Assembly (NCBI GenBank): GCA_002104985.1
Contig: MCGO01000106.1
Location: 62,001 to 126,000, forward strand
DNA: 64,000 nucleotides
Direction: 5' to 3'
From: Rhizoclosmatium globosum
Taxonomy: Eukaryota > Chytridiomycota > Chytridiomycetes > Chytridiales > Chytriomycetaceae
Shown here: piece by piece, positions 1 to 64,000 of the stretch
How the letters are laid out: every line of letters starts with the position of its first letter
Position numbering within the stretch: the first letter of the stretch is position 1
The notes under the pieces: generated by a model
What the model saw: only the letters and a program-made list of their open reading frames with translations
Database searches by the model: none
Told to the model about the DNA's origin: nothing
Program-made: the position numbers and the translations under genes

Positions 1-2290
1 GTCCAGTCTCACGAACGATCGCGTTGATTTCTTCAAATGGAGTGTTGCTAAACACTCCGACAAAGAGGGGTGTGTTTGAGGATGAGGTTGCAATGTGAGT
101 TTTGAGTGCAGTGTGGGAACGTGTGTACCATTCTTGGGTGCTGCAGAGGGGTGGACGGGCTGGGAGAGTGAATTTTTGGCGAGGAGTTGATTGAGTCAAG
201 GTATCAATGATTTCTTTTGCTTTGGCGGGGTGACTTGACGTGGGGAAGGGGCGAAAATAAGGCCAATGAAGTTGGCACCGGATTTGGCGGCGATTTGGGC
301 GTCAGAGACGTTTGTTATGCCGCAGACTTTGACGAGAGTCTTTTCTGGGGCGGATGGAGTAGATGAGGGCGTCGAAACAATGTCCATTGGTGTGGGGAGA
401 CCAATCAAGTCGCGGATAAAAGACGCTTGTCTTTTGATTTCATCAAGTGTTCACCGACGAGGACTCCGGCGGCTCCACTAGCAACATACTTCTCAACATC
501 ACTGCGACCGGTGATTCCACTCAAGGCAATCAAGATAGTGTCCTTTGGAACCATAGACGCCAAAGTCGAAGTTCTTGACATGTCAACAGTGAACGTATGC
601 TATCCAATGCATTAATAAATATGTGTCAAATGACATTTTGGAAAGTACTCACCAAATCACGGTTGTTCACACCAATAATTTTTGCTCCAACATCAACCGC
701 AATCCTCATCTCTTCAGCATTCGCAACCTCCACAAGCGGTTCCATGCCAAGTGCTCTCGAAACATCAATCAACCCCTTCAACACACCATCACCCAACAAA
801 ATAGCAACAATCAACAAAACAGTATCCGCGCCAGCCAATCTCGCCTCATAAATCTGATATTCGTCGACAACGAAATCCTTACGAAGAATGCAGGTCTGTT
901 CTCCAATCATCAACGGCTGCACGTGCAAGCTTCATATCCTGCAGAGTGCCTTAAACCAAGTTGGTTCAGTCAGCACAGAAATCGCAGACGCTCCACTCGT
1001 GGCATACAAAAGCGCCTGAGACGGCGCATGCGTGTCCATGTCAATGGGACCCTTTGACGGTGAGGCGCGCTTAATTTCCGCAAGGACAGCGACATTTGGA
1101 GCTGCCGCAAGGAGACGCTTCCCGAAATCAATCTGCTTTGGGGCGAGACCGAGCGACAACGCGGTTTGAAGTCTTTGAGGGAGTGGCCTGGGAGTTTAAC
1201 AGTTTCCTCGACGTCTCTGAGACGCTGTTCTGCGATTGTTTCGAGGATTGTCTTCTTGTGTGGGGCGGAGGTTGGAGCTGGGGAAGCGATGGAGGGGTGA
1301 TTGTGTTCAAGCTCAGTTCCGTTGAGTTGAGTTTGGAGATTTTGGAGAGGGGGATTCCGGAGCCGACAGCGCCGAGGCGTTTACGTTGGCTTTTGGGAGT
1401 TGCAACGTAGATTGGCCTTTGATATTTTTAAGGTTTTTAGAGGTGAGCTTGTGTAATTTGGAATAATAGGGATGGCTTACTTCTCAACCATGGTTTCCCA
1501 GAGACCTCCTTCCCAGCTCAAAAAGTTGGCGATCAAGCGGTTTCCTTCCTCACTCGCGATCGATTCGGGGTGATATTGACACCCTCCATAACAAATGTCT
1601 TGTGACGAACACCCATCACAACGCCAGATGGAGTGTACTCGTGATTTCAAGACAATCTGGCAAAGTGTTCTTGTCACCTGTTTCCGAGTCGAGGGTTAAG
1701 ATCAAGGTCCAAGAATGACGTCATATATCAAATAGCTCACCAGCAAGAGAGTGGTAACGAGTGACTTCAATGCCCTGACTAACGCCTTTGTACAATCCCT
1801 TTCCATCGTGCTTGACTGGAGAAGTCTTTCCGTGGACAATCTCGCCTGCAAACTTGACTGTTCCGCCATAGCATTCAAACATTGCCTGCTCTCCCAAACA
1901 GACTCCGAGGATAGGAACCTTTCCGCCAAACTCCTTAATGACTGCCATAGAGATTCCAGCATCTCTTGGGTGTCCAGGACCTGATACAAACGGGTAAGTG
2001 ATCGATTAGGGTAGATAAACTGGAACGGACCCGGAGAAATGACATGTTCTTTGGATTCAGGCCTTGAGCTGTTCCAGAGTGATTTCATCGTTACGGAAGA
2101 CTTCGACGTCGGCACCGAGTTGAGATAGGACGCCGTACACGTTCCAGGTGAAGGAGTCGTAGTTGTCGATCTGGCGATCCGTTGAAGCGGAAGAAAGATG
2201 CCAAACAATGTGAGTACAGACATTAAGCTACACGGATCGCGTTACCATGATGGTCTTGCCACTGTGGGCAGCTGTCGAGGCAACAGTCAT
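1..2290 (-). CDS. TRP1: Multifunctional tryptophan biosynthesis protein (TrpG-IGPS-PRAI), 3' end outside window
   Basis: Fungal fusion protein of cytosolic tryptophan synthesis. The glutamine amidotransferase feeds anthranilate synthase, then come indole-3-glycerol-phosphate synthase and phosphoribosylanthranilate isomerase. The ATG at 2290 opens [15 protein letters not shown], an intron follows, then [10 protein letters not shown], the usual amidotransferase start. GVCLGEQ (near 1895) carries the nucleophilic Cys and RYHSLAG the catalytic-region His. IGPS shows [10 protein letters not shown] (near 1070), [12 protein letters not shown] (near 865) and GVNNRDL (near 650). The isomerase starts at VKVCGIT (near 325) and runs off the left edge. 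Reading frame is lost near 1165, 960 and 875; in each case one extra base would restore a conserved block, so these look like sequence errors rather than a dead gene. Family assignment is secure; exact exon borders are not. Confidence 0.93.
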
Positions 2291-2362
2291 TGTTGGTGAT
2301 GTTTTTTGTGTGAATCACTGGCGAAAGAAACCAAGGCTGCAGCCAACTCTAGCGGTCATTTA

Positions 2363-3194
2363 TTAAATCGAATTGCTTGTATTCATGTCTCCCAGTTTGT
2401 ATGTTGCGTGCATCAATAGATTGCCGCATGAGTCCTCGACCCACACCTTCTTCAACTCAGAATTCCCCTTCACAACCACTCTCGAACCAACTAAAATAGG
2501 CCGCACGAGGTTATAAGAATATGTTTGAATGAATTGAAAGGGTTCCAGTTGACTTTCAAGGTGCGTGGATGCAATAGTCGCAAGGAGAGTGCCAGGAACA
2601 ATGCATCCCTTGTAGCCCTCCCATAGAGCATAATCCTTGTCATAGTGTACCATGTGAGCATTATATGTCAAAGCAGAGTATTGAAATACGTGAACTGGCG
2701 AGAGGGGATGCTGGTGCTCCCACATTGACGTAAGTTCACCCTCCTCCCTTCCTCCTCGGCCGATTCCACATCCGGATACGCCAAACATCGCTCGTCTGTG
2801 AGAAACGGCGTGTCTTTGTCCTTCGCAAAGTAGTTTCGCTGAACCCACACGAATGGCGTCGCACCAACAACCTTCTCCTTCAAAATGGACGAAACCTGGC
2901 GCATCTCTGATTGCAGCACCAGACTTTGCGGCGCCGCTGTTTGCCAGGCAACGGATCCTTTTACGAGAAGGCGGCGGCGGCGAGGCGGAAGCTCGGACGC
3001 GAACGACGACGGAAGGTGGTCCGCAAAGTAGCCATCGCGAGACAAACACGCGGTCGGTTGCACAGCGCCAGATTAAAGAGCGTTGGAAGCGGTGTTTTGG
3101 ATGCGTGTTGCACTTGGGTGATCTCAGAGAGAAGGGATCGCAACAGGTGGATCTGCGTCTGATCAACGACAGCTTGATGTGCGGATGGAAGCAT
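2363..3194 (-). CDS. Hotdog/MaoC-type hydroxyacyl-thioester dehydratase (Htd2-like)
   Basis: The C-terminal half reads YSALTYNAHMVHYDKDYA followed by EGYKGCIVPGTLL, the hydratase signature of the Htd2/RMD2 hotdog family (mitochondrial fatty acid synthesis, dehydration of 3-hydroxyacyl-ACP). Upstream, in a second frame, SSILKEKVVGATPFVWVQRN matches the preceding strand of these proteins, and in a third frame PLPTLFNLA resembles their PLPPLW segment. Joining the three frames needs shifts near 3050 and 2740. I see no good intron at either place, so one-base sequence errors like those elsewhere in the window are likely. The ATG at 3194 is the first in frame with the N-terminal block, but a short upstream exon cannot be excluded. 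Identity of the family is good; integrity is uncertain. Confidence 0.7.
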
Positions 3195-3656
3195 CTTTTT
3201 TGGACAGACAAGGTGAGTTACTCCCTCCTTCCATCCTCATGGCCGTAACCTAATTAGTGCGCACTCAGGAGTCAGAATGAAGTCAACCAAAGACTTCTTG
3301 GTTCTTGATCCTGCATAAGCCACCGAAGGATCCACCGGAAGAAACGGAATCCTTGGTCAGGTGACATTCAAAGGATCTGCCAAGAAACGATACAAGCCTC
3401 AAACACAACATCACATCCGTCGCTGCTGTTTTGCGGCGAAGAAGAGAACATGGACTACCAGCAGCATAACTTCACCAAACAGATCCTATCTTGTAATGCA
3501 ATTGCTTCAACGGTGGGATGTTGATGCTCTCGTCCAGGTGGCGCTGAATTTAAAATTCAACGTTTGTTTTGTCACGTGCCAAGGTGGCGCAAATTTTCGC
3601 TCAACTTGAAATGATCCAAGAACTTTCCATTTTGATATCATTAAACATCCTCAAAA
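3195..3656. other. Intergenic region between divergent genes
   Basis: About 460 bases between the Htd2-like gene (minus) and the EXORDIUM-LRR gene (plus). I see no supported gene. It contains a perfect AT palindrome near 3550 (GAATTTAAAATTC) and two GGTGGCGC boxes at about 3538 and 3583. It presumably carries both promoters. Confidence 0.4.
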
Positions 3657-5458
3657 ATGATCTTCTCAACTGTGATTAAGGTCACCACCCTCTTCCTCGC
3701 TTCAACAAGTGTTTCTGCCGCCAGCAGAAACGCTAAAATCCACCCTGTTCGCGACTTTGATGGAAACCCAGACACCACCACCTTTGGTCTCAACCAAGGA
3801 GGCAATGCTGCCCCTGTGATCCTTCACCACAACGCTGACACCGCCCCTGTCATGGCCGCTCCAATTAACCTCTACTTGATCTGGTATGGAACCAACTGGA
3901 CTCCTGAAACCAAAGCAATCATCACCGACTTCCTTTCTGGTCTTGGTCAATCTGACTTTTGGCAAATTGCCGCCAAGTACTACCAGACCATCAAGGGACA
4001 GCCCAAGCGTTACGTCACCAAGGACCTCAAGATTGCGGGCCAAGTCGACGACGCTTACTCGTTCGGGAAGTACCCAAACAATGCTAATGATGCCAACTGG
4101 AACGACATTCCATTGATCATTAACCAGCACATCAAGGCGGGTAAGCTTCCATCTGACACCAACGGTTACTACGTTGTCCTTGGTGATGATACTGTCGTTG
4201 AGGGACCTGCCGACTCTGGTTCATGCGCTGCTTACTGTGGTATGTAAATTTTATCTCGAACTCAATCCGTGATGTACCAACAGTTTTCTTGGTGTATGTT
4301 AGGTTACCACACCAGTGTCAAGTCCGACCAAGTCTCAGCCGCTCAATACAACTACACTACTGGTATTATTCCAGACCAACCAGACTACGTCTACACTTGG
4401 GTTGGAAACTCTGATGCCTGTGGATTGAACGGCTACATCGGTTGTGGTGGGGAAACTGTTAGTCCCAACGGAAACCGTGGAGTCGATGCTATGCTCTCCC
4501 CTCTTGCACACGAGCTTGCTGAAGGTCCTCAAACCCAAACACATATAATGGACCAGGTGGAAGTGGTTGGAACAACGCTGACGGATACGAGAATGGTACC
4601 TTTTCCTTTTCTAAGTCCGCATCTTTCTGATCACCAAAAATTACAGGTGACAACTGTGCTTACATTTACGGATCCAACCGTAAGTTTGATTGGTTCGGTG
4701 GATTCCACTACAACCAGGAATGGAACGGCAGAAAGTACCAGATTCAGCAATTGTGGGACCCAGAGACCCAGCTTTGCGGACCATCTTACAAGAAAGCTGC
4801 TTCCGACTGCGCCGCTCTTGCTGAGGTGTTCCCAACCCTCAACTTTGGTGACGACTGTTGCAACTCTGGATACGCTGACTGTACTAACGGAGTTGTTACT
4901 GCAATTGACGTTCGTGGAAACAAGCTCTCTGGTGAACTCCTCCCACTCATTGACCAGATCGTGTACCAGTTCCCATGGTTGAACACCTTGAGGCTCGGAA
5001 GCAACAATTTCACTGCCAATCAGTTCCCAGACAGAATCTGTGAACTCTTGTTCCTCCAAACTCTGTCCCTCAATAGCTTGCCAATCACAAACGCTCAGCT
5101 CCCAGACTGTCTCTTCATCTTGTTCCAGCTCGAATCTTTCTCCATGACCAGCTCTGGTCTCGTTGGAGAGATCCCTGCATTCGACTTTGAAAACTTTGCT
5201 CCATTGAAGCGATTGATCCTTTCAAACAACAACTTGACTGGAAGCATTCCAACTTCGTTGGCTAAGAAAGATACTCTGACCTACTTGTTCTTGAACGGCA
5301 ACTCTAACTTGTCAGGTCCAGTTCCAAACGGATTCAACGGCTTTGGCGGTCTTTCCGCTTCTCCCCTTGCTAATGTCCCATACTGTGACTTGACTGGAAC
5401 TAAGCTTTGCATTCCAAAGGGATACACTGGTCCAACTTGTGGAGCACCAGCTTGTTAA
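3657..5458 (+). CDS. Secreted EXORDIUM/PHI-1 domain fused to plant-type leucine-rich repeats
   Basis: Three exons: 3657-4239, 4303-4595, 4647-5458; 562 residues if one missing base near 4518 is allowed for. Residues 1-22 are a signal peptide ending in SVSAAS. Residues about 60-300 match the phosphate-induced-1/EXORDIUM family: INLYLIWYGTNW, then NGNRGVDAMLSPLAHELAE, then the N-x-W and NGDNCAY blocks. From about residue 330 the protein turns into an extracellular LRR domain, opening with a DCC...GYADC cap, with repeats such as LSNNNLTGSIPTSLA and a closing Cys pair, ending in CGAPAC. EXORDIUM proteins of plants act in growth signalling from the apoplast; LRRs of this type bind ligands. The fusion is read in one frame from exon 3 onwards, so it is not an assembly join of two genes. 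Function here is unknown; export to the cell surface is likely. Confidence 0.85.
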
Positions 5459-5589
5459 AAACTAGAGGATATAGATTGATTCTAGATTTTATTGCAGTAA
5501 AAATAAATGCACGTGTGTTCTTCATTATGTATATAACAAAAGCGCGTGTAACTTTAGCAGCCATTTGCATTTGATGTGAGTTTGGGGTG

Positions 5590-6615
5590 TTACATCACAG
5601 CACACCAGCCCGCTTCTTGCCACTTTCGATTCTTGTTCAAATCTAGCTCAAACTGTATATTTTCGGGTATCCTTCGCAACCGTTTGGGTGCACGGCCTGT
5701 TAACCGATTCCCACCTAGCATTAGAATCCGAAGTGTTCCCACCAAAGCCTCCATTTCGACGGGAATTCTTCCCGAAATTCTGTTATTGGAGAGATCCAGC
5801 ATATACAGGGTGTTCAAGCGACATCACGAAGCGGGGATTGTTCCAGTGAATAAGTTTCCAGAACAATTCAAAATTGATAAAGATGTGAGTTTGTCAAATG
5901 CGGTTGGGAGAGTTCCAGAAAACTTATTATGGCTAACGTTCAGATAGTTTAAGCTGATTAACTGCGACAAATGATCTATTCCGCCTGTTAGAGAATTGTT
6001 TGACACTGAGAAGCTTGAATAGGAATGCAGCTGTGAAAATGATTATGGACCAAATTAAGCTGCTTCAAATGAGGCAGTGACTCAAGGGCAGTTGGCAGAT
6101 TTCCAGTCATCCCGCAGTTTGCGAACTCTAACGTCTCCAAGTTTAAAAGATTGGAGATGTCAGGCGACAGATCGCAATCCAAACGACAGTTTGATATCTG
6201 CAATGTTTTCAAACTTATGACATTCCACAATTCTTTCGGTAACGGCCCTCGCACAGCTCCATTCGTAATGGACATAGCCGTTAGATTTAAAATGAATCGA
6301 ATTGAAGCCGGTATCGGATACGAGACATCCAATTTGTCAGGTGCCCATACAAGTTCCTTAACAGCTGACAGACACATTTGGCATAGATGTACTGACACTC
6401 CATTGGAAGCTTCAACCAGATACTGTCATTATTGTAATCGCTTCTTGTTTGTGAGCGATTGTTATCTGGTTCGATGCATTGATGGGCGAAATCTACTGTT
6501 CGCAAAGCGGCATGGAATCGTTTGCAGTGTAGCGATAGACGTGGGGTAAGGGAATAAAACTGAAGATGTGCTGTATAAGTTCCGTTGGGATTTCGCTCTG
6601 AAACACGCCTGACAT
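5590..6615 (-). pseudogene. Frame-broken F-box/LRR gene, paralogue of the next gene upstream
   Basis: The start (ATG at 6615) reads an F-box-like LPTEL-type block, PTELIQHIFSFIPLPHV, then the frame shifts to HCKRFHAALRTVDFAHQ and again to SYPIPASIRFILNL, followed by LRR repeats such as LKTLQISNCRLDCDLSPDIS. Two more frame changes occur near 6020 and 5825 before the last repeats (LDLSNNRISGRIPVEMEAL) and the stop. All pieces line up in order with the intact gene at 6677-7816. Four or more breaks in about 1 kb suggest decay, though part could be the one-base deletions seen in housekeeping genes here. No alternative function is visible. Confidence 0.6.
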
Positions 6616-6676
6616 TGGTGGGGGGATTGTTTCAAACAGAAGGTGGAAGCGAGCCTGCTGAGTAATAGGATTTTAT

Positions 6677-7816
6677 TCAAATAATGTTACAAATACAAGA
6701 CAATTTGTAGTCAAGTTTTGAATTTCCAGAGACATCCAAATTCAAGAGTCGACGTTTTGAGTTCAGCTTTAGCGCTGATGGAATCCGTCCTCTCAAGTTA
6801 TTGTCGTTTAATTTCAGTATTTTCAGAGATGCGTCGGGTCTAAGCATACGGTTTATATCTTCTGGAATGCAACCATATAGGCTATTTCGAGATAGGTCCA
6901 AAATAACGAGGGATGTTGAATGGAACAAAGACGGAGGTAATCCTGATGATAATTGGTTTCCAGAAATATTAAGTACTGAGAGTTCAGGCAGGTTTCCAAT
7001 TTCCATTGGTATTGGGCCACAAAACTTGTTGTCACTCAAGTTGGCGTGCCTCAAACTCTTGATCTTGCACAAAACGGAAATAGATCCTATCAGATTATTT
7101 CTTGCCACAGAAAGGACAGCTAGACTTGTTAAGCGGCAGATTGAGCCAGGAATTTCGCCGCACAACTTGTTTGAGTCCAAATAAAGATTTTCCAATCTGG
7201 TCAGACAGCCAAATTCATTTGGAATGAAGCCTTCCAAAGAGTTATGAGCGAAATTCAGATAACGAAGGTTTTCGAGATAACGTATTGTTGTCGGAATAAA
7301 ACCGACGAGGCCAGAGTTTGAGATGTCCAGCCTGATCAATGCATTCAGATTCTGAATCTCATTCGAAATAGTACAGTTTAATCGGTTGAAAGAGAGGTCC
7401 AGTGTCAAAAGCTGGGCAAGTTCCCACAACTCATCTGGAATCGGACCGAATAAACAGGTTTGCGCCATTCGAAGCTCTTTCAATTGAATGAGAAGGCCTA
7501 TAGAAGGTGGCATGGGTTTTCCTGACATGATTGAACCGCCATTCCAATCGAGGGAATCAAGAGGAGCTAGAATATCAATCGCATACACTTTTTGACATTC
7601 ACGAGGCCAATAAAGCCAAAGCTTATCCTCTGCGGTCTCGCAAACACTGTTCATTCGACGGGGCAGTGTTGTGCGTTGGAGGCTGATTCGAGCAAAATCA
7701 GATGAATTGAGGCACGAGTGAATTCTCTTGCATAGACGAGTGTACCGAAAGACCTTGCTGAGAGGTATGTAGCTGAAGATTTCTTGGAGCAGCTCAGTGG
7801 GCAGCCCTTTGTCCAT
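6677..7816 (-). CDS. F-box plus leucine-rich-repeat protein
   Basis: Single exon, 379 residues, ATG at 7816. Residues 1-45 form an F-box (LPTELLQEIFSYIPLSKVFR, then CKRIHSCLNSSDF). A linker with the family motif LWLYWPRECQKVYA follows, then about nine plant-type LRRs of roughly 24 residues, for example LDLSFNRLNCTISNEIQNL and LNISGNQLSSGLPPSLFHS. An F-box joined to LRRs normally makes the substrate receptor of an SCF ubiquitin ligase, so an intracellular role is expected although the LRR type is the GxIP kind common in extracellular plant receptors. No signal peptide or membrane segment is seen. It has paralogues at 5590-6615, 10472-11635 and 40562-41805. Confidence 0.8.
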   Translation of the reverse strand: MDKGLPTELLQEIFSYIPLSKVFRYTRLCKRIHSCLNSSDFARISLQRTTLPRRMNSVCETAEDKLWLYWPRECQKVYAIDILAPLDSLDWNGGSIMSGKPMPPSIGLLIQLKELRMAQTCLFGPIPDELWELAQLLTLDLSFNRLNCTISNEIQNLNALIRLDISNSGLVGFIPTTIRYLENLRYLNFAHNSLEGFIPNEFGCLTRLENLYLDSNKLCGEIPGSICRLTSLAVLSVARNNLIGSISVLCKIKSLRHANLSDNKFCGPIPMEIGNLPELSVLNISGNQLSSGLPPSLFHSTSLVILDLSRNSLYGCIPEDINRMLRPDASLKILKLNDNNLRGRIPSALKLNSKRRLLNLDVSGNSKLDYKLSCICNII

Positions 7817-7964
7817 GACGGTGGGGCGGAGTTGATTCTCCCTTGGAAGACAAAATTTCAAGCCCCCGAAGGCTGTGAGAGCAAAAAACGTAATCGATAC
7901 TGCAAAACGGTATTTATTTGATCAATACTAGTGCTGAATACTGCCGCGTTTACTAATTGACGAT

Positions 7965-8215
7965 GTTTCTGTATTGATGGTAAAATCCCGTCACCAACTT
8001 CAGCGTGTTCTTCCTGCTCTTTGGCATCCCTTTCCAGAAGCCAACATTCATATTCTCTATTCGTGTATTTGTTGGGCAGAGGATTCGCCTTCTTTTGTGA
8101 ATCTTACACGTTTTGTAACCAAAAGCGCGGTTATTTAATTATTCCCATCAAAACAAACAGGATAGCACCAAGGAAGAGAGACTAAGTGGAATTATGGAAC
8201 TGGTAGGCATAAAAT
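7965..8215 (-). pseudogene. Relic of the tandem small membrane-protein family
   Basis: On the minus strand one frame still reads NKYTNREYECWLLERDAKEQ (near 8080-8010), clearly related to KEYTNGEYARWLLERTDKQ of the neighbouring gene, and upstream bases match its membrane exon at DNA level, including the ATGGG before the second half. Two in-frame stops lie between the membrane segment and the YTN motif, and no N-terminal proline-rich exon is recognisable. It is therefore a fourth, decayed copy of the array at 8377-10343. The flanking bases 7817-7964 and 8216-8376 show nothing else. Confidence 0.7.
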
Positions 8216-8376
8216 TGTCGTAATTGTCGACGCAACTGTTGTGATTGGATCAGACTTTGTATTTTACTATGTGTGAATGTTCAACATCTTACTTATTGTG
8301 ATGGAACGCACAAGCACTCTAAATCAAGTTATTTCATTTTAAAATCACAGAGACTTAATATTTTATTTCATTAATA

Positions 8377-8957
8377 TCAGTATTTGAGACTTCCTTGTTT
8401 ACTACTCGTCGGTAGTCCCACATTGTCAACGACACCGTCAAACTCTTCACCAACCTCACGTTGGTCTTCCAGCTGTTTATCAGTTCTTTCAAGAAGCCAA
8501 CGTGCGTATTCTCCATTCGTGTATTCCTTGGGGATCTGATTCTTCTTCGTTTTGAAAAGTCCTCTTCTTGATACTGAAACCACAGTAATACCCATCAAAA
8601 TGAGCAAAACGGCACCTAGAGAAACACCCAGAGGAACAACTGAGCTAGTAGATGCATAACTGAAGCAATCTTTTTGGCAATTACTGCTACAGTAATATTA
8701 GACGTTGTATACATAGTTCAGTGTAAACATTAAGGTTCTTACTCGAGGCCAGTTACGGACGCGGTTTGATTCGAAAGTTTAAGTTCATATCCAGGAGGCC
8801 ATGGTATATTACTTGGCCATCCAGGAGGCATTGGTGCAGCAGGCCCAAAGTGAATTGCTGTAGGGTTCAAGCCGTCTCCCGGAAGCGGAAATGGAGCCAC
8901 TGGAGTCTGAATATCTGCTGGAGCTGGCAGCCAAGAAGTGGAGGAGCTTTGTGCCAT
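8377..8957 (-). CDS. Small single-pass membrane protein, tandem family copy 1
   Basis: Two exons, 8957-8743 and 8659-8377, 165 residues. The intron has a good GTAAGA donor and CAG acceptor. Exon 1 gives a proline-rich N-terminus with the family block FPLPGDGLNPTAIHFGP and PPGWPSNIPWPPG. Exon 2 gives one membrane segment (about residues 78-100, VVPLGVSLGAVLLILMGITV), then a basic stretch and the cytosolic-type motif KEYTNGEYARWLLERTDKQL and an acidic tail. No cleavable signal peptide is seen, so a reverse signal anchor (N-terminus outside) is my guess. I do not recognise this family. Start chosen because the three copies align from MA. Confidence 0.72.
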
Positions 8958-9065
8958 TTCAAAGATCTTCTTATTCCACAAGCTGAGCCCAAGCTCACGG
9001 AATCAAGAGCTCTTCATTTGCATTCCATTTTCTGATCCATGGAACCAACGCGAATTTTTATTTGA

Positions 9066-9652
9066 TTAATGAGAGAATCTGAGACTACCTTGTTTGCTAC
9101 TGGATGATGTCCCTTCATTCAAGTTGGTAATCGCTCCACCAAACTCTTCTCGAATTTCACGCTGTTCTTCCAGCTGCTTCCCATGTTGATCAAGTAACCA
9201 GCGTGCATATTCTCCGTTCGTGTATGCTTTTGGGATACTATTCGTTCTTCTTGAGAAGCGTCCTTTGGTTGTAACCCAGAACACCGCAATACTCATTAAA
9301 ACAAATAAGAGGACGCCCAGAGAAATGCTCAATGGAACAATTGAATTGGACGACGCGATTTCGGACAATTCTGGCGGCCGCTGTTCAAGGGCAATAGGTT
9401 AGAAATCGTTTGACCAATGTAGTGGGCTTTTAACTCCTTGTCCTTAAAGCCCAATACTGTGGATGTTTGATTCCAGGGTTTATCCTCAGATCCAGGCGGC
9501 CATGGTATATTCCTTGGCCATCCAGGCGGCACTGGCGAGGTAGGACCAAAGTGAATCGGAGTTGGGTTTAAACCATCTCCTGGAAGAGGGAATGGCAGAG
9601 GGACTGCTGCTGAAGATGGGAGCAAAAATGTGGGAGAGCTCTCGGTTGCCAT
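9066..9652 (-). CDS. Small single-pass membrane protein, tandem family copy 2
   Basis: Two exons, most simply 9652-9458 and 9380-9066 (169 residues; the donor is weak and another splice is possible). The same order as copy 1 is seen: FPLPGDGLNPTPIHFGP, PPGWPRNIPWPPG, one membrane segment (IVPLSISLGVLLFVLMSIAV), then KAYTNGEYARWLLDQHGKQ and EEQREIREEFGG. The close match of both the outer and inner motifs between copies, against a freely changing membrane segment, suggests that both tails are under constraint. Function unknown. Confidence 0.7.
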
Positions 9653-9802
9653 TTTGAGCAAGATCTAATGACCAAGTGCAATTACATCACAAGTAAGGGC
9701 ATGGGACAGACAAGCACTCGGAATTATTACTCAATCTCTTTCCAATACATTTCATCAATAAATCAAAGCGAATAATACGAAAGGGTATTGCAATAGAATC
9801 GT

Positions 9803-10343
9803 TCAAGCAGACCAGTCCGCGCCATCGTCCTTGTGTCCGCGATTTCCTGAATTCAACACCGCCAGCATAAATTCGTCTGATGCATTACCGATTTCGCGTC
9901 TTTCCTTGACCTTTCCACTTTCGCTTCCCATCCAAGATCCCGCATATTCCTTCACTGATCTTTGCGTTCTCTTGGGACGGCGGCATTTTCCGGTGTAGGA
10001 GTAAACGAGCACAAACAAGGACACGAGGAGCAGTCCAAGCACGAGGCCGAGGATGAATGGAATTCTTAGAGGCGTCGCAGTGCCAGAGCTGTGAGTCACA
10101 TTGGATTGTTAGATGAAGGCGGTTCAAGGAATTGGAAGTGAGTGTGGACGATTACGGATCAGACGCGTCCGTTTCCACAGTCGCCGTTGTTGGTTCGAGT
10201 CCCGGCGGCCACGGAACTTTGTCGGGCCATCCCGGAGGCGGCGGCGCGGCGGTGCCAAAGTGTGGTGCGCCGGAGTTGGAGCCATCGCCTGGAAGTGGAA
10301 ACGGTGGTTGGCCGAGGTTGTTGGTGGCGGTGGTGCTTGCCAT
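9803..10343 (-). CDS. Small single-pass membrane protein, tandem family copy 3 (divergent)
   Basis: Two exons, 10343-10156 and 10088-9803, 157 residues, with GTAATC donor, CTAAC branch-like box and CACAG acceptor. The N-terminus keeps FPLPGDGSNSGAPHFGT and PPGWPDKVPWPPG. The membrane segment is IPFILGLVLGLLLVSLFVLV. The inner tail is more changed: VKEYAGSWMGSESGKV replaces the YTNGEYARWLLE motif, and EFMLAVLNSG follows. It is the outermost and most divergent member of the array. Function unknown. Confidence 0.68.
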
Positions 10344-10471
10344 TCGGAAATGGAAAATAAACTTTGCTTGCTTGTGCCGCTGTCAACATGACACAGGAGT
10401 GGAATCTCAAGAGGTGCGTTAGAGTCAAGAGAATACGTTGAATCAGAATCTATTTTTAATATGCCACAGAA

Positions 10472-11635
10472 TCAAGCGTAACCAAACCCACTTGTACATA
10501 CACCCCACAAATACATTCCCCTCAACCACAGTTGAACAGCCCACCATCCACCAACGACTTCAAACGAATTCCCAGATATATCCATCCATGCAGCTTTCCC
10601 CATCGCTATCACACATTTAGGAACAGCTCCACTCAGCCGGTTGTTGCTCAAGTTGAGGTATCTCATTCCTTGTTGGAGGTGTCCCAACTCCTCAGGGATT
10701 CCTCGTGACAATTCATTATTACTCAAGTTCAAGAGAGAAAGATTTTGCAGTGTTCCTAAGGATGCCGGTATGGGTCCAGTGAAAGCGTTGTGTGCAAGGG
10801 AGAGTGATTGTAGTGTGGTTGGGAATGTGACTGAAAGTGGTCCTGAGAGGGAGTTATTGGATACATTGAGAAATTGTAGGGATGGAAACATAATTGATAT
10901 ATCAGAGGGAAGGCTTCCTGACAGTTGACAGTTGTGGAGGTGGAGACGGAGGAGATGTGGTTGGTGGGTTGGGAATTTGAATGAAGTGTTCAGAGAATTG
11001 TGATCTAGGAATAGAGACATGAGGCATGCAGGGAAGAGTGGGATAGGGCCGACCAGGTTGTTGCGACCAAGGTCAAGGTGAATGAGGTTCAGCATTTGGT
11101 CAAAGTGGGGAATGCGTCCAGTGAAGATATTGTTTCGTAAATCTAGGTGCTTAAGATTCACTAAATCTCCGATCCATGAGGGTATAGGTCCGTCCAGCAT
11201 GTTGTTGGCAAGAACAAGTGTGTGTAAGTTTGTCAGTTGACGTATCTCCGATGGTATGCCGCCAATCAGTTCACATTGAGCCAGAACAAGATTCCGTAAT
11301 TGGAAAAGTTGATCTAATCCTTTCGGGAGTGGGGCGTTGATGGATTCAAGGTGCCATTGCAGTTCAATCAAATCACATATGTAATGTTTAGCATAGACAG
11401 TTTGGTAGACCTGAGGCCATTGAAACCACAAGATATCTTGTTCACTTGGTTGCTCATTGGTAAGAGAGGTTCGACGGTCGAAGTGGAGTCTCAAATTGGT
11501 GATTGCAAAGTGAGGATCAAGCAAACACTGATTCAATCGTCTGCATAGCTGCCGGTATTTGAGCACTTGCCTTGGAGATATGCAGCTGAAGATCTGTTGG
11601 AGTAATTCATCCGGCAAGTCGAGAAACTGCAGCAT
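10472..11635 (-). CDS. F-box plus leucine-rich-repeat protein
   Basis: Single exon, 387 residues. F-box at residues 3-45 (LPDELLQQIFSCISPRQVLK, CRRLNQCLLDPHF), the family linker DILWFQWPQVYQTVYAKHY, then LRRs such as LVLANNMLDGPIPSWIGDL and LNLSNNELSRGIPEELGHL. The C-terminal 40 residues are Trp/Gly-rich (VVGGWWAVQLWLRGMYLWG) and not repeat-like. Expected role: substrate-recognition subunit of an SCF-type ubiquitin ligase, by family. It flanks the small membrane-protein array on its upstream side, as the 6677-7816 gene does on the other. The coding strand switches from C-rich to G-rich near 10630. Confidence 0.8.
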   Translation of the reverse strand: MLQFLDLPDELLQQIFSCISPRQVLKYRQLCRRLNQCLLDPHFAITNLRLHFDRRTSLTNEQPSEQDILWFQWPQVYQTVYAKHYICDLIELQWHLESINAPLPKGLDQLFQLRNLVLAQCELIGGIPSEIRQLTNLHTLVLANNMLDGPIPSWIGDLVNLKHLDLRNNIFTGRIPHFDQMLNLIHLDLGRNNLVGPIPLFPACLMSLFLDHNSLNTSFKFPTHQPHLLRLHLHNCQLSGSLPSDISIMFPSLQFLNVSNNSLSGPLSVTFPTTLQSLSLAHNAFTGPIPASLGTLQNLSLLNLSNNELSRGIPEELGHLQQGMRYLNLSNNRLSGAVPKCVIAMGKAAWMDISGNSFEVVGGWWAVQLWLRGMYLWGVCTSGFGYA

Positions 11636-11772
11636 TCTGTGGGGTGGGCTGCTAGCAGGCTGAAACGAAGTTCAGGCTGAACACAAACAAATGAATAATA
11701 TCAGGAATAATATGATGAAAAGGTTTAATGCCAACTTCGAACAACCACATTCAGGTAATTCTTTATTCCAAT

Positions 11773-13922
11773 TTAATATAGTTCGATGCTTTTGAAAACA
11801 GCTTCGTAGGGTCCCTTTTGGTTGTCAAAGTAGGATTGTATCATAATAGATAATGCAATAACTTTGGAGGCATCCAATTTAGCGCCGTCTGTCGTAGGTC
11901 TTCCTCTGTAGTATGCGACAAAAGCATCGAATGGAGCCTCGAAGATTTGAATATCGTTGGAGGAAAGAGTTTGAATGTTGTACTTGAATTCAATGGAGGA
12001 TTCGCGTCTATAAGATGGGTTAAGTGAGAGGCAGTTTGAAATCATCAGGAAAAAAATAAAAGGACATATATGTCATTCATCTCCCTTTATATGCCTTGTG
12101 ATGTCCCGAATTTTCCGAAGGTGGCGTTGTGACACCCCCCCCTGATCACCAGCCATTTCAAATGTCACGAATGCCTTGGAAAGGCTTCTGAACACAATTC
12201 GCAATCTCCAAATAAATACAACACATGGAGAATCATTTGTCGCTTCAGGAACTAATTAGTGATGTATCCCTGCTCTTTGGAAGTGCTTCGAGATAAGCTC
12301 CAAAATTCAGGTATTATATTGCCAATTCAGTTTGTAAATGACATAAAATTGTGTGTATTTGATTGAATTTATTCAATAATCGCGAAAGAAACAGTACACA
12401 ATTACGTTGGAGCAGAGAACTAATCGCGAAGTCTAACTTGACTCTTTCGTAGCTATATCCTAATTTGAGGGGCACTCTTCGAGTCGTCGTCGTTTGCATC
12501 GTCTTTTGCATCGTCGCGCATTGTTGCTGCGTCTGCTAAGCTCTCGTAATATTTTTTAGTTGTTATTGTTAGGCATACAGTCAGATATGTAGACACTCTC
12601 CTTTGTATGGGCTTGTAGCAGTTGTGTACTCACGACAGCGAAACAAGGAAGTTAGCACGCAATAAAGCTTAAATAGTAAGATACATACGAGATTTAACGA
12701 TCTTTAAACGTTTACGTTGTGTTTGACAGAGTTTTTTTTGGAAGTGGAGTTGTGAGCCACCGGGATGTATTTCTACTTGCCACTTACAACAAATGAATCA
12801 TTCTGACGTTTGTTTTTGTTTACGTGACTGATAGAGAAAAACGAAGAAGAAAATGTACATATATAAACAGTCTGTAATCACGTTCACTATGTGGAAGTTA
12901 TACTAATTTGCGTTCATTCTGCTCACTTTCAAAATAGAATCAATAACAAGAAAATTCACATTGCATGGGGATTTATCTTCAAAATTTGATCGTTTGACTT
13001 TCATTTGATGCAATTTCTTGTAATATTCAGATCAAAGTCAAAGGTTAATGGTTGTTTGTATCAATTGTTTATTTACATAGCTATCGCCCAAATTTAATTT
13101 AAAGCTGTTTGAGCTGTATTTTAAATAGATTGTTCAAATTCGGAAAGGGTTCTTGTGCCTACTATAATTAGTTGCAATGCCCCAAAGTGATTTGGAATTG
13201 GCATAGGCATTTGACGACTATTTGTTGTATGTGACACGGCTTTCGAATGTGGCGTATACGTTTTTTATGACTAAACATGCGTCGAAATGCTTGTCCAATC
13301 AGTCGAACCCTCGAAAGGACCTTCTGATGAAAAGGTTTTTTCCCTGATGATCCAACAACACAACTCAATCGAACACTCAAACCACTCAATCAAAAAGAAA
13401 TAACACAGTACCTTCCATCCTCCCGACGACCTCCTAACTCATTGTAAAGGTTCAAAGCATATGTACGACCATCAGCCTTATCAAAAGTAATTTGAAGACC
13501 AGAATATGTGGAAAAGTCTGTTGTAGTGAGATTGGTACGAACAGAAGCGAAACCGGCACCACCAAGAGTAGAAGTATCAAGAAGACCACTGAATGTGGCA
13601 TGGTCGTAGGAAGTAGCGAGGGTTGCAGTTGAAATACCACCTCGAACCTTCAAGTTCACAAATCACAAAGGCATTAGAATTGGGCTCGTCCTGAGGAACT
13701 CCTTCTACAAAGTTTTAAAATACTCACGCGGTCAGTCACAGAATCCCAAGTGGAAGGGCCTCCCCAGAAGTTCTCTGCCTGAGGACCAAAGAGTTGTTTT
13801 GGATTGGCAAGGAAGCCTTTGACCTGAAGGATACGCTGAAGTGGTTTTGTAGGCATTGCGAAGGAAGCAGAGACAGTGAGAGCGGCGAGAGCAAAGAGCC
13901 AGACAGGTGTTGGTAGTGTCAT
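11773..13922 (-). CDS. CIA30 (complex I intermediate-associated 30) domain protein with a 1.4-kb intron
   Basis: Three exons: 13922-13728, 13647-13412, 12007-11773; phases agree and give 221 residues. N-terminus TLPTPVWLFALAALTVSASF is a signal or targeting peptide. The core reads TWDSVTDR|VRGGIS (CIA30 proteins have DRVMGGVS), then GFASVRTNL and DFSTYSGLQI. Exon 3 carries FEAPFDAFVAYYRGRPTTDG and DNQKGPYEAVFKSIEL, the closing blocks of the domain. Founding members assist assembly of mitochondrial complex I, but many fungal homologues are secreted or ER proteins of unknown role. Start 13922 preferred because the leader peptide begins there; an upstream in-frame ATG exists at 14003. Confidence 0.8.
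12008..13411 (-). other. Unusually long, AT-rich intron of the CIA30-domain gene
   Basis: Donor GTACTG at 13411 and acceptor TTATAG at 12008, with a TTAAC branch-like box close to the acceptor. At 1404 bases it is more than ten times the usual intron length here. I see no convincing coding region on either strand. It holds a run of seven Cs near 12136, a T-run near 12730 and a TATATAAA near 12860. It could hide a non-coding RNA or an old insertion. Confidence 0.6.
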
Positions 13923-14099
13923 TTCCAGTTGAGTTTTTCGGAGTGAATGATTACCAATTGAATTGCGATGGGAGGAAAAGAGACAAGATGTGATCGCATT
14001 CATTTAAAGATAAATAGATTCAAGAAGATACGAGAGAAAGAGAGAAAGTGGGTATAATTCAATGCAGGAAGACTTGTTTTATCTTTGAAGTTGAGTCCA

Positions 14100-16873
14100 A
14101 TGATCTCGTCCAACATCCCAACATCAACCAGAGAGGGACCACAGCGCCGCGAGTCCATGTACTCCTCGCCAACGAGCCAGACACCGCCACAGCCACTCTC
14201 AGCCTCAGCTTCATCGAGTGTTGGTGGTGGTGGCGTTGTTGGAGGAGGAAGCGACTTGTTCCGACACCGAAACAAGAAGAGAGACGACCAGATTCGGAAG
14301 AAGGCCGAGACTGAGGTTTGTGTTTCGATTCAAACCTGGTTTAATTAACCGGCTCGCCAGCTGTCCCGCAAGACAACGAAGCGCATGTCCGTGGCGTCAG
14401 TGCCCCAGTCAAACTTCCAACCACCAGTCTACAACAAGAGATCAAAGGGCTACTCATCCACTGTCGCTTCCTTGAAGCCTGCTCAGGCTATTACTGTGCT
14501 CGAAACGGCCAGAATTGTTCAGGTGCGTTGAGTGACCTGGTGTGACTGGCAGACACATCATGGTCTCATGCTTCAAGAGTCCCCCCTTCTCATACTGGAA
14601 TTATACTTGTTTGGCGATATGCATGGAATCTGGGAGTGGATGCTGGAGTGGGAACATATCGCTGCTTTGACACCTCAAACCCCTTGTTTCATCAACACAC
14701 ACTAATCTCTTTGAGACAGGCTGCCCAACTCATGGCTGCAAAAAGAGCGGATGCCGTCTTGGTCGTCAACGAAGAAGGTCAACTCTCGGGTATCCTCACG
14801 GACAAGGACATTGCTTACAGAGTCGTCGCGGAAGGCCTTGACCTGCGACAAACTACCGTCTCTCAATGCATGACTCGTAACCCCATTGCGGTTTTGGATA
14901 AAGGTCCAAGAAATGAGGCCCTTTCTACCATGGTTTCTCGTCGGTTCAGACATTTGCCTGTTATTGCTGCTGAAGAAGAGGATGGTGTGGATGCTGAGAT
15001 GGGTGAGTTTTCTTGCAAGAGTGAAGGAAGTGAGCCTGTGAATGAGCGCAGCGACCAGAATTAATGTGGTGATGGTGACGGACTTGGGGAGTCAGAAAGA
15101 AAATAGTGAGCGCAACGAGTATGTTGTACGACAAAGTCAAGATACGACGAAGTTGCGAAAAAAATGCAAGCGTAGTGCGCAGATTATGTGACGAAGTCGG
15201 AAAGAATAAGATTGACGAAGCTGGTGAAAGCGAGCAGATTATGCAACAAAGTAGGAAATGAGCCAGCTAGTGAGCAGAATGTTGAATTCTGGGGAAATGA
15301 TCGAGCAGATTATATTATAGTGTCACTTAAGCTGCAGACATTGGTGTGGCACATCAGAATGGTGGGAAAGAAGCTCATTGTCTGACAAAACGAATTAATA
15401 GGCTCTACAACCACAACTGCAACCTCTACGAACGTCGTGGGACTCCTGGACATAACTAAGTGTGTCTTTGAACGCTTGGATGATTTGGAAAAGAAGGTGC
15501 TTGAAGATGCCAACATCGTTGCTGCAATGGAAGCTCTCGAACGTCGTGGACACTTGGCCATGGCTGCGGTGGAAGGAGTACGCGCTCAGCACGGATGTCC
15601 TGACTTGCTTTCCGTTCTTCACAAGAACGATGCCAACGGGGAAGGCGATGTACCTGAGGTTGGAATTAAGGCTTCTGTGCGTGATGCGGCCAAGATGATG
15701 AAGCAGATGCATCAAACGGCTGTACTGGTTCTTGCACAGGGAGAAGAAAAGTTGCACGGAATCTTCACGACTAAGGATATCGTGTTGAGAGTTATTGCTG
15801 CCGGTTTGGATCCTGCCACTACTTCAGTTGTGAGAGTTATGACTCCTCACCCCGATTCTGTGGATGCATCCACCAGTATTCTTGATGCATTGAAGAAGCT
15901 CCATGGTTTGTTTCGAACTTTGGCTTGGTTCTCACACTTATATAATTCTTTAGTTGGCCACTACCTCCATCTTCCAGTTGTTGAGGGATCGGTTCCTATC
16001 GGTCTCGTTGATGTTCTTACTTTGACGATGGCTATGCTTGATTATCTTATGAACAAGGAGACTGGTGCTGACGCTTCTGCTAATGACAGCGCCGCAGTTG
16101 ACCCAAGTGGTCCAATGTGGAACAAATTCTGGAACTCAACCTTCAACAACGGCTCCATCATTGATACCGAATCAGCCGAATCCTTTGATGATGATGTCAG
16201 AAGTATCACTTCATCTGGAGGGCGCCGTCATGCCACCTTGAACCGCGAATCGACAATGACTTCTCCTCGTCAATACCGTCAGTCCCTTCAAATTGGCCAC
16301 ATGCCTGAACGCTTCTCTCCCGCCCCACCACAACCCTATATGCGCGTTGAGAGTCCACCCCCTGTCGCTCCATCTACAATCCTCTCTGGAAGTCAGTCCT
16401 TGGATCCATCGCAGTTTGGCTACAAGCTCCGTGACAAGCGTTCTGGAAAAGTCCACAGATTCACGAGTTCATCCATGAACGTGAGCGACGTGTATGCTGT
16501 CATCCGTGCGAAAACTGGTGGCGCGCCAGGTGTTGTGTCCTATGAAGACGAAGAGGGTGATATGATTCTGTTGGGAAGTAACGCGGACTTGGAGGAGGCT
16601 GTTGGAATGGCGAGACGGTTTGGGTGGGAGAGACTTGTGTTGCACGTGGGAGAGCAGCCAAAAGAGAAGGAAAAGGAGAAGGAAGTTGCACCAGCTGCAG
16701 TTGAAGAGCATCCACGTGCTGCGTCGAACCGAAGGTCGACTCAGAGACGTGCAAGTGTTGCGGAAGGAGGCGTTACTGAGTTTTTGAGGGATGCGCCATT
16801 GGCTGTGAATGTGGCGTTGAGCGCTGGAATTATTGTTGTGGCTGCGTTTGTCATGTCGAGATTTAGCAGATAA
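14100..16873 (+). CDS. CBS-repeat and PB1-domain protein with C-terminal membrane anchor (Mug70-like)
   Basis: Five exons: 14100-14315, 14361-14522, 14720-15002, 15402-15905, 15954-16873; all phases agree, 694 residues. Order: low-complexity Ser/Gly N-terminus with a basic patch, four CBS motifs (for example SGILTDKDIAYRVVAEGLD and HGIFTTKDIVLRVIAAGLD), a linker, a PB1 domain (KVHRFTSSSMNVSDVYAVIR, then YEDEEGDMILLGSNADLEEA), a charged region, and a hydrophobic C-terminal helix (VALSAGIIVVAAFVMSRF) that looks like a tail anchor. Paired CBS motifs usually bind adenine nucleotides; PB1 mediates pairing with other PB1 proteins. The same combination is conserved in fungi (fission yeast Mug70). 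Precise role unknown. Confidence 0.88.
15095..15325 (+). repeat. Degenerate repeats inside a 399-base intron of the CBS/PB1 gene
   Basis: The intron 15003-15401 contains three to four decayed copies of a roughly 45-60-base unit, recognised by GCGCAGATTATGTGACGAAG (near 15176), GCGAGCAGATTATGCAACAA (near 15230) and CGAGCAGATTATATTATAG (near 15301), with a weaker fourth copy around GCGCAACGAGTATGTTGTAC. The other introns of this gene have no such repeats. Confidence 0.6.
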
Positions 16874-17071
16874 TGAATGTGATGGTTGTGTTTGGTAATA
16901 GTTGGGAGTTTTATAGACATTCTTTGTTACCCTTTTTTTTTAGTATCCTTCCCTTGCCTCTTCCTTCTTTTTCGCTTGCCATTGAGCCCAAAAGAATCCC
17001 AAAATGTATCTCTTATTCCCACTTATTTGTCCCAATCTTGTACAAGCTTAGGTTTGGTGAGTGCCAAGTTT

Positions 17072-17613
17072 TCAGAGTGGAGAATTCACCTTGCAAAAAT
17101 CCTCGAAGTTGATGACGCCGTCGCCATCCGCATCACCTTCCTTCATTAGTTCTAGTGCTTCTTTTTCACTCATTTCGTCTCCATGGCTTTTTGCGACGTT
17201 GATCAAGTCTGATGCCGTAATGAGTCCATTGTTATCAAAGTCCATCGCTTGGAATGCTTCACAGAGTTTCTCTTCTGTATAATGAATTCGAGTTTCTCCT
17301 CTGAAATCTTCCATCATACTTAATGAGTCGTGTTAGTACCTGAAAAGTAAAACAATAACAACACTCACACCAAAAACTCGTCAAAGTCAATCGTGCCCGT
17401 ATTATCTGCATCAACACTTGCAATCATGGTCCGAACTTCGTCCTCCGTTGGATCCATTCCACAGCTCCTCATGACTTCACCCAATTCTTGAACATCAATA
17501 CATCCGTTATGGTCCGCATCAAACAGAGCATATGCTTCCTTATAATACTCGACCTGATCGGTGCTCATCCCGCCCTTCTTTTGCTTGTTACGCGCACTGT
17601 TACTGCTACTCAT
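17072..17613 (-). CDS. Centrin-like EF-hand protein
   Basis: Two exons joined over the GTGAGTG donor near 17369 and the AAG acceptor near 17318, about 162 residues, ATG at 17613. A short basic Ser/Lys N-terminus precedes four EF hands: [36 protein letters not shown] and [12 protein letters not shown]. The [18 protein letters not shown] block between hands 3 and 4 resembles centrin (DLRRVAKELGE) more than calmodulin. Hand 3 has Asp instead of Glu at position 12. Centrins act at basal bodies and centrosomes. The gene is divergent from the flagellar-type CH gene, with only 35 bases between the two ATGs. Confidence 0.82.
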
Positions 17614-17648
17614 TTGTTTCGACAATTCTTTTCAAAGAAAACAGACAC

Positions 17649-20600
17649 ATGACGAGCCTCACACGCGATGTGCTCAAGTGGGTACAAGGTCTCGACCTGA
17701 CGTACTCCATCAAAAACACGAAACGCGATCTAGCGAACGGGTTCCTCCTTGCTGAGATTCTCAGCAAATATCATCCTCTAGAGTTCCAGATGCACTCATA
17801 TGATACGGGAATGGGACCTGCGGCGAAGCGAAATAATTGGGAGCAGTTGCAGAAGGCGTGTGGGAAATTAGGGATAATTTTGACGCGTGAGTTGGTGGAG
17901 GATGTGATGAGATCAAAAGCGGAGGCGGGGGCTATCGCGTTGAGTCTTGTGCATCATCATGTTATGAAATCTGGGTCTGTGATTATTATTTAGGTTATGA
18001 GGAGACTTGGGGTCTGACTCTCGTATTTAAGGTCGTCGCCATTGGTGATGGTTCAGCCAAACTCGACACCACAACAGAACCCAAGCAGAGTGAAACAACC
18101 TCCTTCAAAGGGGCTTAAAACAAAGTTAGAGCCCTTAAATCAGCAGCAGCAGCCTCAAGAGAGCCTAATAGAACAACCTCAAACCGAATCAATCCGTTAC
18201 CCTGATCAATCTGCTACCTTGAAATCTGTTAGTGGAGCTGGCGGAATAGTGATGAATAATTTGAAAGCTGCGAGCCAGTTTTTGCTTGGAATTAACGCAT
18301 CAGCTATTGAGAATCCGAACGAATCCAAAGTATACTCACTTACGAGTGTTGGAGGGACAACAACAGAAGCCGCGAGCCTTGATGAACATCTCGGAAAAGT
18401 TCGTTGAGAAAATAGTTTTTATAAAATTAACGCAACAAACAGGTTGCTGTTTTGAAAGTCCTATGTGGACTCTTTGGAATTACAGACCAACAAGTCTCAT
18501 TCAGCCGTTCTTGCTTCGCAACATTACTGTGCAGGGAGAAACTGATTGGAAAGTTTGATGCCATTAGCTCGGAGGATATTGATCTATTGCCCAAAGTTTT
18601 GGAGAACAAGGAGAAGGAGTTCACTCCCATTTTGCAGCATAGCCCGCCATCTGATATACAGCTGCTGTTTGAAGTTTTGATTCCTTGTGTTATCAATTTC
18701 GCTTCTGATACCAAGGTATTGCATAGTAAGTGTAGCAATGTCAATACAAATTTATCTTAACTGTGAAAAACAGTGGCAACAGCCATTTCATGTTACTTTG
18801 CGTCACTTTTGCAAAATATCTCCAGCAGAGAAGCCTCGAATCGCATTACACAAATCAAGGAAGTCTCGCTGTTGCTGTCGAAAATCACAAGTAGCCCCGA
18901 AAAGATTCCGTTCGTAGCAAGAATCTTGAATGCGTTTGTTGGGCCAGACATGCCAGATTCTGAAAAAGTTCGGGCTTTCCTCTTTATCAAAAATGCCGTG
19001 TACAGTGCTTTGGCGAGTCGAAACGTTTCCGTATCTGGGAGCAACACTGGAAGCTTTGTTGGTGCTGTCACGCATGCGTCTACATTCACGGATACAGGAA
19101 ATCCGTTTATAAGCCTGCTTTGTGCGGTTCAGTTAGAATCAAGCAGCAAAAAAGCTCAAGACTCCAAACAACCAACGAGCTTTGAAGAAATGGACCATGT
19201 AAAACCTTCGCAACACATAACACTATTACTGTCAGAATGTTTGACTGTAGTTAACACGCACAGAAGAGCAGCAGAGCAAGGAATCATATTCTCATCTCCT
19301 TCTTCGGTGGTTGAAGTATGCGCTGCATTGCATTTACTTGCACATCTTGCATCACAACCAAACCCCAAACATTTCGAGAGTTCTGAAGATATCCAGCACG
19401 ATAAACCTGTTCGCTTTAAAACCGGAGCAGTAGGAGTGTTACCTGATGGAGTGTCAGGGGATATTATTGGCCAAGAAAGAGGGTTCTTGCGTGCAGTTAT
19501 GTTTCAAAACTGCCCACCGTCTTTGCAAAAAGCATATGTCGCGTTTTTAGCATCAGTTTTGAAAAATACTGATGAATCTCATAATCTTGCCACGCTGGCA
19601 AGGAACGCGGCTGGATGTGTACTCAAAGCTGTCAGCGGCGATGTCTTACGATCAAGTAAGTCATAATTATTTGATTCATATCTTTGTTTAAAACTGCGCA
19701 GGCTTGATTCTGCTATCGCCTGCCCTTGAAAACCATCCGCCCTTATGTACACCCTTTGTTCAAGGGCTTCTAAAATTGAATGATTCTGTTCGCTGTATCT
19801 TGTTAGAGATTCCTGTAATTGATGAAAGCTCTTGGACCACGAGCTCAACAGATTTGCTCACAGCTTCAGCAGCCCAGTGTGTGTCTGGACAAGATCAAGG
19901 ACTTGTTATTTATTGGGACTTGCCGTTTTTATCAAAGCAGGTTTTACCGCGAGTGGTTGACACCTGGTTTCCGTTTGGAATCGCGATGGGCATCATACGA
20001 TTGGTAAGAATCGCCTCTAATTGATGGACACTATTAAACGCGTATCACAGATGCAAACATCCAAACATGACCTGATGCCTCGTGAATACCTACAAATTCT
20101 CCTGGCAGTGTCCGTCAGTATTTCCATCTCTCCCGAAGTTTATATTCCGTCGAGAAATAGGATGGAAATCGTGGCTGCATCATCTTTACCCTCCGTGGGT
20201 TCATTCACAGAAACTTCCAAACCCCCCGCTGCACCAACACAAGCAGAAAACTTAGCGAAAGATCCTTGGGCTCATGTATATATGACATTATCAGACGCTA
20301 TAAATGCAAGTTTGATTCAACAAGAAACTTCTCAATATGGAGTCAATATTATAGAGTCATTTCTGAGGACTAGAGGAGCTTTGATCGCCCCTAATTTAAA
20401 AGGGATTTTGGCGTCAATCGTTTACCTGCATGTTGCAGGACATCGAAGACCGAGAGAGAGGCTGTTGAGACTGGTAAAACGTTGGGCCAACTTTCAAGGC
20501 GAATATGGCTGGAACACTTCTCGAAGTTCTTTGGATTCGAGAGAAAACGAGAGTGACAAGACAGGTAAAACTGAAAAGCATTGTTTGGTAGAAGTATCGA

Positions 20601-20713
20601 CGGAAAATCAGGCCGCGGTGCAGGCCGCCATGAGTGATGTATTGAGAAACTTCACCGTACGGTTCCCAGCTATTAGTTCTGGGACCGGTGGAGTAAGTCA
20701 TAGCTTAAGTTAA
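17649..20713 (+). CDS. CH-like domain protein of the sperm-flagellar (SPATA4/CLAMP) type with long C-terminal region
   Basis: The first exon reads LTRDVLKWVQGLDLTYSIKN followed by RDLANGFLLAEILSKYHP, the CH_2 domain found in SPATA4, SPEF1 and related flagellar proteins; KRNNWEQLQKACGKLGI closes it. The remaining exons (from about 18031, with introns near 18400, 18730, 19655 and 20003) give a Gln/Pro-rich linker and then a long helical region without a motif I recognise (ITQIKEVSLLLSKITSSPEK, and so on) to the stop at 20713. In total roughly 850-900 residues. A role in the zoospore axoneme is inferred from the domain and from the divergent centrin-like neighbour. That the CH exon and the long part are one gene rests on spacing and frame, not on homology. 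Confidence 0.65.
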
Positions 20714-20743
20714 CGAAAAATAAACCTTTTATAAAAGGAGTGT

Positions 20744-21913
20744 CTAGGGTGTTGTCGTTATTATATCCTCCAAAATTACAAAAGTATGTCCGTATCCACA
20801 AACACCATACCCAGCTGCTGTATCCACGCCTTGAACAAATTTGCAATTATCAACAGACGCTGCAAGCTCTATATTCTCAGTGCTTCCAACACCACAATTT
20901 CCATGCTCATTCCAACCCCATGCTGTTGCCTTTCCAGTTGAGAATATTGCGATACCAGATTCTGAGCCCAAGCAAATATGTGTTGCATTTGAAAGTGCTG
21001 GCACTACTGCAGGAGCCATAAACCTCATACCGCTAGGAGTTCCAGGTATTTGACAAAGATCAGACCGACCCCATATGATACATTCTTTTGATTCCAAAAC
21101 AGCCGCACAAAACGACCAGCCACTGTAAACGTGAACAACGGGTCCCTCGGGAAACACTATTTCATTGAAAACGAGATTCGTTGAGGGATTGATGTCATCT
21201 GGCAGGGAATATGGCGTACAGATACTCTTTGGATCTACACCCATCTGTCCAAATCGATTCTTCTTGGAACCCCCGGTCATAATTACAACCACAGACCCAG
21301 ATTTTGTTGCGAGTATAATGTGGAATTGACCTGTGTCCACGGAGATGCATTGTTGCAATTCTGTAGCAGGTCGATACAAACAGGATGGTCCTGTCTGTGA
21401 CATACCAACAAAGTCTCCCCAAACCCAGACTTCTCCATTTTGCAATAATGCAGCACTGTATCTCAACGATGCAGCAATTGCGGCTGCAGGAGTTGGAAGC
21501 GGGATGAGGATTGGGCTACAAGGGATCTTTGAAGGAACTCCATCCACCTGTCCACAACTGTTTTCGCCCCACGCATACAAGTTGTGGGAAGAGTCCAGAG
21601 CGAGGGAGTGGTTGAAGCCGCATGCAATGTGAGTGAACTGTGTTGAAGGGTCAGGAGCAATGTCCAGGTACTCGAAAGTAGTTAATTCACGTTGAGAGGG
21701 CAGTGCGCCGAGTTGTAGCTGCAAATTTGAGCCACAGCCAGCCAGGCGGGCAGAGGTTGTTATTAAGAGCGAGTGGTTTGCGCCACAGGATACAGAGAGC
21801 GGTTCAGCGCCGGCAGGAAGGATGCATTCGATTGGAATATGCGCGTCACTTGTTGTTCCAGTACCAAGTTGGCCGTGCGAATTGGATCCGAATGAGAAGA
21901 GCTTTTTGCCCAT
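20744..21913 (-). CDS. RCC1-repeat (Ats1-like) protein
   Basis: Single exon, 389 residues. RCC1 repeats are evident: FGSNSHGQLGTGTT, SCGANHSLLIT, ACGFNHSLAL followed by NLYAWGENSCGQ, EVWVWGDF, ATAWGWNEHGNCGVGSTEN, and a final GYGHTFVILE. Repeats form a beta-propeller that serves as exchange factor or scaffold. Repeat number and size resemble yeast Ats1 (linked to tRNA modification and microtubules) more than nuclear Rcc1, but this is a loose resemblance. The gene converges on the CH gene (30 bases apart) and is divergent from squalene synthase 1 with only about 20 bases between start codons. Confidence 0.82.
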   Translation of the reverse strand: MGKKLFSFGSNSHGQLGTGTTSDAHIPIECILPAGAEPLSVSCGANHSLLITTSARLAGCGSNLQLQLGALPSQRELTTFEYLDIAPDPSTQFTHIACGFNHSLALDSSHNLYAWGENSCGQVDGVPSKIPCSPILIPLPTPAAAIAASLRYSAALLQNGEVWVWGDFVGMSQTGPSCLYRPATELQQCISVDTGQFHIILATKSGSVVVIMTGGSKKNRFGQMGVDPKSICTPYSLPDDINPSTNLVFNEIVFPEGPVVHVYSGWSFCAAVLESKECIIWGRSDLCQIPGTPSGMRFMAPAVVPALSNATHICLGSESGIAIFSTGKATAWGWNEHGNCGVGSTENIELAASVDNCKFVQGVDTAAGYGVCGYGHTFVILEDIITTTP

Positions 21914-21933
21914 GACTTTGAAGTTTCTTGCCA

Positions 21934-23329
21934 ATGAATCAACTCATATCTATTTTCCATCCCTCGGAAGTCTACTCCCTCTTTAGATACATATCTACTG
22001 TCTCGGATAAACACATTAAGTACAAGAGCCTTTCGGATGTATCAGCAAAGAAGGGAACTCCAGAGCACTCACGACAGATGTGTTATTATTTCCTCAACAA
22101 GACATCCCGCTCTTTTGCTCGTGTGATCCAGGAACTTGATCCAAAGCTCAGTCTTTCTGTGTGCGTGTTTGCTCTGGCTCTAAGAGGTCTAGATACTATC
22201 GAGGATGATATGACTCTCTCCAATGAAACAAAGCTGCCATTATTAAAGTCGTTTCATCAGATACTGTACACGGAAGGATGGAACTTTGATGGGAATGGTC
22301 CGCAGGAAAAGGATCGTTTTCTGATGGTTGAGTTCAATGAAGTCATTGATCAGTTCTTGAGGCTTGGTCATGAGTTGAGTGGCCTTAATATTGTATCAGC
22401 TAGCTCATATAGTTTATAGAGAACAAACTGTAATTGCGGATGTTATCAAACGAATGGGGGCTGGAATGGCAGAGTTCTGCGACGGAAAGCGAATTATAAC
22501 AATGGCGGACTACAACCTGTACACTCATACGGTTGCTGGTTTGATTGGAATAGGATTGACGGGTTTGTTCAATGTCTCCGGCCTCGAGAGCATTACACTC
22601 GATGAGTCGTTTCCCAACAGTATGGGGCAATTCCTCCAGAAAGTGAATATCATCAAGGATTTTGCTGAAGATCTCAGCGAGGGGAGACAGTTCTGGCCAC
22701 AGAGGGTGTGGGAACAATATACTGCTGAAGGTGAAGGGTTAGAGGCCTTCGTGGATCCAAACAACCTTGAAAACGCGTTGGGGTGCCTGAATGAGTTGTG
22801 CATTGATGCACTGCAGCTAGTTCCTGACTGTTTGGAATATATGAGCAAATTGAAGAATCCATCTGTCATCAGGTGTTGCGCAATTCCACAGGTTCAGTGT
22901 CATTACCTTCCGAAGTATACTTATTTGAAATTGAAATAGGTAGTTGCCCTTGCATCTTTGAGTTGCGTTTTCAACAACCGGGTAATCTTCGGTCGAAAGA
23001 AGTTCAAGCTTCGTTATGGCCTTGCTGCAAAAATTATGTTTCGTATTCAATCATTTGATGATGTCAAAGAAAGCTATAGGGAGTTGGTTGGAGACCTTCA
23101 GCGGCAGAACAGGAAGCGTGGGTCTGTTCACCTAGATTCCTCGCTGAAGCCTATGACCATTGTATGTTCCAGAATTAAGAGATGGCTTTACGAACACGAT
23201 CGAGAAGTTGGCAAGCAAGTTAATTCTTCAGACTATGGGATTTTGGCTTGGATGTTCATAACCATTCTTACATTGGGACTTGCAGTCTTAATTTCAATTT
23301 GGTTAAACGATTCTAAATCAGTGTATTGA
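21934..23329 (+). CDS. ERG9: Squalene synthase, tandem copy 1 (more divergent)
   Basis: Three exons, with introns at about 22366-22421 and 22891-22939. Squalene synthase joins two farnesyl diphosphates in the sterol pathway, on the ER membrane. The first Asp-rich motif is DTIEDD and the second DFAED in KVNIIKDFAEDLSEGRQFWP, so catalytic Asp residues are kept. YYFLNKTSRSFARVIQEL is conserved too. The C-terminus has an anchor (ILAWMFITILTLGLAVLISI). Compared with copy 2 the C-terminal third has drifted (GRKKFKLRYGLAAK where copy 2 has TKGGLKIRRGLAVK). Start ATG at 21934 is the only one that keeps the IFHPSEVYSLFRY block. Confidence 0.88.
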
Positions 23330-23411
23330 CTCCTGCAGTAAACCAGCCTCTTGTTTCCGTTGATGTTGATCTTTTTGGCAGATGGCCTGATCCCAAAAAC
23401 ACTTTGCAGCA

Positions 23412-24831
23412 ATGGCAACAGCGGCCCTCCTCGCCTCCATCGGACACCCTTCCGAAGTGTATGCACTCCTCAAATACAAGTTCACGACCTCAGACGCCGT
23501 GACCAAGTACACGACCCGCGAGTCTGTGACAGCAAAGAAGGGCACTCCTGAGTACACGTACCAAATGTGCTACTACTTCCTCAACAAAACATCCCGTTCC
23601 TTTGCCCGGGTCATCCAGGAACTCCACCCGGAACTTGCGCATCCTGTCTGTGTCTTCTACTTGACATTGAGAGGCTTGGACACAATCGAAGACGATATGA
23701 CCCTCTCAAATGACCGCAAGCTTCCGCTATTGAGAACCTTTGATACGATCATGTACAAAAAGGGCTGGACTTTTAATGAGAATGGACCAAATGAGAAAGA
23801 TCGCATTCTTATGGTCGAGTTTGATGTTGTCATTGACCAGTTCTTGAGGCTGAAGGAGAGGTAACGGATATTATATTCAGTTTCTATCAATCTTAATCGA
23901 TACCATCTGCCAGCTACCAAACCGTCATTGCTGATGTCACAAGACGTATGGGTAATGGTATGGCCGATTTCTGTGCGGGAAAGAAGGTTGTCACAATTGC
24001 TGACTACGATCTGTACACTCACTACGTTGCTGGATTGGTTGGGATCGGATTGACTGGTCTTTTCAGTGTTTCCGGACTCGAGGATGCGTCCCTCACCAAA
24101 GACGAGTACCTTCAGAACCGTATGGGACTCTTCCTCCAGAAAGTGAACATTATGAAAGATTACTTGGAGGACTTGAATGAGGGCAGACAATTCTGGCCAG
24201 AGGAAGTTTGGAGCAAATATGTTTGGGAGAACCAAGGTTTGGATGCATTGGCCAAGCCTGAGAATTTGAACGACGCTTTGGCTTGCTTGAACGAATTGTG
24301 TGTGAATGCTATGGAGCTTGCGCCAGATTGCTTGGAGTACATGAGCAAATTGAAGGAGCCATCTGTCATTCACTTCTGTGCGATCCCTCAGGTATTTACA
24401 ACGATATCTTACCTAACAAAGCTAATCAATATTACCAGGTTATGGCTATTGCTTCTATTGCCTTGTTCTTTAACAACTCTGTGGTTTTCACCAAAGGAGG
24501 TCTCAAGATTCGACGTGGACTTGCCGTGAAGCTGATATACGAGGGTACAACCTTCGAAGGTGTCAAGAACGTCTTCAAACGGTACGCTTTGGAAATCGCT
24601 AAGCAGAACTCAAAGCGAGTTGGAACAAATCCAAAGGATGAGTCTTTCATGCCAATGTCGATCGCTTGCTCCAAGGTCATTCGTTGGATCAATGCACACG
24701 ACAAAAAGATGGGCATTGTTCCAAAGAGTTCGGGGGAGCAAGTGTTTGAGTATTTGATCGTTGCTGTCAACTTTGTACTCCTTGCTCTGATTGTCCAGCA
24801 TTTCTACAACGCTTATAACAGCCTGAACTGA
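23412..24831 (+). CDS. ERG9: Squalene synthase, tandem copy 2
   Basis: Three exons with introns at about 23862-23914 and 24394-24438, 83 bases downstream of copy 1 on the same strand. Motifs are canonical: SRSFARVIQEL, DTIEDDMTLS, YTHYVAGLVGIGLTGLFS, KVNIMKDYLEDLNEGRQFWP, VVFTKGGLKIRRG, and a C-terminal membrane segment (FEYLIVAVNFVLLALIV). Introns sit at the same places as in copy 1, so the pair arose by tandem duplication. By conservation, this is the better candidate for the housekeeping enzyme. Confidence 0.93.
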
Positions 24832-24886
24832 ATCATTTCTTCTGATTAAACTTAGTTTTTCTATATTCTTGCTGTATTCTAATAAC

Positions 24887-25435
24887 TCAAACCCTCCGTG
24901 AGCTCGGCCTCCTCCACCTCTCAGGTCGCATAACCAGCCGACTAACATCTGCCAGATTCCATTGCATCCTATGTGATTCCGGAGACAGATACACAAAGGT
25001 TGCCGTGGCAGCTGTTACAGCCAAAGCAGCCCCTCCAATGTTACCAACAATATCCTTCGCATCAAACTTCCTTGTAGTAAGAGTGCTTTGGAGCACTTCT
25101 GAAGCAACAGCTGCTGCAGCTGCCACGCATAGCACAGCTTGTGTTTTCAATACGAAACGTCTCATATCCCTGTCAGTTGCTTCCGTATCTTGAAGGTGTA
25201 ATGGAAGATAGTCCCGAGCATCTCGAATAAGAACAGATATTATGTAGTCGGCGGCAGGAAACAGCGATAGTGTCAGCAGGAAGAACATGATGAAGTGTAA
25301 CAGCTTATCGTTTCGGAGCAGAGATGGGATGTAAGGATTTACTACAGAGTTGGGTAGAAGTCCTAATAGTAGCATGATAGAGCCAATAACTGACAGCGGC
25401 AGTAGGGAGAGGAAGGCGGTGGGCTGGTGCTTCAT
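24887..25435 (-). CDS. VanZ-like family membrane protein
   Basis: Single exon, 182 residues. Hydrophobic segments at about 9-26, 47-67, 95-115 and 137-155. The VanZ-type signature is DKLLHFIMFFLLTLSLF near residue 43 and SEVLQSTLTTRKFDAKDIVG followed by NIGG near residue 112. Family members are small membrane proteins found in bacteria and many fungi; their biochemical role is not established in fungi. It converges on squalene synthase 2, with 55 bases between stops. Confidence 0.78.
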   Translation of the reverse strand: MKHQPTAFLSLLPLSVIGSIMLLLGLLPNSVVNPYIPSLLRNDKLLHFIMFFLLTLSLFPAADYIISVLIRDARDYLPLHLQDTEATDRDMRRFVLKTQAVLCVAAAAAVASEVLQSTLTTRKFDAKDIVGNIGGAALAVTAATATFVYLSPESHRMQWNLADVSRLVMRPERWRRPSSRRV

Positions 25436-25695
25436 TGTTGGTTTCTCTTTTCAACAGAAGTTCTTTCATTGACATTTCGAGCCGTTAAATAATAATAAAC
25501 GATCGTGATCATTCAGCTAACTGGCATAGATTGAGGTTCTATATATTGTTCAAAGGTTGCTGCGAAATCTTCGTACAGTCTCATAGGACCTACTGGGCAT
25601 CTATTCACGCTCCGTAGGTTTTTGCATTAGAAAGAACGGATGAGTAACTCTTGAGTATTCTTCAAGTTTGGAAACCTTGAGAAACTTGAAAAGAA

Positions 25696-26541
25696 ATGAG
25701 GTATGTCAGAACTCCACCTTGGCTCACGCATGGATCCCCTTATCGACGGCTGAATCATATAAGAGATATAAGCAGAGCCTTTGTTTAGCAACTGTGTCAG
25801 CTTGTTCGGCAACACCTTTTCCAACATAATACCCTCCAACCTCATCGCCCTTTTGAGCTTTCACAACATCTGACTCGAAACTTTAGTTACTTTCTTCCAC
25901 ATCTTCCATCAGGCTGGTAAGTCCTCTTTGACAGCTTCAGTGCGCAGTTCCATCCAACTCTAAAGCGCAACATTCTTGAAAACCAGGCACGTCGATCAAG
26001 CCATCCTCAGCGAAGAAGACCGAGTCGTAATCATCCGATTCGGCCATGATTGGGACACAACCTGTATGCAGATGGATGAAGTTCTGTACAAATGCGTCGA
26101 ACAACTTCGAAACTTTGCAGTTATTTATCTCGTGGATATTACTGAAGTGCCGGATTTCAACAAGATGTATGAGATTTACGATCCTTGCACTGTTATGTTC
26201 TTTTATAGGAATAAGCATATGTGAGTTTGTCTTGTTTGGGGTATGTGCGTTTGAGCTTATGCATTCCTTTTTTAGTATGGTCGATTTGGGAACTGGTAAC
26301 AACAACAAGATCAACTGGGCGATGGATGATACTCAGGAGTTCATTGATATTGTGTAAGTGTTTTGTCTAATATGTTCGTGTAAGTGCTAATCGTTCGTTT
26401 CTAGAGAGACAGTATTCCAGGGAGCAAGGAAGGGCCGTGGTCTTGTCGTTTCGCCTAAAGGTGGGTGATGTTTATTGTTGGTTAAGTGGTTAGTCCGAAA
26501 CTAATCATAACTTAGATTACTCGACCAAATACAAGTACTAA
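25696..26541 (+). CDS. DIB1: U5 snRNP thioredoxin-like protein Dim1/Dib1, starting in a 5-base coding exon
   Basis: Six exons: 25696-25700 (ATGAG), 25887-25916, 25987-26220, 26276-26353, 26405-26460, 26516-26541, giving 142 residues, the same length as the human protein (TXNL4A). The pieces read MS|YFLPHLPSGW|HVDQAILSEEDRVVIIRFG and so on to KGRGLVVSPKDYSTKYKY. Dim1/Dib1 is an essential component of the U4/U6.U5 tri-snRNP. The first exon was found because no ATG lies in frame upstream of YFLPHL, while ATGAG followed by a GTATGT donor gives exactly the conserved MSY start. Exon 2 encodes only ten residues. Confidence 0.95.
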
Positions 26542-26638
26542 ATCCGCTATGGTGTAATAAATGTCTCTTCTCTCTTCTCTCTTTCATTAATGTTCAAATG
26601 TCCCGCCGCAACAGAATATCACAGAATCCGCATCTTCA

Positions 26639-28487
26639 ATGCACCTCAATTCCCTACTGCCCCCCGTCTTCAAGCGTCGCTCTTTCAAACGAATTATTCC
26701 ACTCTTCATAACAGCAATCGTTCTCGGCCTCGCAAATGTCTTCGGCTTCTGTTCTCCTGTTTTCAATGGGCTTATACTTCAACCAAAATGCCCAGAGTGG
26801 AAGCCTTTCTCGTTAAATACCATCCACGACGTAACTTGCCACGAATTAGACCTAGAAAGCGGTCAGTTTGGGGATCCTTTTGCAGCATCTGTTTTCAAGG
26901 TTTCGCAGTGTATGTCACGATGGCATTGCGGACAAGGATACTTCTTGGTTCAGCGACGAGATGAGGAACTGTGTAAAAAAATGCTTCGTAAAGAAGGAAA
27001 GATGAGAAAAGTCATTTTCGACGATGAGTTGAATCGGAAACTTGTTGAAGATGTTGGACCAGTATGTAACTTTTTGATAGTATAATCATATCAATGGATT
27101 ACATAATAGGACTTTTTCTATCTCGCTTTCGATGGTCCTGCTCGAGTTGCGCCAATGACTTGGACACATGCTGGTAATTGCAAAACACGACACCCTTTCC
27201 ATCTCGTCAACCCTGGAAACTACACTGTATCTCTTGAATGGACTCATACCAACTTCAGCGCCGTAAACGAAATTGATTTGAAAGGGATTCATCCATCGCC
27301 AGTTGGCAAGGGTCGTGATGTGTTGAGGAATATGAAGCTTGAAGTATGTCCTCAGTGTCCACAACTACGCTCGTCTGTTGTGCGTCATAATTCACGAAAC
27401 AGTCCTATTTGCAGTAGAACTAGACCAATACAGGGAGTCTTTCTGAGCACGGAAGGCGACAGTGGGGCAATAGTATCAGACTCGTTGCGAGTGAACAGAA
27501 CGCAATCGCCTTATGTCTGGATTCCGCTTGGTTGCCGTTTGGATCAAACATTTGACCAGCATCAGAACAATGCTTGCTTTGGGCTCAAATCCTCCCGATC
27601 GTTCTTGATGGTGGGGGATTCACATTCACACCGTTTCTGGGATGCTGTTGACAGACGCATTGTTGCAACTACTGAACCTTATATATTTGGGGAGAAGACA
27701 ATATGGTAAAGCACAATAATCGTTGAATGAAACTGATGCAGATTTGAATAGGTATAATCATTACCAAGGACACGTAGCAAACACATACCACGCAAGCGGA
27801 AATAATTCTTTGTTTCTCGAACGAATTCGAACGGATGATGGGATTCCTACTAGCAAATTATGGCCCGATAATCGGACTACCACGAGACAGAATGTAACAT
27901 TTGAGTACCAATGGAGCCATCAATTGACTGAGATAACTGATGACCAAGTGTTTCAAAACGATGGCTTTGCCACACGGTTTGGGAGACAAAACATAGTTGT
28001 GCTTCAAACAGGTGCGTGGGCAGCATCAACTCTTGATCGCGATGGACAGTGGACTTTCAACGAATATCGCCTTCATATTCAAACGCTTGCAGAAAAGTTA
28101 TTGGAGATGCGAAGAAAGGATCCCATGGGACCTACGTTTGTATGGGCGTCAGCCACAAGTATGAAAATTCAAAGACAAGGGGAGGATACTGCGTATGAAA
28201 AAAGTGGCGATTGGAGGAATCCATATCGGATGAAATTATTTAGAGACGTTGCAAAGGAGGTCATGGAGGAGGCAGGAATTCCTTATTTGGACTGGTTTGA
28301 CGTTACGAACCACTTTATACGTGAGTCACCGGACGGATCCCATTTTACGAATCTGCCAGGTATGATGTTTTCTAAATATATGCAGTTCCAAGTCTGACTA
28401 AGAAGGAGAGCAGCAACGGATGCTGTTGTAGATGATTTGTTACACAAGCTGAACATTGTGCGAAAGAAGAATGACATGTCGGGATGA
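26639..28487 (+). CDS. PC-esterase/SGNH-type type II membrane protein (putative polysaccharide O-acetyltransferase)
   Basis: Four exons joined by introns at about 27063-27110, 27706-27751 and 28361-28413. A short basic N-terminus and one membrane helix (RIIPLFITAIVLGLANVFGF) indicate a Golgi type II protein. The lumenal part carries the SGNH block GDSHSHRFWDAV with the active Ser, WIPLGCRLDQTF ahead of it, and the C-terminal Asp-x-x-His as PDGSHFTN. This layout is that of PC-esterases such as plant TBL proteins and fungal Cas1-like enzymes, which move acetyl groups onto glycans. Substrate unknown. After the last intron the protein ends in a charged tail (HKLNIVRKKNDMSG). Confidence 0.8.
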
Positions 28488-28850
28488 ATGAAGCTAATCT
28501 TCACGAATAAAGCCAGGTATTGCTTTACGCGGCATACATTTTACCTTAAGGTGGAGATGCGAAAAATTCCATTGAATTGTTGATTTTGGTGTCTCCGCTT
28601 TTTGTTTCTTTCCGTCGGCCAGCAACTCTCTCGGCGCAACAAGAGGGTCCGGATCAGCCCTTTATTCGAACACATCTTCAGCCAAAATCCGCACTACGAC
28701 CCCTTGCCTCCTTGAATCAATACCCACTCTCAGGACCTTCTCTCCGATGAATCCAGGCGATATGGGAACCTTCCAGGACCCGCTCCTCTTTGGCTCGCTG
28801 ATGGGCAGCCACATGCCACTGTCGATGGGACCCGCCGATCAAATGCCAAC

Positions 28851-31800
28851 ATGCAACAACAGCAACAGCACCAGCACCAGCAACAACAGCAGCAGCAGCC
28901 GCCTATTAATAGCGGGGCCAGCCAGCCAAACTCCGCCCAGCAAGGTGGTCCAGCGCAGCCTCCGCCAAGTAACAATCTTAAGAAGAAGCGAATTCCCGCC
29001 TGCGATCTGTGCAATTCAAAGGTGTGTTGGCGTTGTTGGCGCTCCTGGACCGACTTCCATTCTCCCACTCAAACCATCCCTGCTCACTCCTTCCTTCTCT
29101 TTAGAAAATCAAATGCGATGGAAACCAGAACTGTTCAAATTGCCTGAAGTCGGGTAATCCCTGCACATTCGAACGAAACAAGGATCCAAACAAACAACCC
29201 ACAAAACGCCCACGAAAAGATGGACCCGCCTCCGCTGCTATGCCTGGCATGGGTGGAATGCCGTCTATGATGGGCGGTGCTGGTTTCCCAAATACTATGG
29301 GAGTAACACAAATACCAGTCTGTTGGGTGCAACAATACCTCCATCATTGATGATGCCCCGAACATCGTCTTCAGGCTTTGATCCATTAGTGTCTGGAATT
29401 GTACCGCCTCGCATTGATCCTCCTATTCCTCCATCCGCCCTCGTATCAGCAGCAATATTGGCGGCAACATCCCAAACTTTCCAACTCCTCCATCTTTGAA
29501 CGCATCAATCCCAGCCGGCATGAACCAAATGTTACTGCTGGAATGTATAACAGTGGTTCTAACGCTGGACTTATGCTATCCGGAGGAAGCTCATCCATGG
29601 CTATACCGCCTGGTGCAGGCTCGTCCAGCCTCTCTAGTAGAGAAGATCCGTTAACCTCGATTCCTCAAGACGCACACGATGAACTCGTGGAGCTTTACTT
29701 TGAATACATTGACCCCACAGTTCCAATCATTCAGCAATCAACGTTTATGGAAAACAGAGCAAACGAATCTCCTTTGCTCTTGTGTACCATGTATGCCCTC
29801 GCTGCGCGATATTCAACGCATCAGAGTGTCATGGCATTAGGATCCATCTACGGTGGACCCGCTTCTACTATGGATGAAGTAAAACAACGAGCCTGTGATG
29901 TGTTTTACTTCCGTGCTCGTGATTTAGTAGATCAGTACATGGACTTTGCTAAAGCCTCCACTATCGCTGCTTTCTTGCTACTCAAGTTGCTTTGTGCTGG
30001 TAATGAGGATATATTGGGTTGATTACCAAGTTGCTAACCTTTTGGAACAGCATCCGGACGAATTTCGGCTTCATGGATGTACTCTGGAATGGCGATCAGT
30101 ATGCTTAAGGAAATGCGTCGTGGTGCCAATACGGATGATGATGCACCTCCAACAGAAGCCGACACGTCAATAGATTGGTTGGAACGCGAAAAGAGACGGC
30201 GGTTATGGTGGGCGTGTTATATTGGAGATCGATATGCTGCTGCTGCATCCGATAGGCCGATGATTGTGCAGGATGCTGGTAAGCTTTTCATCGCAGTCCA
30301 ATCTTTACTTACATCTCCCACAGACTGTAAAGTTCACTTTCCAGCAACTGTAGAAGATTGGTTGAATGGATATCCTGCTTCTCCAGAAACTCCGGAGGTG
30401 CAGGAAGATAGAAAGCGACAAATCGCCGAGTTTGCATCCCAAATACCGTTCAACCCCATCGCACAGAACCAAAGTTATTTAGACTATTTCATTCTATTGT
30501 CAAAGATTTTTGGCAGAGTCATCGATTTCACCAAAGTTTACAAGACAACAGGTGGTTTGACGGATATGCTCCTCAATAGTGTCACGAATCCAATGCGTAA
30601 CGCAAATAACAGCAATACCGAGGCTCAGAACGAAACTCAACTAATTGCTCTTCAAACTGCACTCGAGTCCTGGTACAATTACCTCCCAGACTCCTACCGT
30701 CAACTCAACTACGACGTTCAGCTCATCGCAGCTTGCAGTCGTCCAAATCCATCCTCCGCAAAACGAGAAGTCTATCTTCGCGCCAATCTCGCCATCTACT
30801 ATCGCATGTGCCTAATCTTACTCCACAAACCCAAACTCATGAACCTCCTCCGCAAAACAACCCTATCCCGCCACCACGCAACAATCCCAAAAGCAGATAC
30901 CTTCATTGCATGTCACACCGCCGCCAAAGAAATCACACAAATCATTGAAGCAATCCGCGGCCGCGATGCGTCCCCAACAAACGGAAGTAACCCATCCCTC
31001 ACGCATTTCACCCCATTCGTCACATCTTTCGCCGTCTTCCAAAGCGCTCTAGTCCATTTAATCGCGGGACAAGTCTGTTGTGGCGGTGCAGACGGAGTCC
31101 GCAGTGCACAAGTCCATTCGAATGCGTTGAAGGGACTTGCACGGGATTGGGGGCTTGCTGGGAAACTGTACTCTAGTCTGATCAGTTTGATTGATGTCGC
31201 GCGAGAAGCGGCTATGAATGGAGAGATGATTCAGTGTGGCGATCATTGTACGGATCCTGAAAATAATGCGAATATTGGAGGGATGAGTGGGGCCGGGTTG
31301 AATAGCCCAATGGGTGGCATTGCGGGCTTGTTTGGGCTCATGAATGGCGGTATGAATGGAATGAGTGGGTTTCCAGGTGGTATGGCAGGCGGAATGGGAA
31401 GCGGAAGCGGGCTTGGCGGTGGGATGGGTGGTATGGGAGGAATGGGAGGCGGAATGGGAGGAGGTTTTGGTGGGTTGTTTGGCGGTGGGCGTCATAGAAA
31501 CAACAACGCACCAGGACAAGCTCGAATTGAGGAGTTGTCGGATGATGTCGCGGCTACTATCAGTGCATCTGTCTCCAACGTTCCTGATGTCCCTGTGGTG
31601 AACAATGGCAGCTCTTCGAGTAGTGCAGGCACTGGTAATCCTGGTCGCGGAAGCGGAAGCAATACTGGAAAAGCCGCCAAAACCACATCAACGTCAGGAT
31701 CGAACAAAGCAACCAACTCAAATAGCCCTATGGGTAACCCAACTACAACTCCGAATGCAACCGCCTCCAACTTAAATAACATGAACCCCAACTTGCCTGC

Positions 31801-33256
31801 CGCGTCTGGAAACAACATGAATTTCTCATCTAACATGCCTCTTTCAAATAATATACCTGGTCCTGGAATGAACATGCCTGGAAACAACTTGAATAGTGGG
31901 ATGGGAAGTACGTTGCCGCCGAATGGCTTGAACAGTGGTATGGCGAACAGCAATTTACCCGGAAACATGAGAAACGTGAACAATATGCCTGGCAATATGA
32001 ACGGCGGTAATATAAACTTCCCTCCAAGCCAAATGAACAACCAAATGGGCTCGAATCAAATGGGTTCCAGTAACTTAAATCCTATGGGAATAAATCCAAT
32101 GGGCGGAAATCAGATGGGAGGAAACCCGATGGGTATGAATCCAATGAGCACTGTAAACCCAATGGGCGGAAGTCAGTCAAACAAGCCGTATGGAGGAAAC
32201 CAAATGTCCGGAAATAACCAGATTGGTGGAAACAACCAAATGGGCGGTAACCAATTCAACCAATACGGAAGCACGAATCTTGGAAACGCCACTGGACCAA
32301 ATTATCAAATGGGAGGCTCTTCCAATCCAATGGGTGGGCCTTCTGGTATGCCTGGCTTTCCAAACAACAACATGAACCCGATGGGTCAAAATCCTATGGG
32401 CGGAAACCGACCGGCTGGAAACCAAATGCCCAACAATCAATTCAACCAAATGGGAGGACCGAATCAAATGGGACAAATGGGAGGCGTTCCAAACCAGATG
32501 GGCGGAAATCCTATGGGAATGGGTGGTGGAAACCAAATGCCGGGTAACCAGTACGGAAACCAAATGGGAGGTCCAAACGCGATGGGTGTAAACCAAATGG
32601 GAGGACCTATGCCTGGAAATCAAATGGGAGGTCCGGCGCAAATGAGTAACAATCAAATGGGCGGTCGGCCAGGGAATATGCCTGGTGGTATGGTGAATGG
32701 TATGCCAATGGGCTCTGGAATGCCAGGAAACAATATGCCAGGAAACCCAATGTCGAATCCTCAAATGCCTCAAATGGGTAACATGATGCCTGGTGTTAAC
32801 CAAGGAATGGGACGGAATCCTATCGCGGGAGGAAACCAAATGGGAGGGCCGATGCCTGGAAACCCAATGGGAAGTAATATGGGAGGACCGAATAACCAAT
32901 TGGGAGGGCCGAATCAAATGGGTGGAAACCGAATGGCTGGTGGAATGCATCAGATGGGAGGAAACCAAATGGGAGGTCCTAATCAAATGGGTATGGGATC
33001 AAGTTTGCCGGGAATGACAGGAATGCAGGGAGTTGGCGGTATGAATCAAGGCATGCCAGGAATGCAAGCTCCTCCTGGTATGCAGGGTCCTGGGATGAAC
33101 GGAATGTGGCCGAATATGAACAACAACAATCCCCCCAACCAAGGACCCAACGGCCCCAACAGCAACAATCAAGGTGGAAACGACAATCCAATGTGGAATC
33201 TTTTGGGTCAAACCACAAACTTTGGTGGACTCAACTCGCCAGGAGACTTCCTGTAA
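28851..33256 (+). CDS. Zn2Cys6 transcription factor with fungal_trans domain and a long Met/Gly/Asn-rich tail
   Basis: After a polyglutamine start the protein has a zinc cluster spaced C-x2-C-x6-C-x5-C-x2-C-x6-C (ACDLCNSKKIKC then CSNCLKSGNPC), with an intron inside it near 29021-29104. The middle part has the fungal_trans features DELVELYFEYIDPTVPI, then SIDWLEREKRRRLWWACYIG and DRYAAAASDRPMI. From about 31261 to the stop the protein is low-complexity. Between 29300 and 29540 the readable frame changes three times; by composition these are probably missing bases. The true start may be the ATG at 28747 (NPGDMGTFQDPLLFGSLMG), which is in another frame. A nuclear regulator; targets unknown. Confidence 0.82.
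31261..33240 (+). repeat. Met/Gly/Asn/Pro-rich repeat region coding for a prion-like tail
   Basis: About 650 codons of imperfect short repeats. The first part (31261-31490) is GGM-rich. After a Ser/Asn/Thr linker the rest consists of units like NQMGGPNQMG and GNPMGG, with the DNA core AACCAAATGGGAGG occurring many times. The reading frame stays open throughout. Such N/Q/G-rich tails tend to be disordered and can self-associate. Confidence 0.85.
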
Positions 33257-33359
33257 TTTCTTATTCCAAACATATCCTGTATTGTATCCATATTCCAAGT
33301 ATATTTTTAGTTACCGTTTACTAGTAAATTATAAACGATTATTTCTGTTACTCTCGACT

Positions 33360-34075
33360 TTATTTCTGCTTTTTCTGAGACTTCTTTGCTGAATCCTGTT
33401 TCTTGTCGGTTCCCTTTGATTTCTTTTTGCTCTTTGGTTCACCTTCTGCTCGTGCACGCTTTACTGGTGTCTCCGTATCCTTCTGATTGTTTCCTGCCAG
33501 CACTGATTCCAAGAACTTTCCAGCTTGCTCTTCCCGTTCCTTTTCCGAGTATTTCTCCTTAATTTCTGGGTTGCTTGACAAATTATGTTTGATGAATCTC
33601 TTCGCAGCGGCTTGGTCCAACTGCATTGGCGCTATTGGTTCGGTTTCAACTCCATGTTTGTGGTTGTATTGTGAATGATACCTTTGTTTGCCCCCGCAAC
33701 TTCACTGACTTTGTCCATATATTCCTTCACACGAGCCTAATTTATCGTCTTAAGTTCATACGGTAGTTTGACTTCAAGAACTGACCAACTCCTTTCTGAC
33801 TGGATGTCCCTTTGTAGCTCCTTGTGTCCTCAAGTACACTATCATCGAATCAGTCTAACGATAGCAAAAACAGCTTAAAAATTACAGAAGGTGAGAGAGT
33901 TGATGAGATAGCTGAAGAGAACACAGAGCGAGGCCCGGTCAATCATGCCTTCAGACTGCTGAACAAGTTCATCGAACGGCGTCGTAAACAAGGGCGCCAA
34001 GATAACTTCCAACTGATCGACCGAGGAAGCGAAGGCAACGGCGGCCGCGGTAAACTCTTCTGTTTCGGCTTCCAT
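33360..34075 (-). CDS. LRP1: Exosome-associated C1D/Lrp1 (Rrp47) family protein
   Basis: ATG at 34075 starts MEAETEEFTAAAVAFASSVD, then VILAPLFTTPFDELVQQ and SLCVLFSYLINSLTF, the Sas10/C1D helical domain. Further exons supply YLRTQGATKGHPVRKEL|ARVKEYMDKV and LDQAAAKRFIKHNLS, then a Lys-rich C-terminal tail. Introns lie near 33890-33835, 33786-33736 and 33682-33660. Lrp1/C1D partners Rrp6 of the nuclear exosome in 5.8S rRNA, snRNA and snoRNA maturation. It lies 69 bases downstream of the Rrp17 gene on the same strand. Confidence 0.85.
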
Positions 34076-34144
34076 GACTTTGAGAGTAGTTTTTGTTTTT
34101 TGCAAACTCGATCTATTTCTTTCTTCATTTGTTTTATTCCTTTA

Positions 34145-34695
34145 TCAGAGATCCATTTCTTCGATTGTGACTGTTACTACTTTCTTTCCGCCTGCAATGG
34201 TTCGTTTCTCGACAGTGGCTGTATCGCTGACTCCCAATTCTTCACGTTCCTTCTTGGCTTTCTTCGTAGCCTCACTGATGGCTTCAATCTTTTCAATATC
34301 TTCAAATACACTGCTTATTTTGTTTCTCTGTATTGGTATTAGATTGGGTTATGGGTGGGAAGTGAGACGGACCTTTTCCTTCCTTGCTTCTCGTACAGCT
34401 TCCTTCTCCAGTTTGGCATCTCTCTCCTGGGCCTTCTTGATTCTCTCAAGCTTTCGTTTCCGGAAACCAGTCAGGTAATCTCTGATGGACGATGTATGGA
34501 TTAGTTGAAGTGCGAAGCTAACCAACCAACTCACGATCTGCTGGCATCATCATATGAAATGAGTTCGTCCCTCTCTTTGGCGTCCTTCTTTGGCTTAAAG
34601 GAATAAGGCTTGACCTTCTCTCCCTTCTTTCCTTTTCCTTTGCGGTTTCCTCCTGCTCCTGCTTTCTTGTCCTTCCCTTTCTGATTTGCTCCCAT
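34145..34695 (-). CDS. RRP17: Nucleolar protein 12/Rrp17 family
   Basis: ATG at 34695 starts a very basic GKDKKAGAGGNRKGKGKKGE stretch. DYLTGFRKRKLERIKKAQ (near 34475) is the hallmark of the NOL12/Rrp17 family, followed by a coiled EAVREARKEK segment and, after an intron, SVFEDIEKIEAISEATKKAK and a final VTVTIEEMDL. Rrp17 is a 5' exonuclease-associated factor of pre-rRNA processing in the nucleolus. Introns near 34535 and 34345. It is divergent from the unknown gene at 34757, with 61 bases between. Confidence 0.8.
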
Positions 34696-34756
34696 TTTGA
34701 AACAATTATTTCAATTACGTTTTATAAGAACTTATTTTATTATTTTATTATTCAGA

Positions 34757-35705
34757 ATGGGTCGGTTGGTGTCAAAAGCGGCAACCGCCAAGTTTCGATC
34801 TCTGTCACAAAAAGTGTTCAAAACGTCTGTTCAGACGCACCCGCCGTCCCGCAATCAAAGAATATTTCTTCCATTAATATCTCCATGAGCTGCACAAGTA
34901 ATCTCACTCTCAATTCCGCCTCAATGCCTCCAACAGATTCCACTACACAACCAAACCCACTTCGATTCGCATGCATCAAACTCAAGCAGTTTGTGAAAAA
35001 ACTGGTTTCCCGGCGCAGCAAAGTAGAATCGTCTGCCACTCTTGCATTGGCAAATACGGACAGTGCGAGTTTCAACACCACAGCTCCTCCCCTTTTGAAA
35101 GACGTAGTTCCACTTCGATCCGAGTCATCTGACGAATCAACATATGATGCTGCTGCGACAGCAACGCTTCCTGGACCCTATCATCACCTTTTGTCACGAA
35201 AGTATTCATACAGGTATTGGTTTTACCACAATTTCCGTGCAGTATTCTTACCATTCCCTTCAATTAAAATAGCTCCATTTTCAACACCCTCCCGCGATCA
35301 GACACATCCTCCATCACCGAAAGTGGTGGAGACCCTTCGCTTGAACGTCCACCAACAACACTTGCCAAGACCACACTTGAAATCGAGCATGATATTTTCG
35401 TGTCACCGACATTCAATCCAATCAATCGAATGTCGATCTTATCTAGAGACGCGCCGACACTGTTGACTATGGATTCTCTTGGATTCCGAAGATCCATTGG
35501 ATTGGAAGAATTTAGAAGTGGGAATGACTCGTCGGATCAGGAAAGTGACGATGACGAGAGCGATGACGAATGTGATGAAGAGAGTGGCGATGAAACCGTT
35601 CTGGGTAGACGAAGTGATTCTCTTGATAGGAGTGTCAGTGTGAAGTGGGCAGAGTCACCAGTACTGCGACCAAGTGGCCTTTCTCAGTTAGTTCATTCAG
35701 AGTAA
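34757..35705 (+). CDS. Unidentified protein with acidic C-terminus
   Basis: I do not recognise this protein. The ATG at 34757 opens MGRLVSKAATAKFRSLSQKV, whose MGRLVS start could be N-myristoylated, though this is inference. A further frame gives a basic helical stretch (LRFACIKLKQFVKKLVSRRS), and a third gives a Ser/Thr-rich segment and an acidic run (DSSDQESDDDESDDECDEES) before the stop at 35705. Frames change near 34870 and near 35218-35271, where a GTATTG...AATAG intron is plausible. Exon structure is uncertain. Confidence 0.45.
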
Positions 35706-35771
35706 TATCATTATTGTATTATTAATAAATTATGTATTTGAATTCGTTTCTCTGCTTTTCTCAGAAACTTG

Positions 35772-38700
35772 ATGGAAACTTGTTCAGTCCTTGCCCAGAA
35801 GATTGATGTTGCACCAGGTATGACAGAAACTTGCCTGTAACTTAAACTTACTACATAGCAGGATCGGCGCTGTTAACGCTCCTTGTTGACCGATTGGTAC
35901 AAGCTGAAGCAACAGGTCTCCCAACAACGTACTCCCAAAACATCAACGAGACCACCTCCAAACACGTATACATCCTTGCATGTCTCTGGTCACTTCAAAA
36001 CGCAGAACGGATCGAAGCTGAAAACAGCAGTGCGAATTCAGTCCAATCATACAAAACCATTTCAACTCTGGTTGAGATTGTCTTGTCGTGGGGCATACGT
36101 CAAGGACAGGAACTTGAAGGTGAATTAAACTGAAGTAATCAATATTGAGGACTGACACTGTTCGTGAATCAGTGTTCCAGTACCTCACTTCTCTTACACA
36201 TATCCTCAGTTCACCGCAATGCTCATGGATCAAGTACTTCATAATCAACAAATACCTGCAAGAAACCTACAGCGCATATTTATCTCTCATTGCATCTGCC
36301 GAGTCCCTACCTTCAAAACCAACAGATTCGTTCACCTTCCCTCTTTCCCTCCCTGAATCCCTATCCCCAGAAACAACATGGACACCTCCCAACAAAATCC
36401 CAATCCTTGCGTACACCCAATTCTCATCCCTCCTCCAAACCGGACACATCGACCTCCCAAAATCCATGACCGCATTCCTCCACATCCTCTCCCTCCCATC
36501 AACACCCGCACCCCTCCGCCTCCTCTGCGGCCGCTTCCTCACCTCCCTCCTCCTCCACAAAAAAGGAATCGAATCCCTCTTATCAACATTCCTCACAACC
36601 CTCGACGACCCGCAAGACCCGACAACAGACATCGGCGCCGCGTTATCCTCCATCGCGAGAATCGTGACAACAGTTCCGAAACAGTGTTCGTCGCCGCAAG
36701 AGTATTTCGAGGTGATTGGGCCACAGATTGTGACGCTGATTGAGACGCTTGAAAGGGGGAGCGTGATGTTTCAGGCGGCGGTTTATTTGGCGGTGCAGTT
36801 GACGAATAAGGGGCCCAGGCTTGGGAAACGGTTTATTTTGGATGTGCTTGTTTCTGGGTTTGCGCCGTTTCATACACTTGTATCGGTGGGGGATTTGTGT
36901 GATCTTGATGGGAATCAGGTTATTATTACGGAGGAGGCGTGTGCGAAGGCGGTGGATAATTTGGCGAGGGTTTTGTCGCATTCGGAACCGTCGTATGCGG
37001 TTATGGACGCGCTTCAGCCGTGTTTCTTGCCACTGTACAAAATGTTTGAGGTGCAACAGGAATCCGTTATCCTCGCAAAGGAAGGCTCGATAAAGGATAT
37101 GCTGGTGAACCTGCTTCGGTTAAACAGTCCCGCAAAGACCCAACTGGTCCTCACACAGATGGTTCTGTTTCGTGGCGAGAGTGTTTCTGGATACATTCCT
37201 GTTGCGAAAGTTGGCAGTGGCGGTGGCATTCAATTCGTGAAAATGCGGCAAGAAGTTGGGATACGTGGAATCCAAAACCCTGACGCGTTTGTTGAGTTTT
37301 TGGTTGGCCTTGAGAATGAAGCCATCACATCAGGAGTGTTTTTGGATCTATTGGAAGAATATATCAAGACGAGTACTGTTTCCGATGACCAGGCGAATAC
37401 AGAGGAGTCTGAGTTTGCGGTTGAGTAAGTTCAATCCTTCTTCCACGTACAGGAACTGATTCTGGAACAGAAATCTGACGATGATTCGAATTCTTATGAG
37501 TCTAATTGAAAAGTTTGGTGCGAATTTGGTCAAGGGAACTCGTCGTGTCATTGATCTTGTGAAAAACCTTATTGTGAACTCTCAATCTGTTGACACTGGC
37601 TGTTTGCTCCTCTGTCTCACAATCTTGAAGACTCTTTTGACTGAATTTGGTATGTCTTGAAAAATCTGTCATCGCTCTGATCAATCAACGACTTTAGATG
37701 TACCGAATGTCGACGTTAGGCAGGAATTCGACTTCACAGAGCTCGTGGCTGTACTGCAAACACTCGAACATCACTCTGAAAAGGGAATCCAAACAGTATC
37801 AACGGATGTTCGAAGGCTGATTCTCTTGAAAAGTAACACCAATGCCTCCGATGCTTCTTCAGGTACATTACTGACTAGAGAACTGTCACTTTGAATGTTA
37901 TTGACGCGATTTATGAATTACACAGAAAAACGAACCTCTGAGTTACTCTTTGCAAAATCAATGCTCGAACTCTCAGACCCACTCCTCCCCATCCGTGCTC
38001 ACGGCATTGATCAACTCCGAAAACTTATTCTGAGCAGAGATCCAGTTGGTCACGAAAACTTGTCCACAATCCTGTGTTCGTTTTTGGACATGATTCAAGA
38101 CGTTGACAGGTTTTTATCATTTCCTTTCGAGTTATCGTGACATTAATTAACGTTCTTCCAGTTTTATTTATTTGCATGCTGTTTCGGGCCTCAGCGCGTT
38201 GACGGATGTGTATCCACAGGATTCGCTGCAGGAAATCGTGTCACGATATTCAAGCGCAGAATATGATTTAGATTATCGCTTGAGGATCGGTGAAGTCGCA
38301 TCAAAGACAATTCAGAGGTCGGGGCAAGTGTTTCCCAAATACGGTACGTTCAGCTCTGAAGTAGTGTGTGGAAGATTAAACGAAATATGGGGAGAACAGC
38401 ACCTGAAATACTTCCTCAAATTCTTCGTGTTCTCCATGACCAACATAAAGAGCTTCGTGGCAGTGCGATAGTATTGTTGGGAGTTGTAGCAGAAACGGCA
38501 CCGTTTCCTTTGTTGCCTTTCATTCACCAGATTCTGGACTACATTGAGAATACGTTGATTCTCGAGACGAAAGATGCGGTTATGCGACAAGGTACCCCTT
38601 CACTCTTTTAAATGATATTTAATTTAATCACATAATATAAAAGGTGCGGTATTGGCTCTGTTGACGCTGATTCGGGGAATGGACGGAACGTTTTCATCCT

Positions 38701-38843
38701 TCCCATCTGGAACACTCAAGAAGATTTACACAAGACTCAAGATTGTGAATGAAATGGATCCAGATGAATTGACGCGGTATAATGCGGGGATTGCATTGGA
38801 AGAATTACGAGATCGGGCTGGTGTCTTCGTTACCATCTTGTGA
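35772..38843 (+). CDS. RTP1: Rtp1/TANGO6 family armadillo-type protein
   Basis: About nine exons, starting with METCSVLAQKIDVA at 35772. The protein is built of helical repeats. The C-terminal part shows the Rtp1 signature: SDPLLPIRAHGIDQLRKLI, then DSFIYLHAVSGLSALTDVYP, RIGEVASKTIQRSG, HKELRGSAIVLLGVVAE and RYNAGIALEELRD. Budding yeast Rtp1 assists assembly and nuclear import of RNA polymerase II; animal TANGO6 is the homologue. Introns near 35818, 36119, 37424, 37651, 37861, 38110, 38343 and 38590. The large exon (36169-37424) changes abruptly from C-rich to G-rich near 36660. Confidence 0.87.
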
Positions 38844-38901
38844 ATAGATAACCCCTGAATCTTAATTTATTGTTGTCTTTCCACCCAAAAAGTATCAAGT
38901 T

Positions 38902-40117
38902 TCAAATGAGTGACACATCTTCTGTCCAGCATCGCATCTCGTCTTTTCCTATGCCAATTTTGAGTGCAATGCCATCTGTTTTGATGCGGCATGACAGAAT
39001 AGAACCAGTCTCGCCTCTATATTTCCCCTCCTTTAAAATCCGCACGCGTTTTCCAACACCATATTTTTCCAGCATGCTGTTATTTGATGAGGATGACGAG
39101 GAGGAGGATGCATTCCTGTCTCTGTCTGACTTGCTACCCACGTAACCATCTTTCCTGTCTTTCCTCCTGTCAGATTCTTTCCCTCTTGACTCCCTAGAAT
39201 CTCTTGAACCCCCCTTGGAATCCCGAGGAGACTCTTTTGGAGGCTCAGCACCCAATCCAAGTAAATTCGGCCGAGGCTTACTAAACACGAAATCCTTCTT
39301 GTTCTTTTTCTTTTCATCTTCCACTTCATCCTTGTACCCCATACCCTCAACATAGCAATCCCAAAATCCTCAATAGGAACTTGCTCGAAATCTTCAAGGG
39401 TTGCTTCTTCAGGCCGTAGTGACAGATCGTACAGGTACTTTTCCTTTGGATCTGCAATGTCACGGATTCCAGGGACAGCATTTTGAGCAAGAATGGGAAG
39501 AACAGTTGTAGAAGAGGAAGCGGAGGTTGATGCATTCAAAAGAGCGTCGATAGCCTTTTGTTCGAGGGTGCGGGTATCTGGCTCATTGTCCTTATTTAAA
39601 GCATCATTTTCCGAGTTATTTGTGAGAGGCGAGGCAGCAAGGGACGACGAGGGAGCCCGTAGTTGCAGGCCCCATTTAGTTCCGCTCTTGCTGAGAGGAT
39701 TGAAGCGAGCGAGGCTGTGCTTTCAGTTGAGGGAGCAGGCGAAGGCCGCGAGCCAGGTTCTCTGTCAGTGTCAGTGTCGGTGGTTGACGAAGGTTGTTGT
39801 TGTTGTTGGCGCAGTTGGTTCGTTCGCGACAACGCCGCGCCACTCGTTGACCAGTTTGAGCGGAATCACGAGCGGCGCCTTTGTCTTTTCAGCGTCGAAT
39901 GATCTGTGCTCAGTTAACCTCGTTCGCCTCGCCGAATCCACAAACAACTCTCACCCAAGAACTGAACCGCCTTCAACGCTCAAAATACCCTCAATCGTGT
40001 CGGCGTCAGTGTCTGCACGCGCTTTCTTGGTCGTTGTGGCGTCGAGAAGGCTGTCGATGCCGGGGGAAGGGTCTCGGGTGCCTTGCGTTTTAGTGCGAAT
40101 GAGATGGATGAAGACAT
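38902..40117 (-). CDS. SPP2: Spp2/GPKOW-type splicing factor (G-patch and KOW)
   Basis: ATG at 40117 (SSSISFALKRKAPETLPP). The middle reads LVIPLKLVNEWRGVV, then KWGLQLRAPS, LYDLSLRPEEATLEDFEQVP and the G-patch start VPIEDFGIAMLR. The next block, MGYKDEVEDEKKK with RPNLLGLGAEPP, is one frame away: AGGGTATGGGG should be AGGGGTATGGGG to read LRGMGYKD. A second shift, a C-run near 40075, restores GIDSLLDATTTKKARADTD. The C-terminus is a KOW domain (GKRVRILKEGKYRGETGSIL). Spp2 activates the DExH helicase Prp2 on the spliceosome. Introns near 39927 and 39797-39690. Confidence 0.85.
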
Positions 40118-40202
40118 TTTAGACAAGAAAGAAGAGAGAAGGAGAGAGAGAAACTGAAGATGTGGGTTTATTGACATTATATAATAGACAGGGTTATGCG
40201 GA

Positions 40203-40512
40203 TCATGGGTGTTTTGGAGGCCTTTGGTTCTGGCTCTGAAGGTTCTGATAGCCAATCTCTGTGTTTTGCTGCACTTTCGTCTCTCCAAACTGTCTCTTTG
40301 TGATTTCAGCAATTGAAATAGCCTTATTGATTGCCTTGTCCTTTGCCGGTGACCAGCACCTATCAAAGTATGCCAGAGTTAAGCTGGCATTCAAGCTGTT
40401 ATAGCAGCACTCACACTGCCCCGCTTGACGATGTCTTCAGGTGTTCCATCGCTGCTTCAACACATTCGGTGATTTTGCTGCCAGATGCAACTGAAAGAGT
40501 CGTTTGTGCCAT
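40203..40512 (-). CDS. Alba-domain protein (Rpp25/RNase P-type)
   Basis: Exon 1 from ATG 40512 reads AQTTLSVASGSKITECVEAA followed by MEHLKTSSSGAV; exon 2 reads KAISIAEITKRQFGETKVQQ and NTEIGYQNL. Between them a second frame gives VLVTGKGQ, which is what an Alba fold needs before AINKAISIAEI, so there is either an unusual splice (GTGTGA donor) plus one extra G near 40340, or another sequence error. About 85-90 residues. Alba proteins of this size bind structured RNA in RNase P/MRP or chromatin. Which one is not decidable here. It is divergent from the next F-box gene, 49 bases between ATGs. Confidence 0.6.
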
Positions 40513-40561
40513 CTCAACTTGAAAGTTCTGAACAAAAAACAAAACAAAACAAAAACCAAGA

Positions 40562-41805
40562 ATGGATTCTCTCCCACGAACTAATCCAATCAATCTTTTG
40601 CCTCTCTCTCCCGTACAAGCCGCTCTTTGCCGTGGATTAAGTAAACGCCTCTGCTACTGTCTCTCGCATCCAGACTTTCTTAGGCTCAACTTGGCTTCAA
40701 TCTCTTCAATCCTAAATGGCCTTCTGATTTGGATGTCGCGTGGCTCTCTTGGAAAACAGATCAAGCTGATCATCTGTCGTCTGTGTATGCCCAAGTGGTT
40801 CTCTCTACTTTAACCAAGATGGAATGGCACAAGGTATGTCTTTTCATGGCTATGAGCCAGGAGAGAAACTTAGCTATGAGCGAATGTCAAAGTACTGAAG
40901 CGTATGAGGCTGGATGCATTGTCATATGTCAACTTAACACGGAATTCATCTTGGAACCCTTGTTCAAGCTTAACCACATGGAACATCCACATGTTATATT
41001 ATACCAACACATTCATGTAATAGGGTCTAGTGACGAAACCTAGAAAATCACATCTCAAGCGCCGTATTCCATCATCCATTATACTAGTCACGAAACTCAC
41101 ACACTTGAACTTATCAATGTCACAAATATCTGGTCTTATTCCCAAAGCACTCAGCCTCTGCATCTCTCTCATCCACATTGATCTATCCACAAACGCTTTA
41201 ACTGGACCAATCCCGTCCTTCCGCTACCTCGAACACCTCCAACACCTCGCACTCGAAGGAAACAAATTCACAGGTCCTATTCCAAATGGTCTACCAGACT
41301 CCATAACCCACCTCTCACTCTCCCAAAACAAACTCTCTGGAGAAATTCCACAACTCCCATCAGCACTCATCCTCTTCACTGCAAACAGAAACAACCTAAC
41401 AGGCCCACTCCCCGAAACCCTTCCCTCAACGCTAGACCACCTCGACATTTCCCAAAACCGTCTCACAGGACATATCCCTGCTTCCATGTGCGCACTCACT
41501 TCCCTCACACACCTCATCTTACACACAAACAACCTGTCCGGCGAAATTCCTTCCGATATGCACAGAATGACATCCCTCCGACACGTCAATTTCTCCAAAA
41601 ACACGTTGGTTGGCAGCTTGCCTCCGTTGTTGGGTGATATGAGGGGTTGTTGAGGTTTATGGTGTATGGGAATGACGGGATTACGAAAGAGTTCCGGAGA
41701 GTGTGCGTCGTGGTGGGGTTTTATATTTTGATTTGCAGGCGCAGTTTGGGAGGGGTGGAAGATGATATGGTTTTTTGTGAGGATTATAGTTGTCTGGACA
41801 AGTGA
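40562..41805 (+). CDS. F-box plus leucine-rich-repeat protein, with apparent frame breaks
   Basis: Starts MDSLPRTNPINLLPLSPVQA, then CRGLSKRLCYCLSHPDFLRL, a shortened F-box. One frame later comes the family linker (SDLDVAWLSWKTDQADHLSS then VYAQVVLS), and from about 41070 regular LRRs such as LNLSMSQISGLIPKALSLC and LDISQNRLTGHIPASMCAL. The apparent stop at 41653 is probably another missing base: the next frame continues LLRFMVYGNDGITKEF to a stop at 41805. Paralogue of the genes at 6677 and 10472. Frame breaks near 40700, about 41000 and 41640; whether the gene is intact cannot be told from this assembly. Confidence 0.62.
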
Positions 41806-42232
41806 CGAATAGGGGCACCAAAAAACAAAGAATATTTCCTTTGGTCCGATTCTCCGCTCCCAACGTTTGTCGCTTCATACCAGTGTTGAATTCGCTAAAT
41901 TTGAAGCGAACAAAGCCTCTCCAACGCTATTTCAAGTCTTATTGAAACTCTTCCGTTCACCAAGGTTTCTGAATTAAACTTGAATCTATGCGGTGTCAAG
42001 GGCTTTCGGCAGCCAAATGAAACAAACCGCTCTCAAGAAATTGTTGATTGGACTAGTCATACAAGCCGATGCCTTGAAGTTGATTCATCATTTGTTTCCG
42101 TCTTTGGGGGACTTGCGCTTGCAGATATTCGAACTAGAATGAGGAATGCAAGCTGTAAACTTGGTAGTGGGGATGGAAACATGACGGAATGGAATATTCT
42201 TCCATTTTAAGTTTTGAAACAAAACAAGAGTG
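41806..42232. other. Intergenic region, nothing recognised
   Basis: About 430 bases. A 70-codon open stretch on the plus strand (41980-42210) has no family resemblance and no clear splice sites, so I do not call it. No RNA gene or repeat was recognised. Confidence 0.4.
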
Positions 42233-43146
42233 ATGGCTTCCAATCAAGTTGCTGGTAGTGTTACCGCTATCGAATGGCCAAGCGAGATTTACTTTCGGCG
42301 TTCCATTAATGATGCGCTTGTGGTTCATGGCTATGCAACTCAAGCAGAAGATGCCGTTCCAGTCCTTAGCATCTCGCAGTTTTCTGACAAACCTCCCTCA
42401 GCTGCCTCTTACGAAGAAATCACTCAAGTTTATGTCGGCAGCTCAAATGGATCGCTGGTTAGCGATCTCAGAACAGGCTCTGATGACGAAAGTGTATCAA
42501 CTGTATTCATCAACCCTCCCCTCCTCAAAGTCGTCAACAAGAAAGCGAATAATCCGGCAAAGGAGCAGAAGTTTCACTTTCAAGCCTCGAGGTCTGGTGC
42601 CAGAGTATTGGATTACACAACCCACGATAAGACAGCTGCAAACAAGGATCAAAATGTGGAAGCCACGTTCCAGATGGAACAAGTCTGGTTTCGTTGGATC
42701 TTCGATCCGTCATTCTCGTCTGTACCTGGCTCGCCTACTCGAACAGCAACACACAACCTCCAATTCACGCAGAATCACCTGCAGCAAAGAATGTAACATG
42801 GACAACTGTCGCAAAGTTTACCGTCAACCGTTCATTGTTTTATTCCGCATTTGCGACAGAGAACAAGGGAACTAAAAACGTGAATCCTTTGTTTGTGGCA
42901 GGAAAGTTTGAGCAGGACAAGCTAACGTGGCCAAACTTCCATCAAAACCAGCTGGCAGTAATTCTGTCGACGCTGTGGAGTGTCTGGATGGGTGATGTTT
43001 TGAACCGCGAAGGAGCTTTGAAGGACTTGTTGCTTGTACGTGACAAGAAATTCAAGAAGGAACATGGTGGAGATAAGTTCATTTCTGCGTTCTACTTTGG
43101 AGGATTCCAGTTGAATGGGGCTGATAAACCCAGTCATAAGTCTTAG
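42233..43146 (+). CDS. Unidentified two-part protein
   Basis: From ATG 42233 a frame runs SVTAIEWPSEIYFRRSINDA to about 42790 and includes FQMEQVWFRWIFDPSFSS. A second frame takes over around 42770 (HAESPAAKNVTWTTVAKFTV) and ends at 43146 with FYFGGFQLNGADKPSHKS. No clear intron is visible at the junction, so a one-base error or an undetected splice joins them. The pattern of W..AKF, LFYSAFAT and AVILSTLWSVWM is faintly like the tubby C-terminal or LURP-one fold, but this is only an impression. About 300 residues, no membrane helix or signal peptide. Confidence 0.5.
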
Positions 43147-43292
43147 ATATCATGGATTGGTAGAGGCACTGATTGATAATAATACAGTACATTTCCAAAG
43201 AATGCGTTAAAATCATACTAGTAGATTTGTCCACGGGTGTAATAAGAATTACAAAGGAAAGAGTGGAAATCGTGGAATTGGTTATCAAAATC

Positions 43293-44462
43293 ATGGCAGA
43301 CACAACAAACCTCAGCAGCCTTCTTAACGCCCACGCAACAGAGATTGCGCAGCTCCGAGAACGAATCAGCGATGTGATTGATCCATCCAAGCACGATGAA
43401 ATCTGGCTGCTGCGTTTCCTTCTCTCAAACAAGACAGTCGATGCAGCTGAAACAGCGTGCCGATTCACCATCAACTGGTACAAGACCCATGCAGCTGTAA
43501 TCGAAACAGTCATGGCTGGAGGAAAGGCTCCGAAAGAGGATGAGATCAATATGTTTCAAGTTACTAACTTCCACAAGGAAACAACCAAAGGCGAACCAAT
43601 TTTCTACGTACGAGTTGGTCTCTGCAACAACAAGGGACTCATGGACAATGTATCCCACGATGACTTTGTCAACTTTACGATCTTCAACCGAATGAAGGCT
43701 CTGGAAGCTTGTGCCAAAGCCACCAAGGAGCAGAACAGACTCGTCAAGATCATCACCGTCATTGACATGCAAAACTTTAATGTCACCCGTGGAAACGATT
43801 TGCGCTTCTTCAAAGCTATCGGTGAAAGCTCGAAAATCAGTGAAAAGATGTTTCCACAGTTGTTGGGGAGATCTGTTATGGCAAATATGCCTTCAACCCT
43901 TCTGTTCTTATTCAACACCATCTTCAAGCCGTTATTGTCTAAAAAGACGCAGGAGAAACTGGTCTTTTGTCCCGGCATTGTATCAGGCAAGCCTCTTGAT
44001 GCATGTCCATACATTGCTCGAGTTCTCAAACCTGAGGACGTTCCGTCGTTTATTGGAGGAAAATGTAACTGTAAAGGAGGGTGCATCAGTGGAATTCCAA
44101 ATTACCAAACTGTTCCAGTCAATGCAATCTCGGATTCTGGGCTCATGAACATTACAGTCCACGCGCGGTCTACGGAAACAGTGGAAGTTCCATTAGCAAA
44201 AGGAGATCAAATCAAGTACGAATTCAAAATTTCTGAGAAACAGGATATCAAGGTTCAGATCGTATTTCGCCCAAACGGCGGGACAAAGGAAGTCGAAGTT
44301 GTTGCGTTGCGGTCTATTGAGGAGAAAGATGGAATCATCAGCGGGAGTTTCGTTGCATCAACCGCAGGAATTCTTGTCAAGACGTTTGATAACTCCTTTT
44401 CCTGGGTCAGAGCCAAAAACGTTTGGTATAAACTTGAGCAAGTCGAAGACAGAGAAGAATAG
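43293..44462 (+). CDS. Sec14-like lipid transfer protein with CRAL-TRIO and GOLD domains
   Basis: Single exon, 389 residues. DEIWLLRFLLSNKTVDAAET at residues 32-51 is the CRAL-TRIO N-terminal helix. The lipid-binding lobe contains VIDMQNFNV near residue 155 and MFPQLLGRSVMANMP near 187. From about 290 the beta-rich GOLD domain follows (ITVHARSTETVEVPLAKGDQ, then KISEKQDIKVQIVFRPNGG). A Cys cluster (KCNCKGGC) sits between the domains. The layout is that of SEC14L/patellin-type proteins, which bind phosphoinositides or other lipids at membranes. It converges on the LRR gene with 35 bases between stops. Confidence 0.88.
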   Translation: MADTTNLSSLLNAHATEIAQLRERISDVIDPSKHDEIWLLRFLLSNKTVDAAETACRFTINWYKTHAAVIETVMAGGKAPKEDEINMFQVTNFHKETTKGEPIFYVRVGLCNNKGLMDNVSHDDFVNFTIFNRMKALEACAKATKEQNRLVKIITVIDMQNFNVTRGNDLRFFKAIGESSKISEKMFPQLLGRSVMANMPSTLLFLFNTIFKPLLSKKTQEKLVFCPGIVSGKPLDACPYIARVLKPEDVPSFIGGKCNCKGGCISGIPNYQTVPVNAISDSGLMNITVHARSTETVEVPLAKGDQIKYEFKISEKQDIKVQIVFRPNGGTKEVEVVALRSIEEKDGIISGSFVASTAGILVKTFDNSFSWVRAKNVWYKLEQVEDREE

Positions 44463-44497
44463 ACTACGAAAGTGTGGTAATAAAGAGATGTTTGTAT

Positions 44498-46405
44498 TCA
44501 TGCACAAACCCAAAACAATGCCATAAGCAAGAACGAAAAAATCATATCAACTTGCGAACGTTTGCCCGAACTTGTAGTTGTTGCCGTATTGGCAAAGTTG
44601 ACAACCTTGCAGCGTGTCGAGAAACAAAGCTGACCATCTGGACACCACGCCGCAGAAGTATTCCCGGCAGTGCACGAGCAGTGTCCATTATCACAATAAC
44701 TCTGCAAAGACCCACATTGAATACCACATCCACCACAGTTACTTGTGTCACCCATCGTTCCTAATATTAAAGCCTATTAATTTCAACAAATGAACGTAAC
44801 CATCCAAATCACCTGAGCTGCAATCACACATCCCACCAACACAATTCAACCCGTTCTTACACACAATCCCACAAGCACCACAATTATTATTGTCATACAA
44901 CTGTCCCGTGGGACAAGTGCATTCGGCAGGGAGGTTCGATTCGTTCCGCTGTGGCTCAAAATGGAAATTCGGATTCATCCACAGGTTCGGGTTTGGCGTC
45001 ATGCAGTTTCCAGTGACGTCTAAAGATTGGATGTTGGCTAAGGCTCCAAAGCCGAGTGGGATTGGTCCTGTGAAGAGATTTCCAGAAAGGGAACTGGAAT
45101 TTGAGTTAGATGACATGATTTGGGAAACGAAATTTTGCAATTACATTGTCTTGAGTCCATAGATTTTACATATATTGGTTGGGATTTGTCCAATCAAGTT
45201 GTTATTGCTCAAGTCCAGGTTTGTGAGGGCGGGGATTTGACCAACAGCGAGAGGAATCGTTCCGTTTAAGTTGTTGCTGCCAAAATTCACGTCAAATAAG
45301 TTGTTGCATTTGTTGATCGAGGTTGGAATAGGCCCAGTCAATTGGTTTCCTTCGAGATGGCTAAATTTACATAAATAAATTAGAAGCTTGTCTTCTTTCA
45401 CATTAGTTTTCATGAATTACATGGAGATCAGCTGACGCAATTTTGCAAACGTGTTGGGTATGGTGCCATTCAACTGGTTATACCCAAGATTTCTACAATA
45501 ACACATGAACACTTTCGCAGCTGCCAAAAAATGAACATACAGTGATTGCAATGTTGGCACACTCATCAAAGAATCAGGAATAGGACCCGAAAGCTCGTTT
45601 CTCGATAAATCACTGCATCCGAAAGAATTAATCGTGATTGAATTATAAAGATAAATCTCACAGATAATTCAATTGGCCGAATGATGAAATCCAGGTTGGA
45701 ATCGGTCCACTAAATTCGTTTCCGGCAAGCTCCCTACTCAAACGTAAGTATCTTCAAAAGTACTTTTGCGGACGTTACAAATGCTGAATAGATGCTAGCT
45801 TAGACAGTGCGGATGGAATAGGACCGGTAATCGAATTGTTTGAAAGAATCCTACCATAATTTAGTTGCTTATTGTGCTCGCAAAGAACGTACAATAGTTG
45901 CAGGTTGTTCATCGAGCCAAGGCCATCGATTGGGCCGGTTATTTGATTATTCGATAAGACTCTGCCGTTTTGGAATAAGTTCAACACGATAGATGTCTTG
46001 GCTCACAATGAATTCAGCGCCAGGTCCTGCACACAACTCGGAATAGTTCCAGTCATATTATTTCCTGCATAGTTACTGATGATGTGGGCATAAGACATCG
46101 ATGACACTTCACACCTTAAACTTGAAACCGAACTCACAGGTATTGAAGAGACCCAAGACCACAAAAAAGCATCGGCATGGGTCCAGGAGCAATTCCGACA
46201 TTACTTAAAACTCTAACAGAAAAGCTTTAGCCTTGTGGCGAGAGTATTCTAGGAGTGTTTACAATGAGCTGATCTTTTGATGACCAACAGAATCAGCGAT
46301 GCACTTGACGTATTTGGATTGGCAGCAATCTGATCCTGTAGGAAAGAGGTTTTTGAACCACATGGTGAGCCCGGTGCAGTCCGGAGAAGTCGTCGTTGTC
46401 GGCAT
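44498..46405 (-). CDS. LRR surface protein with one leucine-rich repeat per exon and Cys-rich tail
   Basis: Eleven exons: 46405-about 46264, 46212-46138, 46075-46007, 45961-45893, 45850-45779, 45733-45662, 45612-45541, 45492-45421, 45360-45145, 45093-44813, 44760-44498. All internal introns have phase 2, and exons 2-8 are 69-75 bases, each coding one 23-25-residue LRR (for example LSRNELSGPIPDSLMSVPTL). Exon 9 is exactly three repeats long (216 bases). Exon 1 holds the cap DCTGLTMWF...DCCQSKYVKC. After the LRRs come two Cys-rich motifs (NCGACGIVCKNGLNC; NCGGCGIQCGS) and a hydrophobic end (MIFSFLLMALFWVCA) like a GPI-attachment signal. A signal peptide is not seen; an upstream exon may be missing. 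Confidence 0.82.
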
Positions 46406-46489
46406 TGTTGTCGGATGAAAGTGACAATTTGAAAGACTCCAAATAATTCATATAACATACATCATGTATTCGGTGAATCAATACGAAAA

Positions 46490-48030
46490 TTATCGCTGGT
46501 TCTTCAGCACTTGGTCCACAATTCTCAAATCAACCACCTTCTCGCGCTCCTTTCCGCGCTTAACACCTTCAGCCCTCTCAAACGCGTCCAAAACTTTCCA
46601 CCCTTTATAAGAAACTGGTTCAATACCTTTTTCCTTCAAGATTGGTGCGATTCCGTTGAATCCTGATTTAGAGCTGGCGGGTTTTGTGGATCCAACATCT
46701 TGTAACACTGACTCGGCAGTCTCAATAGCATCATACATTGTGGCAGCAATAACGCCAACAGCACCGCGCTTAATCCAACCGCTTGCATACAATCCTGGAA
46801 CAACCTTGTGAGAGACATCCAAAACACGGCCACGGGTATTTGGAATGAGACCTTTAGATGAGTCAAAGGGTACTTCGCTGGTTGATGTTGTGATTGGATT
46901 TCCAGTGTATCCCAAGGACGTGATTAAGAGCCCACACGGAATGTCTACATACTCCATTGGATTCGTGGTTACTTTAGAACCAAGTGGGGATGCAGAAGCA
47001 ACAGGATCCATTCGCTGGAAACGCACAGCTTCCAAGTGCTTCTGTGTGTTGAGAATAATTTCACGGGGTGATAGGAACCAGTTGAGGTGCCATTGTTTTG
47101 GGGCTGATGGATCGCGTTCAACAGAGTGAAGAATTTGCATGAGGCGTTTTGGGCCACGGTCTAAGGACTCATCTGATTCCGAATTGACATAAGGGGAGGT
47201 TGAGAGGATTGGAGTTGGGGCGAGAGAAGTTCCTGGGAGTTTTGTCATTTCGCGGAGCTCTTTTGCTGTGAACGCGGTTTGGTAAGGACCACGACGAGCA
47301 ACGAGGGGACTTGTGAAATAGTGCTCTTCTCGAGGAGGCAAGAACTGTGTCTGGATATCTGTTTTTGCGAGGTCTTTGAGGGGAGTGAGAAGGATACGAG
47401 CGACATCGAGAGCCACGTTTCCTTGACCAACAATTACAGCTGTGTCCGTTGAGGATAGGTCAATGGGAGGGGTTTGGGCTGGAGAGTCAGAGGGAAAGCC
47501 ATTGACCCATTTGACGAATTCATGAGCAGAGTGCTATGGGTCTTTAACTAATCAAATATGATGTTTATACTCACACTCCCTTTGTTGTTCCTTCATGGCA
47601 GATACCCAACTTCTTTGGCTGTTCGCTCCATAGGCCAACACCACTGCATCGTACTGTTCGCGAAGCTGAGCCACGGACACATCGCGTCCAACATTCACAT
47701 TTCCAAAGAACGAAAAGCGGGGCTCGGCTGAGGCAAATGCATCAAACTTGTTGATCACTTTCTGAGTTTCTTTGTTAGACAGCCAGCCATCCAAAGCAGT
47801 CCAGATACGCATTAATACCTTTGCATCCGAGTGATCGGGAGCAATGCCAAAGCGAACAAGGCCAAAGGGCATTGGCAGCTTCTCAAACATGTCAACAGCA
47901 ACTGATGCGTTTCCCTTGAGCACATGTTGGGCCGTGTAGAACGCAGCTTAATTAACTGTTAGATAGACAGAAACACTATGGTCAAGAGCAACTCACCAGG
48001 TCCACTTCCCACAATCACAACTCTGAACAT
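46490..48030 (-). CDS. ARH1: Mitochondrial NADPH:adrenodoxin oxidoreductase
   Basis: ATG at 48030 starts MFRVVIVGSGP|AAFYTAQHVL, the FAD-binding GxGxxA fingerprint, split by an intron. EKLPMPFGLVRFGIAPDH follows, as in all adrenodoxin reductases. The NADP site is VIVGQGNVALDVARILL, and GYTGNPI and LYASGWIKRGAVGVIAATM close the fold. This enzyme feeds electrons to mitochondrial ferredoxin for iron-sulphur cluster and haem A synthesis. Near 47610 the frame slips: AAAGAAGTTGG should have one more A to read SQRKLGICHEGTTKGV. About 460 residues. Start lies 69 bases from the divergent RuvB-like 2 gene. Confidence 0.93.
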
Positions 48031-48099
48031 TTCTCAAGTTCTTTCTTCTTCTTTCTTTTTCTCAAATCCAACAAAACAAACAAACCCGCCAAACAACAA

Positions 48100-50005
<1,906 letters not shown>

Positions 50006-50300
50006 TTGTGAGTTTTGTCTGGATGAAGGGGCAACTCGGATGTTTGATTGGCGTGATTTCCCTTGTTTCAGTTTCTAACTTGTATTGTTTATCTCGTTTT
50101 ACGCTCTATTTAATTTGAAGAATGACTTGAAACTTTGTTCTAGAAGCTGGCTAGTATTTATGATTGGAAGTGTCACAAAAGCACCAAAGCAGAGTCCCAA
50201 AACCTCACTTCTCTCCTGGTCTCTATACTCTCCTTTATCCTTTGTTACAACACGTTTAACTTATGCAGGCATATAGTATCCGCTCTTCTAACTGGCAACA

Positions 50301-51056
50301 ATGGATTCAATCCTCACCAACCCCAAATATCACGACATCTTTTCCATTCTCAAGGGATTCCGAAACGGAGCCGTATATGGAGCAAGAATTAGATTCCCAC
50401 ATGCCCTTGTTATGCAGGTCCTGTTCGGAACTGGAACGTGAGTCCGTGTTGGCTGCCCTGAGCCAAAACACTTAGATCACTCAGTTACTAATGAGGCATA
50501 CACAGCATCGAACAGAAATTCAAACGTATCACAGAAGCTACAATTCAACACTCTCGAAACCTCGCCTTCTTTGTGACAATCTACAAAACTCTGATGGTTC
50601 TTCAACGACGCATCAAAGGACGAGAGGACAGCGCGGATTCCTTTATTGCCGGTTTAATCGGAGGATACTTTATCTTTGGAGACGACAACAACATCAATCA
50701 GCAGATAAACATGTATTTGTTGTCGAGAATCACGTTTGGGATTGCGAAGATGGCTGTGAAGCGGGGTATTGTGCCAGAACCTCCTCATTCGTTTCCTATT
50801 TTCGCAGCTACTGTGTGGGGTAAGTTGGGGGATTGTTTGTGTTTGTTAGAATCTAATCCGGATTTATCAAAGGAATCGTAATGTGGCAGTTCCGACATGA
50901 GCGTGATGTATTGCAGAGCTCTTTGCAATCGTCGATGCAGGTATGTCTATTATTCGCTGTGGATTGTTTTAGTTGTTACTTATTCTTCCGCAGTTCTTGT
51001 ACAACGACTCCGAAGTCTTTTCAAACTTGGGAAATTGGTTGTGGAGAAATCGCTAG
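50301..51056 (+). CDS. Peroxisomal membrane protein 4 (PXMP4/PMP24), Tim17-family
   Basis: ATG at 50301 begins MDSILTNPKYHDIFSILKGF, then VYGARIRFPHALVMQVLFGT; after an intron ending near 50506 come HSRNLAFFVTIYKTLMVLQR, DSFIAGLIGGYFIFGDDNNI and MYLLSRITFGIAKMAVKRG. These are the diagnostic stretches of PXMP4. Two more short introns (near 50820 and 50940-50993) precede the end FLYNDSEVFSNLGNWLWRNR. About 200 residues with Tim17-like helices; peroxisomal membrane by homology. It converges on the ribosome recycling factor, 40 bases between stops. Confidence 0.9.
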
Positions 51057-51096
51057 GGTATCTCAAGATGCCATACATGATTTATTGTGGGAAGTC

Positions 51097-51972
51097 TTAG
51101 TGGGATGCGACTTCTTTCTTCTTTGCTTCCACAGCGGCATCAACGTCCTTCATAAATACATCATGCTCCTTTTGAATCTTGTCTTCAATCTTTTTAACTT
51201 CATCCGTTGACTTGATCTTGAGTTTCTTGAGATCAACACGTGCAGTTGCACGTAAATCTCTGATCTGAGTACGATGCTTTTCGGCAATTTGAGAAATAGA
51301 TTTGATGATAGTTTCGCGATGTTCTGCGCTCATTCTAGCCATACTGTTAGTTTTCGTTTTTCGAACACGTTTGTGACAGCTTACTTTGGAACTGTGACTT
51401 TCAGTGTTGATCCGTCAACTTTCTGAGGACTCAGGCCAAGCTTTGCATCACGAATAGACTTCTCAGCGAATGGAGTATACTATTCCACAGCCACTAATAA
51501 ATGACTGCTCAACGTTCAACCCAAAAACTCACGTCTTCATCGTTCAACACAACCATCAAAGTATGAGCATCCTTTGTAGAAATCTGAGCAATCTCAGATA
51601 GAGCAACAGCACCCTTTCCCTTCTTCTCCATCACAACCTGCACCTTATCCAAAAGGGCTGGGTTCGCCCTTCCCAAAGTGATGCTGGTGCTCAAGTTGTC
51701 CTTCAAACGATCAATACAGCTTCGCATCTTTAGCTGCATCTTGGACATGTCGAATTCAGGTGGGGAACATCGTTATCATCGTCCTTTTGCTGTTTGCCGC
51801 CTTTGGACTTTGACGCAGGTTCCTTCTTTTTGGCGGCATAGAAGCGGATTGATGGAGCGGTATTGATTGAGAGAAGTGGTGGACGGGATACGACGAAGTG
51901 TTGAAGTGGCTGAGACCGCAATGACAGCTGATGCGTGAATTGAACACACCGAAATGACAATGATTGGAACAT
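51097..51972 (-). CDS. RRF1: Mitochondrial ribosome recycling factor
   Basis: N-terminus is a basic, Arg/Ser/Leu-rich targeting peptide (FQSLSFRCVQFTHQLSLRSQ). The body has MSKMQLKMRSCIDRLKDNLS, LGRANPALLDKVQVVMEKKG, then YTPFAEKSIRDAKLGLSPQK and VDGSTLKVTVP, and the final helices RMSAEHRETIIKSISQIAEK and so on, all in the order of RRF. Introns near 51527-51488 and 51387-51347. Near 51765 one missing C (CCCC should be CCCCC) breaks the frame between the linker and PPEFDMSK. RRF splits the ribosome after termination, here in mitochondria. Confidence 0.92.
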
Positions 51973-52240
51973 CTTTTTGTAGAATATTTACACGAAAGAA
52001 AAGAAAAGAAAGAAACGAATTGAGGAAATGAATGGGTACTTTGATTTATATTGATTGCTCGCTCAATTTCTGTCAGCACAACAATAGTTATTAAGAACTA
52101 GAAAGATGATAATCAACCTTTTCCATTATTTTATTGTTATTTGTAGTTTTGTGATGTGCATTCATCTCTAGCGCCACCGCCCAAGCCTGAGTCCCATCAG
52201 CGTTTTCTTCCCTGAATCTCTAAAGACCCAGAACACAACA

Positions 52241-53313
52241 ATGGCACGCAAAGCTATTAACGTCGACGATCTATTGAAAGACTTGGACATGAGTCTGAAC
52301 GAGCTCAACGAGGGTGCTGATGGTGAGTAGGATCACACTGGGCTGCATGGGGCACCTTGTTAATTGATCGCTTGCAGCCGCAGCCGCCGTCGCAGCGCCG
52401 ACAAAGAGTGGATTGCATGATGCCCTCAACTCTTCCTCTCACGGAGAGGATGATGCATATGGTGACTTTTTGGATTCTTATGGTGAGGAGCAAGTGGAAG
52501 CTGTGAGTCAAAGTGCCTGAACCTTCTTGGATAAGCACCATTCTGACACTTGACTTTCTTTAGCCTGTGATCCCTACTATTCCAGTCCCTTCTGTCGTAG
52601 CGCCACCTGTTCAATACAGACAACCCCAACCCCTACCAGCCACACCTGTTTCATATCCACAGTACCCTCCACCCACAAGAAAACCTTTACCCTCCAGACC
52701 ACCATCTGCATCCACTAATGCGCCTGGTATGGTTCAAAGAATGAACTCAAACCCCGGTGTCAATGGACAGATGAACGGATTCGGTATGGGAGCAGGACCT
52801 TCCGACAACCTCAGACGTGAGTTTATTGCCATTACACCACGTGTATCCAGTCAAGGCGGTGCTGAAATGGAACGCCGCGGGTCAACTTCCACAACCATGA
52901 CCTCGATGACGTCAGCATCAGCCAATTCACCTGAAGTGTCAGACGAAGTCCGGTTGCTTCGTGAACAGCTGGAACGGGCAAAGATTGAATTGCTGGAGCT
53001 TGCACAACAAAAGGCTTCCGTTCCAACATCCGTGCAATCGATGCCAGCTAGAAAAGAATACGAAGAATTCCAGGGCGTTAACAAACCAATGGCTGCGCCG
53101 AAATCAAAGGGAGACGCTTCATCCATCACTTCTGGAAAGAGTGGGAAGAGTGCCAAGAGCACAAGTAGTGGCTGGTTTGGAATGTCGCGTTCCAAGTCAA
53201 ACTCCAATGTTAAAGCAGACGGAAGTGCGAAACCAAAGAAGAAGGAGAAGGAGAAGGACCTTCCACTGTATTTGACCACCTCCATGACCCTTGGAGCAGG
53301 AGGTCGATTCTAA
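52241..53313 (+). CDS. LD-motif array gene 1 (LD-like helix, coiled coil, RSKS segment, GGRF tail)
   Basis: Three exons: 52241-52322, 52378-52502, 52564-53313; 318 residues. Exon 1 encodes only the N-terminal helix INVDDLLKDLDMSLNELNEG. Exon 2 adds an acidic motif, AYGDFLDSYGEEQ. Exon 3 gives a proline-rich linker, a short coiled coil (VRLLREQLERAKIELLELAQ), EFQGVNKPM, a Ser/Lys stretch (ASSITSGKSGKSAKS), GWFGMSRSKSNSN, a Lys run and the end LPLYLTTSMTLGAGGRF. No signal peptide, membrane helix or known enzyme domain. First member of a seven-gene tandem family; every later member on this strand shares some of these modules. I infer an adaptor protein. Confidence 0.78.
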
Positions 53314-53490
53314 CTTTACATAGACAATTTCATTCGAGTTTCTTTCCTTTTCTACGCAATTAAAGAAGGTTTCCTTTTTTGACTTTGATCAGAATCCACC
53401 AAATAGAATTTTCACCGTTGGTCACGTGACAGGGAGACACCCTCTTGCATCTTTGACCAGTCAATTTGTGATTCTGAAACCATCCCTTCA

Positions 53491-55344
53491 ATGGCGAGCA
53501 ACTTGGACAATCTCCTCGCTGATCTTGAGAACGAGTACGAAGGTAATCAGCTTCATCTATCGTGGGGCCAAGAGAATGGGTCTGACACTTGTGACAGGTG
53601 CTGCTGTTACCAGCTCTGTGAAGCGAAACACCACCACCAGATCAGTCAAGGTCGCAATTGAAGATTTGGAGTCGGATCTGTATGACTTCCTCGATAATTA
53701 CGGCGACGAGGAAGAAGAGGAAGTGCCAGCGGGGGATGCCCAATTTACTGTCGACACCTCCAAGTTCCTCTCAATTCAAGAGCCCCAGGTACCTTCATCC
53801 GTGTCAACACAACCATCAAATGAACCTGTCGCTGCTGGAGCCGCAAAGAAGTTGGAGGATTTGGATTTTAAGTTTGAGGGAGAGGATGACGTTGTGACAG
53901 CGGTAGTGGAGCAATCACAACCTGCCCCTGTTGCTGAATCTATTGAACCATTGCAGAATGAGCAGCAGAGAGAGGTGGAACAAGTCGCTCAAGCTGACAA
54001 CACTGATAACGATGCCGACCACTTCCCACCAGTCAAAAACCTAATTAATCACTTCACTGCCATTGCTGTTGCTCAGGATAAGCGGGTGGAGGAAGCGCCT
54101 GTTCCGTCTTCTGTTGCTGCCAGCATTAACGAGGAAGTCTTTGTCGATGCCGTACCTGTAATTGAGGAAGTTGTATCTGCTCCTGTTCCCGTCGTCGCCC
54201 CAGTTGTCGCTCCAGTGGAGGAAGTTCCTGTTGCTGTTGAGGAAGTCGTTGAGGAAGTTGCGGTTGAGCAAAAGGTGGAGTACGATTTCATTCATGCGGC
54301 AGAAGGTGCCGCTGTCCAGGGCGAAGAGTTGTCTGTCGTCTCTGGAAACGGGCTTGAACGGGCGGAATCTAAGTATGTCATTCATCAGGAGGTTCCTCAA
54401 CCTGTTGCTGTTGTCGGAACTGTGAAGTACGAGGAGCAGGCCTCTGTCGTTGTTGATGCAAAGTCTGCTGTTGTTGAGAGACAGGAGGTGATTGAAGAGC
54501 CTGTTGCGCCACTCGTGCAACCGCAAATTTCTGAGCGAGGATCTTCAACAAAGGAGCGATCAATGTCCATCTATTCGGAGTCCATTCAGTATATCTCGAA
54601 AAGAGACTCGGTTTTGGATAGTGATATCCAAGTCCAAATTATTCGTCTGCGTGGACAAATCGACCGTACTCGTATCGTATGTAGTTCTTTTCAGTTAATA
54701 TCTGATGGCTAACTGCTTGTTTCCAGCTTATCAACGAACAACTCCGTCTGAGAAATATGCCACCTCTCGAACCAGGTCAATACTCTCTGCCAGCCATTCA
54801 ACCATCAAAACGAGGATCTATTATCTCAACAGTCTCAAACGCTGTTTATTCAGCTATCACTAGCGTGACTGGACCTGCTTCTCCAACCACCCCAAGCCCA
54901 GCCACTCCAGGCCCTACTGCCCAAGACCTTGAAATTCAGCGTATGCGTGAAGAACTCGAACGAACCAAGCGTGAAATTGCTGACAAGCAGAAGCAGACCA
55001 TTACCCCCTACACACCTGCTCCCCCACCAGCAAACGTTGCGCGACCATTACCACCCCAAGAGCAATCCGATTTCCCAGGCGTTGACAAGGTGATTGAATA
55101 CAAGAAACCAAGCAAGAACAACGACAGTGCCTCTATCACCTCTGGAAAGAGTAACAAGAGCAACACCGGTTCTAGTTGGGGTCTGTTCCGTTCCAAGAGC
55201 ACAAAGTCGATGAAGGAGGCTGCTGATGCAAACGACAAGCCTGTGAAGGAGCGTAAGAAGAGCATTAAGCCTAACGCTGACAAACCACCACCACTCTACA
55301 TGACTTCTCCACACATGATGATGGGTGGTGGTGGTCGTTTCTAG
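53491..55344 (+). CDS. LD-motif array gene 2 (best LD match, GGRF tail)
   Basis: Three exons: 53491-53542, 53598-54676, 54727-55344; 582 residues. Exon 1 encodes MASNLDNLLADLENEYE; LDNLLADL fits the paxillin LD consensus (LDxLLxxL). The same acidic motif as gene 1 follows (LYDFLDNYGDEEEEEVP), then a long Val/Glu-rich region, QVQIIRLRGQIDRTRI|LINEQLRLRNMPPLEPGQ, a coiled coil (LEIQRMREELERTKREIADK), FPGVDKVIEYKKPS, SASITSGKSNKS, WGLFRSKSTKSMKE and the end PLYMTSPHMMMGGGGRF. The largest member of the array. No known enzyme domain. Confidence 0.8.
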
Positions 55345-55470
55345 ACGACTTGTATTACAGTACAGTAGATGAAATAAAGTTTATGTTCTTTTTCGATTAA
55401 ATTTTGAAACCATTTGCAGCAATTTCGAATAATTTTTGACAACCAAAACAGCACGCGCCAAATTTCAGAT

Positions 55471-56235
55471 ATGCCTGGGGAAGCACAACAAGCGGCAGCC
55501 GTGGATAGAGCCCTGTTAATGAAGTCGAGGACGTTTTCTGAGGAGTCTGATGCGAATCGTCTGGGATCTGAGACTGATTCCGTGCTGGATAACGACACTC
55601 AAGTACAGATCATTCGGCTGCGTGGCCAAATAGAGCGTACTCGCATCGTAAGTGACTGTTCAAAATTCTTAGTCGAAACTTCTGACTTCAACTCGATCTA
55701 TGTCTAGTTGATCAATGAACAGCTGCGATTGCGAAATATGCAACCGTTGGAGCCAGGTCAGACTACGTTGCCAGCCCCATCCAAGAGAACATCAATTATT
55801 TCTGCAATAACAAGTGCGGTTGGAAGCGCTATTTCAACCGTGACTGGAGTGACTTCTACTCCTGGCACTGTCAATGGTTCAGCACCATCTTCTCTGTCAA
55901 AAGAACAAGAGATTAAGCAGTTACAAGAGGAACTCAATCGTACCAGAAAAGAAATCACTGGAATTCCACAGACCCCAACTCTCTTCACACTTCCATCTGC
56001 TCAGAAGCAAGAGTTTCCTGGAGTGGACAAGGTTATCGAATACCAGCACAAGAAGACCGAGAACAGTGATAATGCGTCTATATCATCGGGAAAAAGTAAT
56101 AAGAGTGGGTTTGGATTGTTTCGCTCCAAGAGCACCAAGTCTCTGAAAGAAGGTGATATTGCTTCATCAAAGACAGTGAAGCCAGTGAGAGAGCGCAAGA
56201 AGAGTATTGTGTCAAAGTCTCCATGGGCGGCTTGA
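55471..56235 (+). CDS. LD-motif array gene 3 (partial duplicate of gene 2, no LD motif)
   Basis: Two exons: 55471-55647 and 55708-56235; 234 residues. It aligns with the second half of gene 2: SVLDNDTQVQIIRLRGQIER, with the intron at exactly the same codon (RTRI|LINEQ), LRLRNMQPLEPGQTTLPA, the coiled coil IKQLQEELNRTRKEITG, FPGVDKVIEYQHKK, NASISSGKSNKSGFGLFRSK. It lacks both the N-terminal LD-like exon and the C-terminal GGRF tail, ending in SIVSKSPWAA. It looks like a segmental duplicate that acquired its own start. Confidence 0.78.
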
Positions 56236-56346
56236 GTTTTATAAGTTTGAATATAGATTTGTTGTGCTTTTGTGATATCCTTTCGTGGAGATCCAAAAAT
56301 CAATTTGGGATCGTTTGACATTGAGACCCATTGCACAGTGCACACC

Positions 56347-57700
56347 ATGAGCAACACGATCAATGCGCTGCTGAATGAGCTGGATGAGTTCTTAATTGAT
56401 TCACCAGGTAAGGCGAGGTATTGCAGCCTTTACTTAAAGCGGGTACTCAATTGAGCCATGAGCAGAGGCAGCCCCGCCAGCCACTTCTTTTAAAGCCGAA
56501 GCCGCCGACGACGCCTACGACATTCTCTCGGCTTATTCCGAAGACACAGCCACCGAATCCGATGCACCGGAACCCGCCGCGGACGCCCGGCTCAGCAGTT
56601 CAAGTGCCTCCATTCCTCTGCCGCCATCGCCCTCGATTCCTCGCCCAACAATTAAACCACTTTTGGCCGAAAAGATGCGCCAGGATACGATCCAGGAACA
56701 GCCTCTTTCACAGCCATCGAATCGGAATGTGAGTTGTGATCACATATCAATCGCACTTTGTTTATTAAACACACACACACAATCCCCTTATTATCATGCA
56801 GAGACTTCCAAAGGGTATGAACATGCCGCCAAGTCCTGTGGCAATCAGGTCGAGCATGCTGCAGCAATCTATGCCTCCCCCAATCTACCTCAGCAGAACA
56901 ATGTCTTCCAATGGCGCCCCTGCTCCAAACCAAACATTTAACATGGCTCCTGTCAATTCTGGAGCACCTTATGTTCGATCTGGCAGGGCCAGTTTCGACA
57001 ACAATTTGCCAACTCCCAAACGAGGCTCATTTATGCCACCTCCCTCTGTTTACGAAAATGCTCAACAGCAGCAATTTGCGCGACCAATGTCTCGCACATC
57101 CGCGCAATCTTACCCTGATACAATCCAAGAGAGAGAAGAACTGGATTCTCTGCATCACCATTTCCACCAACAACAACAACTGCAACTACAACAACAAATG
57201 GAGCAGCAGTACGAAAATGAAGAAATCATGGCTCTTCGTGCAGAACTCGAGAAAACAAAGATGGTGAATAACACAATTTTCCTCAAGGGATATACAGTTG
57301 CTGACATCATTTGATTGCAGGAACTTAGCCTTCGTGCAGAATTAGAGCAAGCAAAGAAGGTATTGAGTCTTGACTGATTTGATTTTTTTAAAATATCAAT
57401 GCTAAATTCCGTCTCCAGGAAATAAGTGATCGTATCAGGGAAAATGAATTATTGTTACTGAAAGCTCAAGCTAAAGCAGCTGATTTGAAGAGCGACACCA
57501 CATCCTTAAAGTCAAAAACATCGTCAATTGGAACAGAGCAATCGAACTCGTCAAAGAAGGGGCTAGGCTGGCTTGGTCGTTCGAAAAGTACGGGATCAGC
57601 TAAACCAGCAAAGAAGAAGGCTGAAAAAGATGAAAGTAATGTACCGTTGTTCCTTGCGAACCCTTACATGATGCAAATGGGTGCTGGTGGTCGTTTTTAA
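56347..57700 (+). CDS. LD-motif array gene 4 (LD-like helix, polyQ, coiled coil, GGRF tail)
   Basis: Five exons: 56347-56407, 56466-56728, 56802-57263, 57321-57359, 57419-57700; 368 residues. Exon 1: MSNTINALLNELDEFLIDSP. Exon 2 has the acidic motif in weaker form (DAYDILSAYSEDTATE). Exon 3 is Pro/Ser-rich with a glutamine run. The coiled coil is spread over three exons (IMALRAELEKTKM|ELSLRAELEQAKK|EISDRIRENE), the middle one being just 39 bases, a repeated heptad unit. The end has GLGWLGRSKSTGS, a Lys run and VPLFLANPYMMQMGAGGRF. A CA microsatellite lies in the second intron (56769). Confidence 0.8.
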
Positions 57701-57844
57701 AGGAGTTGGTCAAGGGATGGATGTCATCACACTGGATGATATATGGATAAACTGTTGAAGCGTTATGTACACAAACCTTTCAATAAAAGCAACAGTTTCT
57801 TAGTCAAACAGAGAACAAAAAGCATCAGAAAATTCTTCCTCAAA

Positions 57845-59004
57845 ATGCCTGCAATCGATATGGACAGTCTCCTGCGGGAGTTGGATGCTTCTCTTGATGA
57901 ATGCACTACAGGAAAAGGTTAGTTGCATAGTTTCGCTGCTTCAAGCTTCTTGTTTTGGCGAACCATGGCACTACCTTCAAAGCCGCCGCCACTTACGATA
58001 TAAACCGATTCGCTGACTCTCTTCCTCATAAACATAGCGCCCCTGCCTCAAGTAACTGTTGCGCATCTCCTCAGCTTGAACACGGCCACTGTTTCAGGAT
58101 TGATGGATGTGATATCACCGGCAGACAAACCAACAATGGCATGGAATCTGCGGTTCCTGGTCCTTACTATGGGTGCTATCTTTATGTTTGAAAGCAATGG
58201 GCCGGAGGAGATGCCTGTAGATGTTGTGCGATTGAATGTGGGAACGGAAGTGGCGTCAACTGGTGTTCCGGGTGAACCCTTAGCTTTCACTATTGCAAAC
58301 AATGAAACCCCTGACGAGAATTGGATGTATGTATCTACGACCTTAGATCTTTATTGGATTACTTGGAGGTGACAACTTAACTAATCATTGCTCACAAATC
58401 AAGTTTGAGAGCCAAAACCAAGACATCAAAAGATACATGGATAGATATGATTGCTCGTTTTTCTGTTACTGGCCCAGATGAGCAAGATTACGATGAAGGT
58501 GCAGATGAGATTACTCTCGAAAGAACTCTTTCTTCAAGCAGGGTAACTTCAGATTACATTGCTTCTTATGATATATTAATCCTGTGTCTTATTCAGATTG
58601 CAAACTTCCAAGGAGGTCTCCATATTCCAAACAGGCAAAACAGTTTGAACGCTGCACCCCAGCCTATCTTCATCAACAGGTCTCTTGCGCAACCATACAG
58701 CTCGTCTCCAAGCAGCTATAGTTTCGATCGCCGCGACTCTGAAGCCCACTCTCACGTTTCAAGCGAATTCGACAATTACTACGGCAATAGAGTATCCGAC
58801 AGCCCATCGTTTGGTAGTTTCCCCAAACAACAAAGTGTTGGGATCCCTGGCGGTGGTATCTTTGGGTCATTGGGAGACACAGAGCCTGACTTATCTCGCC
58901 TTGGGCGATCCAAGTCCAAGACGTCGTCGACTACTTCAGGGGATGCTGTGAACAGAAAGAAGAATACGAAGGCACAGATTTCCAAGTCGTTTATCCAGTT
59001 TTAA
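57845..59004 (+). CDS. LD-motif array gene 5 (LD-like helix plus PH-like domain)
   Basis: Four exons: 57845-57917, 58038-58326, 58404-58542, 58597-59004; 302 residues. Exon 1: AIDMDSLLRELDASLDECTT. Exons 2-3 form a PH-like domain: TMAWNLRFLVLTMGAIFMFE as strands 1-3, a middle of beta strands, and LRAKTKTSKDTWIDMIARFS as the closing strand and helix with its invariant Trp. Exon 4 is Ser/Pro-rich with LGRSKSKTSSTTSG near the end and no GGRF tail. PH domains commonly bind phosphoinositides or small G proteins, so membrane recruitment is inferred. Confidence 0.75.
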
Positions 59005-59223
59005 ATGATTTTGAAGTCCAGTCAAGCCCTGCTATCAATGTCAATGGCATTCAATCTCATCTTCCTTGTACCTTTTGTCTGTTACTCTACTTACTCCCTG
59101 GGCATGCAATCCCTAATGTGAATAAGCCTCTCTTTCTATCCGTCTTGCTCTTTCCTTCCTTCCATCGCTTAATGAAAAATAAATCTGGTTCTAAATCTCC
59201 TCGAAGCCCAGAAACTTGTTTAA

Positions 59224-60570
59224 ATGGCAACGAAAGTTGACTCCTTGCTCATGGCACTTCGCAGCTCATTCGAGGAGTTTATGGACCATGAAGCTGGTGT
59301 GTAGTGTACCCAATTCCCCACTTTGTTAGTCAATTAACTCATTCGCTTGCTTCAGATCCCGAGATAACGCCAGAAGTCAAGCAACTGCTGGAAGCATACA
59401 AGCAGAAACATACCGCGAAAGTAGCGGATCTGCTGAGTGAGTCTAATCGAGAGTACCATATGATCTTGGCTGATTTTGCCTTCCTCAACAGACAAGACTG
59501 ATGCAACATCTGGACAGCTGTACATTATCCCCGAAGCTCGATACGAAGATACTGCCAAACTTCAGTCGCTGCCTTGGGCTCCGAGGTTCATTGTGATGTG
59601 TCAAGGCAGCTTGTTCCAATTTGCGGACCCAAAACCAACGAATGAAGCTATAGACTACTTTGACCTGTCGGAAAAGACATTTGTGCTGCCGAAGCTGCAG
59701 CGAATCAATGTACCACTGGCGTTTGAGATCGTATCAACTTTGCCGACTGGGGAAACCAAGAGCTGGTTGTGAGTGGCTCCTTGTCTCCTTATGTTCAACT
59801 AGCTTTATTAATCGATGTTGTTGAATAGGTTACGTGCAAACAATCTTGCGACAAAGAATATGTGGGTGGAGCTTATCAACAAGGCAATTGCCGAAGTTTC
59901 ATTTGAGTGCAGGCGGCTCCAAAGCTCAAAAAGATCAACAGCAGCACGGAATTCGCACTGGAGACGTATTTAAAAGTCTGGTGGCGGGAAAGAATCTTCA
60001 GTGTATTCCTTCGAAACCTTGAAATCAAACGCCAATCTATCCCCTTTGGAACCAACAGACCCAGCTCCACCCGTCCCCAAGATTCCTTGGGAAAGATTTC
60101 ATGGAATAGAGCAGCCCTTTTCAGCTCCGGTTTTGTCCGAGAATCCACCTTAGATTACGCCTCCCCAGCCGAAATGGAAATCCAGCTTGCAACAAAACTC
60201 AACGACTCAAAGCGAGTCCGTGGGAAAAAATCCACACTCATGCGGAGAAATTCAGATTCCTACAGCGAGCACCGTCGAAGCTCGAGTTTAATGGACGAGG
60301 ATGAGCATTGGAAGTCTATTGGTGTTCCACCACGTGAATGCAGATGCAGTTTGCGATGGACGAGGCGATGGCACGGGCGTTGGTTGAAAAGAAAATGAAG
60401 GAACAGAGGAGACAGGCTGTTATTGTGGAAGCTGAGAAAGTGATCATGAGAGTGTTTTGTCTGGGGGAGTTGAATATACGGGTCGTTCAATGTCGGAACT
60501 GCCTCGAAGACCAAGTACTGCGCAAAGTACTACGTTTTCCAGGTTGAAGGGATGGTTTGGATTCAAGTAA
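59224..60570 (+). CDS. LD-motif array gene 6 (LD-like helix plus PH-like domain; frame uncertain at 3' end)
   Basis: Exons 59224-59296, 59356-59436, 59492-59768, then from 59829. Exon 1: ATKVDSLLMALRSSFEEFMD. The PH-like domain reads LPWAPRFIVMCQGSLFQFAD up to KSWLLRANNLATKNMWVELI. After about 59930 three frames alternate (ETYLKVWWRE; PTDPAPPVPKIPWERF; DYASPAEMEIQLATKLNDSK; MQFAMDEAMARALVEKKMKE), ending in STTFSRLKGWFGFK at 60570. These pieces are typical of the family (the GWFG motif recurs), so missing bases or unrecognised introns are likely rather than separate genes. Confidence 0.65.
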
Positions 60571-60845
60571 ACAATTTAAATAGAGTCATTTAGCATATTA
60601 AGAATGAAGGGTGGTTTTATGTTGATGGGTTGTTGCGCGTGGTTCATGTCAGGAACTGTCAGTGATAAGATGCAGAGCAATGCTTGGCGAGTGCCTCCCT
60701 CCATCAACTCACCAAATTGGAAAATTTGAGGCTGTGAGGCTCTGTTCGACTTGTAACCCTTCAACAAAAAACTTCTCAAACGATACTACATTACTTGGTT
60801 CAATATGTCGCGCGTACTTACCCGCCAGAATACCGAAGTTGAAAC
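60571..60845. other. Intergenic gap between array genes 6 and 7
   Basis: 275 bases with no recognised gene. It is the longest gap in the array and may hold the promoter or a missing first exon of gene 7, since that gene lacks the usual LD-like first exon. Confidence 0.35.
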
Positions 60846-61868
60846 ATGATGAACAACCTACAAATTGATGGTGAGTTTATGGTTTTGGGTGGACTTCTTG
60901 TTCTGACGCCGAATTCAGCAGACAGACGGTCTAGGCAAGGCCGCAGCCTTAGCAAACGAAGACCCTCAATAACAAACCATGAAGACCACGGTAACGTAAC
61001 AATTGGTGCATTGTTAGGTAAGAGTGATAGATATCTACCACCCAATCTAATACACTATCAACAGAGCAACCCAGTGCTCTCAGTGGACAACTTGATCTTT
61101 ATGTTCCTCCTACTCGCCGGGGCGAAGAAGGTCTTCTCGTTGAGCGGTTCTTTATCTTAGCGAATCGCACTCTGTACATGTTTGTCACGCGATCAACTTT
61201 CAGCCAACCTCTCGCAAGCTTAGACCTTACGCCGAATTCCTACATTGTCGCTGATATTAAAGGGGCAACTGAGTTGGCCATGGAACTGGTTGGAGAAATC
61301 GGGCTGGTCAATTCAAATCTTGGATGTAAGTCCACCTCTCTTGCTATGCCAAAGTAAATAATAATTCTCTGAAACCAGCTTATGCGCAAGAAACATGGCA
61401 ACAAAGAGTCTCTGGGTTGACATGATCAACCATTCCATCACAGCCAGTGTGAACGAAGTTGCAAAGTTCTCATCTGCGCGCAGCGTTCCACGCATTAACA
61501 CATATGCAATGAGTCGAACACAGTCTTATGGTGGATCGGACTCGTATGTAACATCCCCAGTCTACGCCGATAAACGCGGTGAAGCAAACACGAGACTATC
61601 TCAGCGACAGATCCAAGAAGCACAAGCTCTGGATTTATTCCAACAAGGCCTTGAGGTCCAATACAATAGTCACAGACGTGAATCAGAGTCTTCATTGAAC
61701 CAAGTGGCAACTCCGACAAGTGATCACAGTCGGTCCGTCGAAGACAACATCTTTTTTGAAGCGTCAAGAAAGATGAATAGCGAATACTCGACATCGTCGA
61801 CGGAGTCTGCTGAGCTTAAAAAGACAGTGAAGCGCCGTGTTAAGACGGCTATTATGGGAATTTTGTAA
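60846..61868 (+). CDS. LD-motif array gene 7 (PH-like domain, no clear LD motif)
   Basis: Exon 1 (MMNNLQID, 60846-60870) is cut by a GTGAGT donor at the same phase as in the other genes but lacks the LxxLL pattern. Exon 2 is basic (RSRQGRSLSKRRPSITN). The PH-like domain follows: EGLLVERFFILANRTLYMFV up to KSWILCARNMATKSLWVDMI; a missing A near 61316 is needed to read KSW, exactly where gene 6 has KSWLLRAN. The tail is Ser-rich with AELKKTVKRRVKTAIMGIL at the end. About 280 residues. Confidence 0.7.
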
Positions 61869-62100
61869 ATAATGTATCTGAAAGTGAGCTTCTATGAATG
61901 TATAGTTAGTAAATAAACAATGGCTTCATTTAATGCGAATATATTGCGTGTTTCTTCCTCAAGACGAAAAGACATAGCGTGCAATCACTAATGCGGCATT
62001 CTTTTGAGTGAGTCCACTTGTTGAATTTCTGTGGAGATGAAGATCCGTTAATGAGAATGAGCGCTAAAAATGGAACGGAGTCAATTTGATTCCTTTCAAA

Positions 62101-62655
62101 ATGGCCGCCATTCCTGCAGTCTGTCTACCCTTCAACTGCGCGGGCACTTGCTTCTCCTGTTTCCGCAATGGAGCGTGCTTTAACTCTGAACAGCATTGCA
62201 ACTTTGATTGTTCTGGAACGTGTGTCCCAACTGCCCTCGATATCAGCAGTACCTGTGCATCACAATACCCTGGCTCCACGGCTTGTCAGTTGGCATGCAG
62301 CAAGTGCATAGCTCCATCAGCGAATGAAATCGCGACGAGCCGGTTCTTGTCTTGCGACGAGACGGCTGGTACGGCTATCTGTAGCCGCGGAATGATGGGA
62401 AGTATGCTTTCAAACACGACGATAGTTTTGAAGGATTTGAATCCTGATGGGTTGCCTGTGATTGTCCAGACAACTACAACTACTTCAAGCTCTATCGAAT
62501 TCGTTACTATAACCAAAGCAAGCCAGGGGGCAGCAAGTGCACAAGCAACAGCGATGAGTCCAGTTGCCGTTCTTCTTACTACCACTAAGAGTGCTGCTGT
62601 TGGCTGTAGTATTAGGGTATTGAGTGTAATGTTTGTTTGCCTTCTCGTTCTATAA
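62101..62655 (+). CDS. Cys-rich protein with Thr/Ser stretch and hydrophobic C-terminus
   Basis: 184 residues from the ATG at 62101. The N-terminal 100 residues contain about 17 Cys in pairs (CAGTCFSCFRNGACFNSEQHC, shortened here; CSGTCVPT; CQLACSKC), followed by a Thr/Ser-rich part (VIVQTTTTTSSSIEF) and a hydrophobic end (SIRVLSVMFVCLLVL) like a GPI signal. I see no classical signal peptide at the start, so an upstream exon may be missing. Likely surface protein; family not recognised. Confidence 0.6.
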   Translation: MAAIPAVCLPFNCAGTCFSCFRNGACFNSEQHCNFDCSGTCVPTALDISSTCASQYPGSTACQLACSKCIAPSANEIATSRFLSCDETAGTAICSRGMMGSMLSNTTIVLKDLNPDGLPVIVQTTTTTSSSIEFVTITKASQGAASAQATAMSPVAVLLTTTKSAAVGCSIRVLSVMFVCLLVL

Positions 62656-62765
62656 CATCTATATCTGTATATCTTCATTACTATTAAATTCTTCTTGTTG
62701 AATTCCGTATAATACAAGTTAAATAACGAACAATCAAGAAAGTTGTTCCAAACACAAGCAACTTC

Positions 62766-63611
62766 ATGGCTTCAGTTTCATTGGCAACCCGCACCTTGAC
62801 TGCAGCCTCACTGAGCCTGTCCACTGCATTAGTCAGTCCTACACCAACTTCCGTGGCGGAAATCAAACTGCCACAGGTTGGGGACTATGTGCTGACGTCG
62901 GTATCCTGCAACTTGACTTCAGTTCCATCTTTCGACATAACATGTTTATCAAAGTTGCAGCTTGTTCAAGATGGATCCTTTCTGTCTGTCTTGTATCCTG
63001 TCTTTGGCTCGTCAGCCAACCTGACTCAAATTGGAGAGAGCAACACAACTACAACAACCACTACAACAACTGCGACCTCATCTCAATCGGCAACCCAAGC
63101 AATATCATCAACTATCTTACCAATCAATCAAATCCAATGTAGCACGCAACCCGAAGATTCAATGACTCGTTTTGATCGGGTGTTTGGTTCAGGCTCTGTA
63201 TATGATGTGACAGAGGAGGTTGGCACACTGACCTCATTCAGTCTCATCGCAACTCTGCAATCGGATATTTGTCAATTCTATTATGCATTTGATGGCGGAC
63301 TCGGTGCCGTTTGTGGCGGAGAACGAGCTGCTACAGTCTGTAATAAGGAGGCGGGATTAGAATGCCGCCAAGGTGTCTGTGTACCTTCGTATATCGAAAC
63401 TGTCAGGACAACGATTTTGCCGAATACTACTTCTGCCACTCGAGTTTCTACTTCAGATTATACCAATACAACATCCACCTTGGGTACGAGATCCGCTGCG
63501 CCAACTGCAACAGGAAGTAAGATTGACTCTAATAATGAAACGACCAGAAGAGTGGCATCGACGCAGGCATCTGTCCCCGATTCTACCTCAACCTCCTCCT
63601 CCCGCACGTAA
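62766..63611 (+). CDS. Thr/Ser-rich putative cell-surface protein
   Basis: Single open frame of 281 residues. Residues 45-80 and 120-215 look like a folded, Cys-bearing part (SVSCNLTSVPSFDITCLSKL; SDICQFYYAFDGGLGAVCGG; CNKEAGLECRQGVCVPSY); between and after it are Thr/Ser runs (NTTTTTTTTTATSSQS) with Asn-x-Thr sites, as in O-glycosylated wall proteins. The N-terminus is Ser/Thr/Ala-rich, only weakly signal-like. No family recognised. It follows the Cys-rich gene on the same strand. Confidence 0.6.
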   Translation: MASVSLATRTLTAASLSLSTALVSPTPTSVAEIKLPQVGDYVLTSVSCNLTSVPSFDITCLSKLQLVQDGSFLSVLYPVFGSSANLTQIGESNTTTTTTTTTATSSQSATQAISSTILPINQIQCSTQPEDSMTRFDRVFGSGSVYDVTEEVGTLTSFSLIATLQSDICQFYYAFDGGLGAVCGGERAATVCNKEAGLECRQGVCVPSYIETVRTTILPNTTSATRVSTSDYTNTTSTLGTRSAAPTATGSKIDSNNETTRRVASTQASVPDSTSTSSSRT

Positions 63612-63850
63612 ATAATCGTTCATCACGGAGTGATTCCTCATACATAACAGTACTCGATGAAATAATAATAAAGTCACCTCATTAGTGAAGTTTATAATTT
63701 GAAGGCGCGAAAAGAAAACATAATCAAGAGTTTGCTAATACCACATTTCTTTCATAATTCATAACTAAGATACTGCGAAATATAAAAACGACAACAGATT
63801 CATGCATTCAACTCCATCAAAACCAAATCCTCCACACTTGTTCTCCATGC
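63612..63850. other. Intergenic region between convergent genes
   Basis: 239 AT-rich bases with an AATAATAATAAA polyadenylation-like stretch near 63660. No gene seen. Confidence 0.4.
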
Positions 63851-64000
63851 TTATTCCGCCCACGACTCTTCCACAGTCTCCCGCACTCGCCTGTTGTACG
63901 CTTTGCGGTCCTCCTGAACGATGTGATGTTAGAATGCAAGAGAGAGGACAAGAGGGAGTGAAACTCAACAGTGAAAAGGCGCGCTGCCTCCGTATTCGCC
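63851..64000 (-). CDS. Last two exons of an unidentified gene, 5' part outside window
   Basis: Minus-strand exon 63913-63851 reads EDRKAYNRRVRETVEESWAE and stops. With the donor at 63969 the previous exon ends ANTEAARLFT in the same frame, so the visible C-terminus is a charged helix. Too short to name. Confidence 0.45.

What the first reader, a model, noticed from the sequence alone, without database searches (positions are those of the whole stretch)
52241..61868. Seven-gene tandem array with LD-like N-terminal helices: a possible new adaptor family
Five of seven consecutive plus-strand genes begin with a 52-82-base exon coding almost nothing but a short amphipathic helix: VDDLLKDLDMSL, LDNLLADLENEY, INALLNELDEFL, MDSLLRELDASL, VDSLLMALRSSF. 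The second fits LDxLLxxL, the paxillin LD consensus that binds focal-adhesion partners; the others are close variants. The rest of each protein mixes coiled coil, Ser/Lys-rich RSKS segment, GGRF tail or PH-like domain. Seen: the shared motifs, splice phase and order. Known: LD motifs and PH domains recruit proteins to cytoskeleton and membranes. Inferred: a chytrid-specific adaptor set, perhaps for zoospore crawling, encystment or rhizoid growth. I know of no description of such a family.
Basis: partly seen in the sequence, partly recalled or inferred. Interest (0 to 1): 0.88.

Follow-up and report, generated by a model that had tools for sequence, protein, structure and literature searches.

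The report
Chytrid adaptor cluster with LD-type helices
A row of seven chytrid-fungus genes encodes uncharacterised proteins of two types, five of which begin with a short predicted helix resembling animal paxillin's docking helix and are therefore predicted to plug into the vinculin and talin-like proteins that the same genome encodes, although no binding has been tested.

Summary
Seven tandem plus-strand genes lie at 52241-61868. Five open with an exon of 52-82 bases that encodes an LD-type helix, and all five exons end in phase 1. There are two types: g1-g4 (coiled coil, predicted disorder, GGRF tail in three) and g5-g7 (PH or PH-like domain). Twelve of 13 homologous database proteins from four genera keep the helix at residues 5-9; three of the 13 are this genome's own second copy. 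No Pfam family reached its cut-off in 8 type A proteins scanned. The genome encodes a vinculin with tail and a talin-like head plus I/LWEQ domain. Most likely these are LIM-less LD adaptors, working like paxillin (g1, g2, g4) or a minimal RIAM (g5, g6). I had no binding, transcript or localisation evidence. Nuclear export is the main named rival: 4 of 5 helices also fit export-signal spacing. 'Zoospore crawling' is contradicted: R. globosum zoospores do not crawl (PMC8887899). g6 and g7 have broken frames downstream.

The parts
52241..53313 (+). g1, type A: exons 52241-52322 (LD helix VDDLLKDL), 52378-52502 (DAYGDFLDSYG motif), 52564-53313 (Pro-rich, coiled coil, SGKS/RSKS, GGRF tail)
   Evidence: model; P0001 (93% identity over 99%) and relatives P0002-P0007
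52241..52322 (+). g1 LD-type exon 1, phase 1
   Evidence: (0 mismatches between the two assembly copies)
53491..55344 (+). g2, type A: exons 53491-53542 (LDNLLADL), 53598-54676, 54727-55344
   Evidence: P0010 of Rhizoclosmatium sp. JEL0117 has the same length, 582 aa
53491..53542 (+). g2 LD-type exon 1, exact LDxLLxxL
   Evidence: 1 mismatch between copies
55471..56235 (+). g3, type A paralogue of g2 without LD exon, without the DxYD motif and without GGRF tail: exons 55471-55647, 55708-56235
   Evidence: 55% identity to g2 over 227 aa
56347..57700 (+). g4, type A: exons 56347-56407 (INALLNEL), 56466-56728, 56802-57263, 57321-57359, 57419-57700
   Evidence: P0012 98% identity over 100%
56347..56407 (+). 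g4 LD-type exon 1 (inverse class, E+6 L+7)
   Evidence: class described in PMC7703752
57845..59004 (+). g5, type B: exons 57845-57917 (MDSLLREL), 58038-58326, 58404-58542, 58597-59004; PH domain and RSKS tail
   Evidence: P0008 97% identity over 100%, with PF00169 over the cut-off in P0008
57845..57917 (+). g5 LD-type exon 1
   Evidence: helix resembles that of g1 (11 of 21 residues, E 0.004 in an eight-sequence comparison)
59224..60570 (+). g6, type B: exons 59224-59296 (VDSLLMAL), 59356-59436, 59492-59768, 59829 onward; PH domain; frame broken from about 59970 in this assembly, so the end is approximate
   Evidence: PF00169 over the cut-off; g5-g6 29% over 160 aa including the helix
59224..59296 (+). 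g6 LD-type exon 1
   Evidence: (2-base indel in the second copy); no annotated orthologue found for g6
60846..61868 (+). g7, PH-like fragment related to g6, no LD exon; exons about 60846-60870, 60919-61017, 61065-61325, 61379-61868; reading frame not continuous as modelled
   Evidence: similar to g6 in two pieces (E 1e-4 and 0.002); no Pfam hit for the piece tried

Best explanation
The cluster encodes two types of multi-part protein, five of which start with a conserved, predicted LD-type helix that likely docks onto the vinculin tail (less certainly onto talin) encoded by the same genome, making them predicted adaptors between membrane and actin cytoskeleton. Shown: the gene array, the two types, the conserved helix sequence at the very N terminus, and the presence of vinculin and talin-like genes. 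Predicted: the splicing, the helical state (moderate model confidence in one orthologue), and disorder around it. Inferred: type A proteins (g1, g2, g4) multimerise through their coiled coil and cluster the partners that the helix binds, as paxillin does with its own LD motifs; type B proteins (g5, g6) use the PH domain to bring the partner to the membrane, as RIAM does; the Ser/Lys-rich RSKS segment is a phospho-regulated or membrane-binding region. The likeliest setting is thallus and rhizoid actin, not crawling zoospores.
For: Helix in 5 of 7 window genes and 12 of 13 homologous proteins, always at residues 5-9. The three leucines of LLxxL are invariant in both nine-row type A alignments, whose mean column identity is 36%. 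AlphaFold2 of P0002 gives a helix at 8-24 (blocks of ten: 64, 71, 51) and a long, coiled-coil-like helix at 283-324 (blocks up to 94), while 328 of 441 residues are below 50, as expected of a docking motif in a disordered protein. The LD exons vary less than the introns behind them. A similar helix sits on coiled-coil and on PH proteins, with the same intron phase. The genome encodes vinculin including the tail and talin-like F2 and F3 head pieces with an I/LWEQ domain. Literature: LD motifs bind vinculin, talin, FAK, parvin and others; non-paxillin LD motifs occur in unicellular eukaryotes; LD signalling has paxillin and vinculin as its core (passages of PMC7703752). Talin, vinculin and paxillin are transcribed in the anaerobic fungus Orpinomyces, in which integrin, FAK and Src homologues were not found (passages of PMC5042518). 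RIAM combines an acidic talin-binding segment, a coiled coil and RA-PH (passages of PMC8813058).
Against: No binding, localisation or expression data. The 22-residue g2 start found no PDB chain at E <= 10, so resemblance to paxillin LD1 is a pattern match, not a scored homology. Only 1 of 5 helices is an exact LDxLLxxL, and the four Chytriomyces proteins have MSMLLKDL without the L-D pair. Export-signal spacing fits 4 of 5 window helices and all 4 orthologue helices tested. The stretch between talin head and I/LWEQ is short and no Talin_middle match was found (uninformative because no control rang), so an R7-R8-like LD receptor is not shown. FAT, CCM3 and paxillin-LD-region families gave no match (equally uninformative). 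The helix of g6 has no acidic residue at +6.
Confidence: 0.42

Rival explanations
1. The helices are leucine-rich nuclear export signals read by exportin 1 (CRM1), keeping otherwise disordered coiled-coil and PH proteins out of the nucleus.
For: 4 of 5 window helices and 4 of 4 orthologue helices tested match at least one of ten export-signal spacing classes (classes recalled). Export signals are a proposed source of new LD motifs, and some LD motifs are reported to export (PMC7703752).
Against: g2, the most paxillin-like helix, fits none of the ten classes. The invariant core is LLxxL rather than one export spacing. The PH domain of g5 and g6 suggests membrane rather than nuclear cycling (inference). 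The spacing classes are loose.
Confidence: 0.17
2. The helix docks onto a partner outside the LD system (a lineage-specific helical-bundle protein, or the same protein family itself), for example to assemble a polarity or secretion scaffold; the LD resemblance is convergent.
For: The pattern is short and degenerate. Type A proteins have a second conserved motif, DxYDxLxxY (11 of 11 type A homologues and g1, g2 and g4, with one inserted residue in g1 and P0001), for which I know no LD counterpart. No scored similarity to solved LD peptides.
Against: Extreme N-terminal position in disordered proteins, mostly acidic flanks, and the vinculin tail and talin-like gene in the same genome fit an LD system without further assumptions.
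Confidence: 0.33
3. The short first exons are gene-model artefacts and the proteins start elsewhere.
For: P0011, an annotated R. globosum g2 model on the error-rich second copy, starts without the helix. g6 and g7 have broken frames. No transcript data were available.
Against: 12 of 13 homologous annotated proteins in four genera start with the helix. JEL0117 models P0008, P0010 and P0012 have the same start and nearly the same length. All five exons end in phase 1 with GT donors, and they vary less than their introns. For g6 there is no annotated relative to compare.
Confidence: 0.04

Closest known systems
Paxillin family (paxillin, leupaxin, Hic-5)
   Same: LD-type docking helix near the N terminus of a predicted disordered region; g2 NLDNLLADLE fits, but for its first residue, the form DLDXLLXDLE quoted for paxillin LD1 (PMC7703752).
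   Different: One LD-type helix per protein instead of four or five; no LIM domain in the proteins scanned; coiled coil, RSKS and GGRF tail, or a PH domain, instead.
MRL family (RIAM, lamellipodin)
   Same: g5 and g6 put an N-terminal amphipathic helix in front of a PH domain, as RIAM puts its talin-binding segment in front of RA-PH (PMC8813058).
   Different: No RA domain in P0008 or in the g6 piece; no coiled coil or poly-proline tail established for type B.
Non-paxillin LD proteins predicted by LDMF in unicellular eukaryotes
   Same: LD-type motifs in proteins that are not paxillin homologues (PMC7703752).
   Different: Most of those were species-specific (39 of 53 in the passage read); this is a tandem family in which an LD-type exon occurs on two different protein types and in four genera (type A).

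Membership tests
Paxillin | C-terminal LIM domains | tested here: not met
   Pfam scans of P0001, P0002, P0003, P0005, P0007, P0008, P0010, P0012, g3, the g6 piece and a g7 piece show none; g1, g2, g4 and g5 themselves were scanned only through these relatives
Paxillin | Four or five N-terminal LD motifs | tested here: not met
   One motif at residues 5-9 per helix-bearing protein; the only further loose match is VSGLMDVI at residues 43-50 of g5, P0008 and P0009, just before the PH match
LD-motif proteins (any) | Helical LDxLLxxL-type motif in a disordered setting | tested here: met
   By sequence: g2 exact; g1, g5 and g6 with V or M for the first L; g4 inverse class. By model: helix 8-24 at moderate confidence in a mostly low-confidence chain, P0002 only
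LD-motif proteins (any) | Binding to an LD-binding domain | not testable with these tools
   No complex prediction or binding data; candidate receptors exist in the genome
MRL (RIAM/lamellipodin) | RA-PH tandem | tested here: not met
   PH only in P0008 and the g6 piece
MRL (RIAM/lamellipodin) | N-terminal talin-binding helix | not testable with these tools
   Helix sequence present, binding untested
PH-domain proteins | PF00169 over the curated cut-off | tested here: met
   P0008 27.5 bits, g6 piece 26.2 bits, cut-off 25.1; g7 piece no match
CRM1 export cargo | Hydrophobic spacing of a known export class | tested here: inconclusive
   4 of 5 window helices and 4 of 4 orthologue helices fit at least one recalled class, g2 none

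The most novel reading that the evidence does not exclude
In this chytrid lineage the LD docking helix has been set free from paxillin's LIM body and turned into a stand-alone phase-1 exon carried by a tandem gene family, on coiled-coil proteins and on PH proteins, giving an integrin-free adhesion system its own paxillin-like and RIAM-like adaptors in one locus.
Probability: 0.3. Interest if true: 0.72.

Novelty: new variant of a known kind. Interest (0 to 1): 0.5.

Why it matters
In the anaerobic zoosporic fungus Orpinomyces, talin, vinculin and paxillin are kept while integrin and FAK homologues were not found (PMC5042518), and what these scaffolds do in fungi is open. A small adaptor family in one locus, with a defined docking helix and a defined candidate receptor (the vinculin tail), gives a concrete handle on that question, and may show how a short motif is moved between protein types by its exon.

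Tried and rejected
PDB search with the g2 start alone: nothing at E <= 10. PDB search with P0008: no informative match (best unrelated or E 0.99). AlphaFold2 of P0008 from two sequences: mean pLDDT 33, not used; no fold search was run. Viral-contig scan with the type A profile: no relative. Families for FAT, Talin_middle, CCM3, paxillin LD region and integrin beta: no match in the genome, but no control rang, so absence is not shown. LIM loci as possible canonical paxillin: no LD pattern in L062, L063, L064, L066 and L067, and one match in a 172-codon frame of L065 that was not examined further. These six loci cover 10 of the 18 LIM matches, on 5 of 11 contigs, some with little flank; the other matches were not read, so a canonical LD-bearing paxillin is not excluded. 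Literature: 'chytrid' with 'LD motif' gave one paper, on homing endonucleases (listing); 'Chytriomycetaceae' with 'talin' gave none. PMC8812817 is not held. PMC12686525 and PMC10846614 were seen in passages and not used for a claim.
Full report
What is there. The window lies in a 56.9 Mb genome of 420 contigs. Three annotated homologues, P0001, P0009 and P0011, are named Rhizoclosmatium globosum and sit on a contig of 645,309 bases, the length of contig C68 of this genome, so the organism is almost certainly R. globosum (inference). Seven plus-strand genes follow one another at 52241-61868. With GT-AG introns, g1 to g5 read through completely as 318, 582, 234, 368 and 302 residues. g6 reads through its PH region and then loses frame; g7 loses frame in its last exon as modelled.

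The locus in a second copy. C68 and C79 carry the region in identical form over the 9,901 bases compared; the window copy (contig C9) is 96.4% identical to C79 over 14 kb. The second copy has many one-base indels inside coding exons, which I read as sequencing errors in a less well polished haplotype; a decayed haplotype is not excluded. The broken ends of g6 and g7 in the window copy may be of the same kind; this is not shown. In the five LD exons the copies differ at 1 of 341 bases (plus one 2-base indel in g6); in the introns right behind them at 12 of 339.

Two types. Type A: g1, g2, g3 and g4. g2 and g3 are 55% identical over 227 aa; g1 is linked to g2, g3 and g4, and g2 to g4, by their C-terminal halves (E 3e-15 to 5e-5 in an eight-sequence comparison). 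Order in g1, g2 and g4: LD-type helix, acidic DxYDxLxxY motif (with one inserted residue in g1), variable region, coiled coil, Ser/Lys segment with RSKS, GGRF tail. g3 lacks the first two and the tail. Type B: g5, g6 and g7. g5 and g6 are 29% identical over 160 aa including the helix; PH reaches the Pfam cut-off in the g5 orthologue P0008 and in the g6 piece. Between the types, the helix of g1 resembles that of g5 (11 of 21 residues, E 0.004). With the shared phase-1 junction in 5 of 5 genes, this suggests that one exon is common to both types, by descent or by shuffling (inference; the similarity is short).

Chance. 12 of 1,194 ATG-started stubs in the window fit the loose pattern, 6 of them the five starts and an inner ATG of g5.

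Relatives. Three protein searches over 5.8 billion sequences gave 7, 2 and 5 hits, 13 distinct proteins, from Rhizoclosmatium, Siphonaria, Obelidium and Chytriomyces. Of the 13, four are from C. hyalinus, three (P0001, P0009, P0011) from this genome's second copy, and three (P0001, P0004, P0013) are marked partial. 12 of 13 have the helix at residues 5-9; the miss is P0011, a model on the error-rich copy. The DxYDxLxxY motif is in 11 of 11 type A homologues; RSKS is in 10 of 13; the GRF tail is in 5 of 11 type A homologues, and the Chytriomyces proteins lack it, so the tail is less conserved than the helix. No Pfam family reached its cut-off in the 8 type A proteins scanned. The search finds only relatives sharing exact words, so wider occurrence is not excluded.

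Structure. For P0002 with nine sequences, AlphaFold2 predicts a helix at 8-24 (blocks 64, 71, 51) and one at 283-324 (up to 94); 328 of 441 residues are below 50. The PH-type model failed (mean pLDDT 33).

Possible receptors. The genome holds a vinculin gene on C334 (two matches, E 1e-25 and 2e-12). Its tail piece matches PF01044 positions 676-836 and solved vinculins over their tail (best E 1.5e-11). I/LWEQ matches 6 stretches on 5 contigs: C24 is the strongest and was not analysed (Sla2-like, from recall). On C292 the minus strand carries, in order, a piece whose best PDB matches are talin FERM heads (E 4.8e-5), a talin F3-like piece (E 2e-7; PF02174), and the I/LWEQ matches about 1.4 kb further on; C1, C293 and C184 hold similar copies. 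No known LD-binding rod bundle was identified.

How it most likely works. [quoted passage not shown] A disordered protein with one such helix and a coiled coil would gain avidity by multimerising (inference); one with a PH domain would carry the receptor to phosphoinositides, as RIAM does for talin (passages of PMC8813058). In Orpinomyces, which has talin, vinculin and paxillin but in which integrin and FAK were not found, these genes are transcribed at all stages and are higher in germinating than in swimming spores (passages of PMC5042518). In R. globosum, actin-related transcripts rise in immature thalli and zoospores do not crawl (passages of PMC8887899), so thallus or rhizoid attachment and cortical actin are the likelier setting. 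All steps from binding onward are inferred.

What speaks against it. The motif is short; only g2 is canonical; the g2 start found no PDB match; export-signal spacing fits 4 of 5. I therefore give the LD-docking mechanism 0.42, another helical partner 0.33, and export 0.17.

Membership. It is not paxillin (no LIM in the proteins scanned, one LD-type motif only) and not MRL (no RA in the two proteins scanned). It may work like either. It meets the sequence side of 'LD-motif protein'; binding is untested. PMC7703752 already reports non-paxillin LD motifs in unicellular eukaryotes, most of them species-specific (39 of 53), so the class is known, and the family with its shared exon is the new part. 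Searches for print on it; nothing on such a family was seen in the listings, most of which were capped.

Noticed in passing
G000:C292:1-9900 (L055), minus strand; similar copies on C1, C293, C184: A talin-like gene with FERM F2 and F3 pieces and an I/LWEQ domain only about 1.4 kb apart, in at least four assembly copies.
   Followed up: partly
G000:C334:564157-566969, minus strand (L060, L061, L068): Vinculin homologue including the tail domain.
   Followed up: partly
L055 6557-7405, minus strand: An open frame with Ras-association (RA) matches (PF00788, two stretches) upstream of the talin-like gene on the same strand; whether it belongs to that gene or to a neighbour is open.
   Followed up: no
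C68/C79 copies of the locus (L044-L046): The second assembly copy has many one-base indels in coding exons, and the public gene models P0009 and P0011 on it are shortened, P0011 lacking the first exon.
   Followed up: partly
window 51097-51772, minus strand: Ribosome recycling factor gene (PF01765 in two open frames) bounding the array upstream.
   Followed up: yes
window 62102-62655 and 62767-63611, plus strand: Two open frames without Pfam match downstream of the array; the first is cysteine-rich with a hydrophobic C terminus, and both may be secreted or surface proteins.
   Followed up: no
residues 36-63 of type A proteins (g1 window 52378-52502; g2 53598 onward; g4 56466 onward): Second conserved motif DxYDxLxxY, in 11 of 11 type A homologues; no known counterpart was found or searched for beyond Pfam.
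   Followed up: partly
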